A stretch of DNA of 64,000 nucleotides from the NCBI RefSeq assembly GCF_014851805.1, contig NZ_JACVAK010000005.1, positions 62,001 to 126,000 of the forward strand, read 5' to 3'. Of this stretch, positions 1-64,000 are shown piece by piece. The DNA comes from Pseudoxanthomonas sp. PXM02 (GTDB lineage Bacteria; Pseudomonadota; Gammaproteobacteria; Xanthomonadales; Xanthomonadaceae). A program made the translations under genes and the position numbers. The notes beneath the pieces were generated by a model, which was not told where the DNA came from, made no database searches, and worked only from the letters and a program-made list of their open reading frames with translations. Each line of letters opens with the position of its first letter. Positions within the stretch are counted from its first letter, which is position 1.

Positions 1-294
1 CCGCTGGGCAATGCGGCCGTGGCCGACGTCTGCATTGGACGGCGCATCGCGCTCGGCATCCGCCCGGAGCACCTGCAACCTGCCGGCATCGGCAAACCCG
101 CGTTCGAGGCGCACGTCGACCTGATCGAGCCGGTCGGCAACGAGGTCTTCGTCAATCTGCGCTTCGTCGGTCAGCCGCTGGTGGCGCGCATGCCGCCGCA
201 GGTACTGCCTGAGCCGGGGCAGGGCTTGCGCATCACCGTCGAGAACGCCGCGCTGCACTGCTTCGATCCGGACAGTGGCCTGCGCCTGGGCTGA
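1..294 (+). CDS. Sugar-type ABC transporter ATP-binding protein, C-terminal fragment
   Basis: Only the last 97 codons are inside the window; the reading frame is open from base 1 and ends at TGA 292-294. The fragment contains the GIRPEHL signature followed by a beta-rich stretch (VDLIEPVGNEVFVNLRFVG), which is the TOBE/MalK-type regulatory domain at the end of UgpC/MalK/MsmK ATPases. Such ATPases drive import of sugars or glycerol-3-phosphate from the cytoplasmic face of the inner membrane. The nucleotide-binding motifs lie upstream of the window, so the substrate cannot be read. The gene converges on the aminotransferase gene and shares a terminator hairpin with it. Confidence 0.85.
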   Translation, partial: PLGNAAVADVCIGRRIALGIRPEHLQPAGIGKPAFEAHVDLIEPVGNEVFVNLRFVGQPLVARMPPQVLPEPGQGLRITVENAALHCFDPDSGLRLG

Positions 295-320
295 GGTCGT
301 TCAGCGCTGCAAAGGAAAAA

Positions 321-345
321 GGGAGGCCGAAGCCTCCCTTTTTTG
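321..345. terminator. Shared bidirectional rho-independent terminator
   Basis: A perfect 7-base stem GGGAGGC (321-327), loop CGAA, GCCTCCC (332-338) is followed by six T on the plus strand and preceded by AAAAA, so a T tract also follows the stem on the minus strand. It lies between the convergent ABC ATPase gene and aminotransferase gene and can end transcription from both sides. Confidence 0.9.
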
Positions 346-364
346 TGCCGGATGACCGGGCAGG

Positions 365-1567
365 TCAGCCGCGACTGACGGTGCGCACCGCTTCCGCCAC
401 GTAGGCCAGGTTCTGCTGGTTCAGCGCGGCCACGCAGATGCGGCCGGTGCCGACCGCGTAGATGCCGAACTCGTCGCGCAGCCGGTCCACCTGTGCCTTG
501 CTCAGGCCGGAGTACGAGAACATGCCGGCCTGCTGCTGGATGAAGGTGAACTCCGGCGCGCCGAGGGCGGCCAGCTTGTCGACCAGACCGGCACGCAGCG
601 CATGGATGCGCTCACGCATGCCGCCCAGTTCGCTTTCCCACAGCGTGCGCAGTTCGCTGCTGGCCAGCACACCGGCGACCAGTGCGGCGCCGTGCGTCGA
701 CGGGCTGGAGTAGATGGTGCGGATGATGCGCTTGATCTGCGACTGCACCGCCTTGGTGTCCGCGGCATTCGGGCCGACCACCGACAGCGCGCCGACGCGC
801 TCGCCGTACAGCGAGAACGACTTGGAGTACGAGTTGGCGACGATGAAGCTGTCGATCCCGGCCTCGGCGACGATGCGGACCGCGGCGCCGTCTTCAGTGA
901 TGCCCTTGTCGAAGCCCTGGTAGGCCATGTCGATGAAGGGGAACAGGCCGCGGTCCTTCAGCAGCGCCGCGACCTGCTTCCACTGCTCGATCGTCAGGTC
1001 GGCGCCGGTGGGGTTGTGGCAGCAGGCGTGCAGCAGCACCACGGTGCCGGGCTTCAGCTGGCCCAAGTCGGCCAGCATGCCGGAGAAGTCCAGGCCATGC
1101 GTGGCGGCGTCGAAATAGGTGTAGTCGACGATGTCGAAGCCGGCCGCGCCGAACACGGCACGGTGGTTCTCCCAGCTCGGGTTGCTGATCGCGATGGTGG
1201 CGTGCGGCAGCAGCTTCTTCAGCAGGTCGGCGCCGACGCGCAGCGCACCGCTGCCACCAACGGTCTGGGTGGTGGCGACGCGACCGGCGGCGACCAGCTC
1301 CGAGTCCTTGCCGAACACCAGTTCGCGGGTGGCGGCGTCGTACGCGGCCAGGCCGTCGATCGGCAGGTAGCCGCGCGGTTTGCCTTCGGCGGCCAGCGCC
1401 TGTTCCACCTGGCGGACGCAGTCGAGCAGGGGAATGCGACCCTGCTCGTCGTAATAGATGCCGACGCCCAGGTTGACCTTCTGGGTGCGTGAGTCAGCGT
1501 TGTAGGCCTCGGTCAGCCCCAGGATGGGGTCGCCGGGCACCAGTTCGACGGATGCAAAAAGAGACAC
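365..1567 (-). CDS. Aspartate/aromatic amino acid aminotransferase (class I, PLP)
   Basis: The 400-residue cytoplasmic protein is full length for the AspC/TyrB subgroup. It would transfer the amino group between aspartate, tyrosine or phenylalanine and 2-oxoglutarate. Visible motifs are CCHNPTG with Asn185, FIDMAYQGFD with the cofactor-binding Asp213, and SYSKS with the Schiff-base Lys249, followed by the phosphate-binding Arg of YGERVG. The N-terminal VELVPGDPILGL is typical of AspC/TyrB rather than of the broader class I enzymes. The start at 1567 gives the conserved N-terminus; a TAGCAT -10-like element sits about 50 bases upstream (1618-1623). It is divergent from smc. The choice between aspC and tyrB cannot be made from sequence alone, so no symbol is given. 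Confidence 0.92.
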   Translation of the reverse strand: MSLFASVELVPGDPILGLTEAYNADSRTQKVNLGVGIYYDEQGRIPLLDCVRQVEQALAAEGKPRGYLPIDGLAAYDAATRELVFGKDSELVAAGRVATTQTVGGSGALRVGADLLKKLLPHATIAISNPSWENHRAVFGAAGFDIVDYTYFDAATHGLDFSGMLADLGQLKPGTVVLLHACCHNPTGADLTIEQWKQVAALLKDRGLFPFIDMAYQGFDKGITEDGAAVRIVAEAGIDSFIVANSYSKSFSLYGERVGALSVVGPNAADTKAVQSQIKRIIRTIYSSPSTHGAALVAGVLASSELRTLWESELGGMRERIHALRAGLVDKLAALGAPEFTFIQQQAGMFSYSGLSKAQVDRLRDEFGIYAVGTGRICVAALNQQNLAYVAEAVRTVSRG

Positions 1568-1706
1568 GGAGTGGGGACCGTTGATGTGTGAGGGAGGGGG
1601 GGGGTGAAGCCGCCCGCGATGCTAACAGGCGCGGGCCTTTCCCGTACGCCGGAGGCGCAGGGGCGTACGGCGCCCGCAGGCCCGGGCATCGTCTGTCACA
1701 GGCGGC

Positions 1707-1712
1707 TATACT
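1707..1712 (+). promoter_or_regulatory. Candidate -10 element for smc
   Basis: TATACT lies in the divergent region between the aminotransferase gene and smc. No good -35 hexamer is seen 17 bases upstream. If used, the smc message would have a leader of roughly 125 bases before the ATG at 1846. This is a motif-based call only. Confidence 0.4.
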
Positions 1713-1845
1713 CATCCGTTGGCGTGCCAGACGGCAGGCCTGATTGCCACGGAATCAATCACTTGGCAGTCGAAGCTGATCCCACTTCACACTTGCGGCA
1801 GCGCGTCGGACCGGTCCGGTCGCGGTGCCCGGAAGACACCGTCGC

Positions 1846-4800
1846 ATGCGCCTTTCCACCATCAAGCTGTCCGGCTTCAAGTCGTTCGTCGATCCCACCG
1901 TGCTGCACCTGCCGACCAACATGACCGGCGTGGTCGGCCCGAACGGCTGCGGCAAGTCGAACATCATCGACGCCGTGCGCTGGGTGATGGGCGAAAGTTC
2001 GGCCAGCCGCCTGCGCGGCGACTCGCTGACCGACGTGATCTTCTCCGGCTCGGCCGCACGCAAGCCGGTCTCGCAGGCCTCGGTCGAACTGATCTTCGAC
2101 AACAGCGACCACACCATCAGCGGCGAGTTCGCCGCCTTCAACGAAATTTCGGTCCGGCGCCTGGTCAGCCGCGACGGCCAGAGCAACTACTACCTCAACG
2201 GTACCAAGTGCCGCCGCCGCGACATCACCGACCTGTTCCTCGGCACCGGCCTGGGCCCGCGCAGCTACTCGATCATCGAGCAGGGCATGATCAGCCAGAT
2301 CATCGAGGCGCGCCCCGAAGACCTGCGCGTGTACCTGGAAGAAGCCGCCGGCATCTCCAAGTACAAGGAGCGCCGCAAGGAAACCGAAACCCGCATCCGC
2401 CACACCCGCGAGAACCTCGACCGCCTCAACGACCTGCGCGAAGAGATCGGCAAGCAGCTGGAGCACCTCAAGCGTCAGGCCAAGCAGGCCGAGCAGTACA
2501 AGGCCTTGCAGGAAGAGCGCCGCATCAAGGACGCCGAGTGGAAGGCGCTGGAATACCGCGGCCTGGACGGCCGGCTGCAGGGCCTGCGCGAGAAGCTGGC
2601 CCAGGAAGAAACCAAGCTGCAGCAGCTGATCGCCGAACAGCGCGAAGCCGAGCGCCTGCTGGAAACCGACCGCGTCCGCCGCGAGGAAGCTGCCGACGGC
2701 CTCAACAAGGCGCAGGGCGAGGTCTACCAGGTCGGCAGCACGCTGGCCCGCATCGAACAGCAGATCCAGCACCAGCGTGAGCTTGGCGACCGCCTCAAGA
2801 AGGCGCGCGACGAAGCCCACAACGCGCTGCAGGAACTCGGCCAGCACATCAGCGGCGACGAAACCCGCCTCACCGTGCTGCGCGAATCCGTCGCCGACGC
2901 CGAACCGCAGCTCGAGCAGCTGCGCGAAGAAGACGTGTTCCGCCAGGATGCCTTGCGCGAAGCCGAAACCCTGCTGTCCGATTGGCAGCAGCGCTGGGAA
3001 ACCCACAGCCGCGACTCCGCCGAAGCCTCGCGCGCCGGCGATGTCGAACGCACCCGCGTCGATTACCTCGACCGCCAGTCGCTGGAAGCCGACCGCCGCC
3101 GCGAAGCACTGGCCGGCGAGCGCACCGGGCTTGACCTGGATGCATTGGCGTCCGCGTTCGAACAGTTGCAACTGCAGCACGACACCCAGAAGGAATCGCT
3201 TGAGACGCTCACCGAGCATGTCGAGGCGCGCAAGCAGGGCGCTGCCGACGTGCAGGAGCAGCAGCGCACCACCCAGACCGAACTGTCCGACGTGCGCAAG
3301 CGCGCACAGGTAGCCCGCGGTCGCCTGTCCTCGCTGGAGACCCTGCAGCACGCCGCGCTGGGCCAGGAGCAGGGCGCCGCGATGAGCTGGCTGAAGGCGC
3401 GCGGCCTGGACAACGCCTCGCGCGTCGGCGAGAAGCTGACCGTCGAGTCCGGCTGGGAGAACGCCGTCGAAGGCGCGCTCGGCCAACTGATCGAAGGCGT
3501 ACTGGTCGATGCGCCCGAAGCGCTCGTCGATGCGCTGGGCGAGCTCGGTGACGGCCGCATCGCGCTGGTCGCCGACGACCGCAGCGACGTCGCGTTCGCG
3601 CCGACCTCGCTGGCCGCCAAGGTGCAGGGCCCGGCGGCGATCCGTCGTCTGCTGGCACGCCTGCACGTGGCCGAGGACCTGGCCGAAGCCCGCCGCCTGC
3701 AGGCCACGCTGGGCGACGGCGATTCCGTCATCACCCGCAACGGCGAGCGCCTGGGCGCGGGCTGGGTGCGTGTGCTGCGCTCCGGCGCAGCCAAGCAGGG
3801 CGCCCTGCTGCGCGAGCGCGAAATCCAGTCGCTGCGTGGCGAGATCGAGACCCTCCAGTCCCGCGAAGCCGAGCTGGAGGAACGCCTGGCCAGCCTGCGC
3901 GATGCGCTGCTCGCCGCCGAACAGCAACGCGAGGACGCGCAGCGCACGCTGTACATGGCGCACCGCGGTGTGTCCGAACTGGCCGGCCAGTTGCAGAGCC
4001 AGCAGGGCAAGGTGGATGCCACCCGCACGCGCCTGGAACGCATCGACGGCGAAATCGCGCAACTGGTCGAAACGCTGGATACCAGCCGCGAGCAGGCCCG
4101 CGAAGCCCGCGCCAAGCTCGAAGACGCCGTCACCCGCATGGGCGATCTGGAGTCCGCACGGCAGGCGCTGGAAGGCGAACGTCGCCAGCTGGTCGACGCG
4201 CGCGACCAGGCCCGCGAAGCCGCGCGCACCTCGCGCGACACCGCACACGCCCTGGCGCTGACGCTGGAATCGCAACGTACCCAGATCGTCTCGCTGAGCC
4301 AGGCGCTGGATCGCATGGGCGGACAGCGCGGCCATCTGGATTCACGCCTCGAAGAATTGACCCTGCAGCTGAGCGAAGGCGATTCACCGGTGCAGGAACT
4401 GGAAGCCCAGCGCCAGTCCGCCCTCGAACACCGCGTCACCGCCGACCGCCAGCTGGCGGAAGCGCGTTCGCTGCTGGAAGGCATCGACAACGAACTGCGC
4501 CAGTACGAGCAAACCCGCCAGCAGCGCGACGAGCAGGCCGTGGCCCAGCGCGAACGCATCTCGCAGCGCAAGCTCGACCAGCAGGCGCTCGCGCTGAAGG
4601 CCGAACAGCTGTCCGAGGGCGTCGTGGCCGGCGGCTTCGTGCTGGAAGACGTCATCAACACGTTGCCCGAGGTCGCGGACATCCGCGAGTGGGAGCAGTC
4701 CGTCACCCAGATCGACGGCCGCATGCGCCGGCTGGAGCCGGTCAACCTGGCCGCCATCCACGAATACGGCGAAGCCAGCCAGCGCTCGGAATACCTCGAC

Positions 4801-5349
4801 GCGCAGAACGTCGACCTGACCACCGCGCTGGAAACGCTGGAAGAAGCCATCCGCAAGATCGACCGCGAGACCCGCGGCCGCTTCAAGGACACCTTCGACC
4901 GCGTCAACGCCGGCGTGCAGCAGCTGTATCCGCGCCTGTTCGGCGGTGGTCATGCCTATCTGGAACTGACCGGCGAAGACCTGCTCGACACCGGCGTGGC
5001 CATCATGGCCCGCCCGCCGGGCAAGCGCGTGTCCAACATCTCGCTGCTGTCCGGCGGTGAGAAGGCGATGACCGCGGTCGCGCTGGTGTTCGCCATCTTC
5101 CAGCTCAATCCCGCGCCGTTCTGCCTGCTGGACGAAGTCGACGCACCGCTCGACGAAGCCAACGTGGGCCGCTTCACCAACATGGTGAAGGAGATGAGCG
5201 AGAAGGTGCAGTTCCTGTTCGTTTCGCACAACAAGGCCACGATGGAAGCCGCACATCAGCTCAGTGGCGTTACCATGCGGGAACCCGGTGTCAGCCGGCT
5301 GGTGTCGGTGGACCTGGAAGAGGCCGCCCGCCTCGCCGGTGCCGCCTGA
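1846..5349 (+). CDS. smc: Chromosome segregation ATPase SMC
   Basis: This 1167-residue protein has the full SMC layout: an N-terminal ATPase half with Walker A GPNGCGKSN and the FKSFVD start, long coiled coils rich in E, R, Q and A, a central hinge near residues 505-620, a second coiled coil, and a C-terminal half with the LSGGEK signature and Walker B LLDEVDAPLD. SMC dimers with ScpA/ScpB organise and segregate the chromosome. The ATG at 1846 gives MRLSTIKLSGFKSF, the family N-terminus; an in-frame GTG at 1825 would add seven residues with no family support. zipA follows after 36 bases, the usual order in Xanthomonadaceae. Confidence 0.97.
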   Translation: MRLSTIKLSGFKSFVDPTVLHLPTNMTGVVGPNGCGKSNIIDAVRWVMGESSASRLRGDSLTDVIFSGSAARKPVSQASVELIFDNSDHTISGEFAAFNEISVRRLVSRDGQSNYYLNGTKCRRRDITDLFLGTGLGPRSYSIIEQGMISQIIEARPEDLRVYLEEAAGISKYKERRKETETRIRHTRENLDRLNDLREEIGKQLEHLKRQAKQAEQYKALQEERRIKDAEWKALEYRGLDGRLQGLREKLAQEETKLQQLIAEQREAERLLETDRVRREEAADGLNKAQGEVYQVGSTLARIEQQIQHQRELGDRLKKARDEAHNALQELGQHISGDETRLTVLRESVADAEPQLEQLREEDVFRQDALREAETLLSDWQQRWETHSRDSAEASRAGDVERTRVDYLDRQSLEADRRREALAGERTGLDLDALASAFEQLQLQHDTQKESLETLTEHVEARKQGAADVQEQQRTTQTELSDVRKRAQVARGRLSSLETLQHAALGQEQGAAMSWLKARGLDNASRVGEKLTVESGWENAVEGALGQLIEGVLVDAPEALVDALGELGDGRIALVADDRSDVAFAPTSLAAKVQGPAAIRRLLARLHVAEDLAEARRLQATLGDGDSVITRNGERLGAGWVRVLRSGAAKQGALLREREIQSLRGEIETLQSREAELEERLASLRDALLAAEQQREDAQRTLYMAHRGVSELAGQLQSQQGKVDATRTRLERIDGEIAQLVETLDTSREQAREARAKLEDAVTRMGDLESARQALEGERRQLVDARDQAREAARTSRDTAHALALTLESQRTQIVSLSQALDRMGGQRGHLDSRLEELTLQLSEGDSPVQELEAQRQSALEHRVTADRQLAEARSLLEGIDNELRQYEQTRQQRDEQAVAQRERISQRKLDQQALALKAEQLSEGVVAGGFVLEDVINTLPEVADIREWEQSVTQIDGRMRRLEPVNLAAIHEYGEASQRSEYLDAQNVDLTTALETLEEAIRKIDRETRGRFKDTFDRVNAGVQQLYPRLFGGGHAYLELTGEDLLDTGVAIMARPPGKRVSNISLLSGGEKAMTAVALVFAIFQLNPAPFCLLDEVDAPLDEANVGRFTNMVKEMSEKVQFLFVSHNKATMEAAHQLSGVTMREPGVSRLVSVDLEEAARLAGAA

Positions 5350-5385
5350 CGCCTACCCACATTCCACCTTGCCGGAGAAACCCCT

Positions 5386-6120
5386 GTGTCCGACATGGCC
5401 ATGCTGCGAATCGGAATCCTCGTCGCCGGCGTCCTGCTGCTGGTGGCGATCTTCCTGTTCGGTCGCCCCAAGAAGCCCAGCCAGGGCCGTCGCATCGAGA
5501 CCACCGAGCGCGACAACGCGCGCGTGGAGCCGAGCCTGGCCGGTGATGACACCAGCGAGCAGGTGCAGGACTACAGCGGCGAGCGCGTCAGCCAGCCCGA
5601 ACTCGGCCTGCCCGGCGGTACGCCGGTCGCGGGCGTGGAGAGCGACCTGGGCAAGCGGCCCAGCCAGGATTTCGACAAGATCGTCTCGCTGTACGTCGCG
5701 GCCAAGGCCGGGCAGGTGCTGCGCGGCGAGGACATTGTGGTGGCGGCCGAGAAGACCGGCCTGACCTTCGGTCACATGAATGTCTTCCACCGTCTGGTGG
5801 AAGGGCATCCGGAACGCGGCCCGGTCTTCAGCATGGCCAACATCATGCAGCCGGGCAGCTTCGACATGGCCAACATCCGCACGCTGGAAACCCCGGCCAT
5901 CGCGTTCTTCCTGACGCTGCCGGCGCCGATGACCGCGCTGGAAGCGTGGGAGAAGCTGGTGCCCAACGTCGAGCGCATGGCCGAACTGCTGGGCGGCGTG
6001 GTCCTCGACGACAGCCGCAACACCCTCGGTCGCCAGCGCATCCAGCACATCCGCGAAGAACTGCGTGCCTATGACCGCCAGCACGAAGCACCGCCGCTGA
6101 CGAAGGCGCCGCGGTGGTGA
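5386..6120 (+). CDS. zipA: Cell division protein ZipA
   Basis: This 244-residue inner-membrane protein anchors FtsZ to the membrane at the division site. It begins with a short periplasmic stub and one membrane segment (about residues 6-25, ILVAGVLLLVAIFLF), followed by a basic RPKKPSQGRR patch, a charged linker, and a C-terminal globular domain from about residue 100 (FGHMNVFHRLVEGHP, FFLTLPAPMTALEAWEKLV) matching the ZipA FtsZ-binding fold. The start is GTG with GGAG 11 bases upstream. In relatives ligA normally follows; here about 4.9 kb of small genes intervene. Confidence 0.95.
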   Translation: MSDMAMLRIGILVAGVLLLVAIFLFGRPKKPSQGRRIETTERDNARVEPSLAGDDTSEQVQDYSGERVSQPELGLPGGTPVAGVESDLGKRPSQDFDKIVSLYVAAKAGQVLRGEDIVVAAEKTGLTFGHMNVFHRLVEGHPERGPVFSMANIMQPGSFDMANIRTLETPAIAFFLTLPAPMTALEAWEKLVPNVERMAELLGGVVLDDSRNTLGRQRIQHIREELRAYDRQHEAPPLTKAPRW

Positions 6121-6172
6121 GTGTGGGGTTTTGTTGATCAGAAGAACGGACAAGTCGTAGTTTGAGGCCCGA

Positions 6173-6607
6173 ATGGATATCCAGGTCGCTCTAGACGAAA
6201 TTGCTCGAGAGATAACAGAGAGCAATGGGGGTGCATTCGAGCTATTGCTGGTCTCTGAAACGAAAGAGTCGAGAGACATAACTCGAGTCAACGAGGTTGT
6301 GCGCCGATGGGCCGAGATGGCGAAGCATGAACTGCGAAATCCTCTGCAACCATGGAATTTTTCTTTTCATGATCGGATATCAGCAAAGGCATTGCTGACA
6401 AGGATGCTTTCTAGAGACTTGGTCTTCAACTGCGAAGCTATGAATCCGCATCATGCTGCGAGAGTGGCAGAGCACATCCTCTCTTTGCTTCAAATCGAGT
6501 CTGTCTACTCCGAGCGTTTTGTCGCGGCAGATGCGGATTTCAGTGAGGTTGTGATTATTTCTGATCCTAGAGATAGCATCGTGGTGGCGGTCACTGGCGA
6601 CGACTAA
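6173..6607 (+). CDS. AT-rich orphan gene, unknown function
   Basis: I do not recognise this 144-residue protein. It is predicted soluble, begins MDIQVALDEIAREI, and contains a charged N-terminal helix, a Trp/Pro patch (NPLQPWNFSF), and an acidic C-terminus (VVIISDPRDSIVVAVTGDD). Base composition and codon use differ sharply from every neighbour: many A/T-ending codons such as aga, ata and ttt, where the rest of the window is GC-rich in third positions. That suggests recent transfer. GAGG five bases before the ATG is a usable ribosome site, and TAGTTT (6158-6163) is a candidate -10. It sits at the left edge of the block inserted between zipA and ligA, next to an inverted repeat. Confidence 0.7.
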   Translation: MDIQVALDEIAREITESNGGAFELLLVSETKESRDITRVNEVVRRWAEMAKHELRNPLQPWNFSFHDRISAKALLTRMLSRDLVFNCEAMNPHHAARVAEHILSLLQIESVYSERFVAADADFSEVVIISDPRDSIVVAVTGDD

Positions 6608-6611
6608 CGCA

Positions 6612-6699
6612 CGTAGAATGGGTGGAGCGAAGCGATACCCATCGCTCATGGCAAGGATGGCTCATGATGGGTATCGCCTTCGGCTCAACCCATCCTACG
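6612..6699. repeat. Inverted repeat with GATGGGTATCGC arms
   Basis: The left arm 6612-6643 begins CGTAGAATGGGTGGAGC and ends GCGATACCCATC; the right arm 6666-6699 is its imperfect reverse complement, starting GATGGGTATCGCC and ending CATCCTACG. The two roughly 33-base arms are separated by about 22 bases. It lies between the AT-rich orphan and the DUF2200 gene and looks like a dispersed intergenic repeat; as RNA it would fold into a long hairpin and could act as a terminator. Confidence 0.8.
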
Positions 6700-6742
6700 A
6701 TCGCCTTCGATCGCTCCATCGCGTGCCCTTGGAGAAATGACG

Positions 6743-7087
6743 ATGTCGCACCGCATCTTCACCACCTCCTTCGCCAGCGTGTACCCGCTCTACGTGCAGA
6801 AGGCCGAGCGCAAGGGACGCACGCGGGCGGAGGTCGACCAGGTCATCCTCTGGCTGACCGGTTACGACGCCGCCGGGCTTGAGCGCCAGATCCGCGACAA
6901 GGTCGATTTCGAAACCTTCTTCGCCCAGGCGCCTGCGCTCAACCCCAACGCGTCGTTGATCAAGGGCGTGGTCTGCGGTGTGCGTGTGGAAGACGTCGAC
7001 GACCCGCTGATGCAGAAGATCCGCTACCTCGACAAGCTGGTCGACGAACTGGCGAAGGGGAAGGTGATGGAGAAGATCCTGCGGTGA
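6743..7087 (+). CDS. DUF2200 family protein
   Basis: A 114-residue cytoplasmic protein starting [20 protein letters not shown], with the conserved core [12 protein letters not shown] and [11 protein letters not shown] that marks DUF2200. The family has no established function. The ATG at 6743 is preferred over the one at 6737 because GGAG at 6731-6734 is 8 bases away from it but only 2 from the other. It is a stand-alone gene of the accessory block. Confidence 0.85.
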
Positions 7088-7144
7088 TACCGTGGCGCGG
7101 TATGGAATGCGCGTAACAAGTCCTTGCCCCAACGGAGGTGGAGC

Positions 7145-8044
7145 ATGCGGCATTGTCTCTTGATGATCCTGCTGGCCTGTGCGGCCCTGGCGTCCGAGGT
7201 GGATGCTCAGGACCGCGATCCCGCTTTCGTGCCGGCCCAGGGCTGGATACTGGTGAGGGAGACCGTCGAGACGGTACAGGCGGATATCGCGTCGTACACC
7301 GAGTATTTGAAGACTGAGGATCCGACCGATACATTCCGCATCGAACTTCACCCGCAGGCCGACGGGCAGGTGGCGTTGATGTTCCCGGACGGCTTCCCGG
7401 CGACCGATCTGGCCGGACTGACGGGATGGGTGGGGTCACCCTGCCGGAAGCTGACGCCCGCCGTTGCTTCTGCATGGATCGTGGCGCAGGACGGCGCAGC
7501 CTATTACCTCGAATCCGATCCGACGCTGGAGGTGTTGGAGGATGAGACGGAAAAAGAGGCGCGTGACGGATGCCGCGAGGGCGGCGGAGTGCTGTACGGT
7601 GCGTCGTCCGCAGGGCAGCACGTGCGTTACGACATCCGGAATGCGCACCTGGTGACGGCCGAGACGGGCACGCCTTACCGCAAGGAATCCGCGCCAGCCA
7701 GGTCGGGCGCACCGGTCCTGCTCCGTGCTGCGATCCCGAACCAGACGGCACGCCCCGATGATGGCCTTGTTCTTGATACGCGCACAGAGCCGGAGCGGCT
7801 ATTGGCTGAAGCGTTCCATCATTGCAAGGGTCTCGACAACATCGGTCAGAACACGGGTCGATGGGTTGAGGAACTCTGGTTCTGGTTGCAGGCCCATCGC
7901 GCCGACGTGTCCAAGCAGCTGTGGAACCCTGCCGGCCGTGCCGCCATCGCCGCAGCAAAAGCCACCGCCACCACGGAAGCCGACAAGGCCTGCCTGAGTC
8001 GCCTCGAGCGCGAAGCCAGGATCGGCGAGATCATCCACGAGTAA
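7145..8044 (+). CDS. Secreted protein of unknown function
   Basis: This 299-residue protein starts with a signal peptide (MRHCLLMILLACAALASEVDAQ) and is therefore exported. I recognise no domain in the mature part. It has two regions: a beta-rich N-terminal half with two cysteines that could form a disulfide, and a helical C-terminal third containing EELWFWLQAH and an alanine/lysine-rich helix with a further cysteine pair. The ATG at 7145 is preceded by GGAGG 7 bases away; an upstream in-frame TTG at 7124 would only lengthen the protein before the signal peptide. The phosphatase-like gene follows 5 bases after its stop. Confidence 0.75.
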   Translation: MRHCLLMILLACAALASEVDAQDRDPAFVPAQGWILVRETVETVQADIASYTEYLKTEDPTDTFRIELHPQADGQVALMFPDGFPATDLAGLTGWVGSPCRKLTPAVASAWIVAQDGAAYYLESDPTLEVLEDETEKEARDGCREGGGVLYGASSAGQHVRYDIRNAHLVTAETGTPYRKESAPARSGAPVLLRAAIPNQTARPDDGLVLDTRTEPERLLAEAFHHCKGLDNIGQNTGRWVEELWFWLQAHRADVSKQLWNPAGRAAIAAAKATATTEADKACLSRLEREARIGEIIHE

Positions 8045-8049
8045 TCCGC

Positions 8050-8385
8050 ATGTCGCGCAACGTCCTTTTCATCTGCACCCAGAACCGCCTGCGCAGCCCG
8101 ACGGCCGAACAGGTGTTCGCCGACTGGCCGGGCGTGGAGACGGCCTCTGCCGGGCTGGGCAACGATGCCGAGGTCCCGGTCTCGCCGGAACTGCTGGCGT
8201 GGGCGGACCTGGTCTTCGTGATGGAGAAGGCGCATCGCAATCGCCTGTCGGCGAAGTTCGGCAGCCACCTCAAAGGCGCACGAGTGATTTGCCTGGATAT
8301 CCCGGACGACTACGAGTGCATGGATCCTGACCTGATCCGTCTGTTGAAGCAGAAGGTTCCGCGCTTTCTGCCGAGCGCGAAGTAG
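8050..8385 (+). CDS. Low-molecular-weight tyrosine phosphatase-like protein
   Basis: A 111-residue cytoplasmic protein. The N-terminal MSRNVLFICTQNRLRSPTAE carries the phosphatase P-loop C-x5-R-S (Cys9 to Arg15), and the C-terminal LDIPDDY has the acidic residue expected to act as general acid. This matches the compact predicted protein-tyrosine-phosphatase group, which is shorter than classical LMW-PTPs of about 150 residues. The substrate is unknown. It starts 5 bases after the preceding stop, so it is probably cotranscribed with the secreted protein gene. Confidence 0.85.
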   Translation: MSRNVLFICTQNRLRSPTAEQVFADWPGVETASAGLGNDAEVPVSPELLAWADLVFVMEKAHRNRLSAKFGSHLKGARVICLDIPDDYECMDPDLIRLLKQKVPRFLPSAK

Positions 8386-8406
8386 GCAGGTTGAGGAGGA
8401 AAAGCG

Positions 8407-8655
8407 ATGCGCGATATCGATGGCAATGAAATAGTGCTTGGAAGCAAGGTCAAAGTCCTTGTGTTGGACCCCAGGATCGTCGAGTTCATGGATGACGAGG
8501 ATCGCCGCAGCCTTGAGAACATCGTGGCAGGGCCGATGGTGGTCTATGAGCTATGCGCAGGGCACGTCAATGTGGAGGGCGTGCGCGAAGTCGAAGAGGG
8601 CGCTGAGTCCCACGCCTTCTCGGTGTTGCCGTCCAATGTCCGTGTGGTGGGATGA
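8407..8655 (+). CDS. Small protein, possibly SH3-like, unknown function
   Basis: An 82-residue acidic protein preceded by a strong GAGGAGGA ribosome site. The start MRDIDGNEIVLGSKVKVLVLDP and the terminal SHAFSVLPSNVRVV suggest a small beta-barrel of SH3-like type, similar in pattern to short proteins that read G-x-x-V-x-V-L-x-L near the N-terminus and end in a hydrophobic strand. That resemblance is by eye and weak. The next gene begins 4 bases after its stop. Confidence 0.65.
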   Translation: MRDIDGNEIVLGSKVKVLVLDPRIVEFMDDEDRRSLENIVAGPMVVYELCAGHVNVEGVREVEEGAESHAFSVLPSNVRVVG

Positions 8656-8659
8656 ATCG

Positions 8660-9022
8660 ATGAATCCAACCGACGTCCGCCCCTTCATCGGCAGCAAGGA
8701 TTTCGACATCTCCCGGGCCTTCTACGAAGCCCTCGGCTGGACGACCGAGTATCTCGACGACCAGCTGGCGTTGATGGCCAACGGCGCACACCGCTTTTAC
8801 CTGCAGCGTTACTACCAGAAGGACTGGCTGGAAAACACGATGCTACATCTCACCGTCGCCGATGCCACCGCCTGCCACACGCAGATCGCCGCGGTGCTGG
8901 CGAGCGGCGCGTACGGCGAGGCGCGCGTCGCACCGCCGAAACAGGAAGACTACGGCGCACTGGTGACCTACGTCTGGGACCCGTCCGGCGTGCTGCTGCA
9001 TCTGGCGGAGTGGAAGAACTGA
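8660..9022 (+). CDS. Glyoxalase/VOC superfamily protein
   Basis: A 120-residue protein with the vicinal-oxygen-chelate pattern: RPFIGSKDFDISRAFYEALGW at the N-terminus (beta strand then the F/Y-E-A-L-G-W helix end), a central MLHLTVADATACHTQI strand-helix, and the final strand WDPSGVLLHLAEW. One domain of this size usually works as a dimer. Members include dioxygenases, glyoxalase I and resistance proteins; the metal-ligand set is not obvious here, so the reaction cannot be stated. Confidence 0.85.
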   Translation: MNPTDVRPFIGSKDFDISRAFYEALGWTTEYLDDQLALMANGAHRFYLQRYYQKDWLENTMLHLTVADATACHTQIAAVLASGAYGEARVAPPKQEDYGALVTYVWDPSGVLLHLAEWKN

Positions 9023-9024
9023 CG

Positions 9025-9456
9025 ATGCATCGCTACCCACTCGCGCTCGGTGCGGCGCTGCTGGCATGTTCGGTCGTCGCGCTGGGACAGCAGGCGCCCG
9101 CGTCGGTCGAGAACGAGGCCTATGTGCGCGCACGACTGATCTTGGTGGAGCGGGCCCCCGGCTGCGGCAACATCGTTTTCGGCTCGCGCGCGCTCTACGC
9201 GGTCGATGAGGGGCCGGATGGACTGAAGGGCGAACCACTTGAGGTTGTCGTCGGCTGCATCGAATTTCCGATGACCGATTGGGAGGGCATGGGTGACCTG
9301 AAGACCTTTGTCCCTGGCGAAACCCATTACCTGCGCATCAGCCGGGACAATGTCCGCAAGCTGGAGATCTACGACGACAGGGACGGTCGCGCATGGCATC
9401 TGTTGGCGGCATCCCTCAAGCCACTCGTGGACGATGGGATGCCCGCGCAGCTCTGA
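9025..9456 (+). CDS. Secreted protein of unknown function
   Basis: A 143-residue protein with a signal peptide (MHRYPLALGAALLACSVVALGQQ). The mature part is predicted beta-rich, with two cysteines (GCGNIVFG and VVGCIEF) that could pair in the periplasm, and a conserved-looking FVPGETHYLRIS strand. No named domain is recognised. The ATG at 9025 lies 2 bases after the preceding stop, which suggests translational coupling with the VOC gene. Confidence 0.7.
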   Translation: MHRYPLALGAALLACSVVALGQQAPASVENEAYVRARLILVERAPGCGNIVFGSRALYAVDEGPDGLKGEPLEVVVGCIEFPMTDWEGMGDLKTFVPGETHYLRISRDNVRKLEIYDDRDGRAWHLLAASLKPLVDDGMPAQL

Positions 9457-9502
9457 GTCCCCGTGGTCGTCTAGCATGAGGGACCCCACCGGACCGTCCC
9501 CC

Positions 9503-9865
9503 ATGTCGTCACGCCCCCTGCAGACCTACACCGGCGCTTGCCACTGCGGCGCCATCCGCTTCGAGATCGACACCGAGTTCCCCGAGCTGACGCAGTGCGA
9601 CTGCTCGATCTGCCGCAAGAAGAACGCGTTGATGGTGAAGGTGCACGAGAGCGCCTTCCGCCTGCTGGCGGGGGAAGATGCGCTGGCCGACTACCAGTTC
9701 CACACGCACACCGCGCACCACCACTTCTGCAAGGTCTGCGGCATCTACCCGTTCCACCGCAAGCGCGTCACCCCGGACTACTACGGCATCAACGTGTACT
9801 GCCTGGACGGCTTCGATCCCGCCGGCATCCCCGTGCGGATGACCGTCGGTGCAGGCATGCCGTGA
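9503..9865 (+). CDS. GFA/CENP-V family zinc protein
   Basis: A 120-residue protein with the four-part cysteine pattern of glutathione-dependent formaldehyde-activating-like proteins: ACHCGAIRFEI, CDCSICRKKNA, and CKVCGIYPFHRKR. These cysteines bind zinc; the family enzyme adds formaldehyde to glutathione, but most members are uncharacterised. The ATG at 9503 fits the family start just ahead of the first motif; an in-frame ATG at 9476 would add nine residues. A TAGCAT -10-like element is at 9472-9477. Confidence 0.9.
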   Translation: MSSRPLQTYTGACHCGAIRFEIDTEFPELTQCDCSICRKKNALMVKVHESAFRLLAGEDALADYQFHTHTAHHHFCKVCGIYPFHRKRVTPDYYGINVYCLDGFDPAGIPVRMTVGAGMP

Positions 9866-9876
9866 CCGTCGCCGGG

Positions 9877-9882
9877 TAGACT
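9877..9882 (+). promoter_or_regulatory. -10-like TAGACT six bases before an ATG (leaderless start)
   Basis: TAGACT is followed by exactly six bases and the ATG at 9889. Transcription starting about 7 bases after the -10 would begin at the start codon. The same geometry is seen at ligA and mtnA. Confidence 0.5.
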
Positions 9883-9888
9883 GCGGCC

Positions 9889-10434
9889 ATGTGCCGATTC
9901 GTCACCGCCGTCCTTCCCGCCAGCGCGCCGCATGAGGCGTTGGATGCCATGGCACGTGCGCATGGTCGCCGCTTCTCGCGGGCGTCCAACCGCTCGGTAA
10001 TGCAGCAACTCGAAGCGGACGAAGCCTACTTCCTGACGACGCTCGGCCATTGCGATTGCGATGAGCCCGTCGGTGCGCTTCACCTCGGTAAGCCGGAGGA
10101 CTGGGACGAGACGGCCCGCAAGCTGGCGCGCAAGGGCTGGAGCGAAGGCAAGATCGCCCGCGCGGTGGCACAGAAACGCGAGCAGGCCGAAGCGGCCGAC
10201 GGCGTGAAACGACGGCACGCGGACGACGACCTGGCCCGCTGGCGCGCCTTCGTGGATGCCGTCCTTTCTTCGGGCCAGACCGACCGGCTGGGCCTGCTGC
10301 TGCACGTCTACAGCGGCACGCTGGACGATGAGCCGGTCGTGATCCGCGAGCGCCGCCCGGTCGGACGGACGGAGGATCGCGCCGGGCTGCTGTACGGCAT
10401 GGAAGAGGACGTGCTGTACCTGTTCCACGCCTGA
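9889..10434 (+). CDS. Conserved-looking cytoplasmic protein, unknown function
   Basis: A 181-residue protein that I cannot assign. It begins MCRFVTAVLPASAPHEALDAMARAHGRRF and has a distinctive YFLTTLGHCDCDEPVG motif, whose two cysteines and histidine could bind a metal. A charged helical middle (KLARKGWSEGKIARAVAQK) and a terminal beta strand (EEDVLYLFHA) follow. The gene is the last of the accessory block and is followed directly by the 21-base repeat array. A -10-like TAGACT lies six bases upstream of the ATG, so the message may be leaderless. Confidence 0.7.
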   Translation: MCRFVTAVLPASAPHEALDAMARAHGRRFSRASNRSVMQQLEADEAYFLTTLGHCDCDEPVGALHLGKPEDWDETARKLARKGWSEGKIARAVAQKREQAEAADGVKRRHADDDLARWRAFVDAVLSSGQTDRLGLLLHVYSGTLDDEPVVIRERRPVGRTEDRAGLLYGMEEDVLYLFHA

Positions 10435-10496
10435 CCCCGTCGGGCTGGCGTTCCACGCGCAGCACATCTCACATTCCCGCGGGCAGATGGCACGCT

Positions 10497-10878
10497 GAGC
10501 CCCATCGATGGCATTCCGAGTGCCATCCGCAAGGCTCGGAATCCCGACGATGGGGCACCAGAGCTCCATCGATGGCGCTCGGCGTGCCGTCGTCGGCATT
10601 CAAAGACCCATCGATCGCTTTCCGAATCCCGACGTCGGAGCTCCCGAGCCCCGACGGTGGCTTTCGGAAAGCCAGCGCCGGCACTCAAAGACCCAAAGCT
10701 CACACTTCGAGTCCCGACGTCGGAGCGCATGAGCTCCAGCGCTGGCTTTCGGAGCGCCGGCGCTGGCTCTCGAAAACCCGACGCTCACCTTCCGAGCCCC
10801 GACGTCGGAGCTCATGAGCTCCGGCGCTGGCTTTCAAAGAGCCGGCGCTGGCATTCCGGGCCTTGCGCGTGGAGCTCC
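10497..10878. repeat. Hierarchical tandem array of palindrome-centred 21-base units
   Basis: About 18 degenerate units of 21 bases run head to tail. Each starts GAG(C/T)-CC or AAGACC, has a central palindrome such as CCATCGATGG, CCGACGTCGG or CCAGCGCTGG, and ends GGC-TTTC/ATTC. Every fourth unit is 22 bases long (10539-10560, 10624-10645, 10709-10730, 10794-10815), giving an 85-base higher-order period: units at 10561, 10646, 10731 and 10816 resemble one another more than their neighbours. No open frame through it looks coding, and the one-base slip each 85 bases breaks any repeated reading frame. It fills the 558-base gap before ligA. Confidence 0.9.
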
Positions 10879-10980
10879 GCGGGCCATCTCGTTTGCGCTG
10901 ACCCGGTGGCACCGTCCGCCAGAGGGCAGGGACCGTCCTCGGCCGCCCGGTGCTGCACGCCCTGTCACAGTCGCCGGCCT

Positions 10981-13335
<2,355 letters not shown>

Positions 13336-13353
13336 GCGGCAGGAATGGTCGAT

Positions 13354-13444
13354 GTGGGAGCGACGTCAGTCGCGATCGCTTTCCGGATGCACGGACGCCC
13401 GGTCATGCCCTGATTCCGTTCATCGCGACTGACGTCGCTCCCAC
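13354..13444. repeat. REP inverted pair 1
   Basis: A 23-base arm starting GTGGGAGCGACGTCAGTCGC (13354-13376) and its exact reverse complement (13422-13444), 45 bases apart, just after the ligA stop. The arms would form a long hairpin in RNA from either strand. Confidence 0.9.
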
Positions 13445-13541
13445 ACCGGGTATCGCGCGATGAATGGGCAAGCCTTCGCGGGACGAAGCGCGGTTGCTGG
13501 CGTTTCCGGAGATGCATGCGTGAGCGACAGGGATGATCGGT

Positions 13542-13632
13542 GTGGGAGCGACGTAAGTCGCGATCGCTTTGCGAATGCGTGGACGCCCGGTCGTGCCCCG
13601 ATTCTGTTCACCGCGACTGACGTCGCTCCCAC
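13542..13632. repeat. REP inverted pair 2 (in duplicated unit)
   Basis: Arms at 13542-13564 and 13610-13632, exactly 188 bases after pair 1. The left arm reads GACGTAAGTCGC where the right-arm complement still carries the GACGTCAGTC form, so the arms mispair at one base. Confidence 0.9.
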
Positions 13633-13729
13633 ACCGGGTACCGCGCGATGAACGGGCAAGCCTTCGCGGGACGAAGCGCGGTTGCTGGCGTTTCCGGAGA
13701 TGCATGCGTGAGCGGCAGGGATGACCGAT

Positions 13730-13820
13730 GTGGGAGCGACGTAAGTCGCGATCGCTTTGCGGATGCGCGGACGACCGGCCGTGCCCCGATTCCGTTCATC
13801 GCGACTGACGTCGCTCCCAC
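13730..13820. repeat. REP inverted pair 3 (in duplicated unit)
   Basis: Arms at 13730-13752 and 13798-13820, again 188 bases on. The right arm ends 15 bases before the epmA start codon, so a hairpin could influence epmA expression. Confidence 0.9.
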
Positions 13821-13835
13821 GCCGGGTACCGCGCG

Positions 13836-14807
13836 ATGAAATGGCAACCGTCCGCATCGATGGAGGCCTTCCGTCAGCGCGCCCAACTCAACCGCCTCAT
13901 CCGCGAGTTCTTCCACGCGCGCAACGTGCTGGAAGTCGAGACGCCGATGATGTCGCGGGCGGGCAATACCGATCCGAACATTGCGTCGTTCTCGCTCGAA
14001 TTTTCCGGCCGCACCGATGGCGCACCGCGTACGCGCTGGCTGCGCACCTCGCCGGAGTTTCCGTTGAAGCGCCTGCTGGCGGCGGGTATCGGCGACTGCT
14101 ACGAGCTGGGGCGCGTGTTCCGTGATGGCGAAGCCGGGGGGCGGCACAACCCGGAGTTCACCATGCTGGAGTGGTACCGCGTGGGCTGGACGCTCGAACC
14201 GCTGATCGACGAGACGGTGGCGCTGGTGCAGGCGGCGCTGGCGATGATCGGCCGGCAGGCGACGGCATCGCGGATCAGCTTCCGCGATCTGTATCGGCAG
14301 CGGCTCGGCTTCGATCCGATGACCGCCGAGCTGGACGTGGTGCGCCATGCCGCCGCCGGCATCGCCATCGATGGTGAAGGACTGACGCGCGACGACTGGC
14401 TGGACCTGCTGATGACGCATGTGCTTCAACCTGCGTTCGGGCGCGACGAGATCCTCGTCGTGCACGACTATCCCGCCACGCAATCGGCGCTGGCGCGCGT
14501 GGTGGAGCGCGATGGCGTGCCGGTCGCGGAGCGGTTCGAGCTGTACCTCGGTGCGCTGGAACTGGCCAACGGCTACCACGAGCTGACCGATGCGGTGGAG
14601 CAGCGCACGCGCTTCGAGCGTGATGTCGTCGTGCGGCAGGCACGCGGCGATGTCGCGCCGCCGATCGACGATGCCTTGCTGGACGCGCTGGCCCACGGCA
14701 TGCCGGCGTGCGCGGGCGTGGCGCTGGGCGTGGACCGCCTGCTGATGGCGATGGGCGATACGGCGCGCATCGCCAATGTCGTCGCGTTCGACTTCGCGCG
14801 CGGCTGA
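13836..14807 (+). CDS. epmA: EF-P-(R)-beta-lysine ligase (GenX/PoxA)
   Basis: A 323-residue class II lysyl-tRNA-synthetase paralogue that lacks the anticodon-binding domain, the hallmark of EpmA, which attaches beta-lysine to elongation factor P. Motif 2 ([12 protein letters not shown] then [27 protein letters not shown]) and motif 3 ([14 protein letters not shown]) are intact, and EVETPMMS is the motif 1 region. The ATG at 13836 gives [16 protein letters not shown]. The first codons are echoed in the upstream tandem repeat. An 18-base perfect palindrome follows the stop. Confidence 0.95.
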   Translation: [323 protein letters not shown]

Positions 14808-14819
14808 AAGCCAGCCAAA

Positions 14820-14837
14820 CATCGCGTCGACGCGATG
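14820..14837. repeat. Perfect 18-base palindrome after epmA
   Basis: CATCGCGTCGACGCGATG reads the same on both strands. It lies between epmA and the DUF3011 gene. It has no T tract, so it may be a factor-binding site or a weak terminator stem; nothing decides between them. Confidence 0.6.
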
Positions 14838-14881
14838 AAGACTGCAAACGGTTTCGTGGGTTCACGTTCATGATGGCTGCG

Positions 14882-14887
14882 TAGATT
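14882..14887 (+). promoter_or_regulatory. Candidate -10 of the DUF3011 gene
   Basis: TAGATT about 30 bases before the chosen ATG; a start some 7 bases downstream would leave a short leader containing the CGAGG ribosome site. Confidence 0.45.
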
Positions 14888-14916
14888 GCAGGCCAACACC
14901 CACGAGGATGCACGCC

Positions 14917-15669
14917 ATGGACCGCCACCTGATCGCTTCGTTGATGCTGGGAACCGCCACACTGCTCGGCACTGCCGCGGCCAAGGCCGCACCGCAGTAC
15001 GACGATCGCTATTACGGCGGCGGCCAGACGGTCCGCTGCGAGTCCGCGAGCAACCGGTACCGCGAGTGTCCGATGGATACGCGCGGCGGTGTGCAGCTGA
15101 CGCGCCAGCTGTCGAGCACGCGTTGCGAAGAGGGCCGCAACTGGGGCCTGGGTCGCAATGGCGTGTGGGTCGATCGCGGTTGCCGCGCCGAGTTCACCAG
15201 CGGGCGCGGCGGTGGCTGGGGCAATGGCGGGGGCTGGTCGGGCAACGGTCAGCGCATCCGCTGCGAATCGGACAAGGGCCGCACGCGCACCTGTGCGATT
15301 CCGCCGCGCGCCGACGTCAGGCTGGTGCGCCAGCTGTCGAGCTCGCGCTGCGTGGAAGGCCACACCTGGGGTCAGGACCGCAATAACCTGTGGGTGACGC
15401 AGGGCTGCCGGGCCGAGTTCGAGGTCTACGGGCGCGGCAACGGCTGGGGCAATGGCGGTGGCTGGGGCAACAACAACGGCAACTACGGCCAGACCTTCCG
15501 TTGCGAATCCGACAAGGGCCGCACGCGCAACTGCGGGTTCGACGGCCGTCGCGTACAGCTGGTGCGCCAGCTGTCGAGCAGCGCCTGCATCGAGGGCCGC
15601 ACCTGGGGCCGCGACAACCGTGGCGTGTGGGTGACGGCGGGGTGCAGGGCGGAGTTCCGCAGCTGGTGA
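14917..15669 (+). CDS. Secreted DUF3011 protein with three repeats
   Basis: A 250-residue exported protein: signal peptide [24 protein letters not shown], then three copies of a roughly 60-residue cysteine module built as RCES-x-RxRxC ... LVRQLSSxxCxEGxxWGxDxxGVWVxxGCRAEF, joined by glycine/asparagine/tryptophan-rich linkers such as [11 protein letters not shown]. Each module has four cysteines, so two disulfides per module are likely. This is the DUF3011 family, common in Xanthomonadaceae, function not established. ATG 14917 has GAGG at a good distance; the ATG at 14908 is too close to it. Confidence 0.9.
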
Positions 15670-15706
15670 GTTCCATCGCCGGAACGGCCCTGTCACGGCG
15701 GGCCGT

Positions 15707-15712
15707 TACAAT
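15707..15712 (+). promoter_or_regulatory. Candidate -10 of mtnA (leaderless start)
   Basis: TACAAT is followed by six bases and the mtnA ATG, with no ribosome site between. The geometry is the same as for ligA and the gene at 9889. Confidence 0.55.
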
Positions 15713-15718
15713 GGCGGC

Positions 15719-16777
15719 ATGAACGACACCTTCGATTACGCCCGTTACGACCGCATCCGTCCCATCCGCTGGACCGGCACCGCGCTGGAACTGCTGGACC
15801 AGCGCAAGCTGCCGTTCGTGGTGGAGTACCTGAGCTGCACGACCAGCGATGAGGTGGCCGATGCCATCCATGTGCTGGCCGTGCGCGGCGCGCCGGCCAT
15901 CGGCATTGCGGCGGCGTGGGGCGTGGTGCTGGCCTCGCGCGAGGTGATGGCGGCCACGCCCGCCGAGGCGCTGGAGAAGCTGGAGCCGGCCCTGCAGCGC
16001 CTCAACGACGCACGCCCCACCGCGGTCAACCTGGCCTGGGCACTGGCGCGCATGCGCGCAGCGCTGCGCACCGCCGGCAGCGACTGGCGCGGCGTGCTGG
16101 AACTGGAAGCGCTGGCGATCGCCGAGGAAGACCTGGCGGCCAACCGCCACATGGGCGAACTCGGTGCGGCGCTGATCGGCGAGGGCAGCGGCGTGCTGAC
16201 CCACTGCAATACCGGCTCGCTGGCCACCGCCGGCTTCGGCACCGCGCTGGGCGTGATCCGCGCCGGCGTGGCGCAGGGGCGCATCGGCAAGGTGTATGCC
16301 GGCGAGACGCGTCCGTGGCAGCAGGGCGCGCGGCTCACCGCGTGGGAACTGCAGCAGGACGGCATCCCGGCCACCCTGATCGCCGACTCCGCCGCCTCGC
16401 ACCTGATGAAGACCGGGGCGGTGCAGTGGGTCATCGTGGGGGCGGACCGCATCTGCGCCAACGGCGACACCGCCAACAAGATCGGCACCTACCAGCTGGC
16501 CATCGCCGCACGCCATCACGGGGCGAAGTTCATGGTGGTGGCACCGTCGTCCACGGTGGACATGGCCACGCCCAACGGCGATGCGATCCATATCGAAGAA
16601 CGCGACCCGGCCGAACTGCTCGGCATCGGCGGCACCCGCATCGTCGCCGAGGGCGTGGCGGCGTGGAACCCGGTGTTCGACGTGACCCCGGCCTCGCTGA
16701 TCGACGCCATCGTCACCGAAAAGGGCGTGATCGAGCAGCCGGACGAGGCGCGCATGCGGGCTGCCTTCGGCGGATGA
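15719..16777 (+). CDS. mtnA: S-methyl-5-thioribose-1-phosphate isomerase
   Basis: A 352-residue cytoplasmic enzyme of the methionine salvage pathway, converting methylthioribose-1-phosphate to methylthioribulose-1-phosphate. It shows the family signature [13 protein letters not shown], the catalytic cysteine in [13 protein letters not shown] (Cys163), the acid in [11 protein letters not shown] (Asp243) and the NKIGTYQLA motif. Length and motifs are normal. No other salvage gene is adjacent, so it acts here as a single gene with its own -10. Confidence 0.96.
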
Positions 16778-16958
16778 GTCCGCTTAAGCGCATCCCAGGT
16801 GGGTCCAACATCGACGTAGCGCGTCAGGCGCGTGCCGCGGATGCCGCGCAGGTGGCATGGCGCGGCTGAAACGTCGCCGCTGCGCACCGGGTCCTGACGT
16901 GTCCGCGGACGTGGCACGCGGGTTGCATCGCGGGGTGCATCCCGTCCAGGAATCGCGC

Positions 16959-18098
16959 ATGCGCGCCCAGACCGTCCACGCTCCGACCGTTGTGCCCGGG
17001 CTGCTCCACAGCCTGCGTGTCCTGCTGTCCCGCAAATCGACGCGCGGACTGGATGCGGCCGAGCGCGAGGATCTCGCCCGGGCCCAGCTGCGCGCCACGC
17101 GTCCGATCGTGAGTGGCGTGCTGCTGTGCGGGGCGGTGATGATGGGCATCATCGCGCTGTTCGAACTGGTGGAAGTGACGCCTTCGATCGGCTATCCGGT
17201 GTGGGCGCAGCTGCTGGCCGCCGTCGGCGTGGCGGCCTGCGCCGCCGGGATCGCGCGCCTGGAGCACTGGCAGCATCGCCTTATGCTGCTGCTGGGCGGC
17301 ACGCTGATCGCCGGCATCTTCATGAGCATGCCGCTGCCGGGCGCGGCCGGGCAGCTGGCGCTGCGCACCGGCCTGTTCCAGTTGCTGCCGCTGGCACTGA
17401 TGGCGCTGATGGTGCGCCCGGTGTCGTTGCTGGCGCTGGCCATGCTGATCGTGGTGATGGCGCAGCTGCGCATCGCGCTGTACGGCGCACCGGGGACCGG
17501 CACCGCGCTGTACTGGCTGTACACGCTGACCACGATCGGCTTCGGCCTGGTGCTGGCGGGATACCGTACGGACTTCGCCGTGTCCGCGTGGCGCATGCGG
17601 CGCCGGCTGGTGCAGCAGGCGCACACGGATGAACTGACCGGATTGCTGAACCGCAACGGCTGGGGCGATCACGCGATCGCGGCCCATGCGCAGGCGGCGG
17701 CCGCAGGCAGGCCGATCGCGGTGGTCGTGCTGGACATCGATTTCTTCAAGCGCATCAACGACGACTACGGCCACGACGGCGGTGACGCGGTGTTGCAGCG
17801 CCTGGGCGGCATCATGCGCGCACGCGTCGGCACGACCGGCTGCGCGGCGCGTATCGGGGGCGAAGAGTTCGCGGTGTTGCTGGAGGGCAACGATGCGCTC
17901 GAGGCGCAGGCGTTCGCCGAGCGGTTGCGCCGGGAGTTCGGCAAGACGCAGGGCGATGTCACCACGACCCTGTCTGCCGGCGTCGCGCATCACCAGCCGG
18001 GCGAGACCCTGCGCGACCAGATGCGCCGCGCCGACATGGCGCTGTACGAAGCCAAGCGCGAGGGACGCGATCGCGTTCATGTTGCCGGCGTTTCCTGA
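16959..18098 (+). CDS. Membrane diguanylate cyclase (GGDEF)
   Basis: A 379-residue inner-membrane protein. About six hydrophobic helices between residues 45 and 200 form a membrane sensor of unknown input, followed by a GGDEF domain (DELTGLLNRNGW, LDIDFFKRINDDYGHDGGD, RIGGEEFAVLL). The GGEEF active site is intact, so cyclic di-GMP synthesis from two GTP is expected. The RxxD inhibitory site that normally precedes it by five residues is absent (the positions read GTTG), so product inhibition through that site is unlikely. The ATG at 16959 follows CAGG; upstream in-frame codons add a non-family tail. Confidence 0.9.
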   Translation: MRAQTVHAPTVVPGLLHSLRVLLSRKSTRGLDAAEREDLARAQLRATRPIVSGVLLCGAVMMGIIALFELVEVTPSIGYPVWAQLLAAVGVAACAAGIARLEHWQHRLMLLLGGTLIAGIFMSMPLPGAAGQLALRTGLFQLLPLALMALMVRPVSLLALAMLIVVMAQLRIALYGAPGTGTALYWLYTLTTIGFGLVLAGYRTDFAVSAWRMRRRLVQQAHTDELTGLLNRNGWGDHAIAAHAQAAAAGRPIAVVVLDIDFFKRINDDYGHDGGDAVLQRLGGIMRARVGTTGCAARIGGEEFAVLLEGNDALEAQAFAERLRREFGKTQGDVTTTLSAGVAHHQPGETLRDQMRRADMALYEAKREGRDRVHVAGVS

Positions 18099-18136
18099 AC
18101 GCTTTTAATTCGTTTCCAAATGTGACATCCCTGCGC

Positions 18137-18142
18137 TAGCAT
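18137..18142 (+). promoter_or_regulatory. Candidate -10 for the 18195 kinase operon
   Basis: TAGCAT, about 50 bases upstream of the kinase ATG, within an AT-richer stretch that begins just after the diguanylate cyclase stop. No clear -35. Confidence 0.35.
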
Positions 18143-18194
18143 CCCCGTGATGTCGGCAGGGCACCCCTGCGGCGCACGCACATGCCAGGGGAAC

Positions 18195-19997
18195 ATGAAC
18201 GACGACAGCGCCCGATTCACCTGGGGCAGATGGCGACTGCCCCTGCTGGGGCTGGCAATCCTGTTGATCGTGGTCGGTCCCGTCGTGCTGCTGCAGCGCC
18301 TGTCGCGCGCGAACCTGGATGCCGCCGACGCCGTCGCGCATACCCATGAAGTCGAAGCCGCCGTGATGGCGCTGGCGCTGGACGTCCGCGAGATCGAGTC
18401 GTCCGGCATGATGATCGCGCTGGGCGCCGATCATCCGCTGGCCCGGCAGCGCCTGGTCACCGGGCGTGCCGAACTCCCGGGACGTTTCGAAACGCTGACC
18501 CGGCTGACCGCCGACAATCCCGAGCAACTGGTCCGCGTGGGTCGCCTGCGCGAGCTGGTGGACGCGCGCACCGAGGTCGTCGAGCAACTGCTGGAAGCAC
18601 CCGATGCGTATCGTGGATCCGTGGTGGCGCCGTTGGCGACGCGCTTCCCGATTCGCGCCCTACTGAACGACATCCTGAACGACGAGCGCGCCTTGCTGGA
18701 ACGGCGCAACCAGGATGCGAAGACACAGCGGCAGCGCGCGGAATGGCTGGCGCTGGTGGCCATGGGCGCGCAGCTGCTGCTGCTGTCGCTGGTGCTGCTG
18801 TCGCTGATCCGCCAGGAGGCGCGCCGGCTAAGTGCAGAGAAGGACACCGTGCGGGCGAGCCAGCGCGCGCTGGTGGTGCTGGACACCGTGCGCGAGCCCA
18901 TCGTGCTGCTGGACAGCGAACAGCACATCCAGATGCACAACGCCGCCTTCGCCGAACTCTACGGCGTCGAGAAGGGCAAGACCGCCGTCAGCCTCGATGC
19001 GCTGGGCACCGCCTGGCAGGACAAGGTGATGCGCCAGCGCCTGGACGACGTGCTGGCGCGCGGCCGCGAGCTGTGGGACTACGAACTGCAGCAGGACACC
19101 GCCGACGGCCTGCGCCGCACGGTGCTGCTCAATGCGCGCCGCATGCCGCTGCCGGACAAGGACGACAACGCCGTGCTGGTGACGGTCAGCGACATCTCGC
19201 TGCAGAAGACCGCACAGCAGGAAATCGCCGCGCTGAACCGCCAGCTGGAAGGCAAGGTGGAGCAGGTGTCGGAAGTGAACCGCGAGCTGGAGGCCTTCAG
19301 CTACTCGGTGTCGCACGACCTGCGCGCGCCCCTGCGCCATGTGGCCGGTTTCTCCGACAAGCTCGGCCGCCACCTGGGCGAGGGCATGGATGACAAGAGC
19401 CGGCACTACATCAACGTGATCGGCGACTCCGCGCGCCGCATGTCGCAGCTGATCGACGACCTGCTGGTCTATTCGCGCCTGGGCCGCAGCGCGCTGCGCC
19501 TGCAGGCGGTGGACATGCAGTCGCTGGTGGCCGAGGCACGCGCGATGCTGGATGCGAACGAATCCAGCGACGGCCGCGCCGATCGCGTGGAGTGGCGCAT
19601 CTCGCCGATGCCCATCGTGCTGGCCGACGAGAACATGATGCGCCAGGTCTGGAGCAACCTGCTGGGCAACGCGCTGAAGTACAGCAGCCAGCGCGAGCGC
19701 TCGGTCATCCAGGTCGAACATCGCCTGCAGGACGACGGCAGCCATCTGTTCAGCGTGCGCGACAACGGCGCCGGCTTCGACATGGCGTACGCGGGCAAGC
19801 TGTTCGGCGTATTCCAGCGCCTGCACAAGGCCAGCGATTTCGCCGGCACCGGCATCGGCCTGGCCAGCGTGCGGCGCGTGCTGGGCCGGCATGGCGGCCG
19901 CATCTGGGCCGAGGCCGTGCCCGACCAGGGCGCGACCTTCTTCTTCACCCTTCCCGCGGCGCTCGACGCTCCGCTTTCCACAGAGAGAGACGCATGA
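18195..19997 (+). CDS. Sensor histidine kinase (CHASE3-PAS-HisKA-HATPase)
   Basis: A 600-residue membrane kinase. Membrane helices at about residues 13-32 and 188-206 bracket a periplasmic CHASE3-like helical sensor (AVAHTHEVEAAVMAL ... DVREIESSGMM). A PAS domain follows (VLDTVREPIVLLDSEQHIQMHNAAFAELYG), then the phosphoacceptor box SYSVSHDLRAPLRHV, the N box NLLGNALKYSS, and G boxes DNGAGFD and GTGIGLASV. The ATG at 18195 has CAGGGGAA upstream. Its stop overlaps the start of the response regulator gene, the standard arrangement for a cognate pair; the stimulus is unknown. Confidence 0.92.
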   Translation: MNDDSARFTWGRWRLPLLGLAILLIVVGPVVLLQRLSRANLDAADAVAHTHEVEAAVMALALDVREIESSGMMIALGADHPLARQRLVTGRAELPGRFETLTRLTADNPEQLVRVGRLRELVDARTEVVEQLLEAPDAYRGSVVAPLATRFPIRALLNDILNDERALLERRNQDAKTQRQRAEWLALVAMGAQLLLLSLVLLSLIRQEARRLSAEKDTVRASQRALVVLDTVREPIVLLDSEQHIQMHNAAFAELYGVEKGKTAVSLDALGTAWQDKVMRQRLDDVLARGRELWDYELQQDTADGLRRTVLLNARRMPLPDKDDNAVLVTVSDISLQKTAQQEIAALNRQLEGKVEQVSEVNRELEAFSYSVSHDLRAPLRHVAGFSDKLGRHLGEGMDDKSRHYINVIGDSARRMSQLIDDLLVYSRLGRSALRLQAVDMQSLVAEARAMLDANESSDGRADRVEWRISPMPIVLADENMMRQVWSNLLGNALKYSSQRERSVIQVEHRLQDDGSHLFSVRDNGAGFDMAYAGKLFGVFQRLHKASDFAGTGIGLASVRRVLGRHGGRIWAEAVPDQGATFFFTLPAALDAPLSTERDA

Positions 19998-20434
19998 GCG
20001 ACATCCGCACCATCCTGCTGGCCGAAGACAGCCTGGCAGACGCCGAAATGGCGATCGACGCGCTGCGCGAAGCCAACCTGGCCAACCCGATCGTGCACGT
20101 CGAGGACGGCGTCGAGGCGCTGGATTACCTGCTGCGCCGCGGTGCGCACGCCGACCGCGCCGAAGGCATGCCGTCGGTGCTGCTGCTGGACATCAAGATG
20201 CCGCGCATGGACGGGCTTGAAGTGCTGAAGCAGATCCGCGGCGACGAGAAGCTCAAGCACCTGCCGGTGGTGATCCTGTCGTCCTCGCGCGAGGAAAGCG
20301 ACCTGGCGCGCAGCTGGGATCTGGGCGTGAACGCCTACGTGGTCAAGCCCGTCGACATCGACCAGTTCTTCCAGGCGGTCAAGACGCTGGGCACGTTCTG
20401 GGCGGTGATCAACGAAACCCCGGCCGGGGGTTGA
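19994..20434 (+). CDS. Single-domain response regulator (Rcp1-like)
   Basis: A 146-residue receiver with no output domain: LLAEDSLAD supplies the acidic pair, LLLDIKMPRMDG the phosphoacceptor Asp, VVILSSS the Thr/Ser switch and VVKPVD the conserved Lys. It is the extended type found next to phytochrome-like and CHASE3 kinases. The ATG overlaps the kinase stop (ATGA), so the two are translationally coupled. The hybrid kinase gene follows after 3 bases. Confidence 0.93.
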   Translation: MSDIRTILLAEDSLADAEMAIDALREANLANPIVHVEDGVEALDYLLRRGAHADRAEGMPSVLLLDIKMPRMDGLEVLKQIRGDEKLKHLPVVILSSSREESDLARSWDLGVNAYVVKPVDIDQFFQAVKTLGTFWAVINETPAGG

Positions 20435-20437
20435 TCC

Positions 20438-21946
20438 GTGCCGAAGACCGGTGTGCCGCTGGGACACATCCGCATCCTGCTGGTCGAGGATTCGGCACTC
20501 GATGCCGAGTTGCTGATCGAACAGTTGCAGGACGCGGGTCTCGATGCCGAGTTCGTCCGGGTGGACGGCGCGGACGACCTGCGGGCGGCGCTGGCCGGCG
20601 AGCCGTTCGACCTGGTGCTGTCGGACATGGACCTGCCGGGATTCTCCGGCTACCAGGCACTGGAAATCCTGCGCAGCCACGATGCGCGACTGCCGTTCGT
20701 GTTCTTTTCCGGCACGATCGGTGAGGAGACCGCGGTCAAGGCGTTGCAGGAAGGCGCCAGCGACTATGTGCTGAAGCACTCGCCCGCGCGCCTGCCGTCG
20801 GCGGTGGCGCGCGCGATCCGCGAGGCACGGACCGAACGCGAACGCGAACATGCCGAGCGCGAGCTGATGCGCTCGCAGCGGCTGGACTGCCTGGCGATGC
20901 TGGCGGCGGGCCTGAGCCACGACCTGCGCAACATCCTGCAGCCGCTGCTGATCGTGCCCGACCTGCTGTCGACCTACAGCGACGACCCCAAGGTCCTGCG
21001 GCTGGGGGCAGTGATCTCGGAAAGCGGCAAGCGCGGCCACGAGATGGCCGACTCGATGCTGTCGTTCGTGCGCGGCTCGCGCAAGGCCAGCGAGACCATC
21101 AGCGTGGCGGCGCTATTCAGCGCCGTACAACTGCTGTTGCAGGGTAGCCTGTCGCGCAGTGTCCGCCTGACGGTGGAGCAGCCGGCCGACGACCTGCTGA
21201 TCGAAGGCAACTACACCGAGTTCCAGCAGTGCCTGATCAACCTCTGCCTCAACGCGATCCAGGCCATGGCCGAGCGCGGGGGCGAACTGACGCTGTCGGC
21301 GACGCCGGCCGTCGCCGACGATGGCGCTGAATACGTCGTGCTGCGGGTGGCGGACGAAGGTGCCGGCATGGACGACGCCACGCGGCAGCAGCTGTTCACG
21401 CCGTTCTTCACCACCAAGGCCAGCGGCACCGGCCTGGGCCTGATGTCGTGCAAGCGCATCGTCGAATCGGTGAAGGGACGGATCGAGGTGCACAGCGTGC
21501 AGGGGCAGGGCACCACGTTCGAGCTGTACCTGCCGGCACCGGTCGTCGATGAGTGGGCGGGCAGCGAGGACGCCGCGTTCCTGGATGGCGAAGGACGCCG
21601 CGTGCTGCTGGTCGACGGCGACGCGACGCGCCTGTCGCTGCTCGGCAATGCGCTGGCGGCGCAGGGCTACGACCCGATCATGTCGCCCGACGGCGCCAAT
21701 GCGCTGCAGCAGATCGCCCGCCAGGGACTGCCTGCGCTGGCGATCATCGACGACGACATCCTGCTGCTGTCGGCGGCGGATGTGCTGGCGGTCCTACAGG
21801 AAGCGGGCTTCGATGGCCCGGTGATCCGCCTGCGCGAACCGAGCAGGCAGGCCGATGCGCACGATTACGCCGCGACGGTGGTCAAGCCGGTGCAGGTGCA
21901 GTCGCTGTTCGGTGCGATCGAACACGCGATGGGGATGCGCGCCTGA
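20438..21946 (+). CDS. Hybrid histidine kinase, receiver-HisKA-HATPase-receiver
   Basis: A 502-residue soluble protein with an unusual order: an N-terminal receiver (LLVEDSALDAE, VLSDMDLPGFSG, YVLKHSP), a kinase core with LAAGLSHDLRNILQP, NLCLNAIQAMAE, DEGAGMD and GTGLGLMSC, and a C-terminal receiver-like domain (LLVDGDATR, IIDDDILLL, VVKPVQ) that is poorly conserved around the acidic pocket. Starting with GTG 3 bases after the regulator stop, it is the third gene of the operon. The N-terminal receiver probably takes phosphate from the 18195 kinase, which would make a branched relay; that is inference. Confidence 0.9.
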   Translation: MPKTGVPLGHIRILLVEDSALDAELLIEQLQDAGLDAEFVRVDGADDLRAALAGEPFDLVLSDMDLPGFSGYQALEILRSHDARLPFVFFSGTIGEETAVKALQEGASDYVLKHSPARLPSAVARAIREARTEREREHAERELMRSQRLDCLAMLAAGLSHDLRNILQPLLIVPDLLSTYSDDPKVLRLGAVISESGKRGHEMADSMLSFVRGSRKASETISVAALFSAVQLLLQGSLSRSVRLTVEQPADDLLIEGNYTEFQQCLINLCLNAIQAMAERGGELTLSATPAVADDGAEYVVLRVADEGAGMDDATRQQLFTPFFTTKASGTGLGLMSCKRIVESVKGRIEVHSVQGQGTTFELYLPAPVVDEWAGSEDAAFLDGEGRRVLLVDGDATRLSLLGNALAAQGYDPIMSPDGANALQQIARQGLPALAIIDDDILLLSAADVLAVLQEAGFDGPVIRLREPSRQADAHDYAATVVKPVQVQSLFGAIEHAMGMRA

Positions 21947-21982
21947 CGATCCCGTCGGGAGGCAGGCGCGCGGGAGGCTCGC

Positions 21983-22306
21983 TCAGACGTGGCCGACCGC
22001 CGGCTTCAGGCGCTGCCACACGGCCCGCATGATCGGCTGCGCGCGGTACCAGCCGATCGGCGTGTCCGGGCAGTGTCGCTGCAGGCGGTCGCGCAGCGAC
22101 GGCGCGATCTCCTCGAACTCCTGCCGGTGATGCAGCAGGTAGGCGTCGTAGCCAATCTTCAGGCACTGCTCCAGGTCGTTCACCGTGGCACCGACGACCT
22201 GGAACGTGTCCTCGTTGAGGCGCGTCTTCCAGTACGCCAGCTCGGCGTCGATGTCGACGATCTGCGCCGTGGCGGCGTGGGCGTTGCGCTGATGCAGACT
22301 GGCCAT
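21983..22306 (-). CDS. Small helical protein, tandem family member 1
   Basis: A 107-residue protein beginning MASLHQRNAHAATAQIVDIDAELAYWKTRL. It shares a layout with the next two minus-strand genes: an acidic xELxxW helix near the N-terminus, a YDAYLLHHRQEFEEIAPSLRDRL helix in the middle and a WYRAQPIMRAVWQRLKP helix at the end. No catalytic residues or membrane segments are visible and I do not recognise the family. The start at 22306 has GGGGAACACC upstream; an in-frame ATG at 22396 would read through an AT-rich promoter-like stretch. Confidence 0.75.
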   Translation of the reverse strand: MASLHQRNAHAATAQIVDIDAELAYWKTRLNEDTFQVVGATVNDLEQCLKIGYDAYLLHHRQEFEEIAPSLRDRLQRHCPDTPIGWYRAQPIMRAVWQRLKPAVGHV

Positions 22307-22420
22307 GGTGTTCCCCCGTGTCGTGTGTGGTGACGGGGTGAGTTTTTGTTCGGCGCAGTGATGCTTAAGTGAAATAAAGGGCGTTTTAACCTGCATTTAA
22401 CCGCGCAGGGGCTTTTCCGT
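22307..22420 (-). promoter_or_regulatory. AT-rich leader of the small helical gene 1
   Basis: Unusually AT-rich for this genome. On the minus strand it carries two copies of GGTTAAA in direct repeat near 22385-22400, followed by CTTTATTTCACTTAAG. It is the likely promoter of the 21983-22306 gene; no clean -35/-10 pair can be named. Confidence 0.4.
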
Positions 22421-22873
22421 TCACCTTTGCCGTGACGGCGTGAAGCGATTGCCCGCACGACGTTGCATCGCTTCGGCCAGTACGAGGCGTTCGTCCATCA
22501 CCGTGGCCACCAGCGAAGGCGCGAACAGCGGCGGATCTTCTTCCAGCGGCGCATTGAGGCGCTCCCACACGCGCGCGATCACGGCCGAGGCCAGCGTCCA
22601 GTCCAGGCGCGCGTTGCGCACGACGGCGGCTTCGTAGCGGGCCGGCAGCGTGGGCAGCAACGATTGCAACGGACGTCGTCGCGAGAGCAGGTAGATGTCG
22701 TAGGCGAACTTCAGCGTGGGCACGTAGTGGCGGAAGGCGGTGCCGGGGCGATGGAAGGCCTGGCGTGCGTACGTCTTCTCCCAGAAGCGCAGTTCGGTGT
22801 GGATGTCGACCACGGCGCATGGCATCGCCTCGTCGTCCCAGGCGTGGGCGAGCGGATCGGGCTGGCAGGACAT
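22421..22873 (-). CDS. Small helical protein, tandem family member 2
   Basis: A 150-residue protein starting MSCQPDPLAHAWDDEAMPCAVVDIHTELRFWEKTY. The core lines up by eye with member 1: VDIHTELRFW versus VDIDAELAYW, FAYDIYLLSRRRPLQSLLPTLPARY versus IGYDAYLLHHRQEFEEIAPSLRDRL, and LASAVIARVWERL versus QPIMRAVWQRL. A C-terminal extension of about 45 residues is unique to this copy. GGAGG lies 6 bases upstream of the chosen ATG. Function unknown. Confidence 0.75.
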   Translation of the reverse strand: MSCQPDPLAHAWDDEAMPCAVVDIHTELRFWEKTYARQAFHRPGTAFRHYVPTLKFAYDIYLLSRRRPLQSLLPTLPARYEAAVVRNARLDWTLASAVIARVWERLNAPLEEDPPLFAPSLVATVMDERLVLAEAMQRRAGNRFTPSRQR

Positions 22874-23142
22874 GGGTTCCCCTCCCTGGCGCAAGGCCTG
22901 GCGGAGCATGGAACCGCCGGATGAAGCACGGTTTGCGGACACATGACAGGCATGTGCCGTCCGCGCCGCGGCAGTCGGCGGACTGCGCGGTGCCCCCTGT
23001 GGCGACGTGCCACTCCGTCCTCCCCGAAGAAGGCGTGTGGTTCCCGGCCTTGCCGGCGCTTGTCGTTGCCCCTGCCTCTTCAGACACGCATGGATACGCG
23101 ACGGACGGCCTACCGTTCGTCAGTCGCGTATCGCTTCGTCGA
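22874..23142. other. Gap between tandem family members 2 and 3
   Basis: About 270 bases with no gene I can support. It contains a short inverted repeat around a CACATGACAGGCATGTG core near 22940-22957. No terminator with a T tract is seen. Confidence 0.4.
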
Positions 23143-23496
23143 TCAGTGCATGCGGGCCTGGATGGCGCCGTTTTCATCCAGCCAGCGCCATGCTTCACGC
23201 AGCAGCGTGCGCGCCACGGGCCATTCCGGCCCCGCATCGCCGCGCAGCCGCTCCCAGTGGTCTTCCAGCTCGAGCTCGGTATCGAGGTCCAACTGGCCCG
23301 CGTGGTCCGCATGCGAAGCCGCCGCGAACGCATACGCGCGGCAGGCGTCCTCCCACGCGACATCCGGATGCAGGCGGCGCCTGCGACCGTAGTCATGCAC
23401 CGTGAACGCGGCGAAGGCGTCGCTGGTCACGGCCGGCGCGCGGGGCGGCACCTGCCGGAGCGTGTCGAGTTGGTCGCGATAGAGCTGTCGGTCCAT
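23143..23496 (-). CDS. Small helical protein, tandem family member 3
   Basis: A 117-residue protein beginning MDRQLYRDQLDTLRQVPPRAP. It is the most diverged of the three: the middle helix reads WEDACRAYAFAAASHADH and the end ARTLLREAWRWLDENG, the latter matching the VWQRL/VWERL helix of the others, and the DTELELEDHWERL segment resembles their xELxxW helix. GGAGG lies upstream of the ATG at 23496. It is divergent from the helicase gene. Function unknown; the relation to the other two is by eye and moderate. Confidence 0.7.
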   Translation of the reverse strand: MDRQLYRDQLDTLRQVPPRAPAVTSDAFAAFTVHDYGRRRRLHPDVAWEDACRAYAFAAASHADHAGQLDLDTELELEDHWERLRGDAGPEWPVARTLLREAWRWLDENGAIQARMH

Positions 23497-23673
23497 GCGG
23501 GAGCCTCCGTGGGGATAGTGCTGTGGTATCGCGGCGGTCGTTATCGATGGGTGAGAAATCCCTTCGATCCGTGATCACAAAGCTGAGATGCGGTCCGACG
23601 ATCAGCCGGCGGTCAGTCTCATCTGCTGAGACGCGGGCCGCGTCAGATGGCGGCCTGCCGCCGAGAGACCGCC

Positions 23674-26094
23674 ATGCCCGCCCAGACCGCCCTGATCCGT
23701 CGCCATGCCGACGAGGCTTCCCTGCTGCCCGCGACCAGCGCCGATGGCCGCGCGCTGGCCGAGCGGCTGTCCGGCAAGTACCACGACCGCGTGACCGGGC
23801 AGTTCGTCATCCCCGCACGCGAAGGACGCTATGAGGCGTTGCCGGACGACCTGCCGAAGGCGCTTGCCGATGCGTTGCGCCAGCGCGGCATCGAGCGGCT
23901 GTATTCGCACCAGGCCGAGGCGTGGCGGCAGGCGCAGGCCGGCGATCATCTCGCCATCGTCACCCCGACGGCCTCGGGGAAATCGCTGTGCTACACGCTG
24001 CCCGTGGTCGCCTCGGCGCTGTCGCGGCGGGGCAAGGCGTTGTACCTGTTCCCGACCAAAGCACTGGCGCAGGACCAGGTGGCGGAACTGCTGGACCTGA
24101 GCCGCGCAGGCGATCTGGGATTGAAAGCCTTCACCTTCGACGGCGACACGCCCGGCGATGCGCGCCAGGCGATTCGCCTGCATGGCGACATCGTGGTCAG
24201 CAACCCGGACATGCTGCACCAGGCCATCCTGCCTCACCACACCAAGTGGGCGCAGTTCTTCGAGAACCTGCGCTACGTGGTGATCGACGAAGTGCATACC
24301 TACCGTGGCGTGTTCGGCAGCCACGTGGCCAACGTGCTGCGGCGGTTGAAGCGGGTCTGCGCGTTCTATGGCGCCACGCCGCAGTTCATCGTCTGCTCGG
24401 CCACCATCGGCAATCCGCAGGCGCATGCGGAGGCATTGCTGGAACTGCCGGTGCACGCAATCACCGAATCCGGCGCGCCAAGCGGCGAGAAGCACGTGCT
24501 GCTGTGGAACCCGCCGGTGGTCAATCCCGACCTGGGCCTGCGCGCGTCGGCACGCTCGCAGAGCAACCGCATTGCGCGGCTGGCGATCAAGGCGGGCCTG
24601 AAGACGCTGGTGTTCGCGCAGTCGCGCACGATGGTCGAAGTGCTGACCAAGTACCTGAAGGACGTGTTCGACCACGATCCGCGCAAGCCGGCGCGCATCC
24701 GTGCCTACCGCGGCGGCTACCTGCCGACCGAACGGCGCGAAGCCGAGCGCGCGATGCGCGATGGCCGCGTGGACGGGATCATCTCCACCTCCGCGCTGGA
24801 GCTGGGCGTGGATATCGGCAGCCTGGATGCGGTGGTGTTGAACGGCTATCCGGGGTCCATCGCGGCGACGTGGCAGCGTTTCGGTCGGGCGGGGCGACGG
24901 CAGCAGGCGTCGCTGGGCATCCTGGTCGCCAGTTCGCAACCGCTGGACCAGTACGTGGTGCGGCATCCGGAATTCTTCGCCGACAGCCCGCCGGAACACG
25001 CACGCATCGCGCCGGACCAGCCGATGATCCTGCTCGACCACGTGCGTTGCGCGGCGTTCGAACTACCGTTCCTGGCCGGTGAACCGTTCGGTCCCATCGA
25101 TCCGTCGCCGTTCCTGCAACTTCTGGACGAGGACAGCGTGGTCCACCGCGAAGGCGATCGTTACGAATGGATCGCCGACAGTTATCCGGCCAACGCGGTC
25201 AGCCTGCGTTCGGTGGCGGACGGCAACTTCGTCGTCGTCGATCGCACCGACGGGCGCCAGGTGATCATCGCCGAGGTCGACTTCAGTGCCGCGCCGTTGA
25301 CGCTGTACGAAGGCGCGATTCACATGGTGCAGTCCACGCCGTACCAGGTGGAGCGGCTGGATTGGGAAGGACGCAAGGCCTACGTCACCCGCACGCACGT
25401 GGACTACTACACCGATGCGATCGACTACACCAAGCTGAAGGTGCTGGAGCGTTTCGATGGCAGCATCGCGGGGCAGGGCACCTGCCACCACGGCGAAGTG
25501 CACGTGGTGCGGCGCGTGGCCGGTTACAAGAAGATCCGTTACTACACGCACGAGAACATCGGCTACGGGCCGGTGAACCTGCCGGATCAGGAGATGCACA
25601 CCACCAGCCTGTGGTGGCAGCTGCCGCCTGCACTGCTGGAATCCGAATTCGAGTCGCGCCAGGAGGCGCTGGACGGCTTCCTCGGCGCCGCCTATGCGTT
25701 GCATGTCGCCGCCACTGTCGCCGTGATGGCCGAAGGTCGCGACCTGCAGAAGGCCGTGGGGGATGGCGATGGCGCGTGGTTCGCGTTGCCGGATACGCAG
25801 GGGCGCGGCCAGCTGCGCGGCAGCGAGAGCCAGGTGCTGTCGCCGGTCTCGGGCGAACGTTTCGTGCCGACCGCGTATCTGTACGACAACTATCCCGGTG
25901 GCATCGGCCTGAGCGAACCGTTGTGGCGACGCCAGCGCGAACTGGTGCAGCGTGCGGTGCAGTTGGTCTCTTCGTGCGACTGCCGGGGCGGTTGTCCCGC
26001 CTGCGTCGGCCCGGTGCTTGCGAACGACGAGGACGCCGAGACCACGCCACGCGCGCTGGCGGCGCGCGTGCTGCAGTTGCTGGACGCCGCATGA
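23674..26094 (+). CDS. MrfA-like DEAD/DEAH helicase with DUF1998 domain
   Basis: An 806-residue superfamily 2 helicase. Motif I PTASGKS (Lys103), motif II DEVH (205-208), motif III SAT, and motif VI QRFGRAGRR are intact, with a C-terminal MrfA/YprA-type domain that ends in the zinc-type cysteine set CDCRGGCPAC. Bacillus subtilis MrfA works with the exonuclease MrfB in repair of mitomycin C lesions independent of UvrA. Here the next gene, overlapping by 4 bases, encodes an MrfB-like exonuclease, so the same pair is expected. The ATG at 23674 is chosen over an upstream in-frame start at 23647 because GAGAGACC precedes it. Confidence 0.9.
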   Translation: MPAQTALIRRHADEASLLPATSADGRALAERLSGKYHDRVTGQFVIPAREGRYEALPDDLPKALADALRQRGIERLYSHQAEAWRQAQAGDHLAIVTPTASGKSLCYTLPVVASALSRRGKALYLFPTKALAQDQVAELLDLSRAGDLGLKAFTFDGDTPGDARQAIRLHGDIVVSNPDMLHQAILPHHTKWAQFFENLRYVVIDEVHTYRGVFGSHVANVLRRLKRVCAFYGATPQFIVCSATIGNPQAHAEALLELPVHAITESGAPSGEKHVLLWNPPVVNPDLGLRASARSQSNRIARLAIKAGLKTLVFAQSRTMVEVLTKYLKDVFDHDPRKPARIRAYRGGYLPTERREAERAMRDGRVDGIISTSALELGVDIGSLDAVVLNGYPGSIAATWQRFGRAGRRQQASLGILVASSQPLDQYVVRHPEFFADSPPEHARIAPDQPMILLDHVRCAAFELPFLAGEPFGPIDPSPFLQLLDEDSVVHREGDRYEWIADSYPANAVSLRSVADGNFVVVDRTDGRQVIIAEVDFSAAPLTLYEGAIHMVQSTPYQVERLDWEGRKAYVTRTHVDYYTDAIDYTKLKVLERFDGSIAGQGTCHHGEVHVVRRVAGYKKIRYYTHENIGYGPVNLPDQEMHTTSLWWQLPPALLESEFESRQEALDGFLGAAYALHVAATVAVMAEGRDLQKAVGDGDGAWFALPDTQGRGQLRGSESQVLSPVSGERFVPTAYLYDNYPGGIGLSEPLWRRQRELVQRAVQLVSSCDCRGGCPACVGPVLANDEDAETTPRALAARVLQLLDAA

Positions 26095-26957
26095 GCGTCA
26101 GCGTCGAGAAACTGCAGCGGCTGCGGAAGCAGGCGGGGCACGATGCCGTCGTGACGTCGTCGTCGCCTTTGCCGCCCGCGCATGATCCGTTGCCCGCGCT
26201 GCGTCGCATGCTGGGCATCCGCGAAAAGGCACGTCCCGCCGTGACGGTGCGCGCCCACGATCGCGTGCTGCCGGGCGATGAGATCGCGCCGGGGTTGCTG
26301 CTGCTCGAACAGGTCCTTCCGTTCGATCGCGTGCCGTCGGAGGTCGACGGCACGTTTGCTCGCATGCATGCGTTCCGCACGGACAACCTGCTGTTCTTCG
26401 ATACCGAGACCACCGGTCTGTCCGGCGGCACCGGCACGCGCGCCTTCATGGTGGGCGCGTCGGATTTCGTCCCCGACGGACTGCGCGTGCGCCAGTTGCT
26501 GATCACGCACCTGTCGGCCGAGCCGGCGATGCTGCGCGCCTTCGCCGGCTGGCTGTCGGAAGACACGCGACTGGTCAGCTACAACGGCCGCTGCTACGAC
26601 GCGCCGCTGCTGGCCGCGCGCTACCGCTTGGCACGACAGGGCACGCCGTTGGCCGGCATCGAACATCTCGACCTGCTGTTCCCCACGCGCCGGCGCTACC
26701 GCGGCGTGTGGGAGAACTGCCGGCTGGCGACGATCGAGCGCCGCGCGCTCGGCATCGTGCGCGAGGACGACCTGCCGGGTTCGGAAGCGCCCGGCGCATG
26801 GCTGCAGTACCTGCGGGGCGGTGATGCCGGGCTGCTGCGGCGCGTGCTGGAGCACAATTTCCAGGACGTGGTGACGCTGGCGCACCTGCTGCTGCATCTG
26901 TCGGCGCCCGACGCGGCGTCACCGGATGGAAGCGTATTTACCTGCACTCCGCCTTGA
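26091..26957 (+). CDS. MrfB-like 3'-5' exonuclease (RNase H fold)
   Basis: A 288-residue protein. The nuclease core starts with LLFFDTETTGL (Asp104, Glu106) and continues with LVSYNGRCYDAPLL and a final HNFQDVVTLAHLL, giving the D-E-D-D-type acidic residues plus the terminal His of a DEDDh exonuclease. About 90 N-terminal residues of low complexity precede it, as in YprB/MrfB. The ATGA overlap with the helicase gene means translational coupling. The pairing with a DUF1998 helicase is the strongest reason for calling it MrfB-like rather than a generic exonuclease. Confidence 0.87.
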   Translation: MSVSVEKLQRLRKQAGHDAVVTSSSPLPPAHDPLPALRRMLGIREKARPAVTVRAHDRVLPGDEIAPGLLLLEQVLPFDRVPSEVDGTFARMHAFRTDNLLFFDTETTGLSGGTGTRAFMVGASDFVPDGLRVRQLLITHLSAEPAMLRAFAGWLSEDTRLVSYNGRCYDAPLLAARYRLARQGTPLAGIEHLDLLFPTRRRYRGVWENCRLATIERRALGIVREDDLPGSEAPGAWLQYLRGGDAGLLRRVLEHNFQDVVTLAHLLLHLSAPDAASPDGSVFTCTPP

Positions 26958-27042
26958 CCCCGCGCAGGGGCGGGCGGATGCTGGCCGCGCTGGAACCCCA
27001 CGAAGACGCACTGCCTGTCCGCCCTGCCACAGGAGCCGTCCC

Positions 27043-27864
27043 ATGCATCGTCCCGTCGTCTTCTGCCTGCTGCTCGCAGGCACGTCGTTCACTGCCGCTG
27101 CGCAGGACACCTTGCCGCCCGTCGACCGCTTCTACATCGGCGCAGGGCGCTACTGGGCCGACCACGACCTCGACACGCGCTGGGATGCCAGCGACGGTTC
27201 GATGGGCACGCACGTCAACGTCCAACGCGACCTCGGCTTCGCCGACCGCCAGGATGCGCTGGTCTGGAACATCGGCGGCAGCCTGGGCGAGGAACGGCGG
27301 CACAAGTTCGACGCCTTCGGCTACGACTACGACGATGACACCACGCGCCTGCTGGACCGCACGCTGCAGATCGGCGACAACGCCTACCCGGTGGATGCGG
27401 ATCTGGACGGGCGCCTGGACCTGAAGATCACCGGCGTGTCCTACACCTGGTTCTTCCATCACGACGGCCAGCGCGCCTTCGGCGTGGGCCTGGGCGCGAT
27501 GCGCTACGACGTGGACGTCGACCTGGATGCCCCCGCGACGGTGGCCGGCGCGCCGGTCGCCTACGCCAACACCCTGTCCGAGGACGAGTGGGCGCCGATG
27601 CTGCGCGTGGAATACGTGCATGCGCTGTCGGCGCACTGGCGCTGGGGCGCGTCGCTGGCCTACACCAGGAAGACCGGCGGCAATGTCACCGGTGACGCAC
27701 GCGATGTACAGGTGGAACTGGAGTACTTCCCCTGGCAGCACGTCGGCTTCTCGCTGCGCTACAACTACAACGACGTCGACCTGGATTTCGAGCGCACGCG
27801 CTTCGACGGCAACCTGAACCTCAACAACCGCGGACCGCAACTGCTGGCGTTGCTGCGCTTCTGA
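27043..27864 (+). CDS. Outer-membrane beta-barrel protein
   Basis: A 273-residue exported protein: signal peptide MHRPVVFCLLLAGTSFTAAAQ, then alternating hydrophobic/polar strands separated by acidic turns, such as WDHDLDTRW-type and NYNDVDLDFERTRFDG, and a C-terminal strand ending in Phe (QLLALLRF), the signal for outer-membrane insertion. The size suits an 8- to 12-strand barrel. Many Asp-rich loops could bind cations. No named porin family is recognised. AGGAG lies 8 bases before the ATG. Confidence 0.85.
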   Translation: MHRPVVFCLLLAGTSFTAAAQDTLPPVDRFYIGAGRYWADHDLDTRWDASDGSMGTHVNVQRDLGFADRQDALVWNIGGSLGEERRHKFDAFGYDYDDDTTRLLDRTLQIGDNAYPVDADLDGRLDLKITGVSYTWFFHHDGQRAFGVGLGAMRYDVDVDLDAPATVAGAPVAYANTLSEDEWAPMLRVEYVHALSAHWRWGASLAYTRKTGGNVTGDARDVQVELEYFPWQHVGFSLRYNYNDVDLDFERTRFDGNLNLNNRGPQLLALLRF

Positions 27865-28038
27865 AACACCATATGTCGGGGTTCCACCGACAGCGGAGTG
27901 TGAAGCGTTGCGCATTCCCCGCATCGCGTCTCAAGAATGCACCGGCGCGGCCGACACCCTTGCTAGATTCCATTGGTCCGTGCCTTCCCGAGTGGGAGGC
28001 ATGCATTGAACTTGCAAGAAAAACAAAGGGGACGTGCC

Positions 28039-29160
28039 TTGCGCATTCTGTACGTTGGCGACACCGCCTGCCTGCCTGACGATCTGACCGACTACATCGG
28101 CGACATGGGCGACGAGTGGACGGTCGAAACGGTGGCCGATGGAAAATCGGCGATGTTCGCGGTCTCCAACGGCCCGGTCGACGTGGTGATGGTGGGGCCG
28201 GCGCTGTCGGACCTGCCGCCGGCCACGCTGCTGGGGCAGATCCGCACGCTGCGTCCGGAAACCATCCGCATCGCCCTGCTGGAAGGCAGCACCGACAGCC
28301 TGGCGGCACCGATCAAGCTGATCGGCGTGGCGCATCGCTTCCTGCCGTTGCCGCTGACGTCGGAAACGGTGCTGGAGTCGATCCACAGCCTGGAAGAGCT
28401 GCGCGACCTGCTGGACAGCCCACGCCTGCGCCGTGCGATCGGCCGCGTCGAACACCTGCCGTCGCCGCCGCACCTGTACTTCGCGCTGACGCGCGCGCTG
28501 GAAGAAGACGAAGGCACCGCCAACGACATCGCCCGGCTGGTGTCCGGTGATCCGGCCATCGCGGCCAAGGTGCTGCAGCTGTGCAACTCGGCGTACTTCT
28601 CCAACGGCCGTGCGGTCACCGACCTGCGCGCCGCGGTCACGCGGCTGGGCCTGGGCACGCTGCGCGACCTCGTGTTGGCCAGCGAAGTGTTCTCGATGAA
28701 GACCACGTCCGGCGTCGACCGCGCCGCCCTGCAGCACCGTGCGCTGCTGGCCTCGCGCCTGGCGGCGAAGATCCTGCCGCGTACCAGTTCCGAACTCGGC
28801 GCCACCGCGGCACTGCTGGCCGACATCGGCCTGCTGCTCCCGGGCGTGCGCGACGAGCGCGACTCACCCGCTGCCGAAGACGACGACCGTCCCGGCCACA
28901 CCGAGGCGGGCGCCTACCTGCTGGGCCTGTGGGGCCTGCCGATGCCGATCGTCGAAGCGGTGGCGTTCCATCGCCAGCCGCAGCGTTCCAGCCTGCGCAG
29001 CTTCTGGGTGCCGGGTGCCGTGCACGTGGCCGGCGCGCTGGCCAGCAACGAGCCGGTGGACGAGGGCTACCTGAAGTCGCTGGGCGTGCTGGACCAGCTG
29101 CCCAACTGGCGGCAGATGGCCGAAACCATGGTCGAGCGCGCCGAGGAACAGGCCGCCTGA
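28039..29160 (+). CDS. HDOD-domain signalling protein with pseudo-receiver
   Basis: A 373-residue cytoplasmic protein. The N-terminal 120 residues have the receiver fold, but the phosphoacceptor position reads VVMVGPALSDLP, with Gly in place of Asp, so it is probably a pseudo-receiver. An HDOD domain follows (ARLVSGDPAIAAKVLQLCNSAYF, AVTRLGLGTLRDLVL, HRALLASRLAAKI), a non-catalytic HD-like fold used in signalling and motility. A TTG start at 28039 is chosen because AAAGGGGA lies 5 bases before it and the receiver strand RILYVGD starts right after; a GTG at 27973 would add 22 residues lacking family support. Confidence 0.85.
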   Translation: MRILYVGDTACLPDDLTDYIGDMGDEWTVETVADGKSAMFAVSNGPVDVVMVGPALSDLPPATLLGQIRTLRPETIRIALLEGSTDSLAAPIKLIGVAHRFLPLPLTSETVLESIHSLEELRDLLDSPRLRRAIGRVEHLPSPPHLYFALTRALEEDEGTANDIARLVSGDPAIAAKVLQLCNSAYFSNGRAVTDLRAAVTRLGLGTLRDLVLASEVFSMKTTSGVDRAALQHRALLASRLAAKILPRTSSELGATAALLADIGLLLPGVRDERDSPAAEDDDRPGHTEAGAYLLGLWGLPMPIVEAVAFHRQPQRSSLRSFWVPGAVHVAGALASNEPVDEGYLKSLGVLDQLPNWRQMAETMVERAEEQAA

Positions 29161-29230
29161 CGGCTCCCTGGCGGGGTGCCGCTAGCCGATATACGGCAGC
29201 CTCGCCAGTCTCGCCCTGCGCGACGGAAAG

Positions 29231-29246
29231 GTGTACAAATGTACAC
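29231..29246 (+). promoter_or_regulatory. Palindromic LexA2-type operator at the lexA2 start
   Basis: GTGTAC-AAAT-GTACAC is a perfect 6-base inverted repeat with a 4-base spacer, of the GTAC-N4-GTRC type described for LexA2 proteins of pseudomonads. It ends 2 bases before the lexA ATG, and its TACAAA could also serve as a -10 element, so the repressor would block its own promoter. There is no ribosome site at normal distance. Confidence 0.75.
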
Positions 29247-29248
29247 CC

Positions 29249-29854
29249 ATGAGCCCCGTCGACCTGCCTCCCCAACGTGCCGCCGTCCTGGCCTTCCTGC
29301 GCCGGGAGCTGGCGGCCGGACGCGCGCCCAGCCTGGCGGACATCGCCGACGCCTTCGGCTTCGCCTCGCGTAACGCCGCCCAGAAGCATGTGCAGGCGCT
29401 GGTCGCCGACGGTCTGCTGGAACAGGCGCCAGGCCAGAAGCGCGGCCTGCGCCTGCCCGGCGGTATGGCGGACCTGCTGCCGCTGCCCGTGCTGGGACGT
29501 GTCGCCGCCGGCCAGCCGATCGGCGCCGACATCGGCCTGGACGAACAGCTGTGGCTGGACCGCCGGCTGTTCTCGCCGCAGCCGGATTACCTGCTGAAGG
29601 TGCAGGGCGATTCGATGATCGACGACGGCATCGTCGATGGCGACCTGGTCGGCGTGCATCGCACCGCCGACGCGCGCGACGGACAGACCGTCGTCGCCCG
29701 CATCGACGGCGAACTGACCATTAAGCGCCTGCAGCGCGAACGCCGGCGCATCCGCCTGCTGCCGCGCAATCCCGCGCACACCCCCATCGACGTGCAGCCG
29801 GGACAGGACTTCGCCATCGAAGGCGTCTACTGCGGCCTGGTGCGGCGCGGCTGA
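29249..29854 (+). CDS. lexA2: LexA repressor (LexA2 of the mutagenesis cassette)
   Basis: A 201-residue SOS repressor. An N-terminal winged helix (AAVLAFLRRELAAGRAPSLADIADAFGF) binds DNA; the C-terminal S24 peptidase domain has the Ala87-Gly88 self-cleavage site (RVAAGQP), Ser122 in QGDSM and Lys159 in LTIKRL. RecA filaments on damaged DNA would trigger self-cleavage. It heads a five-gene cassette with imuA, imuB, dnaE2 and an alkB-like gene, the layout in which this second LexA controls the mutagenic polymerase. A palindromic operator lies immediately upstream. Confidence 0.93.
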   Translation: MSPVDLPPQRAAVLAFLRRELAAGRAPSLADIADAFGFASRNAAQKHVQALVADGLLEQAPGQKRGLRLPGGMADLLPLPVLGRVAAGQPIGADIGLDEQLWLDRRLFSPQPDYLLKVQGDSMIDDGIVDGDLVGVHRTADARDGQTVVARIDGELTIKRLQRERRRIRLLPRNPAHTPIDVQPGQDFAIEGVYCGLVRRG

Positions 29855-29855
29855 G

Positions 29856-30482
29856 ATGGGCGCCGTCGTCGCCCTCGACACGCTGCTGGCTGCGCGCACG
29901 CTGTGGCATGCGGGACGCAGCGCGGCCATCGCCGCCGATGGCGAACCCACCGGCCATGCCGCGCTCGATGCCTTGCTGCCGCAGGGCGGCTGGCCACGGC
30001 GCGCACTCACCGAACTGCTGCTGCCCGCTGACGGTGTAGGCGAACTGGCGCTGCTGCTGCCGACGCTGGCACGGATGACGCAGGCCGGCAGCACCGTGGC
30101 GGTGATCGCACCGCCGTACATTCCGTATGCGCCCGCCTGGCAGGCCGCAGGCGTGGACCTGGCGTTGCTGGAAATCGTCGAAGCCGCGCCGCGGGATGCG
30201 CTGTGGGCCTTCGAACAGTGCCTGCGCAGCGGCGCCTGCGCCGCGGTACTGGGCTGGCCCGTGAACGCTGATGGCCCCGCACTCCGTCGCCTGCAGGTGG
30301 CGGCCGACGGGGGCGAGTGCCTGGGTTTCGCGCTGCGCGACCGTCGCCATGCCACCAATCCGTCGGCGGCCGCGCTGCGATTGGAAGCCACCCGCGATGC
30401 CCGCGGCGACACCGCCTGGCAGGTGCGTAAATGCCGGGGCGGGCCGGCGCCTGCGCAACCGTTCGCGCTGGTCGCGCATTGA
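29856..30482 (+). CDS. imuA: Translesion synthesis accessory protein ImuA
   Basis: A 208-residue RecA/SulA-like protein that begins 1 base after the lexA2 stop. LDALLPQGGWPRRALTELLLP corresponds to the RecA-like core strand-loop; a Walker A motif is not preserved, as in other short ImuA proteins of this group. ImuA works with ImuB and DnaE2 in damage-induced mutagenesis. The C-terminus ends in a basic stretch (KCRGGPAPAQPFALVAH). Confidence 0.9.
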   Translation: MGAVVALDTLLAARTLWHAGRSAAIAADGEPTGHAALDALLPQGGWPRRALTELLLPADGVGELALLLPTLARMTQAGSTVAVIAPPYIPYAPAWQAAGVDLALLEIVEAAPRDALWAFEQCLRSGACAAVLGWPVNADGPALRRLQVAADGGECLGFALRDRRHATNPSAAALRLEATRDARGDTAWQVRKCRGGPAPAQPFALVAH

Positions 30483-30491
30483 GGCCAGCGC

Positions 30492-31910
30492 ATGCTCTGG
30501 GCCTGTGTACTGCTGCCGCAGCTGGCGCTCGACGCCGTCCTCCGGCGTCTGCCTGAACCTGATGCGCCACTGGCGCTGGTCGGTGGTCCCGCGCAACTGC
30601 GCACATTGCATGCGGTGAATGCATCCGCCGCACAGGCGGGCCTGCGTGGCGGCATGCGACTGACGGCGGCGCATGCCCTGTCGCCGGACTTCGCGATGGT
30701 CGAATACGACCCGCAGGCCGAAGCGCGCTGGCAGCGCTTCCTCGCGGCGTGGGCGTACCGGCACAGCTCGCTGGTCAGTGCACAGTGGCCGGGCTGCATC
30801 GTGCTGGAAGTGCGCGCGAGTTTCCGGCTGCTCGGGCCCTGGCCGCGCATCGAGGCGCGGTTGCGCGAGGAACTGGGTCTGCTCGGTTTCCAGCACCGCA
30901 TCGCATTGGCGCCCACGCCGCGTGCCGCGCATGTGTTCGCCGGCCTGCGCGACGGGCTGGCGGTGATGCAACCCGCAGCGATGGCCGACCTGCTGGACCG
31001 CGTGCCGGTAAGACGTGCACGGCTGCCGGACGACACCGGCGAACGCCTGCACCGCATGGGCATCCGCGACCTGCGCACGCTGCATGCCTTGCCACGCGAC
31101 AGCCTGCGCCGCCGCTTCGGCCTGCCGGTGCTGGAGCACCTGGACCGCCTGTACGGGCAGGCCGACGATCCGCTGGCCTACTACATGCCGCCGGACCACT
31201 TCGACGCACGCATCGAACTCGGCTACGAAGTCGAGAGCCACATGGCGCTGCTGTTCCCGCTGCGCCGGCTGATCGGCGATCTGTGCACCTACCTGTCCAT
31301 CCGCGACGGCGGTGTGCAACGGTTCCTGCTGCGGCTGGAACACGAGGAAGGGCATACCGATGTCGAAGTCGGTCTGCTGGCCGCCGAGCGCGAACCGGCG
31401 ATGCTGTTCGAGCTGACCCGCAACCGGCTGGAACGCGTGCAGATCGACCATCCGGTGGTCGGCGTGCGCCTGCTGGCGCGCGAGCTGCCGCCGTTCGTGC
31501 CGGCCGCGCGCGACCTGTTCGATACGAGGCCGCAGCAGCAACTGCCATGGCCGCAGTTGCGCGAACGCTTGCGTGCGCGCCTGGGCGACGACGCGGTGCA
31601 CCGTGTGGCGCCGGCCGGCGATCCGCGTCCGGAGCGCGCGTGGCGTCGCGTGCAGGGCGATGGCGCGCGCATTCCGTCAGCACCGGTGCGTCCCCCGCGT
31701 CCGGCGTGGCTGCTGCCGCAGCCGGTGCCGCTGCGCGATCCGCACCCGCGCATCGTGTCCGGCCCCGAGCGGCTGGAAAGCGGCTGGTGGGATGGCGAGG
31801 ACGCACGCCGCGACTACTACGTGCTGGAAACCTCGCAAGGACAGCACGTCTGGGCGTTCGCGCCGCCGGGCGAGCAGGGCGGCTGGATGCTGCATGGGTG
31901 GTTCGCATGA
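30492..31910 (+). CDS. imuB: Y-family polymerase-like protein ImuB
   Basis: A 472-residue protein of the Y-family polymerase fold. The N-terminal strand reads [20 protein letters not shown], lacking the catalytic acidic residues of active Y-family enzymes, so ImuB is expected to act as a scaffold joining DnaE2 to the sliding clamp. [10 protein letters not shown] stretch near residue 350 is a candidate clamp-binding motif. The helix-hairpin-helix region ([17 protein letters not shown]) and little-finger domain are present. Its stop overlaps the dnaE2 start by 4 bases. Confidence 0.92.
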
Positions 31911-34900
31911 GTCGCGAGGAAGGACGCGGCGATCATCCCGGTGCGCACGTGCCACGGGCGTGGGAGACCGCGCAGCGGCTGCGCTTGCAGGTCGCGGCCA
32001 ACGACGATGCGCCGGTCGACGATGGACTGCCGGCGTATGCCGAACTGCACTGCCTGTCGGATTTTTCCTTCCTGCGCGGCTCGTCCAGCGCGGAGGACCT
32101 GTTCGCCCGCGCCGTGCAATGCGGGTACGAAGCGCTGGCGATCACCGACGAGTGCTCGCTGGCCGGCATCGTGCGCGGGCTGGAAGCGTCGCGTGCGACC
32201 GGGCTGAAGCTGATCGTCGGCAGCGAGTTCACCCTGGCATGCGGATTGAAATGCGTGCTGCTGGTGGAAACCCTGCACGGATACGCACGCCTGTGCGAAC
32301 TGATCACCACCGCGCGCCGTGCCGCACCGAAGGGCCGGTACCGGCTCACGCGCCAGGAGGTGGAGCAGGTGCTGGGCGACGGCGATCCCGAGGCCGGCGG
32401 CCTGTTCGCGCTTTGGTTGCCGGCGCGCGTGCCGGACCAGGCGCAGGGGCGCTGGCTGCTGCAGATCTTCGGCCCGCGGGCGCATCTCGCGGTGGAGCTG
32501 CACCGCGAGCAGGACGATGCGGCACGGCTGCGGCAGTTGCTCGATCTGTCGTCGCACCTGTCGATGCCGGCTGTCGCCAGCGGCGACGTGCACATGGATG
32601 TACGCCGGCAGCGGGCGTTGCAGGACACGATGACGGCGATCCGCCACACGCTGCCGCTGTCCGAGTGCGGTGAACATCTGTTCCGCAATGGCGAGCGCCA
32701 CCTGCGTACGCGACGGGCACTCGGCAACATCTATCCGGGAACATTGCTGGATAACGCCATCGCGCTCGCACGGCGCTGCACGTTCTCGATGGCGGAGGTG
32801 AAGTACAAATATCCCGCCGAGCTGGTGCCGGAGGGTCATACGCCAACCAGCTGGCTGCGCGAACTGACCGAGCGGGGAATGCGCGAACGCTGGAAGGAAG
32901 GCGTGCCGCCCGCCATCGTCGCGCAGATCGACGAGGAACTCGTCCTCATTGCCAAGCTCAAGTACGAGGCGTTCTTCCTTACGGTCGAAGACATCGTCCG
33001 CTTCGCCAAGTCGCGGGACATCCTGTGCCAGGGGCGTGGCTCTTCGGCCAATTCGGCCGTCTGTTTCGCGCTGGGCATCACCGTGGTGGATCCGGCCGAA
33101 AGCCGGTTGCTGATGGCGCGTTTCCTGTCCGAAGAGCGGGGCGAGCCGCCTGACATCGACGTGGACTTCGAACATGCACGTCGCGAGGAAGTACTGCAGT
33201 ACGTCTACGGCAAGTACGGACGCCGCCGTGCCGCACTGGCGGCCACCGTCATCCGTTACCGCGGCAAGAGCGCGGTGCGCGACGTCGCCAAGGCGTTCGG
33301 GCTTCCCGCGGACCAGATCGGCCTGCTGGCCGAGTGCTACGGCTGGGGCAATGGCGAGACGCCGATGGAACAGCGGCTGCGCGAAGCCGGCTTCGATCCG
33401 GAGAACCCGCTGATCCGGCGCGTGCTGGCGGTGACCACCCAGCTGCGCGGCCATCCCCGGCATCTGTCCCAGCATGTCGGCGGCTTCGTCATCAACGACG
33501 GGCCGCTGTCCGAGGTGGTGCCGGTGGAAAACGCCGCGATGGACGAGCGCACCATCATCCAGTGGGACAAGGACGACCTGGAGACGATGAAGCTGCTGAA
33601 GGTCGACTGCCTGGCGCTGGGCATGCTGACCTGCATCCAGAAAGCCGTGGACCTGGTGACGAAACACCGTGGCTACACGATCGACCTGGCGCGGCTGCCG
33701 CCGGGAGACAAGCGCACCTACGCGATGATCCAGGCCGCCGATACCGTCGGCGTGTTCCAGATCGAGTCGCGTGCACAGATGAGCATGTTGCCGCGGTTGA
33801 AACCGAAGAGTTTCTACGACCTGGTGATCGAAGTGGCCATCGTGCGCCCCGGTCCCATCCAGGGTGGCATGGTGCATCCGTATCTGCGGCGAAGGCAGAA
33901 GAAGGAAGCGGTGACGTATCCGTCCGAGGGCATCGAGGCCATCCTCGGCAACACGCTGGGCATTCCGCTGTTCCAGGAGCAGGTGATGGAGCTGGTGATC
34001 CACGCCGGTTACACGCCATCGCAAGCCGATGGCCTGCGTCGTTCGATGGCGGCATGGGGCAGGGGCGGCGACATGGAGCCGCATCGCGCGAAGATCCGCA
34101 GCCTGATGGAGGGAAAGTATTCCTCCGAGTTCATTGACCAGATCTTCGAACAGATCAAGGGCTTCGGTTCCTATGGCTTCCCGCAGAGCCATGCGGCCTC
34201 GTTCGCCAAGCTGGTCTACATCAGCTGCTGGCTGAAGCGGCACGAGCCGGCCGCGTTCGTCTGCGCATTGCTCAACGCGCAGCCGATGGGCTTCTACTCG
34301 GCCAGCCAGATCGTGCAGGACGCACGGCGGGGCCATTGGGCGGGGCGGCCGCGTGTCGAGGTCCGCCCCGTGGACGTGGCCTGCAGCGATTGGGACAACA
34401 CGCTGGAGGGCGGGCGGATGCGGAGCGACGCGGTTCGCGGAGGACAGGCCGCGGTGCGTCTCGGCTTCCGCCAGGTCGGCGGGCTGTCGGAGACGGTGGG
34501 CGAAGCGATCATGGCGGCGCGCGCGCAGCGGCCTTTCACCGACGTGCGCGACCTGTGCCTGCGCGCGAACCTCGACGAGAAGGCGCGCACCGCCTTGGCC
34601 GAAGCCGGCGCGCTGCAGTCGCTCGCCGGCCACCGTCATGCCGCCCGCTGGGCCGTGGCCGGCATCGAGCGCCAGCGTCCGCTGCTGCCGGGCAGTCCCG
34701 ACGAAGACGACATCGCGCTGCCCGCGCCGAATACCGTCGAAGACGTACTGTCGGATTACCGCGTCACCGGCCTGACGCTGGGCAAGCATCCGCTGGCGTT
34801 GCTGCGCGACCGCCTGCGTCGCGAGCGCGTGGTGGATTCGCGCCAGCTGCAGGACCTGCCGCACGGCCGTGGCGTGCACGTGGCCGGCATCGTCACCCAG

Positions 34901-35149
34901 CGCCAGCGGCCGGGGACGGCCAGCGGCGTCATCTTCGTCACGCTGGAAGACGAGCATGGCGTGGTCAACGTGGTGGTCTGGGCGCGTATTGCCGAGCGCC
35001 GGCGCAAGGCACTGCTCGGCGCGCGTCTGCTGGGCGTGCGCGGACGCTGGGAGCACGTCGACGGCGTGCGCCACCTGATCGCCGACGACCTGCACGACTT
35101 CAGCCACTTGCTCGGCGAGCTGCAGACCAGCTCGCGCGACTTCCATTGA
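31907..35149 (+). CDS. dnaE2: Error-prone DNA polymerase DnaE2
   Basis: A 1080-residue C-family polymerase. An N-terminal PHP domain ([18 protein letters not shown]) is followed by the catalytic palm with [16 protein letters not shown] and [15 protein letters not shown], then fingers and the thumb, and a C-terminal OB fold ([30 protein letters not shown]). It is shorter than replicative DnaE1 and lacks the tau-binding tail, matching DnaE2, which copies damaged DNA with errors in the SOS response. ATGA overlap with imuB gives coupled translation. Confidence 0.95.
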
Positions 35150-35157
35150 GGTCCGCC

Positions 35158-35793
35158 ATGCACGCCCTCTCTTCGATGATCGATGACCTGTTCGCCCCTG
35201 CGATGGTGCAGCTGGTGGACGATGCCGAAGGCGGCATCCGCTATTGGCCCGGCGTGATCGATCCGGTCACGGCCCGGCGATGGTTCGATGTCCTCCACGC
35301 CCATGCCGCGTGGACGCATCTGCAGCGGCCGATGTACGACCGCATCGTCGATGTGCCGCGGCTGCTGGCGAACTACGCGGTGGATGCACTGCCGAATGAC
35401 CTGCCTCTGGCGCACCTGCTGGCCTGCGTGCAGGCGAAGGCGCCCGCGCCGTATTCGCGCATCGGCATGAACCTGTATCGCGACGGCAACGACAGCGTCG
35501 CCATGCACGGCGACAAGCTGCATACGGTCGCGGCGGGCCATCCGATCACGCTGGTCTCGCTGGGCGCGCCACGGCGCATGCTGATCCGGGCGACGTCCGG
35601 CGCGCGCGATACGGTGGCCGTCGATCTCGCGCCCGGCAGCGTGCTGTCGATGAGCCATGCCTCGCAGACCACGCACGAACACGGCATTCCTAAGACGCAG
35701 CGATCGCAGGGCGCGCGGATCAGCGTGGTGTTCCGGGTGAGGCCGGCGTCGCCTGTGGGAACAGGCGGGATAGCCGGTGTGGGAGCGACGTAA
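35158..35793 (+). CDS. AlkB-like 2-oxoglutarate/Fe(II) dioxygenase
   Basis: A 211-residue protein eight bases after dnaE2, thus the likely fifth gene of the lexA2 cassette. The AlkB fold is clear from RIGMNLYRDGNDSVAMHGDK, giving iron ligands His117 and Asp119, a second histidine in the THEHG segment (173 or 175), and the 2-oxoglutarate arginines of GARISVVFR (187, 193). AlkB enzymes reverse alkyl damage on bases. The last seven or so codons and the stop lie in a REP element: the natural end is probably near VFRVRP and the REP supplies GVGAT-stop. Confidence 0.9.
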   Translation: MHALSSMIDDLFAPAMVQLVDDAEGGIRYWPGVIDPVTARRWFDVLHAHAAWTHLQRPMYDRIVDVPRLLANYAVDALPNDLPLAHLLACVQAKAPAPYSRIGMNLYRDGNDSVAMHGDKLHTVAAGHPITLVSLGAPRRMLIRATSGARDTVAVDLAPGSVLSMSHASQTTHEHGIPKTQRSQGARISVVFRVRPASPVGTGGIAGVGAT

Positions 35794-35843
35794 GTCGCGA
35801 TGGGCCACCGGTAATGCCTCATCGCGACTTACGTCGCTCCCAC
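35779..35843. repeat. REP inverted pair 4
   Basis: Arms 35779-35801 and 35821-35843 are exact reverse complements of the GTGGGAGCGACGTAAGTCGC type, 19 bases apart. The left arm provides the stop codon (TAA) of the alkB-like gene; the pair lies between that gene and the end of flgL. Confidence 0.92.
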
Positions 35844-35863
35844 AACCGTTTTTCCCGCCCTGC

Positions 35864-35893
35864 AAAAAAAATCGCCGCGAGTGTGCCGCGGCG
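35864..35893 (-). terminator. Rho-independent terminator of the flg operon
   Basis: Read on the minus strand: stem CGCCGCG (35893-35887), loop GCACACT, CGCGGCG (35879-35873), then ATTTTTTTT. It lies 36 bases after the flgL stop and ends the flagellar transcript before the REP pair. Confidence 0.9.
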
Positions 35894-35928
35894 TGAGGGC
35901 AAGGACTGCTTGAAAGGAGAGAGGTGCG

Positions 35929-37131
35929 TCAGCCCATCAGCTTGAAGAGCGACAGCTGCTGCATCTGCATGAAGACCGTCTGCGCGGCCTGGAGTGCGGT
36001 GTTTTCCATCTGGTAGCGGCCGATGGCCTCGGCCCAGTCGAGGTCGCGCAGGCCGGACAGCGTGTCCTTCAGCGTGACGTTGTTGGCTTCGCGCAGGGCC
36101 GCGGCATCTTCGATGGCCGACAGCTGGGCGCCGCCGCTGGCGCGGGCATCGATCATCTTGCCCTGCGCGGTGGAGACGTCGCGCATCGCGGCCTGCAGGT
36201 TGTTCTGCATGGCGGCGCGCTGCGCATCGGTGGTCGGACTGGTCTCCAGTGTGTCGATCAGGCCCTGCACCGTGGCGAAGATGTCGCGGCTGCCGGCCGG
36301 CCCCAGCGTGAAGCTGTCGCCGTTGGCGGGCTGGCCGTCGATCTTCATCTGCACGCCGGCGAAGGCGATGCTCTCGCCCTTGGTGTAGGTGCCGGAGGTG
36401 ACCGGATTGCCGCCCGCATCCAGCACCTGGTAGGTGTCGTTGGCGCCGAACTCCAGCGTGTAGGTGCCGCCGGTCCACGCGGTGGAGTCGGTCACGCTGA
36501 AGCCCATCAGCAGGCCGGTGCCGGTGTTGCCGCTGGCGGCCGCACCGTCGATGCGTCCGTCGCCGGTGCGCAGGCGCAGGAAGACTTCGCTGCCGGGCAG
36601 GGTGTCGGCGACGAACATGTCCGGCGCCACTTCCACCTGCCGCTGCGTCTGGTCGCCGCTGTAGATCACGTTGCCACCGGCGATCGCGAACGGTGCGCTG
36701 CCGTCGCTGGTGCCGCCGAACAGGTAGCGGCCGGCGCCGTCGGTGCTGTTGGCCAGGTCCAGCAGGCCGGCGTAGATCGCCTTCAGCTCGGTGCTGATCG
36801 CCTGCCGGCTGTCGTCGCCCATCGCGGCGTTGTTGGCCTGGATGACCAGTTCGTTGACGCGCGCCATCGCATCGCCGACCCGGGTCAGTGCGTTCTCCTG
36901 CAGACCCAGGCGGTTTTCCACCGCATTGGCGTTCAGGCCGAAGCGTTCCAGCTCGGCGACCGCGCGGTCCAGGCCCACGGCGGTGCCGGCAGCGACCGGA
37001 TCGTCCTTCGCCGTGACCAGCCGCTGTCCGCTGGCGAGCTGCTGCTGCGTGTGCGCCAGCTTCGCCTGCTTGGCCAGCATCGTCGAGATCGACTGCTGGT
37101 ACATCATGTTGGTGGAGATGCGGTAGTTCAT
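35929..37131 (-). CDS. flgL: Flagellar hook-associated protein 3 (hook-filament junction)
   Basis: A 400-residue flagellin-like junction protein exported by the flagellar type III system. The N-terminal helix MNYRISTNMMYQQSISTMLAKQAKL and the C-terminal helix ALQAAQTVFMQMQQLSLFKLMG form the coiled D0/D1 domains, with a variable beta-rich middle. FlgL caps FlgK and accepts the first flagellin. The ATG at 37131 overlaps the flgK stop by 4 bases. It is the last gene of the run; flagellin is not in this window. Confidence 0.95.
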   Translation of the reverse strand: MNYRISTNMMYQQSISTMLAKQAKLAHTQQQLASGQRLVTAKDDPVAAGTAVGLDRAVAELERFGLNANAVENRLGLQENALTRVGDAMARVNELVIQANNAAMGDDSRQAISTELKAIYAGLLDLANSTDGAGRYLFGGTSDGSAPFAIAGGNVIYSGDQTQRQVEVAPDMFVADTLPGSEVFLRLRTGDGRIDGAAASGNTGTGLLMGFSVTDSTAWTGGTYTLEFGANDTYQVLDAGGNPVTSGTYTKGESIAFAGVQMKIDGQPANGDSFTLGPAGSRDIFATVQGLIDTLETSPTTDAQRAAMQNNLQAAMRDVSTAQGKMIDARASGGAQLSAIEDAAALREANNVTLKDTLSGLRDLDWAEAIGRYQMENTALQAAQTVFMQMQQLSLFKLMG

Positions 37132-39011
37132 CGGCGGGTCGCAGCCAGGAGCGATTGGAACAGGGTGTCGGCGGTCGCGATGATCTGCGACGCGGCCTGG
37201 TAGGCCTGCTGCAGGCGCATCAGGTCGGCGGCTTCCTCGTCCAGGTTCACGCCGGAGATCGCATCGCGCGAGGCCTGCGCCTGGTCGTGGATCACCTGCT
37301 GCGCCTGCGCCGAGTAGTCGGCCTGGCGTGCCGCGGAACCGACCTGCGTGGTCAGGCCGCCGATGGCGCCGTTGAGCGTCAGCGTGCCGCCGTTGAGGAC
37401 GCGGGCATCGTCCAGGTTCGACAGCAGCTTGGCGTTGCCGTTGTCGCTGGAGTTGGCGCCGGTGGGGCTGACGCGGAAGCTGTCGCCGGCTGCCGGTGCG
37501 CCGTCCAGCACCACGCTCCAGCCGTTGTAGGCGACGGTCTGGCCGGGGGTGTAGGCGAACGGGCCGGTGCCGTTGATGGTGTATTGGGTGGCGTCGATGA
37601 ACTCGATGTCGACCGGCGCCAGCAGGTTGGCGTTCGCGGCGTCGGTGACCTTCAGGCCGCTGACCTTGCCGCTGCCGGTGTTGGCCATGTCGGTGTTGGC
37701 CTTCACCGGCGTCGCCGCGGCGATGCGGCCGGGATCGGTGATGGCCACGCTGAGGTTGCCGGCCGCACCCGCGGTGGGCTGCAGCAGGAAGCGGTCGTTG
37801 GTGCCCGGCGTGGTGCCGGGTGCCAGCCGCAGTTCGATGCCGTTGACGACCAGCGGATCCGTCGCGGTGCCGGTGCCGGTCATCGGGATGCTGGCGCCGG
37901 TGTCGGGATTCGTTGCCACCCATGCGGCGCCATCGAAGCGCAGCAGCACGTTCTGCGCGCTGAGCGCGCCCGTGCTGCCGACGGAGGTCTGCAGCGTCGC
38001 GTTGCCGGTGTTGCCCGCATTCGAGGAAATGCGCGGCGCCGGCAGATTGAAGAAGTCGGTGCCCAGTTGGCCGTACTGGTCCATACCGGCGCGGTGGCCG
38101 GCGTTGAACGTCTGCGCCAGCGAAGTGGCGACGCGGCCGAGTTCGGCCGCCGCCGGATCCAGGACGGTGGTGCGGAATTCGATCAGGCCGCCGATCTGGC
38201 CACCGAGTGCGCGCGAATCGAGCGTGGTGCGCTGGCCGTTGGTCTCCAGCGCCACCTGCAGGCGTTCGGGACGGTAGGGGTCTGGCACGGTCACCAGCGT
38301 GCTGGCGGTGGCGCCCACCACCAGCGGTTGTCCGCCGGCACTGAAGACGTTGACCAGGCCGCCGTCCTGCGTGACGGCATTGCCGCCGGTGTAGCCCACC
38401 AGTTCGCTGATCAGCTGGTCGCGCCGGTCGAGCAGGTCGCCGGACGGACTGCTGCTGCCGCCGATGCGGCCGTTGAGCTGCGCGATCTCTTTCGCCAGCC
38501 GGTTCACTTCACCGGTGGCGGCGGTCAGGCCGGCATTGACCTCGATGTCCAGGCCGTCGAGATGCTTGTCGATCTGGCCGAAGCGGGTGACCAGCGCATT
38601 GGCCTGCGCCAGCACGCTTTCACGGTCGGCCGAACCGGCCGCGTTCGACGACAGCGCGTTGACCGAATCGAAGAAGCTCGACCACGGCGCACTGATGCCG
38701 GTAGCCTTCTCCGAGAACAGCTGGTCCAGGCGGGTGGACAGCGTGGACAGTTGCTGCAGGCGCGAGAGTTCGCCGCCGCTGTCGAGCAGGCGCGAGGTGG
38801 CCAGCGAATCGGCCATCCGGCGCACGTCGACGATCTGTACGCCGTTGCCCTGGAAGCCGTAGCCGAAGAACGTGCCGTCGCGCGCCTCGAACTCCACGCG
38901 CTGGCGCGAATAGCCCGGCGTGTTGATGTTGGCGACGTTGTGGCCGACGGTGGACAGGGCGCGCTGGAAGGCGATCAGGGCGCTGCTGCCGGTGGCGAGT
39001 AGGTTCGACAT
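37128..39011 (-). CDS. flgK: Flagellar hook-associated protein 1
   Basis: A 627-residue hook-filament junction protein. The N-terminus MSNLLATGSSALIAFQRALSTVGHNVANINTPGYSRQRVEF holds the rod/hook-family signature (NVANINTPGYSRQ), and the C-terminus SGVNLDEEAADLMRLQQAYQAASQIIATADTLFQSLL is the matching D0 helix. The middle carries repetitive Gly/Thr/Asn-rich beta domains. It is exported after the hook is complete, with FlgN as its chaperone, which is encoded at 50073 in this window. Confidence 0.96.
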   Translation of the reverse strand: MSNLLATGSSALIAFQRALSTVGHNVANINTPGYSRQRVEFEARDGTFFGYGFQGNGVQIVDVRRMADSLATSRLLDSGGELSRLQQLSTLSTRLDQLFSEKATGISAPWSSFFDSVNALSSNAAGSADRESVLAQANALVTRFGQIDKHLDGLDIEVNAGLTAATGEVNRLAKEIAQLNGRIGGSSSPSGDLLDRRDQLISELVGYTGGNAVTQDGGLVNVFSAGGQPLVVGATASTLVTVPDPYRPERLQVALETNGQRTTLDSRALGGQIGGLIEFRTTVLDPAAAELGRVATSLAQTFNAGHRAGMDQYGQLGTDFFNLPAPRISSNAGNTGNATLQTSVGSTGALSAQNVLLRFDGAAWVATNPDTGASIPMTGTGTATDPLVVNGIELRLAPGTTPGTNDRFLLQPTAGAAGNLSVAITDPGRIAAATPVKANTDMANTGSGKVSGLKVTDAANANLLAPVDIEFIDATQYTINGTGPFAYTPGQTVAYNGWSVVLDGAPAAGDSFRVSPTGANSSDNGNAKLLSNLDDARVLNGGTLTLNGAIGGLTTQVGSAARQADYSAQAQQVIHDQAQASRDAISGVNLDEEAADLMRLQQAYQAASQIIATADTLFQSLLAATRR

Positions 39012-39025
39012 GCGTTATCCCCAGG

Positions 39026-40087
39026 TCAGCGCCGCAGCGCGTTGCCGATGGCGTTGCCCACGACGTTGCCGACCTTGCCGCCGACGGTGTCGCCGATCGC
39101 CGACAGCACCTTGCCCAGCGTCGGGCCGTTGGCGATGGAGGCGATCTTGTTGGCGTAGGTGGGATCGGTGGCGTAGCCGGCGCGTTGCAGGCCGCGTGCG
39201 AAGCCGGCGATGTCCTTGCCGGCCGACAGTGCCTGCTGGTAGCGCGGGTTGTTCTTCAGCAGCCGCACGTAGTCGGCGAAGCTTTCGGCGGGTGACGCGT
39301 ACGCGCGGAAGTCCGCGGTCTCGGTGTGCTTCACGCCGTTGGTGTATTCGTGCGTGGCGGTGCGGGCGCGTTCGCCCTTCCAGCCGGTCGCCTTGATGCC
39401 GAACAGGTTGTGCGCGCTGCCACCGTCGCCGGTCTTGATCTGGCGCTTGCCCCAGCCGGTTTCCAGCGCGGCCTGCGCGACCAGCGCACGCGGATCGACG
39501 CCCAGTTCCTTCGCCGCCTGCTTGGCGTGGTCCCAGATCTCGGCGACGAAGCGTTCCGGCGTGTTGCGCGCGTACTTGGACGGATCGGCCGAGGCGACCT
39601 GTTCGACTTCATCGCAGGCCGCATCGGGACGCACGGTGATGGTGTCCAGCGTGATCGTGCCGGGCATCGTCGTGGTGTCGCGCGCCGTGCTGCCGATGCC
39701 GCGGCCGGCGATGGCATCGAGCATCGAATCGGCTTCGCCGCCCGGCAGCAGGCGCTTGTACGCCGACAACGCGGTGCTGGCGGGAACGGCGGGTGTGTTG
39801 GTGTCGGTGGCGCCCAGCTGGCGCGCGATCATCGGCGCCAGGCCCAGCCCGCGACCCTGCGACATCGCCGTGGCCAGCTGCTGGTCGTACATGTCGCGGA
39901 AGACCTGGTTCTCGCCCGGGAACAGCGAATCGCCGAAGCCCGCTTCGCGCATGCACTTGATCATCATCTGCGCGAACTGGCCTTCCAGCTTCTTCGCGAC
40001 GTCGTGGATGCGTGCGTTGTCCGGCTTGCCGCCGGCATCAGCCAGCGGCAGCGAGGGATTCAGCGTTCCGATGGGCATGCTGGCCAT
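39026..40087 (-). CDS. flgJ: Flagellar rod-capping protein and muramidase
   Basis: A 353-residue two-domain protein: an N-terminal rod-scaffold domain (AKKLEGQFAQMMIKCMREAGFGDSLFPGENQVFRDMYDQQLA) and a C-terminal glucosaminidase-type peptidoglycan hydrolase (DPRALVAQAALETGWGKRQ with the catalytic Glu, and HNLFGIKATGWKG). It opens the cell wall for the growing rod in the periplasm. A further 25-30 residues of GNVVGNAIGNAL at the end are specific to this protein. One base separates it from flgI. Confidence 0.95.
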   Translation of the reverse strand: MASMPIGTLNPSLPLADAGGKPDNARIHDVAKKLEGQFAQMMIKCMREAGFGDSLFPGENQVFRDMYDQQLATAMSQGRGLGLAPMIARQLGATDTNTPAVPASTALSAYKRLLPGGEADSMLDAIAGRGIGSTARDTTTMPGTITLDTITVRPDAACDEVEQVASADPSKYARNTPERFVAEIWDHAKQAAKELGVDPRALVAQAALETGWGKRQIKTGDGGSAHNLFGIKATGWKGERARTATHEYTNGVKHTETADFRAYASPAESFADYVRLLKNNPRYQQALSAGKDIAGFARGLQRAGYATDPTYANKIASIANGPTLGKVLSAIGDTVGGKVGNVVGNAIGNALRR

Positions 40088-40088
40088 G

Positions 40089-41273
40089 TCAGATCACCTC
40101 GAGCTCCGCGCGCAAGGCGCCGGCCTGCTTCAGGGCTTCCAGGATCGCGATCAGGTCGCCGGGCGCGGCACCGACTTCGTTGACCGCGCGGACGATCTCG
40201 TCCAGCGAGGTGCCGCCTTCGAACTTGAACATGCGGTTGCCTTCCTGGCTGACGGACACGCTGGACTGCGGCGTGATCACGGTCTGGCCACCGCGGGAGA
40301 ATTCGTTCGGCTGGCTGACGTTGGCCGACTCGGTGATCGTCACCGTCAGCGAGCCATGCGTCACCGCGGCCGGCATCACCTGCACCTGCGCGCCGATCAC
40401 CACGGTGCCGGTACGCGCATTGACGATGACCTTGGCCGGTGCGCTGCCAGGCGTCAGTTCCAGGTTCTCGATCTGGGCGAGGAAGTTGATGCGGCGCGAG
40501 ACGTCGGCCGGCGCGCGCACGGCGACGGTGACGGCATCCAGCGCGTACGCGTTGCCGGCACCGAAGTTCTGCTCCAGCGCGGCGACCATGCGCGAGACGG
40601 TGGTGAAGTCGGCGCGATGCAGGTTGAGCATGATGGTGCCGTCGCCGCTGTCCAGCGCATTCGGCACGGTGCGTTCGACCGTGGCGCCATTGGGGATGCG
40701 CCCCACGCTCGGCACGTTGACCGACACGCGCGATCCATCCTTGCCCTGTGCGCCAAAGCCGCCGACCACCAGATTGCCCTGGGCGATGGCATAGACCTCG
40801 CCATCGGCACCGCGCAGCGGCGCCATCAGCAGGCTGCCGCCGCGCAGCGAGGTGGCGTTGCCGATCGAGGACACGGTGATGTCGATCGGCTGGCCGGGCT
40901 TGGCGAAGGCGGGCAGGTCGGCGTGGATGGCCACGGCCGCTACGTTCTTCAGCTGCGGATTGACGTTGGCCGGGACGTTGACGCCCAGCTCGCCCAGCAT
41001 GTTCTTCAGGCTCTGCACGGTGAAGGGCGCCTGGCTGGTACGGTCGCCGGAGCCGTCGAGGCCGACGACCAGGCCATAGCCGACCAGCGGATTGCTGCGC
41101 ACGCCGCCGACCTGCGCCAGGTCCTTGATGCGCTCGGCACGCGCGGCCGGCGCCAGGCAGATCAGCACCAGGCCGATCCAGGCCAGCAGGCCGAGCAGGG
41201 TATAGGTGTCGATGCGACGCGGCTTCTTGGTGGGCGTCGGCGCAGCGTGGTTGGAGTCGTTGGTGTCCATCAC
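40089..41273 (-). CDS. flgI: Flagellar P-ring protein
   Basis: A 394-residue periplasmic protein that forms the P ring in the peptidoglycan layer. The N-terminus has an extended, charged stretch before the hydrophobic signal ([24 protein letters not shown]), which is longer than usual; translation might instead begin at a later codon, but no better ATG is seen. The mature part begins [31 protein letters not shown], the family signature, and DRTSQAPFT follows. Confidence 0.95.
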
Positions 41274-41278
41274 GGCGC

Positions 41279-41965
41279 TCAGTTCGGGAAGATCGGGGAG
41301 TTGAAGAAGCGGCCCAGCCAGCCCATCGAATTGGACTGCGCGATGGCGCCGCGACCGCCGTAGGCGATGCGTGCGTCGGCGACCTTGCCGGACGAAATGG
41401 TGTTGTCCGGGTTGATGTCGGCCGGGCGCACGATGCCCTGGATCTGCACCATCTCGTCGCCCTGGTTCAGGCGCATGTTCTTCTGGCCCTGCACGACCAG
41501 GTTGCCGTTCGGCAGGCGCTGGATCACGGTGACCGTCACGCTGCCCTGCAGGCGGTTGCTCTGCGCGCTGTTGCCGGTGCCGTTGAAGCCGCGGTCGCCG
41601 TTGACCGTGGCGCTGAGGATGTCGCGGCCGTTGACCGTGACCGGCGCACCGGCGATGTTCGGCGCGGCCATGCTGATCTCGCTCTTCTTGTCGACCGACG
41701 TGGTCGCCGAAGTCTGCGCGGCGGTGTTCTCCACCAGGTTGATCGTCAGCAGGTCGCCCACGTCGCGCGCGCGGCGGTCGGCGTAGAGGTTCAGGCCGGG
41801 GCCGGCGCGGTAGATGGAACCGGCCGTGGCCGGCGCCGTGGCGGCGACGATCGGCTGGATGGGTTCCATCGGCGCGTACGGACGCACGTCGCCGTAGTAG
41901 CGCGCACAGCCCGGCAGCAGCATCAGTGCGCAGGCGAGGGTGGCGGCGGACGTGGAGCGCTTCAT
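41279..41965 (-). CDS. flgH: Flagellar L-ring lipoprotein
   Basis: A 228-residue outer-membrane lipoprotein that forms the L ring. Signal peptide and lipobox are visible: [10 protein letters not shown], lipidated Cys20. The mature domain shows [23 protein letters not shown] and the terminal [29 protein letters not shown], both typical. Six bases separate it from flgI, and flgG ends 31 bases upstream of its start. Confidence 0.95.
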
Positions 41966-41996
41966 GGCGTGTCTCGTGGCGTGACGGGTTTGGACG

Positions 41997-42782
41997 TCAG
42001 ACGTTGTTGTTGAGGTAACCGAGCATCGAGTCGGTCGTGGAGATGGCCTTGGCGTTCATTTCGTAGGCGCGCTGTGTCTCGATCATGCTGACCAGCTCTT
42101 CCACGACGTTGACGTTGGAGCCTTCCAGCGAGCCCTGCACCACGTTGCCCAGGCCGTTGAGGCCGGGCGTGCCGTTCTGCGCGGGGCCGGACGCGGTGGT
42201 CTCGACGTAGAGGTTTTCGCCCTTGGCCTGCAGGCCGGACGGATTGACGAAGTCGGTCAGCGTCAGCGAGCCGATCTCGAGCGCCTGCGCCTGGCCGGCC
42301 ATCGTCACGCTGACGGTGCCGTCGTTGCCGATGGTCAGCGACTGCGCGCCTTCCGGAACCTGGATGCCGGGCTGCACGGGATAGCCGCTGTTGGTGACCA
42401 GCTCGCCCTGTGAGTTGATCTGGAACGAGCCGTCGCGCGTGTAGGCGGGCGAGCCGTCGGGCAGCAGCACTTCGAAGAAGCCGCGGCCGTTGACCATGAC
42501 GTCGAGCGAGCGGCCGGTCTGCTGCGGATTGCCCTGCTGGAAGTCCTTGGAGGTCGACACGACGCGCACGCCGGTGCCGAGCTGCAGGCCCGAAGGCAGC
42601 TGGGTCTGCGAGGAGGTGGAGCCACCGGGCTGGCGGACCTGCTGGTACAGGAGGTCTTCGAAACTGGCGCGGTCGCGCTTGAAGCCGGTGGTGTTGGTGT
42701 TCGCCAGGTTGTTGGAGACCACGGACATGCGCATCTGCTGTGCGTCCAGTCCGGTCTTGGCGACCCAGAGGGCTTGGTTCAT
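41997..42782 (-). CDS. flgG: Flagellar distal rod protein
   Basis: A 261-residue rod protein. [41 protein letters not shown] carries the axial-family signature ([12 protein letters not shown]), and [28 protein letters not shown] is the C-terminal D0 helix. It forms the distal rod that passes through the P and L rings. In most genomes flgF lies directly upstream; here a 761-base long inverted repeat intervenes, and flgG has its own sigma-54-like promoter. Confidence 0.96.
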
Positions 42783-42844
42783 GGCGTGGTTCCTCGCGGG
42801 TGAAGGGGGTGGAATCGCGTGGTGCGGTTCCTCGCCTTCTCTCA

Positions 42845-42860
42845 GGCAAGTCCTGTGCCG
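42845..42860 (-). promoter_or_regulatory. Candidate sigma-54 promoter of flgG
   Basis: On the minus strand: CGGCAC-AGGAC-TTGCC, keeping the GG at -24 and GC at -12 with correct spacing. The start would fall about 50 bases before the flgG ATG. It is one mismatch weaker than the flgA and flgB promoters at each end. Confidence 0.65.
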
Positions 42861-42961
42861 AAACGGGTGTCGTGGTTCTGGCGCTGGGGGCCGGGCCGAT
42901 CCGGGATCTGGATCAAGGTCCCGGCAGGGAGGTGCCGGAAAGCCGGCGCGGCAGCCTTGGA

Positions 42962-43722
42962 GCCCCTCTCCCTGCGGGAGAGGGGTTGGGGTGCGGGGTG
43001 ATGGGGTCCGTTGCCTGTGCGAGCGGTTGTTCTGTCCAAGGTCTTGCGTTGGATATCTGGGCCTGTCGGGATGGTTCTTTTGGGGCTGCCGGCATGGCGC
43101 CGCTCGCCGCGGGGTCTTTCTTTCTTTGCTTGTGCAAAGAAAGAAGCAAAGAAACACACCCCAGGCGGCACGCCCTCCGCGCTGCGCGCTCCGGGTCCGC
43201 GAGTGGGCCGGGAATTTTCGTAAGGCACATCCCTGTGCCATACGAAAACGCCGCCCATCCAGGGCGGCGCCCTTCGGGTTTTACCCGTCCCACTCGCCGT
43301 GCCTCATGGGGGCCCGAAAAGCTGGAGCAGAGCAAAGCCTTCGTCGGATGTAACTGGGGTGGCTCTCGGGCCCCCTGAGGTCCGGCAGTCGCGGCGGGTA
43401 AAACCCCGCAGGGGCGCCGCACAAGGATGTGCGGCGTTTTCGTACAGGGCAGGATGCCCTGCACGAAAATTCCCGCCGGGACTGCGCACCCGCCGCGTGC
43501 GGCGGGCGGACCGCCGGGGTGTGCTTTCTTTGCCTACTTTCTTTGCACAAGCAAAGAAAGTAGGGCCTCCGCGGCGAGCGGCACCATGCACACGGAAAAG
43601 AAGAACCATCCCGCAAGGCCGTACAACCCAAGCCAATCGCGGACGTGGCCGACGCCACGGATCTCTAAAGGCAAGGACTCCGTTACCCCTCACCCCAACC
43701 CCTCTCCCGGTGGGAGAGGGGC
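42962..43722. repeat. Long inverted repeat element (full), between flgF and flgG
   Basis: Left arm about 42962-43322 and right arm about 43362-43722 are near-complementary copies of one roughly 360-base sequence, with a centre of about 40 bases. The outer ends read GCCCCTCTCCC, which itself forms a hairpin with GGGAGAGGGG. Inside each arm are a TTTCTTTGCTTGTGCAAAGAAA palindrome (43120-43143 in the left arm), a TTTTCGTA-GGCACA hairpin and a CGCCG stem. No open frame in it resembles a protein. Half of it recurs at 48413. Confidence 0.9.
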
Positions 43723-43732
43723 TTGAGAAGCG

Positions 43733-44485
43733 TCAGCCGCCGAGACGCAGCAACTGGTTCGACGACTGCGCCATCTCGTCGCCGCTGCGGATCACCTTCA
43801 CCTGCATCTCGAACTGGCGCTGCAACTGGATCATCTGCACCAGCGCACCGGCCGCATCCACGTTGCTGCCTTCCAGCACACCCATCGTCAGACTGTTGCC
43901 ATTGGCGACGGGCAGCGCGGGTGCCTGCGGATCCGAGGGCCGCATCAGACCGTCGCCGCCGCGCGCCAGCTGCGACTGCGCCGCTTCCACGATGCGCATG
44001 CGGCCGACGATCGCCATCGTCTGCGGGCCTTCGCCCTGCGGGATGATCGACACCGTGCCATCGGAACCGATGTCGATCGACTGCGCCGGCGGCACCGCGA
44101 TCGGGTTGCCGTTGTCGTCCAGCACCGCGCGGCCGCCGGCGGTGACCAGCTGGCCGTTCGGCGTGACGCTCAGTTCGCCGTTGCGCGTGTACGCCGTGCC
44201 GCCGTCCGCAGCCTGCACCGCCATCCAGCGGTTCGGTTGCAGCGAGATGTCCAGCGAACGGCCGGTGACCATCTGCGAACCGGTCCGGCCGTCGAAGCCC
44301 GGATCGATCAGTACCGCGTCCACGCGCGACGGAAAGCCCTGGCCCTGGATCTTGAACGCCTCGGTGCCGGCCAGTGCAGCCTTGAAGCCCTTGGTGTCCA
44401 CGTTGGCCAGGTTGTGCGACACGGTGCCCTGCGCCTGCAGTGAAGCGCGGGCGCCGGTCATTGCGACGTAAAGGGCCTTGTCCAT
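43733..44485 (-). CDS. flgF: Flagellar proximal rod protein
   Basis: A 250-residue rod protein. MDKALYVAMTGARASLQAQGTVSHNLANVDTKGFKAALAG bears the axial signature HNLANVDTKGF, and LVQMIQLQRQFEMQVKVIRSGDEMAQSSNQLL is the C-terminal helix. It starts 28 bases after flgE, the usual order. The repeat element begins 10 bases after its stop, so it may end the flgBCDEF transcript. Confidence 0.95.
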   Translation of the reverse strand: MDKALYVAMTGARASLQAQGTVSHNLANVDTKGFKAALAGTEAFKIQGQGFPSRVDAVLIDPGFDGRTGSQMVTGRSLDISLQPNRWMAVQAADGGTAYTRNGELSVTPNGQLVTAGGRAVLDDNGNPIAVPPAQSIDIGSDGTVSIIPQGEGPQTMAIVGRMRIVEAAQSQLARGGDGLMRPSDPQAPALPVANGNSLTMGVLEGSNVDAAGALVQMIQLQRQFEMQVKVIRSGDEMAQSSNQLLRLGG

Positions 44486-44513
44486 GCGTCAGTCTCCGTC
44501 GGCGTCTGCCGGA

Positions 44514-45734
44514 TCAGCGGATGTTGATCACCGCCTGGGTGATCTGGTCCTGCGTCGAGATGGCCTGCGAGTTGGCCTGGAAGTTGCGCTGCGCCACGAT
44601 CATGTTGACCAGCTGCTCGGTCAGGTCGACGGTCGAGGCTTCCAGTGCACCGGAGGCCACCTGGCCGAAGTCCGAGGAACCCGGCGCACCGATACGCGGC
44701 TCGCCCGAGGCGTAGCTGTGCGTCCAGGTGTTGTTGCCTTGCGAGACCAGGCCCTGCGGATTGCTGAAGTTCGCCAGCGCGACCTGGCCCAGCGGACGAT
44801 CCACGCCGTTGGAATAGCGCGCGTACACGACGCCGGTTTCGGACACGCTGAACTCGTTGAGCTTGCCGGTGGCGTAGCCGTCCTGGTTCTGGATGCGCTT
44901 GGCGAACTGCTCGCCGTACTGCGTGGTGCCGCTGATGTTCATCGTCATGTTCAGCACGCCGGCACCGGTGCTGGGCGTGAACGGTGCCAGCGTGATCTGG
45001 CCATTGGCCGGGGCGGTCAGCGTGCCGTTGTTGTCGAACTGCACCGTGGTCGGCGCACCCATCGAGGCGCCGTCGACGTACGAGTGCATCTGCCACTCGT
45101 TCGGGTTCGGCGTCTTCACGTAGTAGACGGTCTGCTGGTGGGCCACGCCCAGCGAGTCGTACACGGTGACCGAGGTGGTCTCGTTGTAGCTGGCGCTGTC
45201 GGTCGGCGAGAACGGCGAGATCGTCGGCTGCGCGGCGTTGCCGGGCAGGGTGACGCCCAGTTCCACGTTGGTGGTCGGCGACGGCGGGCTGTCAGTGGTC
45301 AGCAGGCGCAGGTCGGCCATATTGCCGGTGTCGAAGCCGACGCCGTCGGCACGCGGCGGGAACACCTGCAGGCGGTAGCCTTCCGGCGTGGTCACGAAAC
45401 CGTTCGGGTCGCGCTGGAAGTTGCCGGCGCGCGTGTAGACGTTGGTGCCGTTGTTGTTGACGGTGAAGAAGCCTTCACGGTCGATCGCCAGGTCCAGGTA
45501 ACGGCCGGTCTGGTTGATGTCGCCCTGCGAGAACTGCTGGGCGACGTTGGTCAGGCGCACGCCGGCACCGACGTTGTTGCGCGTCAGGCCGTAACCCGTG
45601 GTGGAGAACACCTCGGCGAACTCCGCGCGCGACTCCTTGAAGCCGGTGGTGTTGACGTTGGCGATGTTGTGCGAGGTGACGTTGAGGTCGGCGTTGGCCG
45701 CCCTCATGCCGGACAGCGAGCTTTGGAATGCCAT
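44514..45734 (-). CDS. flgE: Flagellar hook protein
   Basis: A 406-residue hook subunit. The start MAFQSSLSGMRAANADLNVTSHNIANVNTTGFKESRAEF holds the axial signature (HNIANVNTTGFK); LVNMIVAQRNFQANSQAISTQDQITQAVINIR is the C-terminal helix. The middle has the FlgE beta-domains (TSVTVYDSLGVAHQQTVYYVK). It polymerises into the hook under FlgD capping and is secreted in a controlled length of about 55 nm in related bacteria. Confidence 0.96.
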   Translation of the reverse strand: MAFQSSLSGMRAANADLNVTSHNIANVNTTGFKESRAEFAEVFSTTGYGLTRNNVGAGVRLTNVAQQFSQGDINQTGRYLDLAIDREGFFTVNNNGTNVYTRAGNFQRDPNGFVTTPEGYRLQVFPPRADGVGFDTGNMADLRLLTTDSPPSPTTNVELGVTLPGNAAQPTISPFSPTDSASYNETTSVTVYDSLGVAHQQTVYYVKTPNPNEWQMHSYVDGASMGAPTTVQFDNNGTLTAPANGQITLAPFTPSTGAGVLNMTMNISGTTQYGEQFAKRIQNQDGYATGKLNEFSVSETGVVYARYSNGVDRPLGQVALANFSNPQGLVSQGNNTWTHSYASGEPRIGAPGSSDFGQVASGALEASTVDLTEQLVNMIVAQRNFQANSQAISTQDQITQAVINIR

Positions 45735-45771
45735 GGAAGACTCCTTGCGGGATGCGGTGGGAGCGGAAGTG

Positions 45772-46455
45772 TCAGGACGCCGACTTGCCGATGCGCAGCA
45801 CGTAGTCGAGCGGGGCGGTGCCCAAGCCGGGCAGGTTGAGGTACAGGCCGTCGGAGCCGATGGTCACGCTGTCCACCGTGGCGTCGACATAGGTGTTGAG
45901 CGCGGTGCCGGTGCCGTCGGTCGCGGTATGGGTGGCCTTGATGGAGTACTTGCCGGCCTCGGCGCGTTCGCCGTTGGCTTTCAGGCCGTCCCACGCGAAC
46001 GCGGTTTCGCCCTTGCCGGTCGCTTCCACCTCGACGGTGTCGACGACCACGCCGCTGGCATCCTTGATCTCGAAGGTCACCTTGCCGGCGCCCGGCGACA
46101 TCACCAGGCCGGTGGCGTTGCCGGAGGCGGGCAGCGCGATGGATTCGGACGGCACCACCACCGAATGCCCGACCAGCGAGGCGCCTTTCAGCACCTGGTC
46201 GCCAGTCAGCGCGGCGGTAAAGCCGTTGACGGTGGTGTTGAGGTCGCTGATGCCCTGCACGGTGGAGAACTGCGCCAGCTGGGCGACGAACTCGCTGTTC
46301 GACAGCGGCTTCAGCGGGTCCTGGTTGCTCAGCTGCTCGGTCATCAGCCGCATGAAGTCAGCCTGGCCCAGCGTGTCGGCTTTCTTCGCGGTGGTCGCGG
46401 CGCCGGTGGTACTGGTGTTGAGGGCGGAAAAGGGATCGCCGTTGACAGTGGTCAT
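45772..46455 (-). CDS. flgD: Flagellar hook-capping protein
   Basis: A 227-residue hook cap. The N-terminal KADTLGQADFMRLMTEQLSNQDPLKPLSNSEFVAQLAQFSTVQGI is the conserved FlgD motif; the C-terminal beta sandwich (GKVTFEIKDASGVVVDTVEVEATGKGETAFAWDGLKANGE) is the FlgD Ig-like domain. It directs assembly of FlgE and then leaves. It is located between flgC and flgE as expected. Confidence 0.95.
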   Translation of the reverse strand: MTTVNGDPFSALNTSTTGAATTAKKADTLGQADFMRLMTEQLSNQDPLKPLSNSEFVAQLAQFSTVQGISDLNTTVNGFTAALTGDQVLKGASLVGHSVVVPSESIALPASGNATGLVMSPGAGKVTFEIKDASGVVVDTVEVEATGKGETAFAWDGLKANGERAEAGKYSIKATHTATDGTGTALNTYVDATVDSVTIGSDGLYLNLPGLGTAPLDYVLRIGKSAS

Positions 46456-46483
46456 GCGCGTGCTCGGTCAGGGGAGGGACGCA

Positions 46484-46891
46484 TCAGCGGCCCATCGTCA
46501 GGGTGGCCAGGGCGAGTTCCTTGGCGGTGTTCAGCACTTCCACGCCGGCCTGGTAACCGCGCGAGGCGGAGATCAGGTTGACCATCTGCGCGACCGGATC
46601 GACATCCGGGGCGTAGACGTAGCCATCGGCGTCGGCCATCGGGTGGCCGGGTTCGTAGCGCTTGATCGGCGGCGCTTCGCTCTGGGTGATCTCCTTCACC
46701 TGCACCGACGTCAGCGAACCGTCGTTGCGCAGCGGACGCGCCTGGAAGATCGGTTCGATCGGTTTGTAGACCGCCTCGGGCGACGACGCGATGGAATCGG
46801 CGTTGGAGAGGTTGCTGGCGATGGTGTTCAGGCGCACGGACTGCGCCTGCAGCGCGGAACCGGCGACGTCGAAGATGGGCAGATTGCTCAT
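46484..46891 (-). CDS. flgC: Flagellar proximal rod protein
   Basis: A 135-residue rod protein. MSNLPIFDVAGSALQAQSVRLNTIASNLSNADS gives the axial signature, DPVAQMVNLISASRGYQAGVEVLNTAKELALATLTMGR the C-terminal helix, and YKPIEPIFQ the short middle. Eleven bases separate it from flgB. Confidence 0.95.
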   Translation of the reverse strand: MSNLPIFDVAGSALQAQSVRLNTIASNLSNADSIASSPEAVYKPIEPIFQARPLRNDGSLTSVQVKEITQSEAPPIKRYEPGHPMADADGYVYAPDVDPVAQMVNLISASRGYQAGVEVLNTAKELALATLTMGR

Positions 46892-46902
46892 GGCATGCCT
46901 CC

Positions 46903-47289
46903 TTACTGGCCGGTGATCGCGGTGAGCATGGTGCGCACCTTGGATTCGATGAAGCTCAGTGAGGCGCGGTATTCCAGCGCCGCGCGGCCGTAGGCGGCGC
47001 GCTCGGTGTCGGCGTCGACGGTGTTGCCGTCCAGGCTGGGCTGCACGCCGTCGCGCTCGAAGATCCGCGGCGAGGCGTTCAGCAGGGTCATGTGCTGCTC
47101 GCTGGTGCTCCGCAACGGTGCGGCCTTGGCGGCGGCCTGTTCCAGCGCGGCCTGGAAGTCCAGGTCCTTCGCCTTGAAGTTGGGCGTATCGGCGTTGGAC
47201 AGGTTGCTGGCGATCAGCTGCATCCGCTGCTCACGCAACGGCAGGGCCGCCGCATGGACACCCAGGTAATTGGAGATGGGATTGGACAT
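46903..47289 (-). CDS. flgB: Flagellar proximal rod protein
   Basis: A 128-residue rod protein, first gene of the flgBCDEF run. The MQLIASNLSNADTPNFKAKDLDFQAALEQA segment is the axial signature; the end is the short D0 helix RAALEYRASLSFIESKVRTMLTAITGQ. A perfect sigma-54 promoter lies 34 bases upstream of its ATG. Confidence 0.95.
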   Translation of the reverse strand: MSNPISNYLGVHAAALPLREQRMQLIASNLSNADTPNFKAKDLDFQAALEQAAAKAAPLRSTSEQHMTLLNASPRIFERDGVQPSLDGNTVDADTERAAYGRAALEYRASLSFIESKVRTMLTAITGQ

Positions 47290-47322
47290 GGCACCGCTCC
47301 GGCAGACCGTTGCCGGGGCAGT

Positions 47323-47338
47323 TGCAAGGCGTGTGCCA
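47323..47338 (-). promoter_or_regulatory. Sigma-54 promoter of flgB
   Basis: On the minus strand: TGGCAC-ACGCC-TTGCA, a full match to the -24/-12 consensus. The predicted start lies near 47312, leaving a leader of about 22 bases before the flgB ATG. This places flgBCDEF under RpoN and a FleQ/FlrA-type activator, as in other polar flagellates. Confidence 0.92.
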
Positions 47339-47403
47339 GAACACGTGTTTCCTTCTCCCTGCAGCGCGGGGAGAAGGTGCCCGGAGGGCGGATGAGGGGA
47401 GCT

Positions 47404-48357
47404 TTACGCCGCCATGCGCGCCGAAACCACCTGGTTCAGGCGGAACAGCACGTGTTCGGCCAGCTCGTGCGGGCTGTACTTGGCCACGAAGGCGTTGGCG
47501 CCTACGCGTTCCACCATGGCGTTGTTGAACACGCCCGACAGGGACGTGTGCAGCAGCACGTACAGGCCGGCCAGGCCCGGGTGGCGCCGGATTTCCGTCG
47601 TCAGCGTGTAGCCGTCCATGGCCGGCATCTCGATATCGGAGATGACCATGGCGTAGCGCTCGGCCGGGTTCTCGCCGGCCGCGTGCACCTGCAAGAGATG
47701 GTCCAGCGCCTGGCGGCCGTCCGAGAGCAGGGTGGCGGTGACGCCCAGCTGCTCCAGCACGCTGCGGATCTGCGAGCGCGCCACGCGGGAGTCGTCGACC
47801 ACCAGCACCTGCATCGGCGGGGCATCGGCGGGGAGGGCCATCTCCGGCGCCAGCGTGGCGTCCATGCGCGACTGGCAGATGTCGGCCAGCACGCTTTCCA
47901 CGTCGATCACCTGGATCAGTTCGCCCTGGAACCGCGTCACGGCGGTCAGGAAGCTGTTTTCCGCACCCAGCTCCGGCGGCGGATGGATGTCCTCGACCGC
48001 GATGTTGACGATGCGCTCCACGCCGCTGACCAGGAAGCCCTGCACCGAGCGGTTAAACTCGGTGACGACCAGGTAGTTGGGGGCGTTCTCGGGGTTCGGA
48101 TCGCGCTCGGGGTGGCGGATACTCAGGCCCAGGTCCAGCACTGGCACGGAGCGTCCACGCACGTCGGCCACGCCCACGAACTCGGTGGGCAGGCCGGGCA
48201 GCTGGAACAGGCCCGGACGGCGCAGGACTTCCTGCACCTTGAAGACGTTGACGCCAAAAAGCTGACGCCCGCCCAGGCGGAACAGCAGCAGGGCGAGGCG
48301 ATTGTGACCGGCCAGGCGGGTGCGCTGGTCGATGCGGTTGAGCAGGTCCTGGGTCAT
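47404..48357 (-). CDS. cheV: Chemotaxis coupling protein with receiver
   Basis: A 317-residue protein made of a CheW-like domain (LLFRLGGRQLFGVNVFKVQEVLRRPGLFQLPG) and a C-terminal receiver (VLVVDDSRVARSQIRS, VISDIEMPAMDG, AKYSP). CheV links receptors to CheA, and its receiver is phosphorylated to adapt the signal. A second in-frame ATG nine bases upstream (48366) is possible; no strong ribosome site distinguishes them. It is divergent from flgA across the half repeat element. Confidence 0.94.
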   Translation of the reverse strand: MTQDLLNRIDQRTRLAGHNRLALLLFRLGGRQLFGVNVFKVQEVLRRPGLFQLPGLPTEFVGVADVRGRSVPVLDLGLSIRHPERDPNPENAPNYLVVTEFNRSVQGFLVSGVERIVNIAVEDIHPPPELGAENSFLTAVTRFQGELIQVIDVESVLADICQSRMDATLAPEMALPADAPPMQVLVVDDSRVARSQIRSVLEQLGVTATLLSDGRQALDHLLQVHAAGENPAERYAMVISDIEMPAMDGYTLTTEIRRHPGLAGLYVLLHTSLSGVFNNAMVERVGANAFVAKYSPHELAEHVLFRLNQVVSARMAA

Positions 48358-48412
48358 GCACAGCATATCGGCCGGTGGGGAGGGCTCTTGAGCCGGCCGC
48401 CGAAGCTGTGAA

Positions 48413-48806
48413 GCCCCTCTCTCTGCGGGAGAGGGGTTGGGGAGAGGGCCAACGAAGTCCGTTGCCTTTGCGAGCCGTTGGTCTGCCCAAGCTATTGCGT
48501 TGAATTCCTGGGCCTGGAGGGATGGTCTTTTCGGAGCGCCGGCATGGCACCGCTCGCCGCGGGGGCCTTCTTTCTTTGCTTGTGCAAAGAAAGAAGCAAA
48601 GAAACACACCCCAGGCGGCACGCCCTCCGCTGCGCTGCGGGTTCGCGAGCGGTCCGGGAATTTTCGTATGGCACATCCCTGTGCCATACGAAAACGCCGT
48701 CATCCATGACGGCGCCCTTTGGGTTTTACCCGGCCCACTCGCCGTGCCTCATGGGGGTCCGAACGGCAGCAGCGCAAAGCCTTCATCGGATGTAACTAGG
48801 GTGGCT
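48413..48806 (+). repeat. Half copy of the long inverted repeat element
   Basis: One arm plus the centre of the 42962-43722 element: it opens GCCCCTCTCTCTGCGGGAGAG, carries the same TTTCTTTGCTTGTGCAAAG palindrome, TTTTCGTATGGCACA hairpin and GGCGCCC stem, and ends CGGATGTAACTAGGGTGGCT. The second arm is missing. It fills most of the gap between cheV and flgA and has no gene. Confidence 0.88.
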
Positions 48807-48886
48807 CCAGAGGCTCCCGCAGCCAGCGGCGCCATGCCTCTGCGTCAAGAAACACCACACCGAAGGTCCCGCGAACAAACACCGTT

Positions 48887-48902
48887 TGGCACACCGCTTG
48901 CA
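48887..48902 (+). promoter_or_regulatory. Sigma-54 promoter of flgA
   Basis: TGGCAC-ACCGC-TTGCA is a complete -24/-12 match. A start near 48913 gives a 23-base leader with GGAG in front of the ATG at 48936. Confidence 0.92.
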
Positions 48903-48935
48903 CCTTCCCCGCCGATGAACCACCGGAGCCCGCCC

Positions 48936-49589
48936 ATGCTGCTGCGCCTGATGACCGCCCTGATCGGTGGACTGACCGTCTGCGCCGTCCTGGCCGCGGA
49001 CTTCCAGCCGGTCGACAGCATCAAGGCGGCCGCGATCGGCGCGCTGCCCGCCGGCAGCGAGGCCGAGGCCACGCTGGATCCCGCCCTGCGCCTGCCGCGC
49101 TGTGGTGCCGCGCTGGTCGCGCGCATCCAGGGCAGCAACAGCGTCGAAGTCAGTTGCCCCCAGGACGCCGGCTGGCGCCTGTTCGTGCCGGTGCGCGTGC
49201 GTCGCAGCCAGACGGTGCTGGTACTGGCGCGGGGGATCGCGCCGGGCGAGACGATCACCGCCGATGCCTTCGTCGCCGAGCGCCGCGATGCCTCGCGCAT
49301 CGTCGGTGCTGCGGTGGCCGATCCGTCGCAGGCGGTCGGCCGCGTCGCGCGCCGCATGCTGTCGGCCGGTGCCGTGCTGGCCGCGACCGACCTGGTCGCG
49401 CAGCGGCTGGTCCGGCGCGGTGACAACGTCGCGCTGGTCTCACGCCGGGGCGGGGTGGAAGTCCGCGTGGCCGGCAAGGCGCTCGCCGATGCCGGCGAGA
49501 ACGAGCGGGTCACCGTCGAAAACCTGTCCTCGCGCCGTGTGGTGCAGGGCGTGGTGGGGCCGGGCGGCGACGTCTGGGTCAGCCGATGA
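48936..49589 (+). CDS. flgA: P-ring assembly chaperone
   Basis: A 217-residue periplasmic chaperone for FlgI. Signal peptide MLLRLMTALIGGLTVCAVLA, then a SAF-type domain (LVLARGIAPGETITADAFVAERRD) and the terminal VRVAGKALADAGENERVTVENLSSRRVVQGVVGPGG that typifies FlgA. The ATG at 48936 has GGAG 8 bases upstream; an ATG at 48915 would leave the predicted transcript only about 2 bases of leader. flgM follows across a region with two sigma-28 promoters. Confidence 0.94.
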   Translation: MLLRLMTALIGGLTVCAVLAADFQPVDSIKAAAIGALPAGSEAEATLDPALRLPRCGAALVARIQGSNSVEVSCPQDAGWRLFVPVRVRRSQTVLVLARGIAPGETITADAFVAERRDASRIVGAAVADPSQAVGRVARRMLSAGAVLAATDLVAQRLVRRGDNVALVSRRGGVEVRVAGKALADAGENERVTVENLSSRRVVQGVVGPGGDVWVSR

Positions 49590-49610
49590 AAAATAATTGC
49601 CAGGTCGCCC

Positions 49611-49637
49611 TAAAGTTGCACCCGGGGTGGCCGATAC
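49611..49637 (+). promoter_or_regulatory. Sigma-28 promoter 1 of flgM
   Basis: TAAAGTTG at 49611-49618, 11-base spacer, GCCGATAC at 49630-49637. This matches the FliA consensus TAAAGTTT-N11-GCCGATAA with two differences. It is 91 bases upstream of a second such promoter. Confidence 0.9.
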
Positions 49638-49701
49638 CGAACGTGGGTGGAAGTAGACCGGGTACAAACCGGACCTTCTTCGGAAATGTGGCTTCCGTCA
49701 C

Positions 49702-49728
49702 TAAAGTCGGAAACGCTGCGGCCGATAA
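49702..49728 (+). promoter_or_regulatory. Sigma-28 promoter 2 of flgM
   Basis: TAAAGTCG at 49702-49709, 11-base spacer, GCCGATAA at 49721-49728. The -10 is a full match to FliA consensus. The start near 49736 leaves about 23 bases before the flgM ATG at 49759. Confidence 0.92.
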
Positions 49729-49758
49729 CTCCTATGAACCCTGTGACAGGTGACTGAC

Positions 49759-50067
49759 ATGAACCAGAAAATCGAAGGCACTCCCCCTGCCGCCATCCGC
49801 ACCACCGGCCCCGTAAGCGGCCGCGTGGCGTCCGCAGGCGCTGATCGCTCCAGCCCCGTGGAAGCCAGTGCGGCGGGCGACAGCCTGCGCTTGACCGGTG
49901 AAGCCACCAGCCTGCAGGCCATGCAGCGCGAACTGGCCAGCGCCCCGGCGATCAACGAGGCCCGTGTGCAGGCCGTGCGTGAGGCCCTGCAGGCCGGCAC
50001 GTACAAGGTCAACGCCGAGGCCATCGCCGACGGCATGCTCGGCCTGGAAGACCAGCTGGGTCGTTGA
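49759..50067 (+). CDS. flgM: Anti-sigma-28 factor
   Basis: A 102-residue protein starting MNQKIEGTPPAAIRTTGPVSG. The conserved C-terminal helices (AINEARVQAVREALQAGTYKVNAEAIADGMLGLEDQL) hold sigma-28 (FliA) inactive until FlgM is exported through a finished hook. Two sigma-28 promoters upstream give the usual negative feedback. A GTG at 49750 is in frame but would only add MTD. Confidence 0.94.
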   Translation: MNQKIEGTPPAAIRTTGPVSGRVASAGADRSSPVEASAAGDSLRLTGEATSLQAMQRELASAPAINEARVQAVREALQAGTYKVNAEAIADGMLGLEDQLGR

Positions 50068-50072
50068 TCCCG

Positions 50073-50417
50073 ATGACGCAGGCCCCTCTCCAGCGACTGT
50101 CCGCGGCCCTGGACGAGGAACGCCGCGCCATCGTCGAGCACGACGTGGAAGCGCTGGTGCGCTCCACGCAGGAAAAGCTCGACGCGCTGCGCGCGCTGGA
50201 AGCGGCCGCGGCCGGCTTCGGCTTTTCCGAAGACATGCAGGCGCGACTGGCCGAACTGGCCGAACTGAACCACGCCAACGGCATCCTGCTGGCGCGCCGC
50301 CGACGTGAAGTGAACTGGGCGCTGCGCCACCTGGGCCGCACCGAAAGCCATGGCGCCTACGATGCGCAGGGCCAGACGTCCACGACGTCCGCACCGCGTC
50401 CGCTCGCTGTCGCCTAA
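50073..50417 (+). CDS. flgN: Flagellar export chaperone FlgN
   Basis: A 114-residue helical protein, five bases after flgM. LSAALDEERRAIVEHDVEALVRSTQEKLDALRALE and NHANGILLARRRREVNWALRHLGR are the FlgN helices; FlgN keeps FlgK and FlgL ready for export. The tail is a low-complexity TSTTSAPRPLAVA. Confidence 0.9.
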   Translation: MTQAPLQRLSAALDEERRAIVEHDVEALVRSTQEKLDALRALEAAAAGFGFSEDMQARLAELAELNHANGILLARRRREVNWALRHLGRTESHGAYDAQGQTSTTSAPRPLAVA

Positions 50418-50422
50418 GCCCG

Positions 50423-51757
50423 GTGCCCGATCCGCAAACTGCGACCCCGCACCTTGCCGCCCCCGCGGCCGCGCCGGATACTGGCGCCCCATCGCCGCCA
50501 CCCGATGCATCCGTGGCCACAGCCCCGCCCAACAATCCGCCGTCCGGCGCCTGCGCCACGGATGACATCCCCAGCTTCTCCGATCTGAAGGCGCTGGCCG
50601 AACTGATGGACGACGGCTACCTGCTGTGCCGTGGCGATGCGCGCCCACTGCATGCCAACGCCGCCGCCCGCGCCCTGGTCAACGATGACGGCGACCCGCT
50701 GGCGGCGCTGTCGCGGTTGTTGCCCGCTGACGCGATCCGCACCGCACGCGAGACCGGTCGCTGGAACGCCGACCTGACCCTCGACGACGGCCTGGTGCTG
50801 CAGGTGCGCGCGTACTTCCACGACAGTCCTGGCGGCGGCCACTGCATGGTCGTGTTCCACGATGTCAGCGAGGCGCATGCGCGCCAGCAGGAACTGCAGC
50901 GCCGGCATGCGCAGCTCCGGCAGACGCTGGTGCGCCTGGCCGGTGCGCAGGAACAGTTGGTGCAGTCCGAGAAGATGGCCTCCATCGGCCAGCTCGCCGC
51001 CGGCGTCGCGCACGAGATCAACAATCCGATCGGTTACGTGCACTCCAATCTTGGTTCGCTGCAGGAATACCTGCACAGCCTGTTCTCGCTGATCGAGGTC
51101 TACGAGCGCGCGCTGCGCCTGCCGGACCCGAAGGTGATGCTGCCCGAGATCGAGGACCTGCGCGCGCGTTCCGACATCGACTTCATCACCGGCGACCTGC
51201 CGCAGCTGATGTCCGAGTCGCGCGAGGGCATCGAGCGCGTTACCGCGATCGTGCGCAACCTGAAGGATTTCTCGTACTCCGGCCGCGACGACAGCTGGAA
51301 ATCCGCCGACCTGCACGCCGGCCTGGATTCCACCATCAACATCATCTGGAACGAGCTGAAGTACAAGGTCACGCTGGAAAAGCACTACGGCAAGCTGCCG
51401 CTGGTGCAGTGCCGTCCGTCCGAGTTGAACCAGGTGTTCATGAACATCCTGCTCAACGCCAGTCATGCCATCGACGAGCGCGGCACCATCAACGTCAGTA
51501 CCGGCGTGGAAGGCGACGAGGTCTGGGTCGAAGTCCAGGACAGCGGCCACGGCATTCCGGACGAGATCCTGCAACGCATCTTCGATCCGTTCTTCACCAC
51601 CAAGCCGGTAGGCAGCGGCACCGGCCTGGGCCTGTCGATTTCCTACGGCATCGTCAAGAAGCACAACGGCCGCATCGAAGCGCGCAACGAGCCCGGCGCC
51701 GGCGCCTGCTTCCGCATCACGCTGCCGATCCGCCAGCCTGCCGCCGACGCGGCGTGA
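50423..51757 (+). CDS. Soluble histidine kinase cotranscribed with flgMN
   Basis: A 444-residue kinase starting with GTG 5 bases after flgN. A proline-rich N-terminal tail of about 50 residues precedes a PAS-like segment ([28 protein letters not shown]), then the phosphoacceptor region [17 protein letters not shown] (His in AHEINNP), N box [11 protein letters not shown], and G boxes DSGHGIP and [11 protein letters not shown]. No membrane segment, so the signal is cytoplasmic. No cognate regulator follows; a REP pair ends the run. Its place in the flgMN operon suggests a flagellar role, which is inference. Confidence 0.88.
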
Positions 51758-51777
51758 ACGATTCGATGCCTGCAGGT

Positions 51778-51907
51778 GTGGGAGCGACGTAAGTCGCGAT
51801 CAGGGAATCCGGTTGTTCTGGAACTTGACCCGTGCGGCGGGCGTCGGTCGCCTTCGATGGCGCCATGATGGTTCGGTTGCTGCGTTCGCGACTTACGTCG
51901 CTCCCAC
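51778..51907. repeat. REP inverted pair 5
   Basis: Left arm 51778-51800 (GTGGGAGCGACGTAAGTCGC) and right arm 51886-51907 (its reverse complement), 85 bases apart, between the kinase gene and the convergent GIY-YIG gene. Confidence 0.9.
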
Positions 51908-51920
51908 ATCCGCATACACC

Positions 51921-52193
51921 TCAGCAGGGATCGAAAAACGCCAGCTTCTTCGCCCTGGGCAACCGTTTCAGCTGCGCCTCGGCGCGCGAGGCCGCGCTGC
52001 GATCCGGATAGCCGCGACTGGCCAGCACGCGAACAGGTGGATTCGCCCGCGTGTATTTCGCGCCGGTACCGGCGACATGCGCGGCGTAGCGTGCGTCCAG
52101 GCGGTTCGTGATGCCGGCGTACCAGGCGCCGTTGCGGCATTCCAGCAGATACAGGCACCAGCCGTCCGGCGTCGGTGCATCCGCGTCAGGCAT
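51921..52193 (-). CDS. GIY-YIG domain protein (UPF0213-like)
   Basis: A 90-residue single-domain protein. The motif reads [24 protein letters not shown], in which the G-[IL]-Y-x10-Y-[IV]-G pattern appears as CLYLLE ... WYAGIT, followed by [12 protein letters not shown] and a basic C-terminus. These short proteins are common in bacteria, and a repair-nuclease role has been proposed for some. Its 3' end is REP-bounded, and its start overlaps the end of the GGDEF-EAL gene by 8 bases, so it is likely the last gene of that transcript. Confidence 0.85.
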
Positions 52194-53901
52194 GGGCGCG
52201 GTGGTGCGGCTGGTTCTCGTAGGTGGTGAAGGCCTGGCGGATGTGTTCGCGCAGGTCGTCGTCGTTCCATGGCTTGGTCAGGAAGCGGTAGATCTCGCCG
52301 CGGTTGATCGCCTCGGTCACCGTCGCCAGGTCGGTGTAGCCGGACAGCACGAGGCGCACGGTGTCGGGGTAGAGCAAGCGCACGCGGCCGAGGAACTCGG
52401 TGCCGCTCATGTCGGACATGCGCTGGTCGGACAGGATCACCTGCACGTCGTTGGTCGCCAGCAGTTCGAACGCGTCGGTGACGTTGCTGGCGGCGAGGAT
52501 GCGGTAGCCGTCACGGCGGAACAGGCGCACCAGCGATCGCAGGATGTTTTCCTCGTCGTCCAGCAGCAGCAGCGTGCGGTCCGGCTTGGTGGCGGCGAAG
52601 GCGTCGGCGCGCAGATAGCGGCGGCGCAGCACGGCGCCGGCGTCCTCGGCCGACATCGGTTCGCCGAACAGATGACCCTGGAACATGTCGCACTGATTGC
52701 GGCGCAGGAAGCCCAACTGGGTATCGGTCTCCACGCCGTGCGCGATGACTTTCATGCCCAGCTGGTGGCCCATCGCGATGATGGCGCAGGTGATGGCGAC
52801 TTCGCGGGGGCCGGACGGCACGCCTTTCACGAAGTTGCGGTCGATCTTGATCTTGTCCACCGAGAAACGCACCAGCGAATCCAGGTTTGAATCGCCCATG
52901 CCGAAATCGTCCAGCGTCAGGCGCACGCCTTCGCGATGCAGCTGCGCCAGCGTGCGATGGACCAGGTTCATGTCCTTGGCCAGCGCGTTCTGCCGGACTT
53001 CCAGCACCACCATCTGCGGCGGGATGCCGGCTTCCTGCATGGCCTCCAGCACTTCGGAGACGAAGCTGGGGCGCAGCAGCTGCAGGGTGGAGACGTTGAC
53101 CGCGATCTCGAAGTCATCGAAGCCCCAGTCGCGCCACACGCGCGCTTGCTTGAACGCATTGCGCAGCACCCAGTCGCCGATCTGCACGATCACGCCGAGC
53201 TTCTCGGCCACGTGCATGAAGCGCTCCGGCACCAGCAGGCCGAGCGCCGGGGAGTACCAGCGCAGCAGCGTTTCCATGCCGACCACGCGGCCATCGTGCG
53301 CGTTGATCTGCGGCTGGTAGAACAGGCGCAGTTCGTTGTGGTGGATCGCGTTGACGATCTGGCGCGCGATGATGCTGTCGCTGCGCGCGGTGATCGCGGC
53401 GCCGCGCCGGTACAGGCGCACCAGGTTCATGCCCTCGTGCTTGGCCTGTTCCATGGCGCTTTCCGCGCACTGCAGCAGGCCCGAGGCGGTCTCCGCATGT
53501 TCGGGGCACAGTGCGACGCCCAGCGTGCCGGTCAGGAACAGCGTGTACGGCAGCACCGTCATCGGCAGTTCGATCTGCTCGCGCAGCAGGTCGCCGAAAC
53601 GCTCCGGCGGCAGCGTGCCGGGCAGGCGCGGCACTGCCACGATGAATTCGTCGCTGCCGTGGCGCCATGCGCGCGCTTCCGGACCCAGGGCCTGCTGCAG
53701 GCGGTCGCTGAGGATGGCCAGCGCTTCGTCGCCGACCTCCACGCCCATGTTCTCGTTGATCGAGCGGAAGTGGTCGATGTCCAGGTACAGCAACATCAAC
53801 GGCGTGCCGTCGTTCGTGGCGGCCTCGACCATGCGCTGCAGGTCGGCTTCGCCAGCGCCGAGGCGCGGCAGGCGGGGCAGGTGGGCGTGCTCGGAATTCA
53901 C
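52186..53901 (-). CDS. GGDEF-EAL-receiver signalling protein
   Basis: A 571-residue soluble protein with a reversed domain order: degenerate GGDEF (GGDEF replaced by HGSDEF, so probably no cyclase activity), EAL domain ([59 protein letters not shown], and HGVET), and a C-terminal receiver ([30 protein letters not shown]). The EAL motif is ETL but the glutamates, DD pair and lysine of the active site remain, so c-di-GMP hydrolysis is possible. It starts with GTG overlapping the stop of the kinase-like gene (GTGA). Confidence 0.9.
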
Positions 53902-54515
53902 GCGGGATCGGCGGATGCGGAGGAGGGGGCCGCATAGGGTAGGCGAAGTCGCCACGGCGTGCCCGGAACGGCCTCGAGCTCGCCGCCGACCGCGATCGCC
54001 AGCGCGTGCAGCAGCGGCCGCTCGGCGATGTCGCCGATGCCCGGTGACAGGTCGAGCGTGAACGTGCCCGCCGCGTCGCCATCGCCGGCCAGCGTCACGG
54101 CCGGCTGAGCGCCCGCGGCGCGCAGCAGCACCTGCGCGATGCGGAACGCCACCAGCGCGGTGTCCGTCGCCGGTGCATGAGGCAACGGCGCCAGGGTCAA
54201 GGCAGCGCCGGGAAAGAGCCGTTCGTACTCGGCGCGCAGCGCGGCATCCAAGCCGATCGAATCCAGTTGCGGCGGATGCAGGGTGGCGTGCAGGTCGCGC
54301 ACGATGGCGACGGCTTCGTCGCTGGCGCGGATGATTTCCTGCAAGTCTTCCGCACGCACCTCGGCATCGTCTTCCGACTGCACCAGGTGCGCGCCCATCC
54401 GGATCGCCGACAACGCCTGGCCCACCTGGTTGTGCAGGGCGCGGCCGACGCGATGGCGCTCGGCTTCCTGCAGGCGGAACAGCTGCATCAGCAGGGGGGA
54501 TGAAGGCGTCGACAT
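53898..54515 (-). CDS. Degenerate NarX-type kinase-like protein
   Basis: A 205-residue soluble protein. The N-terminal QEAERHRVGRALHNQVGQALSAIRMGAHLV is a HisKA_3-type dimerisation helix that keeps the phosphoacceptor His (ALHNQVGQ). The rest resembles an ATPase fold (LDLSPGIGDIAERPLLHALAIAVGG) but the nucleotide-binding N and G boxes are not recognisable. It may be a phosphotransfer or partner protein rather than a kinase. The start at 54515 gives MSTPSSPLL; its stop overlaps the GGDEF-EAL-receiver gene, so the pair is coupled and the receiver is its likely partner. Confidence 0.75.
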   Translation of the reverse strand: MSTPSSPLLMQLFRLQEAERHRVGRALHNQVGQALSAIRMGAHLVQSEDDAEVRAEDLQEIIRASDEAVAIVRDLHATLHPPQLDSIGLDAALRAEYERLFPGAALTLAPLPHAPATDTALVAFRIAQVLLRAAGAQPAVTLAGDGDAAGTFTLDLSPGIGDIAERPLLHALAIAVGGELEAVPGTPWRLRLPYAAPSSASADPA

Positions 54516-54592
54516 GGGCGGTGCGCGGAGGGGAACGTCCGCAGTATGCCAGCCATGCCGCGGGCGGATGGCGCGCTGATGCCCGGAACGCA

Positions 54593-54620
54593 ACGGGGCG
54601 GCCATCGCTGGCCGCCCCGT
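54593..54620 (-). terminator. Perfect 12-base hairpin after the receptor gene
   Basis: ACGGGGCGGCCA (54593-54604), loop TCGC, TGGCCGCCCCGT (54609-54620). It lies 26 bases after the stop of the minus-strand receptor gene and is very stable, but the T tract is weak (TTGCGTTCC), so termination is likely but not certain. Confidence 0.6.
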
Positions 54621-54646
54621 CGTGTCGTTCTTCAGATGTCAGCAGG

Positions 54647-55837
54647 TCAGAACAGCTCGACCGTGCCCGCACCCATGTTCTGCTGAGCGACCGGCTTGTG
54701 CGGCGGACGCTCCCACTCCGTGCGCTGGTCGCGCAGGCGGTTGCCGATCAGGCGCAGCGCGCTGAGCAGTTCGTTGTCGGTGGCGCCGCCCGTGCGGTGC
54801 AGCAGTTCCTGCAGGGCCAGCGCTTCCTTGTTGATCGCGGTCAGGCGGTCCAGGTGTGTCTGTGCACTGCCCAGCGACTGCGTGGCGATGTCTTCGAACT
54901 GCAGCGAGCGGACCGCATCGGCGACGCTGGCGTCGATGGCGTGGCCGCACATCGAGACTTCGCGCATGCCGTCGCCCAGCGAGGCGTTGATCGCGGCGAC
55001 CTGGTTCAGCATGCCGGCGGCTTCGCTACGCGCTTCCCGCGAGCGGTCCAGGTCGCGCGAGGCCATGTTCGACACGGTGTCGCGCACCTTGGCGATCGAT
55101 TCCTTCGAGCTGTGGGCCAGCTTGCGGATCTGCTCGTTGAAGGCGGTGGAGCGCTCGGACAGGTTGCGCACTTCGTCGGCCACCACCGCGAAGCCGCGAC
55201 CGGCTTCACCGGCACGCGCCGCTTCGATGGCGGCGTTCAGCGCCAGCAGGTTGGTCTGGTCGGCGATCGACTTGACGTCTTCCAGCAGCGAGAAGATGCC
55301 GTCCAGGTGCTGCGCCATGTCGTCGATGTGGTGCACGGTGGTGCCGCTCTGGCCGGCCACCTGTTCCAGCGCCTCGACCAGCTGCTCCATGCGCTGGCTG
55401 GCGTTCTGCGCGAAGCGCGCCACGTCCACGCCGGCCCGGTCGCCTTCGCCGTTGCGGTCGATGATGCGGGAGATCGCGGTGCTCTGTTCGCGCGACTTGC
55501 GGTTCATCGCGTCGAAGCTGCCGCCCAGGTTGTTGACCGCTTCGCGGATCAGTTCGCGGGCGCGGTCGATCTCGCTGCGCGAGCCTTCGATCTCGTTGTT
55601 CACGAAGCGGCGCAGTTCGGTCAGCAGGGCATCCTGTTCGCGCACGACGCTGGCGTGCTCGGGGGAGATCTGGTGCGACTGGGTAACGGTCAGCCAGGCG
55701 AAGATCAGCCAGGCCAGCGTCAGCGACGTCAGCAGGGCCCATTGCAAGGCGCTGGGCCAGTCGAAACCGACCGACACCGGGAACAGCAGGGTGAGGATGA
55801 GGGGTGCCGCCAAACGAACCAGGATGCGCGAATACAT
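54647..55837 (-). CDS. Membrane chemoreceptor without a periplasmic domain
   Basis: A 396-residue receptor-like protein. Two adjacent membrane helices (about residues 5-24 and 30-50) are followed directly by a cytoplasmic coiled coil with the signalling tip [21 protein letters not shown], so there is no large periplasmic ligand domain and no HAMP. The C-terminal part (about 270-396) has a divergent extension and ends in GTVELF. A sigma-28 promoter lies 30 bases upstream. It probably senses a membrane or cytoplasmic cue and feeds the flagellar chemotaxis system. The ATG at 55837 is chosen as it precedes the first helix. Confidence 0.88.
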
Positions 55838-55866
55838 GGGTGCTCTCTGCTGAAGCTCACTGATGA

Positions 55867-55893
55867 GTATCGGCCGTGCGGATCGGCTCTTTA
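55867..55893 (-). promoter_or_regulatory. Sigma-28 promoter of the receptor gene
   Basis: On the minus strand: TAAAGAGC (55893-55886), 11-base spacer, GCCGATAC (55874-55867). The start near 55860 leaves about 22 bases to the ATG. It ties this receptor to the late flagellar regulon. Confidence 0.88.
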
Positions 55894-55965
55894 GGCGGGA
55901 ATTCCGCGGGTTTCCGGGTTGAGGGTGATCTGTGACTGCCGTTGCCGCTCGCGCGCCCGGCTGTT

Positions 55966-56040
55966 GTGGGAGCGACGTAAGTCGCGATGCTCTTCGTTCA
56001 GGCATCGTGGTCCCGTCATCGCGACTTACGTCGCTCCCAC
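55966..56040. repeat. REP inverted pair 6
   Basis: Arms 55966-55988 and 56018-56040 (GTGGGAGCGACGTAAGTCGC type and its exact reverse complement), 29 bases apart, in the gap between cheB and the receptor gene. Confidence 0.92.
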
Positions 56041-56061
56041 AAGACAGATGTGGACCGCTCC

Positions 56062-57129
56062 TCAGGCGATCGCCGCGGCCAGGTCGAGCAGGCGCTGGGC
56101 GATCCGCTCCAGCGGCAGGGCTTCCTTGGCGGCGCCCATGCGCATGGCGGCGCCGGGCATGCCCCAGACGACGCTGGTGGCTTCGTCCTGCACCAGCGTC
56201 GGAGCGCCGGCCTGGCTCATTTCCAGCAGGCCGCGCGCACCGTCGTCGCCCATGCCGGTGAGGATGGCGCCGACCGCGTTGCCGGCTGCGGCCTGCGCGA
56301 CCGAACGGAACAGCACGTCGACCGCCGGCTTGTGCCGGTTGACCGCCGGACCGTCATCGATGCGGGCACGCCAGCGGGCACCGTCGCGAATGATCCGCAT
56401 GTGCTGGCCGCCCGGTGGCAGGTAAGCGTGGCCCGGCAGGATGGCTTCGCCATCGCTGGCTTCGCGCACGGCCATCGCCGAATGACGGTCCAGACGCTCG
56501 GCGAAGGCGCGGCTGAAGCCCGCCGGGATGTGCTGGGTCAGCACGATGGCGGGGGCGTCGGCGGGCATCTGCTCCAGCACCACGCGCAGCGCTTCGGTAC
56601 CGCCGGCGGAGGCGCCGATGGCAATCAGGCGGTCGGTGGTGCGGAAGCGCAGCGGGGGCGGGGGCGGCAGGGTGGTATCCAGGCCCACGCGCGGCGCGCC
56701 GGTACGGGCCAGCGGTCGCACGCGCGCCTTGGCCGCGGTCTTGACCTTGGTGATGATTTCTTCCGAGTACGCCTGCAGGCCGCTGGCGACATCGAGCTTG
56801 GGTTTGGAGACGAAATCCACCGCGCCCAGCGCCAGCGCCTGCAGCGTGGTGTCGGCGCCGCGCTCGGTCAGCGAGGAGATCATCACCACCGGCATCGGCC
56901 GCAGGCGCATGACGTTCTCCAGGAACGCCAGGCCGTCCATGCGCGGCATTTCCACATCCAGCGTCATCACGTCCGGATTGAGGCGCTTGATCTTGTCGCG
57001 CGCCAGCAGCGGATCGGCGGCGGAGCCGACGACCTCGATGCCCGGGTCGCGGGACAGGATTTCGGTCAGGATCTGGCGCACGACCGCCGAGTCGTCGACG
57101 ATCAGCACGCGGCAAGGGGTCGTACTCAT
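56062..57129 (-). CDS. cheB: Chemoreceptor glutamate methylesterase/deamidase
   Basis: A 355-residue response regulator-enzyme. The receiver ([30 protein letters not shown]) is joined by a proline-rich linker to the esterase, with the catalytic triad in [10 protein letters not shown] (Ser), TQHIPAGFS (His) and [10 protein letters not shown] (Asp). It removes methyl groups from chemoreceptors for adaptation. It overlaps cheD by one base. Confidence 0.96.
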
Positions 57130-57731
57130 CAGAACAGCTCCACGCCCCCGGTGACGGGAGCCTTGGACAGGCGGGCGCGGGCTGCGGATTCGGCGGCCAG
57201 CACTTCGGCATCGTGGGCGTGCGGCAGGCGCTGCACGACCGCGCGGCCGGTATCGGGGAAGTACCAGACCTTACGCGGATGGATGCCGCGCAGGTCCTCG
57301 GCCACCACCGGGATGCGCTCGGCTTCCAGGTAGCGGCGGACGAATTCGGCATTGCGCGTGCCGACCGGATTGCTGGTGAAGCCCTTCAGCACGTTGGCGC
57401 CACCGAACACCTTGGCCTGCAGCCGGCTGCGGGCGGCGCCGCGCTTGAGCAGGTCGTTGATCAGCAGTTCCATCGCATAGCTGCCGTAACGCGCGGGCGC
57501 ACCGTCGCCGACGTTGCCGTCGGGCAGCAGGAAGTGGTTCATGCCGCCCAGCTTCAGCAGCGGATCGCGGATGCACGCGGCCACGCATGAGCCGAGCACG
57601 GTGACCAGCGCGGTGTGGTCGTCCACCACCAGGTACTGCGTGGGCAGCAGCTTGGCGGCGTCGGTCTTGAAGCGGATGTCGTGGTAGCGCATCACGCTGC
57701 CATCGGCGAAGGCGGCTGCGGCGGCACTCAT
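57129..57731 (-). CDS. cheD: Chemoreceptor glutamine deamidase
   Basis: A 200-residue deamidase. [14 protein letters not shown] carries the catalytic Cys, GGMNHFLLP the His, and GGANVLKG the family glycine motif. It converts receptor glutamines to glutamates. The C-terminal 40 residues extend beyond the domain and end GGVELF, the same VELF terminus as the receptor at 54647. The gene overlaps cheR and cheB and is the middle of cheR-cheD-cheB. Confidence 0.94.
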
Positions 57732-58639
57732 GCAGCGGCCCCGGCGCGACGGTACAGCGTGCGGCCGCAGGGCTGGATGATGTCTGCGGCGTGCAGGTAG
57801 TTTTCCGAGTGGCCGGTGTACAGCATGCCGTCGTCGGCCAGGTGCGGTACCAGGCGGGTCAGGATGCCGCGCTGGGTCGGCTTGTCGAAGTAGATCATCA
57901 CGTTGCGGCAGAACATCGCCACGAACGGACCGGCCACGTCATAGCGCGGGGCCAGCAGGTTGAGCGGGCGGAACTCGATCAGCTGGCGCAGTGCCGGATG
58001 TACGCGGCATTTGCCTTCGTTGGGGCCGCTGCCGCGCTGGAAGTAGCGGCGCTTCATCGCGTCGCTCAGGCCGGCGATGCGCTCGACCGGATAGACGCCG
58101 CGTTCGCCGGTGGCGAGCACCTGCGTATCCACGTCGGTGGCCAGGATGCGCACCGGCGGCGTCAGCGTGCCGTAGGCCTCGCAGGCGGAAATGGCGATCG
58201 AATAGGGCTCTTCGCCGGTGGAAGCGGCGCACGACCAGATCTTCAACGGTCCGTCGTGGCGGCGCTTGGCCAGTTCTTCCTGCAGGCGCTCGAAGTGGTG
58301 CGGCTCGCGGAAGAACGAGGTGAGGTTGGTGGTCAGTGCATTGGTGAACGCCTGCCACTCGTCGCCGCCGTCGCGCTCCAGCTGGTCCAGGTAGTCCTTG
58401 AAGCTGCGCAGGCCGAGCGCACGCAGGCGCCGCGAGAGGCGGCCGTAGACCATGTCGCGCTTGCCGTCGGCCAGGGCGATGCCGGCCCGCTGGCGGATCA
58501 GGTCCGCGACGCGGCGGAAGTCGCGGTCATCGAATTCGAAATCGCGCGTGCCGCTGGCGGCCGGCTCGTCGTGGGCGGGCAGCGAAGGGGTCCGTCGGAT
58601 CGAGGCAGCTGGGCTGGTCGGGCGGGTACTGACGGACAT
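57728..58639 (-). CDS. cheR: Chemoreceptor glutamate methyltransferase
   Basis: A 303-residue S-adenosylmethionine-dependent methyltransferase. A 40-residue disordered N-terminus ([23 protein letters not shown]) precedes the CheR_N helix bundle ([37 protein letters not shown]) and the catalytic domain ([36 protein letters not shown]). It methylates the adjacent receptor, whose C-terminus DWQEF fits the CheR docking pentapeptide. The ATG at 58639 is used; an in-frame ATG at 58705 extends into a hairpin region. Confidence 0.95.
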
Positions 58640-58677
58640 GGAGGTCTCGAAGGGACGGGAAAGCGCGTGTTGCGTGG

Positions 58678-58708
58678 CCGGTGTCCCGTCGCAGGGACGG
58701 GACACCGG
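58678..58708 (-). terminator. 13-base hairpin between receptor gene and cheR
   Basis: CCGGTGTCCCGTC (58678-58690), five-base loop, GACGGGACACCGG (58696-58708). It lies 32 bases after the receptor stop and 39 before the cheR ATG. There is no T tract, so it may trim expression between the receptor and cheRDB or terminate partially. Confidence 0.55.
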
Positions 58709-58724
58709 GTCATGCCGCTACCGA

Positions 58725-58740
58725 TGCAAGCGGTATGCCT
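58725..58740 (-). promoter_or_regulatory. Candidate sigma-54 promoter of cheR-cheD-cheB
   Basis: On the minus strand: AGGCAT-ACCGC-TTGCA, with GG at -24 and GC at -12 in the right spacing, its spacer and -12 block identical to the flgA promoter. It overlaps the last base of the receptor stop codon. Two mismatches in the -24 block make it weaker than flgA and flgB. Confidence 0.5.
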
Positions 58741-60968
58741 CAGAACTCCTGCCAGTCGTCGCCTTCGGCCAGGGCGGGTTCCAGCACCGCCGGGGAGGCG
58801 GAGCGGACGACGGCGGGCCTGGCGACCGTGGCGGTCGCCGGCTTCACCGGCTTGGCCGCAGCCGCGGGCGTGGCGTGGGCATGCAGCTTGAAGACCGAGA
58901 CCGACTCGCTGAGCGCCTGAGCCTGTTCTTCCATCGAACGGGCGGCGGCGGAGGCTTCTTCCACCAGTGCGGCGTTCTGCTGGGTGGTTTCGTCCATCTG
59001 GGTGATGGTCTGGTTGACCTGCTCGATACCGGCGCTCTGTTCCTGCGACGCGGCGGAGATCTCGGCCATGATATCGGTCACGCGCTGCACGGAGGCGACG
59101 ATCTCGCCCATCGTGGCACCGGCCTGGTTCACCAGCTTGGAGCCGTCGGCGACCTTGTCGACCGAGGTTTCGATCAGGCCCTTGATCTCCTTGGCGGCGT
59201 TGGCCGAACGCTGGGCCAGCGTGCGCACTTCCGACGCGACCACGGCGAAACCACGGCCCTGCTCGCCGGCACGGGCGGCTTCCACCGCGGCGTTGAGCGC
59301 CAGGATGTTGGTCTGGAAGGCGATGCCGTCGATGACCGAGATGATGTCGGCGATCTTCTTCGATGAATGCTCGATGTCGCGCATCGTCGTGACGACCTTG
59401 CCGACCACCTCGCCACCCTGCGATGCGACGCCGGCGGCGCCGATCGACAGCTGGTTGGCCTGGCGGGCGGACTCGGCGTTCTGGCGCACGGTGGAGGTCA
59501 GTTCCTCCATCGAGGCGGCGGTTTCTTCCAGGTTGGCGGCCTGCTGCTCGGTACGGCGCGACAGGTCGCTGTTGCCCGAGGCGATCTCGCCGGCGGCGGT
59601 GTTGATCGACGCGGATGCATCCTGGATGCGGCCGACGATGTCGGTCAGCTGGGCAACCGTCGCGTTGGCGTCGTCGCGCATGGTGGCGAACACGCCGTGG
59701 AAGTCGCCTTCCATGCGGGCCGTCAGGTCGCCGCGGGCGATCGCCTGCAGCAGTTCGGACACTTCGGCCAGGTTCTCGTCGGTCGTCTCCATCAGCTGGT
59801 TCAGGCCGTCGATCATGTCGCGGAAGTCGTACTGGTACTTGTCCACGTCGCCGCGCTGGGTGAAGTCGCCGGACGAAGCGGCCATGGCCAGGCGCTTGAT
59901 CTCGCCGTTGATCGCCGACAGGTTGGCCTTGGTGGCGTCCATCGTTTCGGTCAGGTTGGCTTTTTCGCCGGGCAGCTTGGGCATGTCCAGGCTCAGGTCG
60001 CCGACCGAGTAGCGCTGCATGATCTTCAGCGCATCGCCGATGGCCTGCAGGTGCGAGGCGACCAGGGAGTTGGTGTCGCGCACCATGCGGCCGTACTCGC
60101 CGGGGAACGCGCTGTCGTCCATGCGGAAGCTGATCTGGCCTTCGTCGTGGCGCGCAGCCATCTCGCTCTGCGCGGTGATCACCGACTGCACCTGCGTCTG
60201 CATGCGCTGCATGGCGGTCAGCAGCTGGCCGACTTCGTCGGAGCGGCTGGTGTCGATCTTGCCGTCCAGCTTGCCGGCGGACACATCGTTGGCCACGCGG
60301 ACGGCTTCGCCGACGGCGTTGGCGATGGCGCGGGCGAAGAACCAGGCCAGGGCCAGGCCGCCCACGATGCCGGCCAGCAGCATGATGACCATCAGCGTGC
60401 TGGAGGCGGTGTAGGTGCTGTCGGCGTCCGCGCTGGCCGTCTTGGCCTGCTGGTCGACGACATTGATCAGGGTAGTCAGCGCGGCGGTCGCCTTGCGGTG
60501 CTGGTCGCGCGTGGCGCCGATGAAGGTATCCACGGCGTCATCCGGCAGGCCGAGGTCGAGCATTTCCTGCACGTCGGCGTAGGACTGCTGCGCGGCCTTC
60601 CATTCCTTGGTGAAGGTGTCGTACGCCTTCTTTTCTTCCGGCTGGGTGATCAGCTTGGCGTAGTCCTTGCTCGCCTGGTCGATCCGCTTCTCGGTCTCGC
60701 CGGCGAGCTTCCGGGCTTCCGCCTTGACGGCGTCGCTGGCGCGCACGTGCTGGCGGTAGGAATTGGTGCGGTACTCGCCCAGCAGGCTCTGCAGGTCGCC
60801 TGCGGCCTTGACGCTGGGCAGGACGTTGCCGGTCACCTGGGTGGTGGCACCGTTCAACGAGTTCAGGCCCACGAAGGCCGCAATGCCCTGGATCAACATC
60901 AGGGCTAGCACGACGCCGAAGGCGAGCATCATCTTCGTCGTCAGTTTGAGGTTCTTGATCCGCTGCAT
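58740..60968 (-). CDS. Methyl-accepting chemoreceptor with CheR docking tail
   Basis: A 742-residue transmembrane receptor. Membrane helices at about residues 11-33 and 191-214 enclose a four-helix-bundle periplasmic sensor. HAMP and a second HAMP-like segment ([34 protein letters not shown]) precede the signalling domain with the tip [27 protein letters not shown]. The protein ends EGDDWQEF, which fits the x-W-x-x-F docking pentapeptide of CheR, encoded next door. The 5' leader contains AAAGGAAAAAG. The ligand is unknown. Confidence 0.94.
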
Positions 60969-61025
60969 GGGATTCTTTTTCCTTTACCGGGGCGCGCGCC
61001 GCGCCACTCTCAGATGCGACCGGGA

Positions 61026-61050
61026 CGGGCAGGGCATGGCGCCCTGCCCG
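61026..61050 (-). terminator. Hairpin after the secreted OB-like gene
   Basis: CGGGCAGGGC (61026-61035), loop ATGGC, GCCCTGCCCG (61041-61050). It follows the stop at 61068 on the minus strand by 18 bases and precedes the receptor start. No T tract. Confidence 0.5.
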
Positions 61051-61067
61051 CGAAGCAGATCAGCGGA

Positions 61068-61472
61068 TCAGCGGATCGTGGCCAGCTTCAGGTTCGACGG
61101 CGAGTTGACGACGATTTCGGCGCGCGACTGGTCGCGCTCGATGGTGCCGATCACGCAGACGTCCTTGCCTTCCAGTTCTTCCGGGGCCGGCTTGAACTTG
61201 GCGCGGGCGTCGCCCGGGATGCGCGCGGTGAAGGTGTGGCGCGGGAAGTTGCCGCCCATGTACAGGAAGGTCGGCGTGCCTTCGGTGTTCTCGGCGAAAC
61301 GGGCCTTGCCCACCTTGCCGCAGACGGTGCCGGCCTTGCCGGTGAAGCGGGACGCCATGTCGGCCGGAATGGCGTTGTCGATCTGCGACTGGCTGTTGGC
61401 CGGGGCGGCCGGCATCAGCAGGGCGGCGCCAGCAACGGCGATGGACAGGGTCAGGACGGATGCGATCTTCAT
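61068..61472 (-). CDS. Secreted OB-fold-like protein
   Basis: A 134-residue exported protein: signal peptide MKIASVLTLSIAVAGAALLMPAAPANS, then a short beta-barrel-like domain (GTVCGKVGKARFAENTEGTPTFLYMGG ... EELEGKDVCVIGTIERDQSRAEIVV), where the spacing of strands around VCGKV and VCVIGTIE suggests a bacterial OB fold of the nucleic-acid or small-ligand type. Two cysteines could pair. It has its own promoter region and sits alone between the receptor and the PAS/GAF gene; its role is unknown. Confidence 0.75.
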   Translation of the reverse strand: MKIASVLTLSIAVAGAALLMPAAPANSQSQIDNAIPADMASRFTGKAGTVCGKVGKARFAENTEGTPTFLYMGGNFPRHTFTARIPGDARAKFKPAPEELEGKDVCVIGTIERDQSRAEIVVNSPSNLKLATIR

Positions 61473-61638
61473 GCCAGTAACTCCGGGTGGGCAGGGATAG
61501 AGAGAGAAAGACTCACCGCCTGAGATCGGCCCGCCGGGATCAAACTTGAGGCGGTGGCGCCAGCGGGACGAGCGGGTGTTCGCGATTGGGAGCCGTGTCA
61601 CATTTCGCGCGCCGGCCGCGCCGGAATGCGCGTTGCGA

Positions 61639-64000
61639 TCAGGCCGGGACGTGCCCGGTATCCGCCTCGCGCACGGCGGCGTAGCCCTGGGTCCGCAGCC
61701 ACTCTTCCAGCGGACCTGCCGGCAGCGGTTGCGAGAACAGGTAGCCCTGCAGCACGGGGAAGCGCTGCTCGGTCAGGAAGCGGTGCTGCGACTCGGTTTC
61801 CACGCCTTCGGCCACGACCTTCATGCCCAGGCTTTCGCCGATGCGCAGCACCGACGAGGTCAGGGTGCGCGCGATGGCGCTGGTATCGATGTCGCGCACG
61901 AAGCTCTGGTCCAGCTTGAGTTCGCTGATCGGCAGACGGTGCAGGTGGCTGAGACTGGAGTAGCCGGTACCGAAGTCGTCCAGCGACAGGCGCACGCCCA
62001 GCACGTAGATGGCCTCGATGTTTTCCAGCACGTCCGGGTCGGGATCGAGCATGACGCTCTCGGTGATCTCCAGCGTGAGGTCTTCAGGCAGGAGTCCGTG
62101 CTCGTCCAGCAGGTCGGAGATCTGCAGCGACAGCTGCGGATCGCGGAAGTTGATCGCGGACACGTTGACCGACACGCGCGGAATGTCGACACCGCGGCGG
62201 CGCCAGTCGGCCATCTGCGCGCAGGCCTTGCGCAGTACCCACAGGCTGAGGTCGGCGATCAGGCCGCATTCCTCGGCGACGGGTACGAAGCGCGATGGTG
62301 GAATCACGCCCAGGTCCGCGTGCTGCCAGCGCAGCAGCGCCTCGACGCCATACAGTTCCAGCCCGTCGCGACCGCCGACCTGTGGCTGGTAATGCAGGTC
62401 GAGCTGGTCGAGCCGCAACGCCTCGCGCAACGCGGTCTCCAGCGAGACGCGTTCCTGCGCCAGGCGGTTCATGTCCACGCTGAAGAAGCGGAAACCGTGG
62501 CCGCCGTCGGTCTTGGCGCGGTACATCGCCATGTCGGCATGGCGCACCAGCAGGTCGATGTCGCGGCCGTCGTCGGGGAACATCGCCACGCCGATACTGG
62601 CGCTGGGATGCAGGGTCATCAGGCCGGCCGCGGTGGGTGCCGCGATCGCGCCCAGCAGGCGCTCGGCCATGCTGCCGGCCTGTTCGGTGCTGCACATCGG
62701 CAACACCGCGACGAATTCGTCGCCGGCCTGGCGGCCGACGATGTTGATGCCACCCAGCTCCTCGCTCAGGCGCGCCGCGACATCGCGCAGCAGGCCGTCA
62801 CCGGCCGCGTGGCCCTGTGCATCGTTCACCCGCTTGAAGCGGTCCAGGTCGATGAACAGCACGGCGGCCGTGCTGTTGGCCTGGGCGACGTTGGCCAGCG
62901 CCTGTTCGGCCTTGGCACTGAACATGATGCGGTTCGGCAGGCCCGTCAGCGTGTCGTAGAACGCCAGCTGGTGCACGCGCTCGTTGGTCTGCTCGCGCTC
63001 CAGCGTCAGCGAGCACAAATGCAAGCAGGTGTCGGCCAGCCGCTCGTGCAGTTCGTCCGGTCCGCGGTTCTCGCGGTAGTAGAACGACAGCGTGCCCAGC
63101 ACGCGGCCGCTGCTCGACTTGATCGGATGCGTCCAGCATGCGCGCAGCCCCAGCGGGGTAGTCAGGTGCCGGGTGTTGGCGCACAGCGGGTCGCTGGCGA
63201 TGTCCTTCACCAACACCGCGCGACCGCGCCACGCGGCCACGCCGCTGACGCCCGCGCGCGGGCCGATCGGCAGGCCGTTGATCTTGCGTGCCCAGGCTTC
63301 CGGCAGGCTGGGCGAGGCGAGGGCATGCATCAGGCCCTCGCTGTCCACGGTGATGATGGAGACCGTCAGCTCCGGCGCGATGTGCTCCACCTCGCGGCAG
63401 ATCAGTGTCATCACGTCGGCGACGTTCCACTCGTGCACCAGCGCATCCAGCACCTTGTTGTGCAGTACCTGGTGCATCTTGGTCTGGGTGATGTCGCTGA
63501 GCACGCTGACCAGGCCCAGCAGCGAACCATCCTCGTCATGCACGGGGTTGATCGCCGTGGACAGCCAGAGCGGGCGGCCCGCCTTGGTGTACAGCAGCAC
63601 TTCGGTCTGCAGGCCTTCGCCGGCCGCCATCGCGCGGGTGATGCGCTCATCCAGCGAGGCATCGGTATGCGGGCCGGACAGCAGGTCCGCGGGCTTGATG
63701 CCGCGCAACTCTTCCAGCCGGTAGCCCAGCATGCGGGTGAAGCCGCTGTTGACGTAGACGACCTCGCGATCGGACGAGCTGATGAAGATGGCGTTGTCGC
63801 TGCTGTCGACCACGATCGACAGCTGCCGCAGCCGCGCCAGCTGCCGTTGCTGGTCGCTGGTATCGCGGACGAAGGCGGTGTGGAAGACGTGCTCGCCCAC
63901 CACGACCTTCGACATCGAGACCGAGCAGGCGCTTTCGCTGCCGTCCTGGCGCAGCAGCATGGCATCGCGATGGCTGCCGAGCAGCGCAGCCAGCGTGGCG
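61639..64000 (-). CDS. PAS-GAF-GGDEF-EAL c-di-GMP enzyme, 5' end outside window
   Basis: At least 786 residues are visible and the frame continues past the right edge; a Met at 63960 is not taken as the start because the upstream 13 codons (ATLAALLGSHRDA) continue in frame. Domains in order: a PAS segment (SIVVDSSDNAIFISSSDREVVYVNSGFTRMLGY), a GAF-like domain (VMTLICREVEHIAPELTVSII), GGDEF (AFYDTLTGLPNR; active site AGDEF, altered) and a full EAL domain (YGVEALLRWQ, LTLEITES, SLDDFGTGYSSLSHL, KLDQSF). Likely a c-di-GMP phosphodiesterase with a regulatory GGDEF. Confidence 0.9.
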   Translation of the reverse strand, partial: ATLAALLGSHRDAMLLRQDGSESACSVSMSKVVVGEHVFHTAFVRDTSDQQRQLARLRQLSIVVDSSDNAIFISSSDREVVYVNSGFTRMLGYRLEELRGIKPADLLSGPHTDASLDERITRAMAAGEGLQTEVLLYTKAGRPLWLSTAINPVHDEDGSLLGLVSVLSDITQTKMHQVLHNKVLDALVHEWNVADVMTLICREVEHIAPELTVSIITVDSEGLMHALASPSLPEAWARKINGLPIGPRAGVSGVAAWRGRAVLVKDIASDPLCANTRHLTTPLGLRACWTHPIKSSSGRVLGTLSFYYRENRGPDELHERLADTCLHLCSLTLEREQTNERVHQLAFYDTLTGLPNRIMFSAKAEQALANVAQANSTAAVLFIDLDRFKRVNDAQGHAAGDGLLRDVAARLSEELGGINIVGRQAGDEFVAVLPMCSTEQAGSMAERLLGAIAAPTAAGLMTLHPSASIGVAMFPDDGRDIDLLVRHADMAMYRAKTDGGHGFRFFSVDMNRLAQERVSLETALREALRLDQLDLHYQPQVGGRDGLELYGVEALLRWQHADLGVIPPSRFVPVAEECGLIADLSLWVLRKACAQMADWRRRGVDIPRVSVNVSAINFRDPQLSLQISDLLDEHGLLPEDLTLEITESVMLDPDPDVLENIEAIYVLGVRLSLDDFGTGYSSLSHLHRLPISELKLDQSFVRDIDTSAIARTLTSSVLRIGESLGMKVVAEGVETESQHRFLTEQRFPVLQGYLFSQPLPAGPLEEWLRTQGYAAVREADTGHVPA

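Follow-up and report, generated by a model that had tools for sequence, protein, structure and literature searches.

Helically phased arrays of CG-centred dyad units recur at fixed chromosomal places in Pseudoxanthomonas and may form a DNA binding platform

Upstream of ligA, the 64,000-nucleotide stretch of the Pseudoxanthomonas sp. PXM02 genome analyzed here (the window) contains a run of short degenerate repeats with dyad symmetry. The question that this locus raises is what such an array is, namely, a platform for a DNA-binding protein, a transcribed chain of hairpins, a topology element, or a functionless repeat. The preliminary description had proposed about 18 head-to-tail units of 21 bases, with every fourth unit extended to 22 bases. 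Its coordinates and unit length were confirmed (Table 1), and the slots follow a 21/21/21/22 grid, in which the 22-base steps occur after slots 3, 7, 11, and 15. The degenerate symmetry of one unit covers 20 bases. When the 17 slots listed individually were compared with a unit profile, 15 passed and 2 failed; slot 18 is degenerate and was assigned by eye.

Table 1. Coordinates of the ligA array and of neighboring features in the window
Feature	Position	Strand	Remarks
181-aa ORF	9889..10434	+	ends 62 nt before the array; gene status rests on the conserved 3' end in orthologues
CTCACATT	10468..10475	+	a short way to the left of the first unit
Array	10497..10878	.	18 slots, each of 21 or 22 bases; consensus of one unit, GARNNCCRNCGNYGGNNYTC and one further base
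Starts of slots 1-6	10497, 10518, 10539, 10561, 10582, 10603
Starts of slots 7-12	10624, 10646, 10667, 10688, 10709, 10731
Starts of slots 13-17	10752, 10773, 10794, 10816, 10837
Variant unit 2	10518..10538	+	contains GCAAGG
85-base block	10561..10853	+	four units (21+21+21+22); 3.4 copies at period 85 by Tandem Repeats Finder, 77% matches; local duplication, this array copy only
21-base period	10731..10856		Tandem Repeats Finder, period 21 x 6
Variant last slot (18)	10858..10878	+	contains CCTTGC, inverse of GCAAGG in unit 2
ligA, NAD-dependent DNA ligase	10993..13335	+	start 114 nt past the last slot
188-base tandem repeat	13292..13847		3.0 copies, 91% matches, directly after ligA

To assess whether the array could have arisen by chance, it was compared with 1000 dinucleotide-preserving shuffles. 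The array contains 8 exact 10-base palindromes (shuffle mean of 0.82 and maximum of 4), and its autocorrelation was 0.471 at 21 bases (shuffle maximum, 0.355) and 0.704 at 85 bases (shuffle maximum, 0.357). None of the 1000 shuffles attained any of these three values, so that a chance origin was rejected; a palindrome content no higher than that of shuffled sequence would have overturned the preliminary description, and the content seen here is well above it. Tandem Repeats Finder and autocorrelation also bore out the 85-base super-unit within this array. The claim of a 10-base palindrome at the center of each unit held in part: the palindrome is perfect at 6 centers (2 CCATCGATGG, 3 CCGACGTCGG, and 1 CCAGCGCTGG) and imperfect at the rest, CCGGCGCTGG, which had been named as an example, being no perfect palindrome either; 2 of the 8 exact palindromes are off-center.

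The 181-residue ORF that precedes the array has no Pfam match at E <= 0.001, and it was dropped by the gene filter that we applied to array flanks. In Pseudoxanthomonas mexicana (L027), ligA lacks the upstream array and the ORF is missing too, and in G021 (L127) the array is present and the ORF absent; array and ORF are thus separable. The 188-base repeat that follows ligA includes a REP-like stem, GGGAGCGACGTAAGTCGCGATCGC.

A BLAST search with the ligA array led to three more arrays on other contigs, so that the PXM02 genome contains four. The 20-base pattern of one unit matched 28 sites in this 4.34-Mb genome, and all 28 lie inside the four arrays, leaving no lone exact unit elsewhere in the genome; the reversed pattern, used as a control, gave 2 matches. 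Higher-order blocks in the three other arrays were of 42/64 bases, none, and 106 bases, and in alignments with the ligA-site orthologues much of the repetitive stretch of the PXM02 array faces gaps. Judged from these alignments, the 85-base level stems from a local block duplication that is particular to the PXM02 ligA copy and is no feature of the family. One of the other PXM02 arrays, located between peptidase-like and endonuclease/phosphatase genes, is adjoined by a 90-base repeat of 2.2 copies (L023, 1805-2000).

Among the loci returned, the closest named relatives by LigA identity were Pseudoxanthomonas sp. PXM01 (97%) and P. japonensis (94%), and an array upstream of ligA is also present in PXM01, P. 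japonensis (type strain DSM 17109), Gammapro3, 3HH-4, and PXM03. The wider distribution was searched with a sequence-only model of four units. In the genus, 27 of 38 genomes had a match at E <= 0.01 (15 strong, with E < 1e-7, and 12 weak) and 11 of 38 had none; with 11 genomes lacking a match and 12 matching weakly, the arrays are, as far as this model detects them, dispensable within the genus. Across the family, 76 of 395 genomes, spread over 28 of 54 genera, matched at E <= 0.001, a count that includes weak matches; the four strong matches from other genera that were inspected showed units centered on ATCGAT and spaced by 21 bases or by multiples of 21. Of 299 genomes sampled from the order, 7 matched at E <= 1e-5, six of them in the same family and one in another. 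Matches are concentrated in arrays: the single-contig genomes G015 and G061 contain 5 and 6 arrays, which hold 41/41 and 49/50 of their matches at E <= 0.001, respectively. The first gene of G015 is, by eye, what we take to be dnaA. The idea that arrays are evenly spaced around the chromosome was dropped after a by-hand look at these two genomes, since spacing in G061 was not clearly even.

The set analyzed below consists of 48 deduplicated arrays from 13 Pseudoxanthomonas genomes. It excludes arrays of other genera, 7 of 40 fetched stretches without a cluster of at least 4 units (L108, L131, L136, and L140-L143), and two further arrays of G061, as well as weaker search signals in G018 and G019. 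Array length ranged from 126 to 440 bases (median, 296). By their flanks, the 48 arrays fell into 8 sites with 13, 10, 7, 6, 5, 4, 2, and 1 arrays, and two arrays of one genome never occurred at the same site. The commonest site (pckG), between an HTH regulator gene and a PEP carboxykinase gene, was filled in all 13 genomes and the ligA site in 10 of 13. The flank survey covered 7 of the 8 sites, with ambiguous gene calls at one of them, and at 6 of these 7 a gene 3' end lies 21 to 166 nt from the array (site 1 by eye). The search of related genomes that the preliminary description had called for revealed arrays at fixed places and a general 21-base period.

Arrays at different sites share details of their left ends. 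Nine listed arrays at four different sites have GCAAGG at +32 relative to their start, in a listing that counts one array twice (L028 = L152) and includes four other-genus arrays. Such shared details make the arrays look, as wholes, like copies of a single ancestral element. A TCACA motif is located at -28 relative to the array start in several ligA-site orthologues, and CTCACATT / AATGTGAG (TCACA/TGTGA) recurs inside arrays (for example, L021, L023, and L107) in one orientation per array, with 70 majority and 6 minority occurrences over the 48 arrays. This motif resembles half of a CRP/Clp site, but its paired form has 4 bases between the halves, compared to 6 in the CRP/Clp site. A phage or plasmid origin was rejected, since no similar DNA was found in phage or plasmid records at E <= 0.01.

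The spacing of units is strict. Steps between neighboring units in the 48 arrays were of 21 (274), 22 (31), and 23 (2) bases; steps of 20 bases were permitted by the scan and none occurred. Gaps longer than one unit fall near multiples of the unit step, and the mean period over 641 steps was 21.17 bases, or 10.58 bp per half unit, which is about two helical turns of DNA per unit. The proposal of dyads at two-helical-turn spacing is therefore well founded, and it extends to intergenic arrays of related genomes. The 22-base steps were slightly more evenly placed than permuted ones (22/1000 in the 48-array set and 1/500 in a larger undeduplicated set), only weakly beyond permutation, and this evenness is inflated by block duplication and shared descent.

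Column identity between orthologous arrays, with a third sequence used to assign the column labels, was 0.68 to 0.91 in the core (columns 6-15) and 0.42 to 0.65 outside it (columns 3-5 and 16-18). Spacer identity was 0.53 to 0.66 between orthologous arrays versus 0.53 to 0.57 between non-orthologous ones, and unit-by-unit orthology is doubtful for most arrays because orthologous spacers are hardly more alike than non-orthologous ones. To judge from these identities, units sharing descent have lost spacer similarity and kept the core; homogenization between units could also raise core identity. The suggestion that symmetry is selected while its sequence is free was not borne out, as the core in 12 relatives is mostly CCATCGATGG (132 of the 208 matches to the core pattern CCNNCGNNGG).

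Covariation within the unit hairpin, a further check that had been proposed, is lacking at the majority of stem pairs. Among 333 units from other genomes, complementarity was not above shuffles at pairs 5-16 (z 0.3) and 6-15 (z -0.8) and was below them at 7-14 (z -3.1; C-C or G-G in 125/333 units), whereas pairs 4-17 (z 3.4) and 3-18 (z 3.1) exceeded them. The inner pair 9-12 reached z 5.2 in the pooled 385 units, which dropped to 0.9 in the other genomes and 2.3 in PXM02; it is complementary in 11 of 15 ligA-array units versus 4.7 expected, several of these units being non-independent copies of one 85-base block. Self-complementary cores in PXM02 numbered 12/43 compared to 8.3 expected from independent half-sites (p = 0.09). 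Half-sites therefore vary nearly independently, with one restriction: in the relatives, CCATCGATCG and CGATCGATGG are common at columns 7/14, and the doubly changed CGATCGATCG, in which G7 coincides with C14 and both half-sites are weak, is avoided (8 units versus 22.2 expected, p 6e-5). Failed stem pairing and the mutual exclusion of weak half-sites are easier to reconcile with a protein that recognizes half-sites than with base pairing.

The core differs in PXM02. Since the unit profile was trained on the same arrays and favors the consensus, the difference was recounted with the bare pattern CCNNCGNNGG, of which CCATCGATGG accounts for only 6 of 43 matches in PXM02, compared to the above majority in the relatives. 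All four arrays are affected, with an ATCGAT core in 2/13, 2/11, 1/6, and 1/13 matches (Fisher 1.7e-9 versus relatives). Individual low arrays exist elsewhere (0/2, 0/2, 1/5, and 1/5), but PXM02 is the only genome with a low total, and the next lowest stands at 11/23. At the same time, the combination 7C-14G rose from 247/445 in relatives to 46/52 in PXM02 (p 1.9e-6), and R8/Y13 is retained in 52/52 PXM02 units, which argues for a shift of the core and not simple decay. Restriction-style avoidance of ATCGAT was rejected, as its sampled density in PXM02 (33.4 per 100 kb, over 263 kb) is similar to that in three relatives (37.9, 27.5, and 26.7 per 100 kb, over 140, 40, and 15 kb, respectively); observed/expected ratios under a maximal-order model were 0.70 in PXM02 and 0.85, 0.56, and 0.89 in the relatives. 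Gene conversion was also rejected, since spacers of the four PXM02 arrays (identity of 0.55 to 0.58, versus 0.53 to 0.57 for non-orthologous arrays of other genomes) bear no sign of recent exchange. The joint loss of ATCGAT suggests, as the simplest explanation, a change in a trans-acting reader; the alternative is relaxed selection on the four inner letters.

We lean towards the reading that the array is a DNA-level binding platform, one of the options offered by the preliminary description, on which a putative protein would assemble on same-face dyads past gene ends. Each slot would comprise two half-sites (CC-R-N-CG and its complement) around the central CG, and slots held some two helical turns apart would place 10 to 19 sites on the same face of the helix. 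A putative dimeric or higher-order DNA-binding protein could occupy adjacent slots and build up into a filament or wrap at these few fixed spots, mostly just past gene ends, with a role that is probably in chromosome organization or in the insulation of neighboring transcription. The phasing, the core constraint, the fixed positions, and the coordinated core change in one genome are observed features, from which we infer the protein, its binding, and its cellular role. LacI operators are CG-centered, and LacI was the only candidate reader family searched; it was found in 38/38 genus genomes and, giving no presence/absence signal, was set aside, so that no reader protein was found. The dispensability of the arrays in the genus, the weak evenness of the 22-base steps, and the doubtful unit-by-unit orthology also count against a platform. 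More tentatively, and with appreciable doubt, the arrays may be platform sites for a dedicated DNA-organizing protein of the Xanthomonadaceae/Lysobacteraceae, the specificity of which changed from CCATCGATGG to CCRNCGNYGG in the PXM02 lineage, with the arrays following together. If so, nature would have run a co-evolution experiment on a nucleoid-type protein together with its sites. On the platform reading in general, the core change in one genome would offer a route to the reader, namely, a DNA-binding protein with recognition residues altered only in that lineage. A platform would provide about 4 to 6 countable chromosomal sites per genome with a clear helix-face readout, would add a new class of chromosome-organizing sites in a family with few known ones, and would imply that intergenic palindrome arrays can persist via protein recognition and not hairpins.

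Set against the platform is an RNA-level element, in which units transcribed past the upstream stop codon would fold into hairpins that terminate transcription or shield the mRNA, as REP hairpins do at 3' ends. This is unlikely in our view but not negligible, given the strong in silico folding of both array strands and the polarity of the arrays. Of 12 strand tests (both strands of 6 arrays, with 60 shuffles per test), 10 gave a minimum free energy z of -7.2 to -11.9; a gene 3' end lies to one side at most sites examined, and the strong TCACA/TGTGA polarity agrees with gene direction in four same-strand contexts (by eye, one array each). However, the two strands fold about equally, the loop NCGN is among the conserved letters and needless for a hairpin, and only stem pairs 4-17 and 3-18 exceed shuffles, although this test addresses pairing within a unit and units could pair with other units. 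Known Rfam families were rejected for 9800-11200, where 12 matches up to E 5 were all under the gathering score.

Less likely still is a strong site for DNA gyrase, or a passive element of topology, like E. coli BIME-2, with phasing for DNA wrapping and no dedicated reader. The extended motif of E. coli gyrase shows phased 10-bp G/C variation, and the enzyme is enriched behind operons with high transcription and over-represented at BIME-2 (PMC6379681). The arrays resemble such sites as helically phased palindrome clusters that are intergenic and past gene ends, but their G/C oscillation is mainly at 5.29 bp (power 19.2) and weak at 10.58 (3.2); this explanation is somewhat weakened by a G/C rhythm that is mainly of 5.3 and less of 10.6 bases, and a core change in one genome only is hard to square with a conserved enzyme. 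We give a similarly low probability to neutral minisatellites, that is, functionless arrays left by the slippage and block duplication of an ancient palindromic unit. Plain block duplications (85, 106, 64, and 42 bases), the variable array length (126-440 bases), and the lack of strong arrays in many Pseudoxanthomonas genomes speak for this, whereas the cores are kept with spacers near background, 20-base steps never occur while 22 is common, and the same sites are filled in up to 13 genomes. A protein-coding repeat is hardly credible: long ORFs cross the array in several frames, but each fourth unit, being 22 bases long, moves the reading frame. Under the gene filter, none of the arrays at sites 1 to 5 is spanned by an ORF conserved across species, and those at sites 6 and 7 are overlapped by short ORFs in which the third-position bias is weak (0.58 and 0.50); the conserved protein that would have spoken against the preliminary description was thus not found at sites 1 to 5.

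No literature on such arrays was found among open-license PMC papers. We would file them as a new form of intergenic palindromic-repeat array, with REP, BIME, and SMAG as the nearest named kinds (PMC12306157, PMC2613905, and PMC3733652). Like REP/BIME, the units are short, clustered, often beyond gene ends, palindromic by the shuffle test, and intergenic by the flanks at 7 sites. REP/BIME are defined by a terminal unpaired GTAG or CGTC tag (PMC3733652), which is absent from the consensus GARNNCCRNCGNYGGNNYTC; they also differ in their many scattered copies, compared to few arrays per genome here and no lone exact copies in PXM02, and in the strict 21/22-base phasing seen here. Pfam scans of 10 flanking proteins revealed no transposase. 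SMAG of Stenotrophomonas maltophilia, of the same bacterial family, are likewise palindromic repeats in tandem at some loci, but they occur chromosome-wide as single units or pairs with 5- to 80-bp spacers and have a consensus, GTAGTGCCGGCCGCTGGCCGGCA (PMC2613905), that by eye is unlike ours. The BIME-2 gyrase site shares intergenic palindrome clusters and a phased DNA pattern with the arrays and differs by their G/C period of mainly 5.3 bp and the core shift in one genome. No linked regulator or partition gene was seen in the flanks examined. Repressors and partition proteins are known to use site arrays at helical spacing, as in ARG-box pairs, plasmid iterons, and centromeres. The arrays resemble these in having dyads some 21 bp apart on one face of the helix, and differ from them in comprising about 15 sites each at several chromosomal spots.
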